Virus record (IMG/VR): IMGVR_UViG_3300012936_000120
Coordinates: 1-28,625 of that record
Direction: 5' to 3' (one strand)
Length of the DNA stretch: 28,625 bases
DNA from: a virus
A program made the translations under genes and the position numbers. The notes beneath the pieces were generated by a model. The model saw only the letters and a list, made by a program, of their open reading frames with translations, was not told where the DNA came from and searched no databases. Positions 1 through 28,625 of this stretch are shown here, in pieces (the first letter of the stretch is position 1; each line of letters starts with the position of its first letter).

Positions 1-453
1 ACATTCCTTATGGCACAATATTTATATGATACAAACCCAAATGGTAAAATAAAGGCTTACGATTGGTGGGATGATTCGAGTGATGGGTTTCATATTTTTA
101 GTATAGAAGATTTTGAATTTTCATTGAAGAATCAACCAGAAGAATTACAGAATCTAATCGAATATGAAAAGTTAGATTATAGAAAATGGTTAGAAAGTCC
201 TGATACTGATTGGGATATGATTTATGTAGATTTGAATAATGATGGTGAGAAGATTGAAAAAATATATGATGTACTAAAAGATAAAGTACTTGATGAGGGC
301 AAGGTGATATTTTTTGAAGGTGGTACGGATGGTAGATTCAATAAAGAAGCGTATAAAGGTAGAAAGAAATTTTCTGAAATGAAAGACATACCATATAAAG
401 TATATAGTGTAGGAATAAAAAGTTTCGGAGTAATAAGTAAGGAGTTCATATAA
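1..453 (+). CDS. Methyltransferase-like protein, 5' end outside window
   Basis: The frame is open from base 1 (three codons precede the first ATG at 10) and no ribosome-binding site is visible, so this is probably the C-terminal part of a longer gene; 147 residues remain from the ATG. The order of segments resembles the second half of a class I SAM-dependent methyltransferase: a KIKAYDWW strand (acidic residue after motif I), a DWDMIYVDLNND strand, then a helix and VLDEGKVIFFEGG, which looks like the usual 'lk.GG.ii' strand. The glycine-rich SAM loop itself would lie upstream and cannot be seen. This is a fold-level guess; substrate unknown. The stop overlaps the next ATG by one base. Confidence 0.5.
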   Translation, partial: TFLMAQYLYDTNPNGKIKAYDWWDDSSDGFHIFSIEDFEFSLKNQPEELQNLIEYEKLDYRKWLESPDTDWDMIYVDLNNDGEKIEKIYDVLKDKVLDEGKVIFFEGGTDGRFNKEAYKGRKKFSEMKDIPYKVYSVGIKSFGVISKEFI

Positions 454-692
454 TGAAAGAACCAGTATTGAGGAGAGTTCCTCCAGGTGATAAATGGATG
501 GACTATGATGACCAAGCAAATAATGGAGAAGTATTTCCATCACTAACTGATGGACTACAATATGTTTTTGAATCACAAGGTCAAACAGAATTCCATATTG
601 ATGCAAGAGCTGGTGTTGTTTTTGTGGTCAAACCCGACCCACCAAAAGCTCCACCACCACCAAAAACATTTTCTTTATATGGTGATGAATAG
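453..692 (+). CDS. Hypothetical protein, proline-rich C-terminus
   Basis: This 79-aa protein is not recognised. It starts at an ATG preceded by AAGGAG about 10 bases upstream, and the ATG overlaps the upstream stop (TAATG). The sequence is acidic in the middle and ends with a proline cluster (PDPPKAPPPPK, residues about 62-72) before a short polar tail, suggesting a globular part with a flexible end. No signal peptide or membrane segment is seen. It is followed by a TAGTG overlap with the next gene, so the two are probably translated in a coupled way. Confidence 0.6.
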   Translation: MKEPVLRRVPPGDKWMDYDDQANNGEVFPSLTDGLQYVFESQGQTEFHIDARAGVVFVVKPDPPKAPPPPKTFSLYGDE

Positions 693-976
693 TGAGTAGA
701 GATAAAGAAACGGAACAATGGAAATACTTTAGTAAACTTATGGATGATTACAAGTCTGGTAAACGAGGAGTTCAACCAGGTCATCCAAAAGAAATAGAAG
801 ATGCAATAAAAACATTTTTAGATGCAGCTAATATGATTAGAGAATTTCCTGAGATTGATTCTATACCACCAGAGTATGTTGAGAACTTATTCAAAGTACT
901 AACCAAGTATCCTGAATATAATAGACTAACATTAGAATTGGTAGATATTTTGAATAAAGGTCAAAATAATGCTTGA
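692..976 (+). CDS. Hypothetical helical protein (GTG start)
   Basis: A 94-aa product starting at GTG, whose first base is the last base of the upstream stop codon. It looks mostly helical and charged, with no cysteine, signal peptide or membrane segment. The stop codon TGA lies inside the -35 box of the following promoter (GCTTGACC). No family is recognised. Confidence 0.6.
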   Translation: MSRDKETEQWKYFSKLMDDYKSGKRGVQPGHPKEIEDAIKTFLDAANMIREFPEIDSIPPEYVENLFKVLTKYPEYNRLTLELVDILNKGQNNA

Positions 977-1001
977 CCCGTATTGCTTTTTTTCGTAAGT
1001 T
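971..1001 (+). promoter_or_regulatory. Sigma70-type promoter P1 (conserved phage family)
   Basis: TTGACC at 973-978, 17-bp spacer beginning CGTATTG, and a degenerate -10 TAAGTT at 996-1001 in the place where the sister copies have TATATT. The 16 bases TGCTTGACCCGTATTG match copies at 1242 and 20669. The next ATG is only 10 bases beyond the -10, so either the transcript is almost leaderless or this weak copy serves mainly the CobT-like gene region. Confidence 0.65.
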
Positions 1002-1010
1002 TAAGGATCA

Positions 1011-1235
1011 ATGTTATCAAGAGAGTTTTTATTAGAACGAGGTTATTGTTGTGGTCACGGATGTCTTATGTGTCCGTATGAACCAAAACATATAAAGAAC
1101 AATACAGATGTTGCACAACATTGTAAGTTATGTGAAAAAAATAAAGAAATAGCAGGTGGTTATGTTATCTGTTTTGATTGTTTATTTGAGTTGGACATCA
1201 ATCATAAAAATTACAAAAAATATAAAAAAAAGTGA
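1011..1235 (+). CDS. DUF5522-like cysteine-rich small protein
   Basis: This 74-aa protein opens with REFLLERGYCCGHGCLMCPY, the signature I associate with DUF5522 (RGxCCGxGCxxCPY). Cysteines 13, 14, 18 and 21 are followed by two CxxC pairs (C38/C41 and C54/C57), so it could hold one or two zinc ions; the tail is lysine-rich. The added CxxC pairs are beyond the core DUF5522 motif and may form a small zinc ribbon. Function of the family is unknown. The start follows promoter P1 closely, with AAGGA at 1003-1007 very near the ATG. It is immediately followed by promoter P2. Confidence 0.7.
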   Translation: MLSREFLLERGYCCGHGCLMCPYEPKHIKNNTDVAQHCKLCEKNKEIAGGYVICFDCLFELDINHKNYKKYKKK

Positions 1236-1240
1236 AAATA

Positions 1241-1273
1241 GTGCTTGACCCGTATTGCTTTTCTTTGTATATT
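1241..1273 (+). promoter_or_regulatory. Sigma70-type promoter P2, driving the CobT-like gene
   Basis: TTGACC at 1245-1250, 17-bp spacer, TATATT at 1268-1273, with an A-rich stretch upstream (1205-1240). Transcription should begin around 1280, leaving a leader of about 20 bases that carries AAAGGA before the ATG at 1300. This places the earlier in-frame starts (TTG 1255, ATG 1279) inside or at the very edge of the promoter. The copy at 20668 is nearly identical, including its leader. Confidence 0.85.
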
Positions 1274-1299
1274 TAGGTATGAAAAATAAAGGAAAAATA

Positions 1300-3417
1300 A
1301 TGAACTTCGAGACAAAATTCAACCCTAATAGACTCAGAGAATTATATTCTGCTGATTCTAAAAAAGATAAGGTTGGACAAAACTTTTGGTTGTCTGATGA
1401 GTGGGATAGTCGTAGGACTTCTTTCTTTGATAATGACGATGAAGATTTTGTCAAACCTAAAGTAGATGTTATGAAACTTTCTTCTATGAAGAAGGCAGTT
1501 AGTAACTTCGTTTCTATTGTAACTCAAGACCCAACAATCAAAGTAAAATTCAACTCTGGTAAAGATTCTTATACTGATGGTAAAGTTGTAGTTATCTCAT
1601 CAAATACTGATGATAAACTTTTCAACCCAACTGTTGGTTTGGCTCTTCACGAGGGTTCACATTGTAAACTAACTGATTTTGAGTATGTAAAAGATTTCTT
1701 ATTTTCAATTCCACAAGAGTACATCAATCGTGCTAAAGAATTTGGAATTGATGATTATGTAGTAAAGACTCACCTAAAAAATATCTTGAATTATGTTGAG
1801 GATAGAAGAATTGACTACTATGTTTTCAAGACTTCACCTGGTTACAAGGCATACTATCATTCAATGTATGACAAGTATTTCAACTCTAAAATTGTTGATA
1901 AGGCACTTGACTCTTCTGAGTATACTGATGAGACTTGGGAGTCTTATGAGTTCAGACTTATCAACCTTACTAATAAGAATACTCAGTTAGATGCATTGAA
2001 AGGACTTCGTGAGATTTACAATCTTATTGATTTCAAAAATATTGGTAGACTAAAATCTACTGAAGATGCTGGTAAAATTGCATACAAGATTTATGACATC
2101 ATCCTAAGTAATCTTCAACCACTTACTACAGAAGAAGATTCAGATGGTTCTGAGAATGGTGATGGAGATGACTCACAAGAGGGTACTCCACAACCATCTA
2201 ACGGAAATGAAGATGGAATGAGTGATGGTAATTTTGACTTGAATGATGGACAAGAATCTAATGGTGGTGACCAAAGTACTTTCCAACCATCTAATGAACT
2301 TTCTGATAGACAAAAGAAACAATTACAAAATGCTGTAAAGAAACAAAAGAAATTTCAAGATGGTGATATCACTAAAAAGAAAGTTTCTAAGGCTACTCAA
2401 AATGAACTAACGGCAGTTGAAGAATCAGGTGCTGAGATGGTTGATGTTACTGAGTATCATTCAACAGATTGGAATGGTAAAAAATACTACCCTAAAGTTC
2501 TTGTTTATAGAAATCTTACTGAATCTCTAATGGACTCAGATATGGTTAGTATAATTGATTCTTATTGGTACAAGAATAGAGATAGACAAGACTACTACAG
2601 AAATACAGATGAGAATTATGTAACTGAGGGTATCAGACTTGGTACTATCTTAGGTAAGAAATTACAAGTTAGAAATGATTCTCGTACTACTAAGTGGACA
2701 AGACTTGATAGTGGTAGAATCGATAAGAGATTGATTGCAGAACTTGGTTTTGGTAATGATAGAGTTTTCCAAACTTCTTATACTGAGTCTTACTCAGATG
2801 CTATCATTCACATCTCAGTAGATGCGAGTGGTTCAATGGGTGGTGAAAAGTGGACTAAAACAATGACTTCTGTTGTGGCTATCACTAAGGCGGCTTCAAT
2901 GATTCAAGGATTGGATGTGGTTGTTTCTTTTCGTTCAACTCAAAATACTTCAGGTAGATATGGTAGAAATGGTATGTATGTACCAATGATTCTTATTGGA
3001 TATGATTCAAGAAAAGATAAATTCAACAAAGTAAAAAGATACTTCAACTACATCAGACCAGGCGGTACTACACCAGAAGGTTTATGTTTTGAGGCGATTA
3101 TGAAAGAAATTGATGCTACTACTAATGATAGAGATTCTTTCTTTCTAAATCTTTCAGATGGAATGCCAATGTTCAATGGTCAAAATATTGACTACAATGG
3201 TGAACAGGCTTTGAATCATACTCGTAAGATGGTAAAAGTACTTCGTGAAAGAGGTATCAAAGTTATGAGTTACTTTATTGGAGATAGATACGATTATAGT
3301 GGAGATAGAGTTATGAGTAATTTCAAAACAATGTATGGTAATGACTCACAATTTATTGATACCACAAATGTTACTTCTTTGGCTAGAACAATGAACAAAA
3401 GATTCCTACAGAAGTAA
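1300..3417 (+). CDS. cobT: CobT-like protein: HExxH metallopeptidase-like domain plus VWA domain
   Basis: From ATG 1300 this gives 705 aa; the start is chosen because AAAGGA lies 6-10 bases upstream and earlier starts fall in promoter P2. The N-terminal part holds HEGSH (117-121) and, about 45 residues on, VEDRR (166-170), the arrangement expected for a gluzincin-like zinc site (HExxH plus a downstream acidic ligand). A long acidic, Gly/Asn/Gln-rich linker (about 278-330) follows, then a VWA domain with a MIDAS motif DASGS (508-512) and a later TTPEG. Cobaltochelatase-type CobT and metallopeptidase-like VWA proteins share this plan. In phages it is found with a CobS-like AAA+ partner, here 900 bases downstream under its own promoter. 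No CobN-like subunit is in the window, so cobalt chelation itself is not shown; a protein-remodelling role is equally possible. Confidence 0.8.
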   Translation: MNFETKFNPNRLRELYSADSKKDKVGQNFWLSDEWDSRRTSFFDNDDEDFVKPKVDVMKLSSMKKAVSNFVSIVTQDPTIKVKFNSGKDSYTDGKVVVISSNTDDKLFNPTVGLALHEGSHCKLTDFEYVKDFLFSIPQEYINRAKEFGIDDYVVKTHLKNILNYVEDRRIDYYVFKTSPGYKAYYHSMYDKYFNSKIVDKALDSSEYTDETWESYEFRLINLTNKNTQLDALKGLREIYNLIDFKNIGRLKSTEDAGKIAYKIYDIILSNLQPLTTEEDSDGSENGDGDDSQEGTPQPSNGNEDGMSDGNFDLNDGQESNGGDQSTFQPSNELSDRQKKQLQNAVKKQKKFQDGDITKKKVSKATQNELTAVEESGAEMVDVTEYHSTDWNGKKYYPKVLVYRNLTESLMDSDMVSIIDSYWYKNRDRQDYYRNTDENYVTEGIRLGTILGKKLQVRNDSRTTKWTRLDSGRIDKRLIAELGFGNDRVFQTSYTESYSDAIIHISVDASGSMGGEKWTKTMTSVVAITKAASMIQGLDVVVSFRSTQNTSGRYGRNGMYVPMILIGYDSRKDKFNKVKRYFNYIRPGGTTPEGLCFEAIMKEIDATTNDRDSFFLNLSDGMPMFNGQNIDYNGEQALNHTRKMVKVLRERGIKVMSYFIGDRYDYSGDRVMSNFKTMYGNDSQFIDTTNVTSLARTMNKRFLQK

Positions 3418-3596
3418 TGATATTCAAATGGTTACATAATAGGAAGTATAAAGGTTGTCCAATGTGTCCTTGTGGGTGGAGAATGATTCCATCCACTCGG
3501 AAACACTTTGAACAATATTGGATTTGTAAATTTGTCGAATGTACTTGGGAAGCATTTACCAATGAAACTTATAGGGTAAAATTTTGGAAATCGTAA
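3417..3596 (+). CDS. Small zinc-finger-like protein (59 aa)
   Basis: A short gene whose ATG overlaps the CobT-like stop (TAATG). The 59-aa product is basic and aromatic, with CPMCPC (Cys 14, 17, 19), His30, Cys37 and Cys42, consistent with a small zinc-binding fold. Its similarity to CobT-independent phage zinc ribbons is only by cysteine pattern. It ends just upstream of promoter P3. Translation probably depends on coupling to the CobT-like gene because no separate Shine-Dalgarno sequence is visible. Confidence 0.6.
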   Translation: MIFKWLHNRKYKGCPMCPCGWRMIPSTRKHFEQYWICKFVECTWEAFTNETYRVKFWKS

Positions 3597-3610
3597 AAAA
3601 AATAAAAAAA

Positions 3611-3644
3611 GTGCTTGACCCGTATAGGTTTTTTACCTTATATT
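3611..3644 (+). promoter_or_regulatory. Sigma70-type promoter P3
   Basis: GTGCTTGACCCGTAT is identical to the first part of P2. TTGACC is at 3615-3620 and TATATT at 3639-3644, with an 18-bp spacer whose second half (AGGTTTTTTACCT) differs from P2. An A-rich tract precedes it. It drives a 32-aa membrane protein and the 155-aa gene downstream. Confidence 0.8.
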
Positions 3645-3670
3645 ATGGTATGAATTTTAGGAGAAATATT

Positions 3671-3769
3671 ATGAATTGGAAACTAATCGGTTATAGAATC
3701 GCAGAATTTCTAACTTGTTTATTGATGTTTGGAACATTTTACTTTTGGATGGTATTAGTAAATGTATAA
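3671..3769 (+). CDS. Single-span membrane miniprotein (32 aa)
   Basis: ATG 3671 has a good AGGAG eight bases upstream (3658-3663), just after promoter P3; a longer in-frame version from 3584 would begin before the promoter and is rejected. The product is a short basic N-terminus (NWKLIGYR) followed by one hydrophobic span (about residues 9-32). It overlaps the next ATG by 8 bases. Function unknown; small early phage membrane peptides often act on host membrane functions, which is only an analogy. Confidence 0.6.
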   Translation: MNWKLIGYRIAEFLTCLLMFGTFYFWMVLVNV

Positions 3770-4229
3770 ACATTTGAATTTGAAACCTGTCAAACTTATG
3801 ACACTTAGAGAAAAGAGAACTGCTCAACTTGAAGTAATTCTCAAGGACGAAGTTTATCTACCAAAAGATAATAGTTTTCGTCCATTCGTGGATGATATGT
3901 ATTTCGCACTACAGAGTGAAAACAGAACCATCACACCTAAGATGGACGATGCAATTACTGGTATCGTACAAAGATATGCAAAACATTTGAAGAATACTAC
4001 TGATTCAGACTTCATAGAAAAAAGAGATAACTTAGTTGCAAAGGTTGATAAGGTTATTGACCTACTAACTAAATGTGATTATAGTCCTGAATATGAGGGT
4101 AGTAAATTAGAAATGTTAGTTTCATTTAGAAAACAGGCCAGTAGAAATGGTTTTCTCTCAAAGAAACAAAAATTAGTATTGAATAAATTTTACCAACAAT
4201 TTCTGAAAAAAGTTGAAAAAAGTGCTTGA
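3762..4229 (+). CDS. Hypothetical protein between the CobT- and CobS-like genes
   Basis: A 155-aa charged, mostly helical protein without cysteines at conserved spacing or membrane segments. The C-terminal stretch (FRKQASRNGFLSKKQKLVLNKFY) resembles the short 'Ls.kQ..vl.ki' motif seen at the end of several phage proteins that bind nucleic acid or partner proteins, but I cannot name a family. The start overlaps the upstream gene; an internal ATG at 3798 is an alternative. Its stop (TGA, 4227-4229) is inside the -35 box of promoter P4. Its position between the two partners hints at a link to the CobS/CobT system. Confidence 0.6.
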   Translation: MYKHLNLKPVKLMTLREKRTAQLEVILKDEVYLPKDNSFRPFVDDMYFALQSENRTITPKMDDAITGIVQRYAKHLKNTTDSDFIEKRDNLVAKVDKVIDLLTKCDYSPEYEGSKLEMLVSFRKQASRNGFLSKKQKLVLNKFYQQFLKKVEKSA

Positions 4230-4255
4230 CTTGTATAGGCTTTTATCAGTATATT
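4222..4255 (+). promoter_or_regulatory. Sigma70-type promoter P4, driving the CobS-like gene
   Basis: GTGCTTGACTTGTATAGG carries TTGACT at 4226-4231 and TATATT at 4250-4255 with an 18-bp spacer. It shares the GTATAGG spacer form with P3. The start codon of the CobS-like gene lies 45 bases past the -10. Confidence 0.8.
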
Positions 4256-4300
4256 AGGGTATCGAAAATGACAAATAAACAAACAAAAGGAAATAAAGTT

Positions 4301-5470
4301 ATGAACAAAACAATCGTAAAAATTGAAAAGAGTGGAAATCGTTTCAATGCATTTGATGCAAATGGAAACAAATTCACTTCTCAAATTATCACTTCAACTC
4401 GTAAGTCGGCTTACGAAAAGAATATGGCTCTTGAACAGAGAGAGGGTAAAGGTGGTCGTGTATATTGGTGGAAAGTCCCTATGAGTGAATTCGAGTCTAC
4501 TATGGCTCCTGTAATTGATACATCAGTTATTGATGTTCCTACAGAACACGCTGAAGTGTTGAACTTCATCCATTCTTCTTATGACCTCAAACCTAAAGGT
4601 TTGGTAATGAAAGAACTCAAGTGGAAATACTTGGTTCGTTCGGCAGTTCGTGGTAAAAATATTTTGATGACAGGTCCGGCTGGATGTGGTAAAACAATGG
4701 CGGCTAAGTCACTTGTAAATTCACTTGACCGACCTGACTTCTACTTCAACTTAGGTGCGACTCAAGACCCGAGGTCTTCACTAATTGGTAATACTCACTT
4801 CGATAAGAAGAAAGGTACTTACTTTTCTGAGGCACTTTTCGTCAAGGCAATTCAGACTCCAAATGCAGTTATTCTACTTGACGAGTTATCAAGGGCTCAT
4901 CCAGATGCTTGGAATATTCTAATGACCGTTCTTGACCAAGGTCAAAGATACCTTAGACTTGACGAGTCTACTACTCAAGAAACTATACCTGTCGCAGAGG
5001 GTGTTACTTTCGTCGCGACGGCTAACATTGGTAATGAGTATACTTCTACAAGAGTTATGGATAAGGCACTTATGGATAGGTTCATCACTATTGAGATGGA
5101 TGTTCTTGGACAAGAAGAAGAATTTGGTTTACTTCAGTATATGTTTCCGCATGTTGATGATACTTTACTACAATCTGTTTCTGAGATTTCTTCAGTAACT
5201 CGTACTGAGTCAATGTCAGAGGCTGGTAAATTATCAAATGGAGTATCTACAAGAACTTCTGTTGAGTTGGCTGGACTACTCTTTGATGGGTTCACACTTG
5301 ATGAGGCGGCTGAAGTTACTATCTACCCACAATACTCTGATGATGGTGGTGTAGAGTCTGAAAGAACTTACATCAGACAATTGGTTCAGAAGTATGTAAA
5401 TGATGGAACTGATGAAGACTTATTCAACTCAGAAGAGATTGAAGAAGAAAATTCAGATGTGAGAATGTAG
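4301..5470 (+). CDS. cobS: CobS-like AAA+ ATPase (MoxR/CobS type)
   Basis: ATG 4301 (389 aa) is preceded by AAAAGGA (4285-4291); an ATG at 4268 is possible, while the longer frame from 4226 starts in promoter P4. A short N-terminal region (MNKTIVKIEKSGNRFNAFDANG, split here by a turn) resembles a small SH3-like or DNA-binding module. The AAA+ core has Walker A GPAGCGKT (125-132), Walker B LLDEL (D194, E195), sensor-like TANIG and an arginine-finger region DKALMDRF. This matches CobS/MoxR ATPases, which power VWA partners such as CobT. Codons favour C-ending forms (TTC, GAC, ACT) and local G+C is higher than in neighbours, suggesting strong expression. The gene ends directly before a strong hairpin. 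Confidence 0.88.
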   Translation: MNKTIVKIEKSGNRFNAFDANGNKFTSQIITSTRKSAYEKNMALEQREGKGGRVYWWKVPMSEFESTMAPVIDTSVIDVPTEHAEVLNFIHSSYDLKPKGLVMKELKWKYLVRSAVRGKNILMTGPAGCGKTMAAKSLVNSLDRPDFYFNLGATQDPRSSLIGNTHFDKKKGTYFSEALFVKAIQTPNAVILLDELSRAHPDAWNILMTVLDQGQRYLRLDESTTQETIPVAEGVTFVATANIGNEYTSTRVMDKALMDRFITIEMDVLGQEEEFGLLQYMFPHVDDTLLQSVSEISSVTRTESMSEAGKLSNGVSTRTSVELAGLLFDGFTLDEAAEVTIYPQYSDDGGVESERTYIRQLVQKYVNDGTDEDLFNSEEIEEENSDVRM

Positions 5471-5481
5471 TCTCACATCTT

Positions 5482-5546
5482 TGGGTGGGGTGGTTTTCAT
5501 TCCTTTTTCCGCCCCACCTATTTGTCAAAGGAATGAAAAAATTTTT
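5482..5546 (+). terminator. Interlocked double-hairpin terminator region after CobS-like gene
   Basis: Stem A pairs 5482-5491 with 5511-5520 (core GGTGGGG/CCCCACC). Stem B is 13 perfect base pairs, TTTTCATTCCTTT (5494-5506) with AAAGGAATGAAAA (5527-5539), followed by TTTTT at 5542-5546. The left arm of B lies in the loop of A and its right arm lies beyond A, so the two stems are either alternatives or form part of an H-type pseudoknot. Stem A alone lacks a clear U tract; stem B followed by T's is more terminator-like. Confidence 0.65.
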
Positions 5547-5568
5547 ATAATATAATAACGGAGAAACA

Positions 5569-5862
5569 ATGGAAAAGTCGAAATACTCAGCATATGATAA
5601 TTATCTTCTTATGGCTGATAGAACGAATAAAGTAAAATTAGGTTATCATTATTTTTTGGATTATCAAGAGACATTGAAAATTTTATCAATAATTTCTAAT
5701 ACCTCAAATAATTTTTCTACCTATTTATATAATGGGAGTGATTATAAAAAAATAGTCACATCAGCCGAGGCCAGTAAGGCAATTCAATCTAACGAAATGA
5801 ATTCTACTCAAGGACTCGATATTATGAAACGAGTTGCAACACAGCATGGTTTGAGATTTTAG
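5569..5862 (+). CDS. Hypothetical protein
   Basis: A 97-aa product from ATG 5569 with GGAGAA 4-9 bases upstream. It is tyrosine- and serine-rich with no membrane segment or cysteine motif. The C-terminal half (QSNEMNSTQGLDIMKRVATQ) looks helical. It follows the double hairpin and an AT-rich stretch with TATAATATAAT (5546-5556) that could act as a -10 element, so it may begin a new transcript. No family recognised. Confidence 0.6.
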   Translation: MEKSKYSAYDNYLLMADRTNKVKLGYHYFLDYQETLKILSIISNTSNNFSTYLYNGSDYKKIVTSAEASKAIQSNEMNSTQGLDIMKRVATQHGLRF

Positions 5863-5886
5863 TTGTAACCGAACTGGAGAAGTATA

Positions 5887-6081
5887 ATGAAATCAATACT
5901 AACAGGAATACTTTCACTTTTTATTTTCTTTGGAGCAGTTCCACAAGTAAATGCTATGGATATGAATATGGCAGGAATGGAAGAAATCAAGAAGAAGAAA
6001 AAAAGTAAGAAAAAGAAAATTGGTAAAAAAGGTAAGAAAACTAAAAAAGGTTTCTTTTCAAAAATCTTTGGAAGTAAGTAA
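5887..6081 (+). CDS. Secreted lysine-rich small protein
   Basis: The 64-aa product has a clear Sec-type signal peptide: MKS, hydrophobic LTGILSLFIFFGAVPQ and a VNA cleavage site after residue 23. The mature part begins MDMNMAGMEE and then becomes almost pure lysine/glycine/serine, ending KGFFSKIFGSK. A mature peptide of about 41 residues would be strongly cationic and exported to the periplasm. GGAGAAG precedes the ATG. Function is unknown; a cationic exported peptide could bind lipopolysaccharide, peptidoglycan or DNA, or disturb membranes. The stop overlaps the next ATG (TAATG). Confidence 0.65.
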   Translation: MKSILTGILSLFIFFGAVPQVNAMDMNMAGMEEIKKKKKSKKKKIGKKGKKTKKGFFSKIFGSK

Positions 6082-6398
6082 TGAATAATCCCTTTACTAA
6101 ATTTGTTAGTTGGACTATAGAAAAAGGTGCATTAGACCATTGGACGGCATACCATATTGCTGCTGGTTTGTTTATTGCAAAGGTGGCTCAATGGTTAGGT
6201 GCTAGTGACTTATGGGCAGTTCTATGGGTTCTGATTATCGGAATAGCTTGGGAAATTTTTGAATACATAATCGAAGGAACTGAAGAGACTTATGGTACTG
6301 TTGAGAAGTGGGCTTGGAATACTGCATCAGATATTGTTGTGGAAGTAGGAGCTGCTTGGTGGATGGTATTACCAGTTGCAGAAAAAGTTCTAAATTAG
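6081..6398 (+). CDS. Integral membrane protein (three-span, VanZ/DUF-like pattern)
   Basis: This 105-aa protein has hydrophobic stretches at about 20-40, 45-62 and 85-100, with the pattern HWTAYHIAAG...GIAWEIFEY...NTASDIVVEVGAAW. A His near helix 1, a WEIFE motif at the end of helix 2 and an Asp at the start of helix 3 are typical of small bacterial VanZ-like or DUF2238-like membrane proteins found in phages. No catalytic role can be assigned. It follows the exported cationic protein with one base of overlap, so the pair may work at the envelope. Confidence 0.6.
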   Translation: MNNPFTKFVSWTIEKGALDHWTAYHIAAGLFIAKVAQWLGASDLWAVLWVLIIGIAWEIFEYIIEGTEETYGTVEKWAWNTASDIVVEVGAAWWMVLPVAEKVLN

Positions 6399-6407
6399 GA
6401 GAAAGTT

Positions 6408-6905
6408 GTGGGTAAAAGACCAGCATCATTTGAGTATAATGGTACGCTCGTAAAAGTTTTAGATGGAGATACAATCGATTGTTATATCGACTTGGGTTTC
6501 GATTTGAAAATAAAAAAACGAATTAGATATATGGGTATAGATACTTGGGAAAGTAGAACTCGTGATAAAGAAGAAAAAGTCAAAGGACTCGCAGCTAAAG
6601 CTCGTAATAAAGAGTTATTAGAGGCTGGTGTTTTCAAGATTGTTTCTTATGGAACAGGTAAATTTGGTAGGGTACTTGGAGAAATCTTTGTAGACCCATC
6701 AGTAGTTGGTCACGAAGTTTCTGAAAATGTCGATAGAAATAAAGACGGGTTAGTGAGTATCAATGACATACTTATAGAAGAGGGACATGCCTACGATTAC
6801 CACGGTGGTAAGAAGAAAGATTTCAAGGCAGAGGCCAAGAAAGAAATTGAGGCAGAGAAGAAAGGAAAGTCGGCAGACTTAGTAGACAAACCCTCAGAGG
6901 AATAA
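6408..6905 (+). CDS. Thermonuclease-like (SNase) protein with EF-hand-like insertion
   Basis: A 165-aa protein from GTG 6408 with GGAGAAAG just upstream. The staphylococcal nuclease fold is indicated by LDGDT (19-22), RYMGIDTWES with Arg40, Asp45, Thr46 and Glu48, and GKFGRVLGEIF with Arg88. These correspond to the Ca2+-binding and catalytic Asp21, Arg35, Asp40, Glu43 and Arg87 of the family, so activity is likely. Between this and the LIEEGHAYDY end lies DRNKDGLVSIND (109-120), which matches the 12-residue EF-hand loop pattern DxNxDGxVxxxD. The C-terminus is a charged Lys/Glu tail. There is no signal peptide, so it would act in the cytoplasm, for example on nucleic acid during infection. Confidence 0.8.
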   Translation: MGKRPASFEYNGTLVKVLDGDTIDCYIDLGFDLKIKKRIRYMGIDTWESRTRDKEEKVKGLAAKARNKELLEAGVFKIVSYGTGKFGRVLGEIFVDPSVVGHEVSENVDRNKDGLVSINDILIEEGHAYDYHGGKKKDFKAEAKKEIEAEKKGKSADLVDKPSEE

Positions 6906-6909
6906 TAAT

Positions 6910-7161
6910 TTGGAAAATCAGTTACAAGAATTACTAACAATCACTATGGAAGAATGTGGAGAGTTGATACAAGCTTGTAGTAAAGCTATAAGATGTGATG
7001 ACTACCATATGAATGAAAAACTCATTGAAGAGATTGGTGATGTTATGTGTATGATTGAATTATTACAAGAATATGATTTAGTCTCTTATCAAGAAATAGA
7101 TGAGAGAGTAATAGAGAAACGAAACAAACTAAAGAAATGGAGTAATTTACTAAATGGATAA
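6910..7161 (+). CDS. mazG: MazG-like nucleotide pyrophosphohydrolase
   Basis: An 83-aa all-alpha NTP-PPase from TTG 6910, with AGAGGA about ten bases upstream overlapping the previous stop. EECGE (14-18) and EEIGD (40-44) provide the EExxE...ExxD magnesium site of the MazG/dUTPase-2 superfamily, followed by the usual helix ending EKRNKLKKW. The length equals a single minimal MazG domain. Phage MazG proteins hydrolyse nucleoside triphosphates (dGTP/dCTP or alarmones in different reports), affecting host nucleotide pools. The start codon is uncommon but no better one exists in the motif-bearing frame. Confidence 0.85.
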   Translation: MENQLQELLTITMEECGELIQACSKAIRCDDYHMNEKLIEEIGDVMCMIELLQEYDLVSYQEIDERVIEKRNKLKKWSNLLNG

Positions 7162-7303
7162 AGTATCACATTTGCTAAAAGGCGACAAGAGGTTGGAAAC
7201 TGAAACATATGACCAATTCAAAATAAGGCGTAAGGCTGAAAAAATGTTGGTCAAACAATATCTAAAAGGTAGACCAGTACAGGCTACTAAAAAGGATAAT
7301 TGA
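7154..7303 (+). CDS. Hypothetical basic protein (49 aa)
   Basis: An ATG inside the end of the MazG gene (8-base overlap) opens a 49-codon frame ending one base before the thioredoxin ATG. The product is a charged helix (DQFKIRRKAEKMLVKQYLKGRPV) with a basic C-terminus. It is tightly placed between two real genes and its translation would be coupled, which supports it as real. No family is recognised. Confidence 0.55.
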   Translation: MDKVSHLLKGDKRLETETYDQFKIRRKAEKMLVKQYLKGRPVQATKKDN

Positions 7304-7304
7304 G

Positions 7305-7550
7305 ATGATAAAATATTTTACGGCAGGTTGGTGTGGGCCTTGTCAGGTATTCAAACCAGTAATGGAACAATTGAAATCAGAGGGTCACCCAATTCAGATA
7401 TTAGATGTTGATGCAAATCAACAAGAAGCACAACAATATGGAGTTCGTTCCGTACCAACTTGTATAGTGTTGGATTCTAATAACAATATAAAAGAAACAT
7501 TAGTTGGTGTACAGACTAAGGAAAGGGTATTGGAATCACTAAATGGCTAG
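7305..7550 (+). CDS. Thioredoxin-like protein
   Basis: The 81-aa product has the active site WCGPC (9-13), a DVDAN strand-turn and the cis-proline motif SVPT (Pro51), all required for a thioredoxin fold. It is shorter than classical thioredoxin (about 105 aa) because the first strand and helix are missing, as in many phage thioredoxin/glutaredoxin forms. It may supply electrons to ribonucleotide reductase or keep phage proteins reduced. The start has a GATAATTGAG context with weak GAG and follows the preceding stop by one base. Confidence 0.88.
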   Translation: MIKYFTAGWCGPCQVFKPVMEQLKSEGHPIQILDVDANQQEAQQYGVRSVPTCIVLDSNNNIKETLVGVQTKERVLESLNG

Positions 7551-7686
7551 AGCAAAAGGTATTATAGATACACGACCACAAAAGAAACGAAAGAAGACTC
7601 GTCAAGGAAATGGTCGTGGAACTAAATTCAGTACTCGGAATTCAAAACGATTCAAGAAAAAATATAGAGGTCAAGGTAAATGTTAG
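7543..7686 (+). CDS. Small arginine/lysine-rich protein (47 aa)
   Basis: Overlaps the thioredoxin stop by 8 bases. The product starts MARAKGIIDTRPQKKRKKTR and continues QGNGRGTK ... KKKYRGQGK, with about 40% Arg+Lys and almost no hydrophobic residues. Similar short basic proteins with a KKTRQGNG...YRGQG pattern are, to my knowledge, common in T4-like marine phages. It is probably disordered and nucleic-acid binding. The same reading frame has no other start. Confidence 0.65.
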   Translation: MARAKGIIDTRPQKKRKKTRQGNGRGTKFSTRNSKRFKKKYRGQGKC

Positions 7687-7802
7687 ATTTTATTGCACAG
7701 ATAATTGTATTCAATTGGATACCAATTTCACTAATGGTAATTGGATGTTGGATATTTATGGAGTTTGTAAAATACGAACATAAAAGATTAAATAATAAAT
7801 AA
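7680..7802 (+). CDS. Single-span membrane miniprotein (40 aa)
   Basis: ATG 7680 overlaps the stop of the basic protein by 7 bases. The 40-aa product is hydrophobic between about residues 4 and 28 (FIAQIIVFNWIPISLMVIGCWIF is the span region) and ends with a basic cytoplasmic-type tail KYEHKRLNNK. Topology by the positive-inside rule would put the C-terminus in the cytoplasm. No family recognised. Confidence 0.55.
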   Translation: MLDFIAQIIVFNWIPISLMVIGCWIFMEFVKYEHKRLNNK

Positions 7803-7815
7803 AATAAAATAGGTT

Positions 7816-8136
7816 ATGATAGCAGAATATTTTTTGATGGGTGTTCTCGCACCATCATTTTTAAATTTGGTTCATTTGGTAATGAATCTTTACATAGTTG
7901 TAGCACGAGGTAACATACTTAGTTTAGGATTTAGTGGGATAAGTTTTCTAACCAAATCAATGGGTATGATATTCTTTACTTGGTTAGGTATAGAAGTAAT
8001 TGGATTAGATTATAGAATCTATGTTCCGATACTTACATTCGTTTGGTTCTTTTCTCATCTATGTGAAGCATTCGTGATACAACATTATATGGAAAAAAAT
8101 GTACCGAAGTGGTTACAAGATTTACAAATAAAATAG
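7816..8136 (+). CDS. Multi-span membrane protein
   Basis: A 106-aa protein with three or four hydrophobic segments (about 3-27, 35-60, 66-85) and a short amphipathic C-terminal tail (HYMEKNVPKWLQDLQIK). ATAGG lies 5-9 bases before the ATG. There is no signal-peptide cleavage motif. It starts a run of small envelope genes. No function can be assigned from motifs. Confidence 0.6.
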   Translation: MIAEYFLMGVLAPSFLNLVHLVMNLYIVVARGNILSLGFSGISFLTKSMGMIFFTWLGIEVIGLDYRIYVPILTFVWFFSHLCEAFVIQHYMEKNVPKWLQDLQIK

Positions 8137-8145
8137 GAGAAAGTT

Positions 8146-8253
8146 ATGGAATATGCATGGTTGGAAGCATTAACAATAAGTGGAATTGTTTTTGGTGTTT
8201 TTTATTTAGTATACGCTTTATATTATAGTGAATATAAAGATTTTTTTGAATAA
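8146..8253 (+). CDS. Single-span membrane miniprotein (35 aa)
   Basis: ATG 8146 follows AGGAGAAAG (8135-8143), a strong ribosome-binding site, which supports a gene this short. The 35-aa product is Glu-bearing at the N-terminus, hydrophobic from about 9 to 27 and ends YSEYKDFFE. The net negative charge at both ends makes the topology unclear. Function unknown. Confidence 0.6.
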   Translation: MEYAWLEALTISGIVFGVFYLVYALYYSEYKDFFE

Positions 8254-8263
8254 GGATAAACTG

Positions 8264-8368
8264 ATGAGAGAAGTATTAGAATGTTATGAAATTATAGTAC
8301 CTTATGCAACTGAAACAACATCAGTAACAGCAAAATATTATTGTTGGGAATTAGATTATGAGGTATAG
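8264..8368 (+). CDS. Hypothetical protein (34 aa)
   Basis: AAGGATAAA precedes the ATG by about 6-11 bases. The 34-aa product has two cysteines (C7, C27) and looks like two beta strands (EVLECYEIIVPYA and AKYYCWELDYEV). It overlaps the next gene by 11 bases. It could be a tiny beta hairpin stabilised by a metal or disulfide, but this is speculation. Confidence 0.5.
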   Translation: MREVLECYEIIVPYATETTSVTAKYYCWELDYEV

Positions 8369-8531
8369 AGTAATTACAGATTATACAACAATTGATGGTA
8401 CATTATATAGTGGTGACTTAGTTACTGAAGAAGTTAGTAACACAAAAGATGAATCTAAAATTAGGGTAAAAGATTCTATGGGTCGTATATGGTTTGTACC
8501 TAAAAAAATTTTGAAGGTTTTTAAGATTTGA
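8358..8531 (+). CDS. Small SH3-like beta protein (57 aa)
   Basis: An ATG inside the previous gene opens 57 codons. The strand pattern MRYRVITDYT - LYSGDLVTEE - KIRVKDSMGRIWFVPKKILK resembles a five-strand SH3-like barrel, with a conserved-looking 'GD.V' and 'RVKDS.GR.WFVP' arrangement seen in small phage and bacterial KOW/SH3-type proteins. It has no cysteine or membrane segment. Fold assignment is by eye. Confidence 0.55.
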   Translation: MRYRVITDYTTIDGTLYSGDLVTEEVSNTKDESKIRVKDSMGRIWFVPKKILKVFKI

Positions 8532-8613
8532 CATATATTTATATAATGAAAGACAATATGACATACGCACAAAAGTGGTATAGATATTGTACAATAATAA
8601 TTGTATCGCTCAC

Positions 8614-8630
8614 AGGAGGATACAAGTTTG
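8614..8630 (+). promoter_or_regulatory. Strong Shine-Dalgarno AGGAGG with TTG, upstream of Hsp20
   Basis: AGGAGG at 8614-8619 sits 8 bases before TTG 8628, which is in frame with Hsp20 and would add 11 residues (LAKSKQHRRKQ). A second AGGAG (8650-8654) serves ATG 8661. The gene may therefore have two starts or the first site may load ribosomes for a leader. Confidence 0.45.
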
Positions 8631-8660
8631 GCTAAAAGTAAACAACATAGGAGAAAACAA

Positions 8661-9134
8661 ATGACTAAAGTAGTTGTCCGCAATCCATTCCCTATAATCG
8701 ATAGGGATTCCTTTTTAACACCTTTTGATAAAATGTTTGATGAACTCGTTCAACATTCATTTCCTGAAATCAACAAACAAGTTGGAGTCAATCCATTTCA
8801 AGGTACTGCATATCCAAAGGTCAATGTATATGAATACGATGACAAAGTTGGTGTAATTGCAGAGATTCCTGGTCTTGATAAGAAAGACTTGAATGTAGAA
8901 GTTGAAGATGGTAAACTAACTATCTCAGGTGACAAACATAGTGTACCTGAAGATACTGGTGCAAAAGTAATTCGTAGAGAACTAAAACAATCCTCGTTCA
9001 GGCGTTCTTTCGAGTTAGGTGAGTTATTGGATGGTGATAACATCTCTGCTAACTTCAAAGACGGTATTCTATCCGTTGAGATTCCTAAAATAGAACCAAC
9101 TCTTCCAAAGAAGAATGTGGTTAAAATCTCATAA
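8661..9134 (+). CDS. hsp20: Small heat-shock protein, Hsp20/alpha-crystallin family
   Basis: From ATG 8661 the protein has 157 aa; a TTG 33 bases earlier with a stronger Shine-Dalgarno could extend it. The alpha-crystallin domain runs from about YPKVNVYEYDDKVGVIAEIPG (around 50-70) through KDLNVEVEDGKLTISGDK, RRELKQSSFRRSFELGE and FKDGILSVEIPK, the standard conserved blocks, and the C-terminus carries a PKI/EP tail. The N-terminal arm contains a NPF...F-rich segment used in oligomer assembly. Hsp20 is a hallmark accessory gene of T4-like marine phages; it is an ATP-independent holdase thought to help phage protein folding or assembly. Confidence 0.93.
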   Translation: MTKVVVRNPFPIIDRDSFLTPFDKMFDELVQHSFPEINKQVGVNPFQGTAYPKVNVYEYDDKVGVIAEIPGLDKKDLNVEVEDGKLTISGDKHSVPEDTGAKVIRRELKQSSFRRSFELGELLDGDNISANFKDGILSVEIPKIEPTLPKKNVVKIS

Positions 9135-9323
9135 TTGAATAACCGAGTTATAAATGTCCACGATACTCTGTATCTTATCAAAGGTAAGATGTTAGTACAG
9201 AATGTCGATGACAAAGGTGCAGAGTATTGGAAGGACAAATGGGCCGTAGACTCGGTCCTCAGAAGTGGTGATATGTACTACTTCTGTAATAAAATTATCG
9301 ATGCAGAATTTTCAGACTCATAA
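9135..9323 (+). CDS. Hypothetical small protein following Hsp20
   Basis: This 62-aa frame begins with TTG right after the Hsp20 stop, without its own ribosome-binding site, so translation would rely on reinitiation. It reads like a compact beta protein (INVHDTLYLIKGKMLVQNV ... WAVDSVLRSGDMYYFC). Two aspartate-rich turns are present. The internal ATG at 9189 would give a much shorter version. Support is mainly the open frame in a region otherwise without a gene. Confidence 0.45.
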   Translation: MNNRVINVHDTLYLIKGKMLVQNVDDKGAEYWKDKWAVDSVLRSGDMYYFCNKIIDAEFSDS

Positions 9324-9368
9324 ATAATTTTTTACTATTTATTACTACTAAATAACATAAGGTAAACT

Positions 9369-9578
9369 ATGAAAAATAAAGATTTGATTTTGAATAGAAT
9401 CGGTCAAATACAGATTTCTATTGATAGAACAAAACAAGGGATTCAGAGTGCGTCGATATCCCCAAATGAAGCCATTAAGAATTTGGAACGAGCTCTTGAT
9501 GTAATGGAACAATTAGAAAACCTAATTGAAATACAAGAGGACTCCACAATATCTGCTTTTGGTTCTGATGTATTATAG
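9369..9578 (+). CDS. Hypothetical helical protein
   Basis: A 69-aa protein from ATG 9369 with AAGG about 7 bases upstream. The sequence (LNRIGQIQISIDRTKQGIQSA ... EAIKNLERALDVMEQLENLIEIQ) has a heptad-like pattern of I/L and suggests a two-helix coiled coil. It precedes a larger coiled-coil membrane protein by 9 bases and may partner it. No family recognised. Confidence 0.6.
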   Translation: MKNKDLILNRIGQIQISIDRTKQGIQSASISPNEAIKNLERALDVMEQLENLIEIQEDSTISAFGSDVL

Positions 9579-9587
9579 GAGAATCAA

Positions 9588-10523
9588 TTGGGTAATGAAA
9601 AACTATTTCCATATTTAGTAGGACTTTCCGCACTTATGGTTGCTGGTTCAGCAGCTTTTTATTCAGTATACGGACTTTCAAAATTATTTAGTGGTGCAAC
9701 TTTTGCCGTAATTGTTATGGCAGGTTCATTGGAATTTGCTAAGTTAGTAACTGCATCATTCCTATATAGATTTTGGGATAAGATAAATATTGTTATGAGA
9801 AACTATATGTTAGTTGGTGTGGTAACATTAGTAATTATAACGAGTGCTGGTATCTTTGGATTCTTATCTAATGCATATCAAGGTGCAACAATTGGATTCC
9901 AAAAAGAATCTACTAAGTTATTAGCATTAGAGGAACGACTCGATAATTTACAAGAAGAGAAAAGGTCACTAAAAGATGATTTAGAATTTCAACTTAGTGA
10001 AATGCCTGATAACTATCGTACTGCAAAAAGAAAACTTCGTAATGATTATAATCCACAAATACAAGAAGTCAATCAAGAGGTATTGGATATAAAAGAACAA
10101 ATATCAAATTTAGAATTGAAATTGATTGATACAGGTATTGATGTAGGACCTGCAATTTATTTGGCAAAGATATTCGATACTGATGTAGATACTGTGGTGA
10201 AGTATTTTATATTTGTTCTTATCTTTGTGTTTGACCCAATGGCGGTTGTATTAGTTATCGCATATAATGTAGCGCTTACCAATCGATTATATCAAGATTC
10301 GGGTCCCAGAAAAACAGAAAAAGAGAAAACTTGGAGTGTTTATGGTGAGGGATTTTTGAGTTCACTAAAAGGTAAAATATTCAAAAAAGACGAACCTGTA
10401 ACTTACGAAGAAAAATCGAAAAAGTCAAGCAAAAAAATCAAAGAAATAAAAAAAGATATTATTGAAGACGAAAAGAAACCACATAAATTTGGGAGAGATG
10501 CTCGTAAACCATCACCTAATTAG
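9588..10523 (+). CDS. Membrane protein with central coiled coil (DUF4407-like)
   Basis: TTG 9588 follows AGGAGAATCAA, giving 311 aa. Hydrophobic segments lie at about 8-30, 37-55 and 75-95, then a coiled coil (about 105-185, ALEERLDNLQEEKRSLKDDLEFQ begins it), a further membrane segment with VLIFVFDPMAVVLVIAYNVAL (about 210-232) and a Lys/Ser-rich cytoplasmic tail (KKSSKKIKEIKK). The 'FDPMAV' motif after the coiled coil recalls DUF4407-type membrane proteins. Related proteins recur in marine T4-like phages. Role unknown; tail-tip or envelope interactions are possible. Confidence 0.65.
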   Translation: MGNEKLFPYLVGLSALMVAGSAAFYSVYGLSKLFSGATFAVIVMAGSLEFAKLVTASFLYRFWDKINIVMRNYMLVGVVTLVIITSAGIFGFLSNAYQGATIGFQKESTKLLALEERLDNLQEEKRSLKDDLEFQLSEMPDNYRTAKRKLRNDYNPQIQEVNQEVLDIKEQISNLELKLIDTGIDVGPAIYLAKIFDTDVDTVVKYFIFVLIFVFDPMAVVLVIAYNVALTNRLYQDSGPRKTEKEKTWSVYGEGFLSSLKGKIFKKDEPVTYEEKSKKSSKKIKEIKKDIIEDEKKPHKFGRDARKPSPN

Positions 10524-10525
10524 TT

Positions 10526-13500
10526 ATGAAAATAAATTTAGTTACATCATTTTATAATAACTCACAATACTTTGACGAGATTAGTAAATCTGTAGAAGAG
10601 GCCGTAAAGTTATATCCAAATACAGAATGGGTAGTTACTGATGATTTTGACAAAAGTGATATTGGGATAACTCTAAAAAAATATCAAATAACAAACTACC
10701 ATACAAAAGTTATAACACAAAATTACAAACAAGAACTATATTGGAATCCACATAAATTTTGTGATGGTGATATTATAGTTGGTTTGGATGCAGATGATGT
10801 TTTGATGCCTGATGCATTATGGTATATAAATCATATCTATACAAGATTTCCTGATGTCCATAACTTACACTTCTCTACTAAATTCTACAAGGATAGTTTT
10901 GAATGGAATAACTATCATAATACATCTATGGTAGATTATAAAGATTATGAAAGTTTTGTTGAATATCATAAAGACTATGAACTAAATAAATCAATTGCTG
11001 GTGGACCTTTTAGAGATAAAGAACCACGAGTTGGATATGTTTGGGGTGGGTTGAGATGTTATAAAAATCCTGGTAAAGACTTTGATTTCCTAAAATATTT
11101 TCCACAAGAAATAAAAGACTATGGTAAACACGAAGACTTTGTAAAGTTATCTGTATTACAAACTCTTGGTAAATCACTTTATGTAAACAGACCAATTTAT
11201 AAATTACGAAGACACGATAAACAAACTACAGGAAATTATGTTTGGGAAAATAATGAGAATTACGATGATAATAAATTTTCTGTAATTAGAGATAATGCAC
11301 CTAAACCTAAATATGGATTTGAAAAGGGATTGACATTATGTGATTCGATTACTAATTCACTTGTGGTGTTAGAAGAATTTGATAATATAAATGTAGTTGC
11401 ATTGAAGAATTTTCCAGATGATTTTGATACTATGGAATCACTTAGATGTACTTATCCTGATTTGGTATTTGAAACATATGTAAAAAAAGATACAGACCTC
11501 GTAGTCTTTAGAGTAAATAATATTGATGATTATGCAAATGTAAAATTTGAAATAGATGATTTGAAAGATGATTATAGTATAATAGTATTTTGTGAAGATG
11601 AAAATTTTACACACGAAACTTGTGATGAGGGTGAAGAAAAACTCACCCATATAAAAATGGTAAAATCTCATTTTGAAAAATGTTTATGGACTACATACCT
11701 TTACAAATATTATTGGATAATGTCTGTAAAAGAATCTAAAAAATATAATTTCAATGTTAGATTGGAAACAAGTTTTATAGGTACAACAGGATATAATAAT
11801 CACGCAAGAGACCATTTTACAAAAGTAGATGAAAGAGTACCAGTAAAGATTGGTAACTTTACTATCGGTAAGGGTTGGAAAGGTATGAGTAACGACCCAC
11901 ATAAAAATGAATCTTATATGACACATCAAATATCTACGATGTTAGACCAACAATATTTGTGGAATAAAGATAAACAACTCATAAAAGAACCAATGTATCA
12001 AGATAAACATCTACAAGATGGTAGATGGGATAAGAATGAAGATGAAGTTTACATTGTTTTGAATGAGGCAAATCATCATTTATTTTATCAAGACCATCCA
12101 AATAACATTCCTAAAATTGCATTCAATGTTTGGGAAACTACAAGATATGAAGATAGTTTTTTCAATAAACTTTTAGAGTTTGACCAACTATGGTTACCAA
12201 GTGAGTGGGCAAAACAATGTGTTATAGAACAAGGATATCCTGAAGACAAAGTACAAATCGTAACTGAAGGAGTTGATGGTCAAACATTCTATCCAAAGAA
12301 AGTTGAAGAAAGTGATAGATTCAAATTTATTATTTTTGGTAGATGGGATTATAGAAAATGTACCAAAGAACTTATACAAACATTTCTAAATACTTTTGGT
12401 ATGGATGAAAAAGTAGATTTGATTATATCAGTAGACAATCCTTTTTCTATTGATGGGTTGGAATCTACAGAAGAAAGACTAAAACATTTTGGTTTAGAGG
12501 ATGACCGAATAAAAGTATTACATTTTCCGAGTAGAGAAGAATATATAAATTACATACAACAAGGAAATGTATTTTTATCTTGTGCAAGAAGTGAGGGTTG
12601 GAACTTACCATTGATAGAGGCACTTGCCTGTGGTACTCCATCAATTTGTAGTAATTGGGGTGCACAATTACAATTTGCAAAAGACTATGCGCACTTAGTT
12701 GATATTGTAGATGAAAGACCAGCAGTTGAAGGTGAAGAAACTTTCAACTATAAAGCACCTGGTAATTATTGTGAACCAGACTTTGACCACTTAGGTAAAG
12801 TTATGAGAGATGTCTACGAAAATTATACAGAGTATAAAGAAAAGGCTATACACGATTCTGTATTATTGAGAAATGAATTTCAATGGAAAAGAGTTGCTAA
12901 TAAATCATTGGATGTTATGCAAAATTTGATAAATACATTTGACTCTAATATGTTCAAGGTTGAGTTGAGTAAGAATGAAGATAACCTTGATAAGATAGAA
13001 TATAGTTTTGGTACTGAATTGAATGATGTTGTTGTATCAATAAAAGACTCATCAACTAATCTAACAATATATCATTGTAAGTATGATAAGGTAGATTCTA
13101 ATGTAACTTATTGGGTTGTACCAAATTCATATGTAGATTTTGAAGAAATAAAAATGGATTTTGAAATTGAAGTTTATTCAAATGGTGAACTTTATAATTC
13201 TAAAAAAATTGGATATGGTTCTGATAAACAACATAGATATTTTTATAATTCACCAACAGATAATAATTGGTATAATTTTTATGAAATGAATCATATGAAA
13301 ATTTATGAAAAAGAATTATTTGTAAATGATGAAAGTGTTGTGATTGATGTTGGTGGTAGTTGTGGAGTTTTTACAGACTATGTTTTGAACAAAGGTGCAA
13401 CTCAAGTATTTTGTTTTGAACCAGTACCAGATACATACGAAGACTTATTGAAAACTTTTGAGGACGAACCGAATGTTACAATAATAAATGAGGCGGTAAC

Positions 13501-14518
13501 TACTCACGATTACAAGGTGGATATAAACATACCAAGAAGTGCAACATCAGTATCCACAATAGAATTAGATGATGCAAAACATCACGAGTCAGTTGATAAT
13601 TTGAGTCAAAACTTTTTTGATGACTATGAAACTATTACGGTTGATGGTTGTAATTTTGATGAGTATTTGAAAAAATTTAGAAATGTGGATGTTGTAAAAT
13701 TTGATGTTGAGGGACACGAGTATTCTATTTTTGAAAATTTATCAGATGAGAATATACAAAAGGTAAATCAATGGGTAATAGAATGGCACTTCAATTATGA
13801 TGGTGATAAGATTGATAAAATTTATTATAGACTAAAAGAACTTGGTTATGATGTAAAACTAAATCAAACATCATCAACTGAAGATGGTTATCTAAATAAT
13901 AGTTCTGGTATTTTATTTGCAAAAAAATATAAAGAGAAAAAAGAAAAAGTGATTGTTGATTTTATAGATGGATGTAGAGTAGAAATATTAGATGGTGACT
14001 CAAAAGATGATTACCTAATTCATTTTATCGACAAAGACAATAAAGTACCAACCGAAAAAATAAGAATGAAAACTAATCATTGGTATAAACCTGGTCGTCA
14101 CTATTTTGTAAATTGGAGAGTTGTAGTTTATAGAAATAAAGAATTGATACATACTGAAGATTTAGATTTGAATGGAAAGAATGTAACTATACAATTTGAT
14201 TCAAAGTCACTTGGAGATACTATTGCGTGGTTTCCGTATGTGGAAGAGTTTAGAAAAAAACATAAATGTAATGTCTATGTTTCTACATTCAAAAACTTTT
14301 TGTTTCAGAACAATTATAAAGATATTAATTATTTAGAGCCAGGACAATATGGTGATAATACTTATGCAAGTTATCATATTGGTTGGTACAAAAATGATAA
14401 AGGTGAAATAGACCTTGCAAGAAATAAACAAGATTTTAGAAAAATTCCTTTACAAAAATCAGCAACTGAAATATTAGGTTTAGATTTTGTAGAGATAAAA
14501 CCAAAGGTAAAATTATGA
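10526..14518 (+). CDS. Giant multidomain glycosyltransferase/FkbM methyltransferase with TibC-like N-terminal half
   Basis: A 1330-aa protein. Domains in order: GT-A glycosyltransferase (1-240) with LDADD (88-91, DxD-type); a linker; GT4-type GT-B domain (about 410-810) with FGRWDYRK (605) and the EX7E motif EGWNLPLIE (690-698); a beta module (about 830-920); an FkbM-family methyltransferase (about 925-1110) with IDVGGSCG (941-947) and FDVEGHE (1060-1064); and a C-terminal part (about 1142-1330) matching the N-terminal half of the Aah/TibC strand-loop-strand O-heptosyltransferase family, with SLGDTIAWFPYVEEF from 1228 and PGQYGD...YASYHIGW. The catalytic second half of that enzyme is absent here and is found in the gene after the next. 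The fused enzymes suggest a phage-made glycan on the virion or cell surface. Last four bases overlap the next ATG. Confidence 0.85.
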   Translation: MKINLVTSFYNNSQYFDEISKSVEEAVKLYPNTEWVVTDDFDKSDIGITLKKYQITNYHTKVITQNYKQELYWNPHKFCDGDIIVGLDADDVLMPDALWYINHIYTRFPDVHNLHFSTKFYKDSFEWNNYHNTSMVDYKDYESFVEYHKDYELNKSIAGGPFRDKEPRVGYVWGGLRCYKNPGKDFDFLKYFPQEIKDYGKHEDFVKLSVLQTLGKSLYVNRPIYKLRRHDKQTTGNYVWENNENYDDNKFSVIRDNAPKPKYGFEKGLTLCDSITNSLVVLEEFDNINVVALKNFPDDFDTMESLRCTYPDLVFETYVKKDTDLVVFRVNNIDDYANVKFEIDDLKDDYSIIVFCEDENFTHETCDEGEEKLTHIKMVKSHFEKCLWTTYLYKYYWIMSVKESKKYNFNVRLETSFIGTTGYNNHARDHFTKVDERVPVKIGNFTIGKGWKGMSNDPHKNESYMTHQISTMLDQQYLWNKDKQLIKEPMYQDKHLQDGRWDKNEDEVYIVLNEANHHLFYQDHPNNIPKIAFNVWETTRYEDSFFNKLLEFDQLWLPSEWAKQCVIEQGYPEDKVQIVTEGVDGQTFYPKKVEESDRFKFIIFGRWDYRKCTKELIQTFLNTFGMDEKVDLIISVDNPFSIDGLESTEERLKHFGLEDDRIKVLHFPSREEYINYIQQGNVFLSCARSEGWNLPLIEALACGTPSICSNWGAQLQFAKDYAHLVDIVDERPAVEGEETFNYKAPGNYCEPDFDHLGKVMRDVYENYTEYKEKAIHDSVLLRNEFQWKRVANKSLDVMQNLINTFDSNMFKVELSKNEDNLDKIEYSFGTELNDVVVSIKDSSTNLTIYHCKYDKVDSNVTYWVVPNSYVDFEEIKMDFEIEVYSNGELYNSKKIGYGSDKQHRYFYNSPTDNNWYNFYEMNHMKIYEKELFVNDESVVIDVGGSCGVFTDYVLNKGATQVFCFEPVPDTYEDLLKTFEDEPNVTIINEAVTTHDYKVDINIPRSATSVSTIELDDAKHHESVDNLSQNFFDDYETITVDGCNFDEYLKKFRNVDVVKFDVEGHEYSIFENLSDENIQKVNQWVIEWHFNYDGDKIDKIYYRLKELGYDVKLNQTSSTEDGYLNNSSGILFAKKYKEKKEKVIVDFIDGCRVEILDGDSKDDYLIHFIDKDNKVPTEKIRMKTNHWYKPGRHYFVNWRVVVYRNKELIHTEDLDLNGKNVTIQFDSKSLGDTIAWFPYVEEFRKKHKCNVYVSTFKNFLFQNNYKDINYLEPGQYGDNTYASYHIGWYKNDKGEIDLARNKQDFRKIPLQKSATEILGLDFVEIKPKVKL

Positions 14519-14892
14519 AAGTAGAAATTCCAAATGGTGATTTAGTAGATAAAATTACTATACTAAAAATAAAACAATTGAATGTTATGAATGAAGAAAA
14601 ATTACAGAACATCAAATTAGAATATCAAACTCTAAAACCATTATTGGAAGAAATAGGTATGAGTGAAAATGATAGATTATTTACAGACCTGTTAGATGTA
14701 AATGAAAAGTTGTGGAGAATAGAAGATGACCTTAGAGTGTTGGAAAAAGATAAAGAATTTGGTGATACATTTGTAAATTTGGCAAGAGCAGTATATTTTA
14801 CAAATGATGAAAGAGCTGAAATCAAAAAGAAGATAAATCTAAAAACAGGATCTAAACTTGTTGAAGAAAAGGATTATGTCGAATACAAATAA
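14515..14892 (+). CDS. DUF6165 family protein
   Basis: The 125-aa product begins MKVEIPNGDLVDKITILKIK and ends EIKKKINLKTGSKLVEEKDYVEYK. The block patterns 'NG.lvDKItILkiK', 'LW.iEDdlR..E' and 'LAR.VY..NDeRA.iKkkIN' are those I know as DUF6165, a helical family usually found in glycan clusters; biochemical function unknown. It starts in an ATGA overlap with the 1330-aa gene and overlaps the following giant gene by 17 bases. Its position interrupts what looks like one heptosyltransferase. Confidence 0.75.
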   Translation: MKVEIPNGDLVDKITILKIKQLNVMNEEKLQNIKLEYQTLKPLLEEIGMSENDRLFTDLLDVNEKLWRIEDDLRVLEKDKEFGDTFVNLARAVYFTNDERAEIKKKINLKTGSKLVEEKDYVEYK

Positions 14893-17800
14893 AAAATATG
14901 TTACTTTAGCAATCCATTCTACTGCACAGGCAAAGTATTGGAATAGGGAAGATGGATGGCAAACAGTTGTTGATTTTATGATTGACAAAGGTTATGAGGT
15001 TCATCAAGTAGATTGGGATAGTGGTGAGTATATGGGTAATCATCCACCTAAAGGAATTGTTGATAAGACTCATCTACCCTTACCAGAAACTGCACAGATA
15101 ATAAAAGATAGTGAGTGTTTCATTGGTATTAGTTCAGGACTTTCTTGGTTGGCTTGGTCATTGGATGTTCCCGTTGTTATGGTTAGTGGATTTACAGACC
15201 CAAATTTTGAAATGGATTGTGGTAGAGTGTTCAATGAGAATGTATGTAATTCTTGTTTTAAAGATGAGGAGTTTGATGCTGGTGATTGGAATTGGTGTCC
15301 ACGACATAAAGATACTGATAGAATGTTTGAGTGTTCTAAAGAAATTCATCCATATGAAGTGTTGAATGAAATCAGTAAAATATTATTTCCAAAAAGTAAA
15401 GGTGTAGATTCTTGTAAAGTTATATGTACTTGGATGGGTGGTGATAGACAAAGACGAGATGGACTAAAAAATAGTGGATACAGATATGATTGGCCAGACC
15501 ACGGTCAGTATTGGGAGAAAGATAAAATTTTTGATTCGTTCAAAGAGATTATGACATTGGAACATTCAATTGATGGTGGTAGAAAATATGACACGATAAT
15601 TGTAAACTCATATTCAGAAAATACTGAGATGTACAACTATCTAAATTATATAAATGGTGTTGAGACAAAGAATGGTAAATTTAGAGTATTGAATTTATTA
15701 GACAACGAAGGTAAGAATTACAAATCATACAATGATGCATATAAATATTTTAGAGATGATTATGATTGGTGGATGTTTACACCAGATGATTATGTTTATT
15801 TATCTAATGGTTGGTATCAGGCCACTATAGATAAATTTGAAGAACAAGAAAATACCGCTGTAGTTTCTTTATTAGGTAATGGTCAAGAGTTTTACCCATC
15901 CGCGGATGGTGGGGGTTATTGGGATTTAGATACTACACATTCACACGATGGTGCTATTTTATCCAATACATTTTACTTAGATAAATTGTTAGAATGGTTT
16001 GGTGGAACTTTTCCATATGCATCTGGTGATATACATACCAGCCATCTGGATATGTCGCATGTTCTTGTGGGTGAGATACCATTCACCAATACATTTCAAA
16101 AGTATGGTTATAAGGTTGTGTCTTTTAGTGATACACACGATACTCAATACTTACCAGATGATAAGGTGGAAGAGAAACAAGATGACCTACCACAAGAACC
16201 ACCTGAAGTAAAATGGCCACTAACACATAATGGTAAAATATACTCCATACCATATTGGAATTGGAAAGAAGAAAAATATGATAAGACTAATTTAGAACTT
16301 GAAGATAAATTCAACAATGATGTTTTTATAGTTACGGGTTATCCAAAAGGTGAAGAACGAATAAACTATATGATAGAAACTATAAAACAACTAAGGAAAA
16401 CTGGTAAAGAAATATATGTTGCATCACATTGTCCAATACCAATAGAGATTCAAGAAATGATTGATGGTTCTATATACGATAAAAGAAATGAGTTGATTGA
16501 CCAAGAAAGAGTTTTAGGTGGGTACACAATATATGACAGACGATATGGTTCTTATTATGCAGTATATTGGACTACTGGATATAACGATAGACACGACCAA
16601 TGGGCATCTGTAAAAATACCAATACCACTTGGTAGACACCAAGTTGTATGTATGTCAAATATCCATAATGGATTGGCACTCGCACGAGAGTTGGGTAAAG
16701 ATTTGGCATACATTATAGAATCTGATATAAAGTTAGACGATAGAGATTTAGGTCAGTTTGATTGGATGAAAGACCAAATGAGACTACAAGGTAAAAGTGG
16801 GTATGTACAATCTTTTACAGACCAAAAATTTCCTGGTGGTAGGAAAGAAGGAATTTGGGGAATTGGTATGGAATGGGCTGTAGTTGAACCAAGTTTGTTT
16901 CTTGATAAAGTAGATTGGGCATTTGGTGTTGATGAGTACTTTGAAAAGGCACATAAAAATGGATTACCATCTGCATATCTCGAAGAAGTATTTTTACATT
17001 ACCTAAAAGATGATTTGGATAAATTTATATTTGATGTTATACCAGAAGATACTGATAAGTGTATTTCAAAAGTTTTACCAAACACAATATTGAATCAACA
17101 GATTGATATGAAAGAAGACCCACGATTAGGTGCTGTTATATGTAGGTCTGAAGCTGACCACAATGTAGTTGGTGACCCTTACTTCTGGTTTATAAATTTT
17201 GGTACTGCAGAATATGAATTCCAAACAATCTATACTATCAATGATGAAATTATTTATACAGAAGATTGGATAAGTAAACAAAGTAGAACTCAAGTACCGA
17301 GATTACTTTACACATATTGTTTACGACTAAAAGTACCTAACGAAAACGAAATACATAAAGTACAACTTGTAGGTAAGGATGGAAAAGTTGTAGTGGAAAG
17401 ACAATATGATTCTGAAAATTTTATTCACCTAAATGGTGCCTGTACAATCAATTGTAAAGTGGACACACTTCAATCACTACATTTGATGTATGAGGGACAC
17501 GATGAATATATGGCAATATGTGATGATGGTGGTGTGAGACATTGTACCTTTCATACTATACACTCAAGAGGTGGTTCAAATGATAGATGGTATAAAGAAC
17601 ACAAGTTCTTATATGAGAATAATCTTGAGACAATAGAGTGTGATGACTTTATAGACTTTAGTCCACACGAAGGTATATGGATAAAGAAAATTTATAGAGA
17701 TAACAAACATAAAAATATAAAGGCAATACAAGATAATAAAATTTTTCAAAGATGTTTGTTGAGTAATAATCCATCTTTACCAGATAAATTTATTATTGAT

Positions 17801-18019
17801 ATTGATGATGTTGAGATACAAGAAAATACATTTGTAAAAATAGATGAAAAAGATATTGATAAATTCTTAGATATATATCGTAAAAATAAATACCACCAAC
17901 AACCACATACCATTATAGTGACTTCCGAAAACGAAAAATTGGACATAGAAATATTGAGTGGATATGAGTGGTTGGTAATTGAGAGTGATGGTTACTATGC
18001 TCACATAGGAAAAAAATAA
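14876..18019 (+). CDS. Giant glycosyltransferase protein starting with TibC-like catalytic half
   Basis: ATG 14876 gives 1047 aa (TTG 14858 or 14861 are alternatives), with AAAAGG just before. Residues 8-170 match the catalytic half of Aah/TibC heptosyltransferases: IHSTAQAKYWN (13-23), FIGISSGLSWLAW (82-94), VVMVSGFTDP, and cysteines 124, 127, 141 and 153 (NVCNSCF, WNWCPRH, FECSKE) matching the four-cysteine iron site known in TibC. A second GT-A-like domain (about 190-420) has DWWMFTPDDYV (Asp304, Asp305). A third (about 482-750) begins VFIVTGYPKGEERINYM and has YIIESDIKLDD (611-621). The C-terminal 280 residues are beta-rich and unrecognised. Together with the upstream giant gene it encodes about 2400 residues of glycan machinery. 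Confidence 0.8.
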   Translation: MSNTNKKYVTLAIHSTAQAKYWNREDGWQTVVDFMIDKGYEVHQVDWDSGEYMGNHPPKGIVDKTHLPLPETAQIIKDSECFIGISSGLSWLAWSLDVPVVMVSGFTDPNFEMDCGRVFNENVCNSCFKDEEFDAGDWNWCPRHKDTDRMFECSKEIHPYEVLNEISKILFPKSKGVDSCKVICTWMGGDRQRRDGLKNSGYRYDWPDHGQYWEKDKIFDSFKEIMTLEHSIDGGRKYDTIIVNSYSENTEMYNYLNYINGVETKNGKFRVLNLLDNEGKNYKSYNDAYKYFRDDYDWWMFTPDDYVYLSNGWYQATIDKFEEQENTAVVSLLGNGQEFYPSADGGGYWDLDTTHSHDGAILSNTFYLDKLLEWFGGTFPYASGDIHTSHLDMSHVLVGEIPFTNTFQKYGYKVVSFSDTHDTQYLPDDKVEEKQDDLPQEPPEVKWPLTHNGKIYSIPYWNWKEEKYDKTNLELEDKFNNDVFIVTGYPKGEERINYMIETIKQLRKTGKEIYVASHCPIPIEIQEMIDGSIYDKRNELIDQERVLGGYTIYDRRYGSYYAVYWTTGYNDRHDQWASVKIPIPLGRHQVVCMSNIHNGLALARELGKDLAYIIESDIKLDDRDLGQFDWMKDQMRLQGKSGYVQSFTDQKFPGGRKEGIWGIGMEWAVVEPSLFLDKVDWAFGVDEYFEKAHKNGLPSAYLEEVFLHYLKDDLDKFIFDVIPEDTDKCISKVLPNTILNQQIDMKEDPRLGAVICRSEADHNVVGDPYFWFINFGTAEYEFQTIYTINDEIIYTEDWISKQSRTQVPRLLYTYCLRLKVPNENEIHKVQLVGKDGKVVVERQYDSENFIHLNGACTINCKVDTLQSLHLMYEGHDEYMAICDDGGVRHCTFHTIHSRGGSNDRWYKEHKFLYENNLETIECDDFIDFSPHEGIWIKKIYRDNKHKNIKAIQDNKIFQRCLLSNNPSLPDKFIIDIDDVEIQENTFVKIDEKDIDKFLDIYRKNKYHQQPHTIIVTSENEKLDIEILSGYEWLVIESDGYYAHIGKK

Positions 18020-18049
18020 TAAAAAACGATATATACTTTGTAAAAATCC

Positions 18050-18063
18050 AAGATATATATCTT
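18050..18063. repeat. Perfect 14-bp palindrome upstream of phoH
   Basis: AAGATATATATCTT is exactly self-complementary and lies in the 93-base gap between the glycosyltransferase gene and PhoH. It could be a small hairpin followed by TATTTATT (weak terminator) or an operator-like site. Such AT palindromes also occur by chance in AT-rich DNA. Confidence 0.35.
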
Positions 18064-18112
18064 ATTTATTATCAGAAAAGGAAATGTTACTAAATCAAAA
18101 ACGGAGAGTTCT

Positions 18113-18868
18113 ATGTCTGATAAAATCCAAAAACAACAAGAGTGTAAAAACAAACGACAAGCTCTAACTCAAATCAAAAGATTAAAGTTAGACGAGTCTT
18201 TGGAGTTTCGTGGTAATAACCAAAAATTGTTTTATGAGGAAATTACCAAAAATGATATTACTTTTTCAATAGGCCCAGCAGGATGTGGTAAAACATATAT
18301 TGCATCATATTATGCATTGACTGCACTGGCAACCAAAAAAGTAGATAGTATCATTATTACCAAACCTCTTGTGGAACTTGGTGGTGAAAAACTTGGTTTC
18401 TTACCTGGTGATATTGACGAAAAGACAGAACCTTTTATGATGTCAATCTATTATAATATGGAACAGATTATCGGTAAACAAAGGTTAGATGTTTTGAGAC
18501 AAACAGGTGTGATTCAAGTAATACCATTTGCATATATGAGAGGTTTGACCTTGGCTAATAAACTTGTAATATTAGATGAGGCCCAAAATGCCACACCACT
18601 ACAATTGAAAGCATTTCTAACAAGAATTGGAATTGGTTCAAAGTATGTGATAACTGGTGATTTGGAACAAACCGATATTATAAAAGAAAATGGTCTCGAA
18701 GATTCTATCAAGAGATTCATTGGATTAGATGGTGTGGGATTCTCTCGATTCACTTTAGAAGATGTGACACGACACCCAATCGTGCAAGGTTTACTCTCAA
18801 GATACAAACCAACTTGGGTATTACCTAACACATCTGCTGAAATCACATTATCAAGATACTTGGCATAA
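18113..18868 (+). CDS. phoH: PhoH-like P-loop ATPase
   Basis: A 251-aa protein from ATG 18113 with GGAGAG 6-11 bases upstream. After a basic N-terminal helix comes Walker A GPAGCGKT (54-61), the PhoH signature TKPLVELGGEKLGFLPGD, a VIPFAYMRGLTLAN stretch and Walker B VILDEAQNAT (Asp155, Glu156), then ITGDLEQTDI. Length and motif order agree with the usual phage PhoH (C-terminal PhoH domain). PhoH is widespread in marine phages; a role in RNA metabolism as an RNA helicase partner or in phosphate stress has been proposed. It stands alone, followed by a structured terminator region. Confidence 0.95.
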   Translation: MSDKIQKQQECKNKRQALTQIKRLKLDESLEFRGNNQKLFYEEITKNDITFSIGPAGCGKTYIASYYALTALATKKVDSIIITKPLVELGGEKLGFLPGDIDEKTEPFMMSIYYNMEQIIGKQRLDVLRQTGVIQVIPFAYMRGLTLANKLVILDEAQNATPLQLKAFLTRIGIGSKYVITGDLEQTDIIKENGLEDSIKRFIGLDGVGFSRFTLEDVTRHPIVQGLLSRYKPTWVLPNTSAEITLSRYLA

Positions 18869-18898
18869 AAAAGATAAAGAAAAAAACGATTTTCAGAA

Positions 18899-18947
18899 TT
18901 TACATACATATATATAAATGTAAGAAGTTTTGAAAAACATTTTCAAA
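18899..18947 (+). other. Two small hairpins between phoH and its terminator
   Basis: TTACAT (18899-18904) pairs with ATGTAA (18918-18923), and TTTGAAAA (18929-18936) pairs perfectly with TTTTCAAA (18940-18947) across a 3-base loop. The first loop contains TATATATAAATG, close to a T4-type late promoter (TATAAATA). They could be RNA processing or stability elements, but AT-rich DNA gives such stems easily. Confidence 0.4.
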
Positions 18948-18950
18948 TAT

Positions 18951-19028
18951 AAAATAGAGGCTCACACGATTTTTAGTTTCCACTTCGTTCCAAACTTAAA
19001 AAACAAGATGAGCCTTTATTTTTTAATT
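18951..19028 (+). terminator. Long two-tier hairpin terminator after phoH
   Basis: The outer stem pairs AAAATAGAGGCTCA (18951-18964) with TGAGCCTTTATTTT (19009-19022), 14 pairs with one G:U. Within its 44-base loop, TTTTTAGTTT pairs with AAACTTAAAAA with one bulged A, leaving a CCACTTCGTTCC apex. The stem is followed by TTTTTTAATTTATTT. This fits an intrinsic terminator, though the long internal structure is unusual. Confidence 0.7.
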
Positions 19029-19039
19029 TATTTAGATAA

Positions 19040-19585
19040 ATGAAGACATCATTAGTTACGAACAAATATGCAATACAAGTCTTTCCTGGTGAGATTACAT
19101 ATGGGATATACAAAAACTCATATTGGTATGGTTTGTATAGTATCAATAATCCAATATATAAATGGGTAATTCAACGAGTCAAAAACGAAACACCAAATCA
19201 AGATATATTTGATATATGTGTATCAGGTGGTATCTTAGAAAATTGGTTTACTTGGGATGTTGATTTATTTTTATTTGGTCCGTATGAACCTAAAAAAATA
19301 AGAGAATCACTTGACACAATGGTTCGTATAGGATTTGAAGAACATCTTTATATTGATGTTGTATGGGCAGAAAAACTTTGGCCTATACATAAACCTGATG
19401 AATGGGAAATGGAATTTTATTCGTATGAGTTGAGTAATGAATGGGCACGAGATGGTAACTATAGAGATTTGAGTGATAGAGAATTAGTAGATGGATTGTA
19501 CAGAAGAGTTGAGAAACTTCCTTACGATAAACATATAAGAAATCAAGAAATAGGTTATCGATATAAAAAACCAATATTTTTATAA
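19040..19585 (+). CDS. Nucleotidyltransferase-like (MNT-fold) protein
   Basis: The 181-aa product carries VSGGILENWFTWDVDLFLFG (61-80): a GG pair, then Asp73-x-Asp75 in the hG[GS]...DxD arrangement of the polymerase-beta/MNT nucleotidyltransferase fold. YIDVVW supplies a third acidic residue, Asp106. It is followed by a helical, acidic region and a basic C-terminus (YRYKKPIF). Substrate cannot be told; related folds include tRNA and protein nucleotidylyl- or AMP-transferases. There is no visible Shine-Dalgarno sequence before the ATG, which directly follows the terminator's T-rich tail. Its next neighbour is a PNK-type phosphatase under its own promoter. Confidence 0.6.
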   Translation: MKTSLVTNKYAIQVFPGEITYGIYKNSYWYGLYSINNPIYKWVIQRVKNETPNQDIFDICVSGGILENWFTWDVDLFLFGPYEPKKIRESLDTMVRIGFEEHLYIDVVWAEKLWPIHKPDEWEMEFYSYELSNEWARDGNYRDLSDRELVDGLYRRVEKLPYDKHIRNQEIGYRYKKPIFL

Positions 19586-19590
19586 AATAA

Positions 19591-19623
19591 TGCTTGACTC
19601 GTATACAAATTTCTTTGTATATT
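19591..19623 (+). promoter_or_regulatory. Sigma70-type promoter P5, driving the HAD phosphatase
   Basis: ATGCTTGACTCGTATAC contains TTGACT at 19594-19599; TATATT is at 19618-19623 after an 18-bp spacer ending TTTCTTTG, exactly as in P2. The ATG at 19630 is only 6 bases past the -10, so the message may be leaderless. Confidence 0.8.
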
Positions 19624-19629
19624 TAAAAT

Positions 19630-20136
19630 ATGAAAAACACAGTTATATTTGATTTAGATGGTACTCTTGCTAACATTGATGTTAGAAGAGACAAGTCACT
19701 AAAACCTAATGGTAAATTAGATTGGGATATATTTGCTTCTCCAACATCTGTTATGGATTGGGACACACCCAACAAACCAGTTGTGAAGATGGCACAATTG
19801 TTTCACAATGATGGTTTTAGAATTGTTATCTTTAGTGGTAGGAATGACAGGTCGTTTCACGCTACACGAGATTGGTTGAAAATACACAATGTACCATTTG
19901 ATTTATTAGTTATGAGACCTGATAAATTCAAGGACGATTCGTGGCCTGTTGCTGATGGTAACCCTGCCACATTTGATATGAGATTTATGCCTGATGAAAT
20001 ACTCAAGAAAAAAATGTTAGATACTTTCTTAGATATTGATGATGTATTTCTTGTGGTAGATGACAGAGACAAAGTTGTCAAGATGTGGAGAGACTTAGGA
20101 CTAAATACCTTTCAAGTAGCACCAGGTGATTTCTAA
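19630..20136 (+). CDS. HAD-family phosphatase like the polynucleotide kinase 3'-phosphatase domain
   Basis: A 168-aa protein with DLDGT (8-12, nucleophile Asp8 and Asp10), VIFSGR (motif II, Ser69), conserved Lys near 107-128 and VVDDRDKVVKMW (motif IV Asp154/Asp155). The SGRND...TRDWLKIHNVPFDLLVMRP arrangement matches the C-terminal phosphatase domain of T4 PseT (polynucleotide 5'-kinase/3'-phosphatase), which removes 3' phosphates from cleaved nucleic acid. Here the kinase half is missing, so it is a standalone phosphatase; a nucleotide phosphatase is the alternative. The stop directly abuts the next ATG. Confidence 0.8.
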   Translation: MKNTVIFDLDGTLANIDVRRDKSLKPNGKLDWDIFASPTSVMDWDTPNKPVVKMAQLFHNDGFRIVIFSGRNDRSFHATRDWLKIHNVPFDLLVMRPDKFKDDSWPVADGNPATFDMRFMPDEILKKKMLDTFLDIDDVFLVVDDRDKVVKMWRDLGLNTFQVAPGDF

Positions 20137-20658
20137 ATGAAGTGTATTTCTTGTGATAGTATGGTGGATGACCACCGATTACATCTTGGATACAATGAGT
20201 GTATAGAATGTTCTGATGAAGAGAAATATTCTGCACACCAAGTGTATCCACATAAAACAGGTGGATATGTACAACCAGTAAAGTCTGATACTAAGAAGAA
20301 TTTACAGAGAATGGATAGACGAAGTACTGGTGGTGGTCGTACTGCCAAGGGTATTTTCTCAGACCAAAGTTGGGATAGGTGGTTGAAAAATTATGAAGAA
20401 CAACAAAACAATCCTAAACCAAAAAGAAAAATAGTATGGAAAGCACCTATAGTACACTATTTATCAGAAGAGGAGCGTACAAAGTTAGTACAATCCTATT
20501 ATGATAATAATGGTTATCAACCAACTTTGGATTATTGTATGGAGTTATATAGACAAGATAAAATTTCATTTACTATGAAAACTGAACTTGCCAATATGGT
20601 GACTCAACAACAGATGTTACCAAAAAGATTGAGAAAATGGGTAAGAAAAATAAAATAA
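20137..20658 (+). CDS. Zinc-ribbon protein, unknown function
   Basis: The 173-aa product starts MKCISC with Cys3 and Cys6, and Cys22 and Cys25 (ECIEC) complete a four-cysteine zinc ribbon at the N-terminus. Then comes PHKTGGYVQPV and a basic, helical region with an SEEERTKLVQSYYDNNGYQ motif and a Lys/Arg-rich C-terminus (LPKRLRKWVRKIK). It looks nucleic-acid binding. The start directly follows the phosphatase stop, so the pair is probably coupled. Similar ribbon proteins are present in marine T4-like phages, but I know no assigned function. Confidence 0.65.
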   Translation: MKCISCDSMVDDHRLHLGYNECIECSDEEKYSAHQVYPHKTGGYVQPVKSDTKKNLQRMDRRSTGGGRTAKGIFSDQSWDRWLKNYEEQQNNPKPKRKIVWKAPIVHYLSEEERTKLVQSYYDNNGYQPTLDYCMELYRQDKISFTMKTELANMVTQQQMLPKRLRKWVRKIK

Positions 20659-20667
20659 ATGAAAAAA

Positions 20668-20700
20668 GTGCTTGACCCGTATTGTTTTTCTTCGTATATT
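20668..20700 (+). promoter_or_regulatory. Sigma70-type promoter P6
   Basis: TTGACC at 20672-20677, 17-bp spacer beginning CGTATTG, TATATT at 20695-20700. The 60-odd bases from the -35 to the start codon are nearly identical to those of P2 (about four changes). An A-rich tract precedes it. Confidence 0.85.
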
Positions 20701-20726
20701 AGGGTATGAAAAATAAAGGAAAAATA

Positions 20727-21065
20727 ATGAAATCAAACATAAAAAGATTCAAAATTAGTGATGACATTTTTGAGGCTGTTGATAAATGGCCTGATGAACC
20801 ATCAGTTCGTCCAAAAGTAGTTGGAGATAAAATATCATATATCAATTGTGATCCTGAGTATCTTCGTTTCGTAAAGGCTGAAAACGAATGGGCTAAATCA
20901 GTTGGTGAACCAACATATTCTTACTTCGTAACGAGAAGTTTGACATCGGCTTACACTTGGGGATTTGATAACATCGACAAATATGATGCTCAAAAATCTA
21001 AAGTTGTGAACTACAACTTGGATGAGAGATGGGTCGATATAGATTTAGTAAGAGAAATTAATTAG
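20727..21065 (+). CDS. Hypothetical protein under promoter P6
   Basis: ATG 20727 (112 aa) is chosen over ATG 20706 because that earlier codon lies at the expected transcription start and the copied leader carries AAAGGA 8-12 bases before 20727. The same choice applies to the CobT-like gene. The product is acidic with many aromatic residues (WPDEPSVRP, YSYFVTRSLTSAYTWGFDN), no membrane segment or cysteine cluster. It may be an early protein. No family recognised. Confidence 0.6.
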   Translation: MKSNIKRFKISDDIFEAVDKWPDEPSVRPKVVGDKISYINCDPEYLRFVKAENEWAKSVGEPTYSYFVTRSLTSAYTWGFDNIDKYDAQKSKVVNYNLDERWVDIDLVREIN

Positions 21066-21073
21066 GAGATATT

Positions 21074-21517
21074 ATGTCAAAAGAATTGAAAACATTTGAA
21101 AAGAATGGTGGATACTTCATTGATGGAGTAGCCTATATGGATTGTAAAATTACAGGTGAACCTGTACCAAATGTCGCAACAGATATCAAGTCTGTTATTG
21201 GTAGTAGTGCACTAAATGGTATTATGGCCAAACAATTTCCTGAAACAGAAAAACCAAAATACAAACCTACAGGTCGACCTGCTGGTTGGCATTGGATGGC
21301 TGAGTTTGTAGATAAGGATGGTAATGTATTTCACAAGGGTAAAGAACAACCTAAGTTGAAAGGTACACTTCCACCTACAAAGGTTGAACCTAAAAAGAAA
21401 AAGACTAAAAGAAGAACCAAACAACAAATTCTTCTTGATAGACAAAAAGAGAAAAAGGCGGCTTTGAGGAAGGCAGTACAAAAACAAAAAGATTTTATAA
21501 ACAAACATACAGGTTAG
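21074..21517 (+). CDS. Hypothetical protein with basic C-terminal tail
   Basis: A 147-aa protein with AGGAGAT 5-11 bases before ATG 21074. Residues 1-90 look globular (GYFIDGVAYMDCKITGEPVPN; RPAGWHWMAEFVDKDGNVFHKG), and the C-terminal 50 are Lys/Arg-rich helix (KKKKTKRRTKQQILLDRQKEKK). The basic tail suggests nucleic acid binding. Similar 'GRPAGWHWM.EFVD.DGNVFhKG' stretches occur in marine phage unknowns by my recollection. The stop is two bases before the next ATG. Confidence 0.6.
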   Translation: MSKELKTFEKNGGYFIDGVAYMDCKITGEPVPNVATDIKSVIGSSALNGIMAKQFPETEKPKYKPTGRPAGWHWMAEFVDKDGNVFHKGKEQPKLKGTLPPTKVEPKKKKTKRRTKQQILLDRQKEKKAALRKAVQKQKDFINKHTG

Positions 21518-21519
21518 TA

Positions 21520-21702
21520 ATGACAAAGAAAGAATGGTTAGAAGAACAGATTATGTGTGATGAGTGGGGAAGACCACCATCATTAGCTGATGTTCCACTT
21601 ACAATAATGACAAGAAAAGATGCTCTCATCAAACAAGGTGGGGACACTAAATCAATAAACGAACTATGGGAGAAAAGTAAAAATGTCAAAAAAGAAAAGT
21701 AA
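21520..21702 (+). CDS. Hypothetical protein (60 aa)
   Basis: ATG 21520 closely follows the upstream stop (TAGTAATG). The 60-aa product is charged, with an acidic-aromatic start (KKEWLEEQIMCDEWGRPPS) and a basic end. No recognised motif. It overlaps the next small gene by 20 bases. Confidence 0.55.
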   Translation: MTKKEWLEEQIMCDEWGRPPSLADVPLTIMTRKDALIKQGGDTKSINELWEKSKNVKKEK

Positions 21703-21820
21703 GAAAGAAGAGTTTTGGGGTGGATACAAACAATTCACTTTGAAAGATGGTACTAAGTTTTTAGCTCGTGACGAACACGATGCAGAACTATATAGGAGTA
21801 AAGTTGAAACCAGTAATTGA
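21683..21820 (+). CDS. Small basic protein overlapping the deformylase start (45 aa)
   Basis: ATG 21683 opens 45 codons, ending TGA 21820, overlapping the previous gene by 20 bases and the deformylase start by 17. The product has a Lys/Ser-rich start (SKKKSKKEE) and then a compact FWGGYKQFTLKDGTKFLARDEHDAELYRS. No family recognised; kept because it fills a gap and reads like a structured small protein. Confidence 0.5.
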   Translation: MSKKKSKKEEFWGGYKQFTLKDGTKFLARDEHDAELYRSKVETSN

Positions 21821-22430
21821 TTGTAATAAAAATCACAATCCACTAATAAAAAAGAAACTACGGGAGGTGTCAGTTGAAGAGGGATTGGCTATCGCAACGG
21901 AATTATTTCAGATACATAACGAAAGAAAAGACGGTATTGGGTTGGCAGCTAATCAAGTGGGAATTGATGCACAAGTGGCCATTGTCAATGTTCGTGAACC
22001 TTTGGTACTCATCAATCCGAAGATTATATCAAAGGAAACTCCGATTACTTATTATGAAGGTTGTTTATCTTACCCTGGCAAAGGAATACCCACACAAAGG
22101 TATAGGGACATAGTAGTTTCTACTGCACAAGAAGAGAGTCAATGGTACTTTAGTGGTGCTGAAGAAAACTCAGAAGGTAAGAGTGGTTGGGACAAGGGTA
22201 ATATGCAACAAGACCAAGAGAATAGAATATTGGAATCTGTTTGTATACAACACGAAATCGACCACTTGAATGGTATAACGATTCACGATAGAAGAATTGA
22301 CAACACTATTAGAATTGAGAAAAAACCAGGTCGTAATGAAAAGGTAACAATTCAAAAAGGAAATGAAACTCAAATAATGAAATATAAAAAAATACAAAAG
22401 TTTTTGGATGATGGTTGGACTATGGTATGA
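21804..22430 (+). CDS. def: Peptide deformylase
   Basis: A 208-aa deformylase from TTG 21804, chosen because AGGAG (21794-21798) lies 5 bases upstream; the frame opens further upstream at GTG 21768. The three family motifs are complete: GIGLAANQVG (44-53), EGCLS (85-89, metal ligand Cys87) and QHEIDHLNG (149-157, His150, Glu151, His154). The distance from Cys87 to His150 is about 20 residues longer than in E. coli Def (C90, H132), owing to an acidic Gln/Ser/Gly-rich insert (about 109-138). Phage deformylases remove the N-formyl group from new proteins and can sustain translation in infected cells. Confidence 0.93.
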   Translation: MKPVIDCNKNHNPLIKKKLREVSVEEGLAIATELFQIHNERKDGIGLAANQVGIDAQVAIVNVREPLVLINPKIISKETPITYYEGCLSYPGKGIPTQRYRDIVVSTAQEESQWYFSGAEENSEGKSGWDKGNMQQDQENRILESVCIQHEIDHLNGITIHDRRIDNTIRIEKKPGRNEKVTIQKGNETQIMKYKKIQKFLDDGWTMV

Positions 22431-22606
22431 AATCAAAAATAGACCACATAATAATTGACCTAATATTGGAACACTATAATCTGTTATCACTAAAAGGTAA
22501 AAAAGAAATACTAACCGCAGAAGAATTTATGACCATAGTCGAAATTGCAGAACATAAATATTGGAAAAAAATAATGTCATCTGAACACATAGTAGGAGAA
22601 TCCTAA
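22427..22606 (+). CDS. Hypothetical helical protein (59 aa)
   Basis: ATG 22427 overlaps the deformylase stop (ATGA). The 59-aa product is helical (KIDHIIIDLILEHYNLLSLKGKKEIL; EEFMTIVEIAEHKYWKKIM). No cysteine or membrane span. It ends with AGGAG for the following gene. A frame start at 22415 exists but lies inside the deformylase gene. Confidence 0.55.
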   Translation: MKSKIDHIIIDLILEHYNLLSLKGKKEILTAEEFMTIVEIAEHKYWKKIMSSEHIVGES

Positions 22607-22992
22607 TGAAAAAAATAAATCTATCTATACTACATCTACTAATAGTAATTGTTACTTTTATGTTTACTTTTGCAAAAGGACAAGACAGTTATAGTAGAAG
22701 ATACGAAACACCAATTCTATTATCGGAACACAATCAATCTACAGACCGACCTGAAATTATAGCATATCAGTTAGTACCAGGACGAGATAACTATTGTCAT
22801 TTTGAAATTCAAATCGTAGAGGGTTTTGGTTGGAATGATATACCAGATTATCAACGAGAAGAAACAAAAGAAATTATTATAGATAGAATTGTATTTGAAG
22901 AAATAAATCCTTGGGCTGTAAATGATATGTTTTACATAGACGAGAAACCATATTATTTACTTCGTATACCATTTCAAGGATGGGAGTGGTAA
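22606..22992 (+). CDS. Exported protein with signal peptide
   Basis: A 128-aa product with a signal peptide: KK start, hydrophobic LSILHLLIVIVTFMFTFA and likely cleavage near AKG/QD (about residue 25). AGTAGGAG lies 5-10 bases before the ATG, which overlaps the previous stop (TAATG). The mature part is an acidic, beta-rich domain with one Cys (YCHFEIQIVEGFGWNDIPD) and an IPFQGWEW end. It would be periplasmic or on the outer membrane. No family recognised. Confidence 0.6.
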   Translation: MKKINLSILHLLIVIVTFMFTFAKGQDSYSRRYETPILLSEHNQSTDRPEIIAYQLVPGRDNYCHFEIQIVEGFGWNDIPDYQREETKEIIIDRIVFEEINPWAVNDMFYIDEKPYYLLRIPFQGWEW

Positions 22993-22993
22993 G

Positions 22994-23308
22994 ATGCAAA
23001 GAATAGACCATATAGCAATTCAAGTTGATAATGTAAAGGAATCTGTTGCTTGGTATATGGACAATTATGATTGTATGATTATATATTGTGATGATACTTG
23101 GGCTATGTTACAATGGGATAATATAAAATTAGCACTTGTGGTTGATGATGAACATCCATTTCACATTGCTTTTGAAACTGAAGACTTGGGACCATTGGGT
23201 GGTGTATTACATCGTGATGGTAGTATCAGTAGATATATTGATGACCCAAGTGGTAATAAAATTGAACTAATAAAATATCCAATAAAGGTGAATGATGAAA
23301 AAAGATAA
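22994..23308 (+). CDS. VOC (glyoxalase/bleomycin-resistance fold) protein
   Basis: A 104-aa protein with the VOC pattern: MQRIDHIAIQVDNVKESVAWY (betas 1 and helix), DTWAMLQWDNIKLALVV, HPFHIAFE and DDPSGNKIELIKYP. The metal-binding-type residues are His6, His in HPFHIAF and Glu in KIELI. One VOC half-repeat dimerises to form the active site. Similar 'D.TWA...W' VOC proteins are common in marine T4-like phages; substrate unknown. Its end overlaps the next gene by 17 bases. Confidence 0.8.
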   Translation: MQRIDHIAIQVDNVKESVAWYMDNYDCMIIYCDDTWAMLQWDNIKLALVVDDEHPFHIAFETEDLGPLGGVLHRDGSISRYIDDPSGNKIELIKYPIKVNDEKR

Positions 23309-23567
23309 TGAAAGAAAGATACTAAGATTACTTAGAAATATGGAAGAAACAACTGATAAAATTTTTGAAGTACTACATAGAATTGAACTAAAATTTATAG
23401 ATGATGATATAGAAAAAAATTCTAAAAAATGGGAAAAAGATAAAAATAATATTTATGAGAGTCCAGATAATGGACACACTATTTATAAAAGGAAGTCTGG
23501 AGAAGACAAAAGATATTTAATAAATGATGAGGGAATGTACCCTTGGCATAAAAATGGAGAGGAGTAA
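23292..23567 (+). CDS. Hypothetical charged protein
   Basis: This 91-aa protein starts at ATG 23292 or the adjacent ATG 23295, with AAAGGTGA just before. It is highly charged and helical to residue 45 (NERKILRLLRNMEETTDKIFE), then a loop-rich end (SPDNGHTIYKRKSGEDKRY). No cysteine or membrane segment. No family recognised. Confidence 0.55.
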   Translation: MMKKDNERKILRLLRNMEETTDKIFEVLHRIELKFIDDDIEKNSKKWEKDKNNIYESPDNGHTIYKRKSGEDKRYLINDEGMYPWHKNGEE

Positions 23568-23570
23568 GTT

Positions 23571-23720
23571 ATGGGTAGACCAAAGAAAACTACTACTAAA
23601 AGAAAGTATACTCGTAGAAAAAATATAGTTGGAAACTTTAGAGGTTCTGAAGATATTTTTATGACAAAAGTTAGAGATGGGTTACTTGAATTTTTGAAGT
23701 CACCATTTACTGGAAAGTAA
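23571..23720 (+). CDS. Small basic protein (49 aa)
   Basis: GAGGAG ends 5 bases before ATG 23571, which makes this short gene well supported. The product has an Arg/Lys/Thr-rich N-terminus (GRPKKTTTKRKYTRRKN) and a more hydrophobic end (FMTKVRDGLLEFLKSPF). It could be DNA/RNA binding or an AT-hook-like protein (GRPKK resembles an AT-hook core). Function unknown. Confidence 0.6.
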   Translation: MGRPKKTTTKRKYTRRKNIVGNFRGSEDIFMTKVRDGLLEFLKSPFTGK

Positions 23721-23723
23721 GAT

Positions 23724-23963
23724 ATGATAATAAAGATATTGAAAGGAATAAAGAATGCAGTAGACCCAAACTATTGGGCTAGTAGGATAGGTGAAAAGAG
23801 TGGTCTATATGATAAGGCTAGAAACTCTAAGACTCGTCAATGGGCTGATAACTTAGAAGGTTGGAAATGGTGGGTTTGGCAAATAGTCGGTGGTTTAGTA
23901 GGTGTAATTATAATAGAGTTCTTACTGAATAAGGTAGGGATGACAATGTTACCTTGGAGATAA
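23724..23963 (+). CDS. Membrane protein (79 aa)
   Basis: ATG 23724 follows GGAAAGTAAG, with 3 bases between genes. A basic, soluble N-terminal half (KILKGIKNAVDPNYW...) is followed by aromatic NLEGWKWWVWQ and one hydrophobic span (about 50-68, IVGGLVGVIIIEFLL). Positive residues before the span suggest the N-terminus is cytoplasmic. It opens a run of membrane miniproteins. No family recognised. Confidence 0.6.
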   Translation: MIIKILKGIKNAVDPNYWASRIGEKSGLYDKARNSKTRQWADNLEGWKWWVWQIVGGLVGVIIIEFLLNKVGMTMLPWR

Positions 23964-23964
23964 A

Positions 23965-24045
23965 ATGAATTTTATAATTTTTATTGTAGTTAGTTTGGCA
24001 GTAATATGGGGTATTTTAGAATACTTCGGAGTTGGAGATAAATAA
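23965..24045 (+). CDS. Membrane miniprotein (26 aa)
   Basis: ATG 23965 has TTGGAGATA ahead (GGAG 23956-23959), with the same GGAGATAA leader as the two following genes. The product is MNFIIFIVVSLAVIWGILEY plus a short GVGDK tail, one hydrophobic span. Overlaps the next ATG by one base (TAATG). It is short enough that only the ribosome-binding site and the context support it. Confidence 0.5.
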   Translation: MNFIIFIVVSLAVIWGILEYFGVGDK

Positions 24046-24119
24046 TGGTGTATTTAATAGGTGGTATAGCATTATTCAGTTTGATAATGGCAGTTAAATT
24101 ATTATTGGAGATAAAATGA
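24045..24119 (+). CDS. Membrane miniprotein (24 aa)
   Basis: The product is a hydrophobic peptide (MVYLIGGIALFSLIMAVKLL then LEIK). Upstream is TTGGAGATAAATA, containing GGAG 8 bases before the ATG. It overlaps the next ATG by 4 bases. The repeated TTGGAGATAAA before three successive starts favours real translation. Confidence 0.45.
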   Translation: MVYLIGGIALFSLIMAVKLLLEIK

Positions 24120-24706
24120 TATTAGATAGTTTATTAGCAGGTGTAATGTTATTCAGTTCATTTGCTGCTCGTACACCAAATGTACAACCAAATCCTGATG
24201 ACTACGAAGTTAGTATTGGAATAAGTAAAGATAACTTTTATTTCAACCGACAATGGGAAAGAGAACTTGGAGAGTTTTATATAGACGATTTGTTTTGGGT
24301 AAAAATTGACAATGGTATATACTTTAAACCAGAGTATATGAATAAAGAAAGTCAAGGTGTAAGATATCTAAAGATTGACTCAAGACGAAGTTGGAAAGGA
24401 CTTTCTTTTGGATTCACAAGTCGTAATAGTGATGAGAATGTGTTCAGTAAAAACTTTGAAACATTCGTATCATTTGGTGGTAGTACGAAGAAAAAGTATT
24501 GGGATAAAGTAGATGTTGAATTTTCATTTGATGGATATTTTCCACCAAGTCAAGATGATGGTAGAGACACTTTTGAGTTTGAAAACAAATTCAAAACATC
24601 ATATCCATTGACAGAAAAAATACGATTATATAATACTGGTGAGATTTCCAAACTACAAGGTAAAGAATTTTATAAAGCTAAAATTGGTATTGAGGTAACA
24701 TTATGA
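24116..24706 (+). CDS. Exported beta-rich protein, possible outer-membrane barrel
   Basis: ATG 24116 (196 aa) has TTGGAGATAAA 4-14 bases upstream. The N-terminus is signal-like (MILDSLLAGVMLFSSFAA, cleavage near residue 19). The rest alternates aromatic and polar residues in many short strands (VSIGISKDNFYF, GIYFKPEYM, GLSFGFTSR, VDVEFSFDGYF, KAKIGIEVTL) and shows no cysteine. This fits an 8-strand barrel, but the C-terminal residue is Leu rather than the usual Phe/Trp. A role at the outer membrane, such as superinfection exclusion, is an inference only. Confidence 0.55.
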   Translation: MILDSLLAGVMLFSSFAARTPNVQPNPDDYEVSIGISKDNFYFNRQWERELGEFYIDDLFWVKIDNGIYFKPEYMNKESQGVRYLKIDSRRSWKGLSFGFTSRNSDENVFSKNFETFVSFGGSTKKKYWDKVDVEFSFDGYFPPSQDDGRDTFEFENKFKTSYPLTEKIRLYNTGEISKLQGKEFYKAKIGIEVTL

Positions 24707-25248
24707 AGAATGCAATTGTGTTAGTGTTGTCAATCATTGTGTCCGTAATAGTTGGATTACAAATGGGATTACAACAAGTAAAGAAACAAACATCTGAATG
24801 GGATGTTAGATATAAAGAGATAGATGAAAAGGTATCTGCATTTGTAGATGTCTCGAATCCAAAGACTATTCGTTTATACACAAATGAGTTGAGAAGTATA
24901 TTGGATAATATGACAAGACTATCTAAGATTGTTGATAAAGGACAAGAGATTGATGAAGCTCTTGATAAGATACTTAGTGGTATTGATGACCTTGAAAAAC
25001 AATGGGACATTACACTCGACAATGATTTGAAGATGAAAGAAACTATTGAGGTTGTAAACAATCATATCAAAGATGTTGATAGTAGAGTTAGTACTCGTTT
25101 GGGTAATGTATTGGATAAAGAACTTGATGAAATTGATACGAGAATAGACAAACAATTTGACCAAATAGAAAATGATTTGAGAGACATCAGAAATATGCTA
25201 ACTCAAATTGAAAATTCCAAAGTTGGAAAGAAAATATTTAATGATTAG
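24703..25248 (+). CDS. Membrane-anchored coiled-coil protein
   Basis: A 181-aa protein from an ATGA overlap. The N-terminal span (NAIVLVLSIIVSVIVGLQMG, about 3-22) anchors a long, acidic coiled-coil ectodomain with repeated Ile/Leu heptads (EIDTRIDKQFDQIENDLRDI). Such a single N-terminal anchor plus long coiled coil resembles an i-spanin (Rz-like) and other periplasmic phage rods, but no o-spanin lipoprotein box is seen next to it. Its stop overlaps the next miniprotein by 8 bases. Confidence 0.6.
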   Translation: MKNAIVLVLSIIVSVIVGLQMGLQQVKKQTSEWDVRYKEIDEKVSAFVDVSNPKTIRLYTNELRSILDNMTRLSKIVDKGQEIDEALDKILSGIDDLEKQWDITLDNDLKMKETIEVVNNHIKDVDSRVSTRLGNVLDKELDEIDTRIDKQFDQIENDLRDIRNMLTQIENSKVGKKIFND

Positions 25249-25360
25249 AAACTTACCAGATGATGAAAAAATTCAATACATTATAATCGGTATATGTATC
25301 GGTGTAGGGTTAGGATATATGATTGCAATGTGGTTAGTTTCGTTGGAGATGTATGGGTAG
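25241..25360 (+). CDS. Membrane miniprotein (39 aa)
   Basis: The ATG lies in the end of the coiled-coil gene, with AAAGAAAA upstream. The product has a charged start (IRNLPDDEKIQ) followed by one span (about 12-37) with a glycine-rich GxxxG-type face (IGICIGVGLGYM), which favours helix packing and oligomers. No cleavage site. Function unknown. Confidence 0.5.
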   Translation: MIRNLPDDEKIQYIIIGICIGVGLGYMIAMWLVSLEMYG

Positions 25361-25496
25361 ATTAGGAGATTGGGATAAGGTCGATAGAAAAAAACGACCT
25401 ATAAAATTTACAAAACAAGATGAGTTTTGGGAATACTTTAAAATGTTTATATATATTTTATTGGCAGGAGTTTATTGTTACTATTTATTTGTATAA
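25353..25496 (+). CDS. Membrane miniprotein (47 aa)
   Basis: ATG 25353 follows TTGGAGATGT (GGAG 25345-25348) and overlaps the previous gene by 8 bases. A basic, soluble N-terminus (GRLGDWDKVDRKKRPIKF) precedes a C-terminal span (about 30-47, MFIYILLAGVYCYYLFV). It is therefore likely tail-anchored with the N-terminus in the cytoplasm. Unknown function. Confidence 0.5.
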   Translation: MGRLGDWDKVDRKKRPIKFTKQDEFWEYFKMFIYILLAGVYCYYLFV

Positions 25497-25511
25497 AAAT
25501 ATAAAGGTTAT

Positions 25512-26750
25512 ATGAAAGAAAATCTTACATTTGACGATATAAATATCGTACCAAAATATTCAGAGTTGAAATCTCGACAAGATGTAAACCTAAATACAAA
25601 TTTTACAAAGAAAACAACTCTACATAGAACACCAATAGTTGCAGCACCAATGGATACTATTTGTGAATATCAAATGGCAAATCAACTATTAGACCAAGGT
25701 AGTGTTGGTGTTTTACATAGATTTCGTAGTATTGAAAAACAAGCAAAAGACATGAAGAGACTCTGGAATAAATGGGATAGTTGGTATAATATAGGTAATC
25801 CTGAGAAAGATAGAACCGACCATACACAAGTATATGCAGACTGGTATGAAAGGATTAGAGAAACTTACTGGAAAAATCCACCAACAAAATCTGATTACGA
25901 AGACCTACATGAACTACTTTGGTTCGCAGATGAGGCTCAAAAAGATGAAGACTTTTGGACAACGAGACCTTTATGTGCAGCAGTTGGTGTAACTGGTGAC
26001 TATATGGAGAGAGCTCAAGAATTAGTAAACAATGGTTGCAATGTACTACTTATAGATGTGGCACATGGTCATCATAAATTAGTCAAAGAAGCCATTAGGA
26101 GAATAAAGAATGAAACAAATGTGGAAGTCATCGCAGGAAGTATCGCCACTAAGAGAGCAGCGGAGCATCTTATTGAGTGGGGAGCGGACGCTCTTAGAGT
26201 TGGTATCGGAAATGGGTCTCTCTGCGAGACGAGAATCAGGACTGGTGTCGGAGTACCTCAAGTTAGTGCTCTTATTGATGTTTGTTCCGTTGCTAACGAT
26301 AATAGTGTTCCTGTCATCTCTGATGGTGGTATTCGGTATGTGGGTGATGTGGCTAAGTCATTGGGTCTTGGAGCCGACTCGGTCATGGTTGGGTCGTTAC
26401 TTTCGGGGACAAAAGAAACACCAGGAGAAATAATTAAGCAAGGAGAATGGCCAAATGAAAGACTTTACAAGAAGTATAGAGGAAGTGCCTCACTTGATAG
26501 TAAGTTGGACAGAGGAGAATCTAATAATATTGAAGGAAACTCTAAAATCATTGAGTACAAAGGTAAGGTCTTCCGTATCATATCTGATATTCGTGATGGT
26601 CTTCGCTCATCTTTTTCTTATGTTGGGGCGAGTGATTTATTGGATTTTCAAGCAAGTGTAAGTTTGTTAGGACTACACAAGCGGGTCAAGTTGAAGCAAA
26701 ACCCCATCTCTTGGGTTAAGGAAGACGAGGACGATATAAATTTCGTATGA
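25512..26750 (+). CDS. IMP dehydrogenase / GMP reductase family enzyme
   Basis: A 412-aa (beta/alpha)8 barrel. Motifs: [10 protein letters not shown] (5-14), APMDT (45-49), a long helical insert (about 75-155) in place of the CBS pair, [33 protein letters not shown] with catalytic Cys238 (usual Thr after Cys is Glu), [27 protein letters not shown] (IMPDH-like), YRGSAS and [13 protein letters not shown] (closer to GMP reductase). The mixed signals prevent a firm choice: IMPDH makes XMP for guanine synthesis, GMPR goes back to IMP. G+C rises from about 32% before 26110 to about 43% after it. No strong Shine-Dalgarno beyond AAAGG. Confidence 0.85.
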
Positions 26751-26986
26751 AAGGATTTTTTCAAATATTCTTATCGTGGTTAGTAGTAGTTTATTTTGTA
26801 TGGATATTCTACGAATATTTTTTTAGAGTAAAGTTTAATCTCGTTGAATTAAATTATCTTGAGATTATGTTGATTCACTTTGTGTTTAGGTACTTTTTTT
26901 TATGGACTAAACCAACAAGATTTAATAGTGGTAATTTTGAAAAATTACCAATGAAAGATTTTTTTAACAAAATAAATAAGAGGTGA
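26747..26986 (+). CDS. Membrane protein (79 aa)
   Basis: ATG 26747 overlaps the IMPDH-family stop (ATGA). Two hydrophobic stretches (about 3-24 and 36-53, with many Phe/Tyr/Trp) are followed by a basic tail ending DFFNKINKR. Composition falls back to the AT-rich norm right at the gene boundary. No family recognised. Confidence 0.55.
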   Translation: MKGFFQIFLSWLVVVYFVWIFYEYFFRVKFNLVELNYLEIMLIHFVFRYFFLWTKPTRFNSGNFEKLPMKDFFNKINKR

Positions 26987-26988
26987 TA

Positions 26989-27621
26989 ATGGGTTTATAT
27001 GACGACAGACCAGAACCAAAACAAGAAACAGAACAAACTACTACAGATGATTCTGTTAGTGTTGCAATGGCAATGGAATTTCCATTTAGGTTGTTAGAAT
27101 GGGGAATTGATGCAGAATCAAATATAATATATTTATCTGATGAGATTACAGAACATACACTACCAGAAATGATACAAAAGTTCAGAACAGTGCTTAGATT
27201 TAATGACCCATCAGAAGAAAAGAAACCAATTAATCTAATGATAAATTGTTTGGGTGGAGATTTAATTTCTACACTTGGAATAATTGATTATATAAACTCA
27301 CTTGACAGACCAGTAAATACAATATGTAGAGGTGGAGCAATGTCAGCAGCAGCAGTGATATTGACTTGTGGAACTGGAAAAAGATATATGAGTCCTAATA
27401 GCACTGTGATGTTTCATGAGGGTAGTATGATGGAGATGGGAAGAGTTACTGATGTAAAAAATTCTATAAAGTGGAGTGAAGTGTTACTTGAAAAAATATA
27501 CGGATTACTTGCAGATAAAACAAAAGAAGACACAGAATTTTGGAAAAAAACACTACAAGCAGATACTTATTTAACGGCAGAGGAATGTATAAAATTAGGA
27601 GTGATTGATGAAATTATCTGA
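26989..27621 (+). CDS. clpP: ClpP-like serine protease
   Basis: ATG 26989 (210 aa), with AGAGGTGA just before; a longer start at ATG 26983 is weaker. The catalytic triad is complete: Ser119 in CRGGAMSAAA, His143 in VMFHEG and Asp192 in QADTYLTAEE, and the order and spacing agree with ClpP. The LMINCLGGDLISTLGIIDYI loop and NSTVMFHEG strand match the family. An acidic, polar N-terminal extension (about 30 aa) precedes the domain. Phage ClpP proteins are common in marine T4-like phages, possibly for protein turnover or capsid maturation, but no Clp ATPase is in the window. Confidence 0.9.
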   Translation: MGLYDDRPEPKQETEQTTTDDSVSVAMAMEFPFRLLEWGIDAESNIIYLSDEITEHTLPEMIQKFRTVLRFNDPSEEKKPINLMINCLGGDLISTLGIIDYINSLDRPVNTICRGGAMSAAAVILTCGTGKRYMSPNSTVMFHEGSMMEMGRVTDVKNSIKWSEVLLEKIYGLLADKTKEDTEFWKKTLQADTYLTAEECIKLGVIDEII

Positions 27622-27955
27622 TATTTATAGTAATATGGAAAATGATGATATATTAGAATCAAATCTTTTACTTGAAAAGATACAACTACAACAGAAATAC
27701 CTGACAAATCTTATGAATGATATGGGTAGAGAACTAAATATGCTTGTTTCTGTATCAAGAGCATTTCTCACTATTTTGAAAGCAGCAAATCTAACAGATG
27801 ATGCTGAATTTGAGTCACTCGTTAACACACATCATAAATCAATTGAAAAGATAATGGACGATGAAAACAAAAGATATGGTAAAATTATATCTGAGTTAAA
27901 AGAGGTGAATGAACAGATAGCAATGATAAATGGTGGAACATATGGAGAATCATAG
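27608..27955 (+). CDS. Hypothetical helical protein after ClpP
   Basis: ATG 27608 (115 aa) has AGGAG (27597-27601) 6 bases upstream; the TTG at 27605 is less likely. It overlaps the ClpP gene by 14 bases, so it is coupled. Sequence is a long helical coiled coil (SNLLLEKIQLQQKYLTNLM; KIISELKEVNEQIAM) with few aromatics. It may be an adaptor for the protease, inferred from position only. Confidence 0.6.
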   Translation: MKLSDIYSNMENDDILESNLLLEKIQLQQKYLTNLMNDMGRELNMLVSVSRAFLTILKAANLTDDAEFESLVNTHHKSIEKIMDDENKRYGKIISELKEVNEQIAMINGGTYGES

Positions 27956-28089
27956 TGGATACCGAATGGATTATAAATACATTGTTAGAAGCAATGGAAG
28001 AGGATGAATGGGAGTTGGTACAAGAAGTTATTGATTACATAAAAGAAGAAGGAGAGGACGATTTATATTTTCCCCCTATTGAAGAATAA
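27955..28089 (+). CDS. Small acidic protein (44 aa, GTG start)
   Basis: GTG 27955 shares its first base with the previous stop (TAGTG), with GGAG 6-9 bases upstream. The product is very acidic (NTLLEAMEEDEWELVQEVI, then KEEGEDDLYFPPIEE). A TATAAATA string falls inside it and is probably coincidental. Function unknown. Confidence 0.5.
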   Translation: MDTEWIINTLLEAMEEDEWELVQEVIDYIKEEGEDDLYFPPIEE

Positions 28090-28110
28090 AATAAAACGAA
28101 AGAGGTTACA

Positions 28111-28625
28111 ATGTCATTAGAATTATCAGCAGAACAATTGCTTGAAAATTGGAATAAATTAATTGGTTATATCCCACAATATTTTGAGGGAGAACGAAAA
28201 GAAAAATTAACGAAAATGTATGAACATTTTCAAGATAGGATGATGTATGCTCCAGCAAGTGGTAGAGAACATTACCACAATGCTTTTCCAGGTGGGTATG
28301 TAATGCACATCATAAATGTTACAGAGTCTTGTTTGAAGATTGCAAAAGTATGGGAAGAGATGGGAGCAACACCAGACTGGACAGAAGAGAATATTGTCTT
28401 TTGTGCAATGCACCATGATTTAGGAAAAGTAGGTGATATGGAACAAGATTATTATGTACCTAATCCATCGGAATGGCATAGAATAAATCAAGGTAAGATA
28501 TATGAGTTTAATAAGAACTTAAATTACATGACCGTAACAGATAGAGCGTGTTATTTACTAATGAAGTTTGGTGTAGACATGACCGAACAAGAATACTTAG
28601 CACTAAGACTAACAGATGGTTTGTA
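28111..28625 (+). CDS. HD-domain metal-dependent phosphohydrolase, truncated at window end
   Basis: ATG 28111 with AGAGG 6-10 bases before; 171 full codons are visible with no stop. HYHNAFPGGYVMH (54-66, His66) and CAMHHDLGKVGDM (98-110, His102, Asp103) are the signature of the HD superfamily (two metal-binding histidines and the HD pair). Similar HNAFPGG...HD proteins are common in T4-like marine phages. Substrate is unknown (nucleotide or nucleic acid). The C-terminal metal ligand would lie beyond the window. Confidence 0.85.
   Translation, partial: MSLELSAEQLLENWNKLIGYIPQYFEGERKEKLTKMYEHFQDRMMYAPASGREHYHNAFPGGYVMHIINVTESCLKIAKVWEEMGATPDWTEENIVFCAMHHDLGKVGDMEQDYYVPNPSEWHRINQGKIYEFNKNLNYMTVTDRACYLLMKFGVDMTEQEYLALRLTDGL

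Follow-up and report, generated by a model that had tools for sequence, protein, structure and literature searches.

A single-chain glycosyltransferase of the TibC/Aah type appears to have been divided between two genes in a phage lineage, and the two parts probably still act together. The division was found in a stretch of viral DNA of 28,625 nucleotides (IMG/VR record IMGVR_UViG_3300012936_000120), referred to here as the window. Judging from the sequence, the best explanation is a two-chain GT-B enzyme that links two multidomain glycosylation proteins, with a gene of the DUF6165 family lying between its two coding regions.

All of the features lie on the + strand. The first gene (10526..14518) encodes protein 1 (1330 aa), in which profile searches matched a GT2-like domain (aa 6-98), a GT4-like domain (aa 591-722), an FkbM methyltransferase domain (aa 954-1109) and, as the C-terminal domain, the N-half of a TibC-like enzyme (aa 1137-1329). 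The N-half (13934..14515) comprises the beta-barrel and the N-lobe and was identified by profile, PDB alignment and predicted fold. The stop codon of protein 1 overlaps the start of the DUF6165 gene in an ATGA (14515..14518), and an AAAGG upstream of it could be the ribosome-binding site for that gene. The DUF6165 gene is complete (14515..14892; 125 aa) and matches PF19662 with an E value of 1e-13 and 51.6 bits, above the 27-bit cutoff. Protein 3 likely starts at ATG 14876, as inferred from an upstream AAAAGGA, giving 1047 aa (14876..18019) and a 17-base overlap with the end of the DUF6165 gene; the alternative start, TTG 14858, gives 1053 aa (14858..18019) and a 35-base overlap. An earlier, sequence-only reading of this DNA had described a complete DUF6165 gene joined to its neighbors by ATGA and 17-base overlaps, and this description is accurate when protein 3 starts at the ATG. 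From that start, the C-lobe begins about 6 aa into the protein, and the C-half of the enzyme (14891..15385; profile and PDB alignment), which is the C-lobe with four iron-finger cysteine positions, makes up its first ~170 aa. The remaining ~870 aa had no Pfam match at E up to 0.1; the best PDB match of the last 868 aa had an E value of 0.057, and its matches to other phage proteins were only local.

Both halves were assigned to the same family. The family profile is NCBIfam TIGR04414, which has 374 positions and a cutoff of 200 bits. Residues 1137-1329 of protein 1 matched model positions 7-194 (E 3e-33, 115.3 bits), and residues 11-175 of protein 3 matched positions 203-374 (E 1.1e-51, 176 bits). 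Neither half reaches the cutoff alone; a genome search that sums neighboring matches gave 292.6 bits. In the TIGR04414/BAHT family the barrel, N-lobe and C-lobe belong to a single chain; here there are two ORFs with DUF6165 between them. Among solved structures, the N-half aligned to TibC residues 22-201 (E 2.1e-16) and the C-half to residues 217-386 (best E 2.6e-39). In the available text of the TibC structure paper, the N-lobe spans residues 98-195, the linker 196-217 and the C-lobe 218-406 (PMC4358343). Since the two aligned ranges end and begin around 196-217, the break falls at the inter-lobe linker. The predicted fold of the N-half superimposed on TibC residues 21-207 with a Z score of 23.8 and an rmsd of 1.7 over 182 aligned residues. 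In Pfam, at E up to 1, the halves matched Glyco_transf_9 and, weakly, TibC_1st (E 0.52), and no MurG- or Alg-type family was listed for either half. The sequence-only reading had proposed that the halves are complementary parts of one Aah/TibC enzyme, broken between its Rossmann domains. Both parts of this proposal agree with the separate and summed alignments, and every motif it quoted was found where it had been placed.

The residues that matter most in TibC were then located by alignment. The catalytic base D110 is kept as D1231 of protein 1 (codon 14216..14218). In the C-half, the donor contacts T226, K230 and W305 are all kept, the first two (phosphate contacts) within a TAQAK motif encoded at 14921..14935. 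Four of four cysteines aligned to C339/C342/C358/C370 of the putatively iron-binding finger are present, with codons at 15245, 15254, 15296 and 15332 (15245..15334); they are residues 124/127/141/153 counted from ATG 14876 and 130/133/147/159 counted from TTG 14858. Of the columns that 80% or more of the intact rows conserve, the N-half retains 36 of 38 (intact median 36) and the C-half 41 of 44 (intact median 42), which bears out the claim that almost no conserved sequence is missing. One adenine-contacting donor residue, R286, is Thr in the window; of 61 intact relatives, 28 have Arg at this position and 33 have another residue. Heptose use by the split enzyme is therefore not assured. The earlier label of heptosyltransferase is thus sound as a family name, which is how the word is used here, and not as a statement of sugar specificity.

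The split was seen in one lineage. A second virus contig has the identical layout, with 98.2% identity over 12.66 kb, and an assembly error was ruled out as the cause because this contig repeats the layout. Among the 317 viral records examined, the fused two-lobe enzyme had at least 268 ORF occurrences (180 distinct sequences), and the clean split was seen, among the matches listed, only in these two contigs. Each viral scan covered at most 80 loci, and many of these are stretches of a common contig that overlap. In the survey of relatives suggested by the sequence-only reading, the relatives examined thus have the enzyme as one protein. The second contig, a 109-kb sister record of the window, carries a further, divergent, single-chain family member (161 bits, below the 200-bit cutoff), so the lineage may not depend on the split enzyme. 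In bacteria (398 genomes, one phylum), TIGR04414 was found above its cutoff in 8 genomes; these hold 11 such genes, and each is of full length. The other bacterial matches listed reached at most 40.3 bits, mostly to the C-lobe part of the model, and are read as ordinary GT9 enzymes.

We propose that, in this lineage, a TibC-like enzyme once made as a single chain was cut at the linker between its lobes. Protein 1 now ends in the beta-barrel and N-lobe, which include the catalytic Asp, and protein 3 begins with the C-lobe, which holds the donor site and the iron-finger positions. On contact between the two chains, the enzyme would most likely re-form non-covalently, helped by tandem translation of the three overlapping genes and by contacts between barrel and iron-finger like those between TibC protomers. 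We infer this assembly and the resulting activity, as well as any role of DUF6165, the acceptor and the sugar. The re-formed enzyme would couple two multidomain proteins of glycan modification; the helical DUF6165 protein is encoded, and may also be bound, between them. A more tentative suggestion, and one we think somewhat doubtful, is that the shared active site is itself the link, so that transfer occurs only when both megasynthase-like proteins, perhaps with DUF6165 as a scaffold, are assembled.

An alternative that concerns origin and not function is that the halves descend from two paralogues, tandem enzymes that suffered complementary losses; pairing could occur either way. Tandem family members do exist (L120), and the nearest rows in the wide trees differ, being L030 for the N-half and L207 or L172 for the C-half. 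These trees lack resolution, however, and a single partner common to both halves is compatible with the AU tests. L030 stands beside the N-half in its best tree (support 51/0) and gave p 0.23 for the C-half; L089 gave p 0.44 for the N-half and 0.085 for the C-half; and L172 gave 0.106 and 0.50, respectively. A first tree of 62 rows had placed L089, from phage Mel-JY01, beside both halves, in a pair without a support value that the wider trees did not retain. The window's end branches, at 0.82 and 0.93 changes per column, are long, which counts against a retained two-part enzyme. The window, L250 and L255 contain no recognizable remnant of another enzyme copy. We consider an origin from two paralogues unlikely.

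It is also rather unlikely that the halves never rebuild an active site and serve as non-catalytic docking or oligomerization modules of their respective proteins. The available text of PMC4358343 describes the iron-finger of TibC touching the barrel of the dimer partner, and the loss of R286 would also fit this reading. Against this, the equivalents of the catalytic Asp, T226, K230 and W305 are all retained, and the conserved-column scores equal those of intact enzymes.

The sequence-only reading had left the choice between a rebuilt enzyme and a decayed state. A recent break, in which an inactive, decaying enzyme looks intact since little time has elapsed, would suit a split known from a single lineage, represented by two contigs with only 12 changed codons in the halves, and the single-chain family member of the sister contig could make it dispensable. 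However, only 3 of these 12 codons are nonsynonymous and 9 are synonymous (P = 1.4e-4, with the neutral nonsynonymous fraction set at 0.78). No frameshift or stop was found within either half, whereas L092, a broken-looking copy, does have interrupted frames. Neither half appears decayed, and the kept columns and codon changes favor a retained two-part enzyme, leaving a recent break improbable.

It is extremely unlikely that the window yields one polypeptide after all, whether through read-through of stops, a frameshift, translational bypassing, or an intron or intein that spans DUF6165. Both halves share reading frame 2, and skipping the segment between them would rejoin the chain. However, 18 stops lie in that frame between them and no Rfam match was found in the window at gathering scores, and on these grounds read-through, an intein and an intron were rejected. 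DUF6165 sits in a different frame and so is not an intein, and elsewhere it is a normal free-standing gene.

The DUF6165 protein is a predicted four-helix bundle (mean pLDDT 93.9). A PDB search with a limit of E 0.001 gave no match for it, and its best Z score in VIA-align, 6.4, may for a helical bundle mean only a common arrangement. Elsewhere DUF6165 is often the gene directly 3' of the intact enzyme or of another glycan gene. Among the matches listed, the fused enzyme was present in 34 of 80 DUF6165-seeded loci, from a scan with four seed sequences of which three adjoin this enzyme or its N-half. In the opposite direction, only 7 of 221 enzyme-seeded loci listed had DUF6165 nearby, two of them from this lineage (5 of 219 outside it), and the idea that it is a usual neighbor of the enzyme was discarded. 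The earlier description of an insertion therefore holds for a complete gene at the domain boundary; it does not hold for a chance intruder, given the recurrence of DUF6165 in such positions elsewhere. Other phage DUF6165 genes belong to the same family and often share the 4-base start overlap with the upstream gene, but they follow a complete enzyme or another gene, whereas this one follows the N-half only. No paper on DUF6165 was found. Small, predicted to be helical and repeatedly encoded next to glycan genes of phages, it is a candidate for binding tests.

The closest characterized relatives are the bacterial TibC/Aah autotransporter heptosyltransferases (TIGR04414; PDB 4RAP, 4RB4), characterized by a dodecameric form, ADP-heptose as donor and an autotransporter as acceptor. 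Both halves align to them nearly end to end, the N-half shares their fold, and the catalytic Asp, Thr, Lys, Trp and four iron-finger Cys are retained. In contrast to TibC, which is one chain, the window is a virus record with two chains, each fused to other domains, and R286 is replaced. The 1226-aa protein of Microcystis phage Mel-JY01 (L089) resembles protein 1 in its GT4-like region (44% identity across 408 positions of the alignment) and also carries a TibC-like enzyme at the C-terminus of a multidomain protein. Its enzyme is in one piece (317 bits), however, with no DUF6165 within the 12.6 kb examined.

The sequence-only reading had regarded as new a working split GT-B enzyme that tethers two megasynthase-like glycosylation proteins; split GT-B enzymes as such have precedents in other families. 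Alg14/Alg13 and EpsE/EpsF also have their N-lobe and C-lobe parts on separate genes, according to the available text of PMC8993221, which mentions no interposed gene or fusion to further glycosyltransferase domains. Those pairs belong to a MurG-like sequence family, of which the halves described here are not members. For the TibC/Aah family, no description of a split GT-B enzyme was found among the titles listed in the literature search, nor any paper on a phage with an O-heptosyltransferase and a glycosyltransferase. If our explanation is correct, this lineage holds a natural split of a family whose other members found are single-chain, and it offers a testable case of a GT-B enzyme divided at its linker, with both halves turned into domains of other proteins.

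The window, which spans the whole of a virus record of 28,625 bases, encodes the phage-type proteins PhoH, Hsp20, AAA ATPase, ClpP and peptide deformylase. Protein 1 (1330 aa; 10526-14518) carries GT2-like, GT4-like and FkbM methyltransferase domains and an end resembling TIGR04414, the TibC/Aah heptosyltransferase profile. In profile searches, this end (the N-half) matched TIGR04414 positions 7-194 (E 3e-33) and the beginning of protein 3 (the C-half) matched positions 203-374 (E 1.1e-51). The DUF6165 gene (14515-14892) starts within the end of protein 1 (ATGA), and protein 3 starts 17 or 35 bases upstream of the DUF6165 end. These matches bear out the sequence-only reading that a TibC-type enzyme occupies two genes with DUF6165 between them. 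When aligned to the TibC crystal structure, the halves correspond to residues 22-201 and 217-386. The structural account of TibC gives a barrel (1-97), an N-lobe (98-195), a linker (196-217) and a C-lobe (218-406) (PMC4358343). The break thus falls at the linker and hardly any conserved part is absent, in agreement with the proposed position of DUF6165 between the lobes.

The N-half, folded alone, was predicted confidently (mean pLDDT 92.7). Its best solved match was TibC (Foldseek E 1e-18, TM 0.87), and VIA-align placed 182 residues on TibC 21-207 (Z 23.8, rmsd 1.7). Judged by its sequence, the C-half is related to TibC. Downstream, about 870 residues of protein 3 (15413-18019) have no Pfam family match; a stretch near the middle is related to parts of other phage proteins, at best with E 5e-13. 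Two bases upstream of protein 1 lies a 311-aa protein (9588-10523), in which hydrophobic segments and a stretch that is charged and resembles a coil can be made out by eye. It had no PHROG match at E ≤0.01, and its Pfam matches were all below cutoff.

This layout recurs in a second contig of 109 kb, IMGVR_UViG_3300030108_004017, which is 98.2% identical to the window over 12.66 kb. Since the two differ by 163 mismatches and 23 gap openings, the second contig is a different virus genome whose enzyme is split the same way. The overall observation of a split enzyme enclosing DUF6165 is confirmed. Protein 3 of the second contig is shorter by 9 residues, a difference that lies outside the C-half. 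The contig also encodes a divergent single-chain TibC-like enzyme (161 bits, below the family cutoff; minus strand, 37824-38672; in locus L253, a 417-aa ORF at 1408-2658, minus strand), so the phage may not rely on the split pair alone for such chemistry. On reading its sequence, this enzyme appears to lack the four iron-finger cysteines.

Both halves look intact rather than decayed. Of the columns that at least 80% of intact rows conserve, the N-half keeps 36 of 38 (intact median 36, 141 rows) and the C-half 41 of 44 (intact median 42, 149 rows). In a previous comparison with 61 intact sequences, 55 columns reached 90% conservation, and the window keeps 51 of these. D110, T226, K230, W305 and the four iron-finger cysteines are all present. 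The position of TibC R286, which contacts adenine in TibC (PMC4358343), is Thr in the window, and an ADP-heptose donor is therefore not assured for this branch. This residue is not Arg in 33 of the 61 intact relatives, so many family members may use other sugar donors.

Between the window and the second contig, synonymous and nonsynonymous changed codons number 6 and 3 in the N-half, 3 and 0 in the C-half and 5 and 0 in DUF6165, compared with 22 and 11 in the rest of protein 1 and 27 and 16 in the rest of protein 3. Pooled, the halves have only 12 changed codons, and these fall below a neutral nonsynonymous fraction of 0.78 (P = 1.4e-4). In the N tree and in the C tree alike, the root-to-tip length of the window is less than one standard deviation from the mean. 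Its end branches are long, exceeded by 12 (N) and 9 (C) of 150 rows, and the C row was flagged as long in one tree.

Relatives were classified with profiles of both halves and DUF6165 in 316 loci and the window, 317 records in total; many of these records overlap, being pieces of the same contig. The survey for intact forms, suggested by the sequence-only reading, found both halves in one ORF in 268 ORF occurrences (180 distinct protein sequences). In fused proteins the two profiles are separated by a median of 6 residues (range -10 to 10). Only one half was found in 40 ORF rows. Eighteen of these belong to the window lineage (the window, its re-cut pieces and overlapping second-contig loci), and 16 are weak matches of the C type, with E from 4e-8 to 9e-7, taken here to be ordinary GT9 enzymes. 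Three come from L092, where the enzyme copy and its DUF6165 (3485-5866) have several interrupted frames; this copy is broken or error-laden. Another, in L120, is a one-piece member without the barrel (TIGR04414 84-372); there (2772-6366) a complete enzyme, the barrel-less copy and DUF6165 follow in tandem. The last two rows, from L135 and L116, are cut by locus edges and were left out of the classes. Bacteria yielded 11 genes above cutoff in 8 of 398 genomes of one phylum, all full length. In Microcystis phage Mel-JY01 (L089, 3412-7092), a protein annotated 'methyltransferase FkbM' nevertheless has a complete TibC-like enzyme at its end, scoring 317 bits.

Among the DUF6165 matches listed, 67 were distinct; 29 share a locus with an enzyme ORF, and 26 have one within 60 bases, two of these being the window lineage. 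A fused enzyme lies directly upstream (≤60 bases) in 21 listed cases, 16 of them with the 4-base overlap seen in the window. Where there was upstream room, 51 of 62 listed matches have a directly upstream ORF, which is this enzyme in 24 and another protein in 27. Pfam searches of 10 of these 27 gave three GT7, two FkbM, one GT2-plus-methyltransferase, one GT4-like, one GDP-mannose dehydratase, one phosphoesterase and one without a match. Seen from the enzyme, by contrast, DUF6165 is an infrequent neighbour: among the 221 loci seeded with the enzyme, 7 have it close by, and without the window lineage 5 of 219 do. In L095 (6001-9597), DUF6165 directly precedes the enzyme rather than following it, and the 1067-aa protein has two GT9-type stretches (98-251 and 730-1063). 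DUF6165 is predicted to be a four-helix bundle (pLDDT 93.9). Six viral proteins match its structure (BFVD, E ≤0.001). They are 212-723 aa long, and five come from viruses that bear giant-virus names (Pithovirus, Mimivirus, Hyperionvirus, Klosneuvirus, Solumvirus); one is named as a glycosyltransferase and one as an acetyltransferase, so the bundle would there form a single domain within a larger protein. These observations suggest that DUF6165 is a small partner or adaptor recurring beside glycan-modifying genes, not a mobile intruder.

The split could have arisen either by DUF6165 and the C-half swapping positions or from tandem copies that lost complementary parts. Trees of the two halves favoured neither origin, and a search of the window, L250 and L255 turned up no remnant enzyme copies.

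The lobes of GT-B enzymes are opposed across a cleft, so a break in the linker should be tolerable provided that the lobes stay held together. In TibC, the iron-finger of one protomer touches the barrel of its dimer partner (PMC4358343), which suggests a docking surface between the barrel-bearing and finger-bearing chains. Proteins 1 and 3 would pair through such docking, and tandem translation of their genes may help. With moderate confidence, we consider a working two-chain enzyme the most likely reading. Split GT-B enzymes are of a known kind; as far as listings of open-licence papers show, a split is new for the TibC/Aah family.
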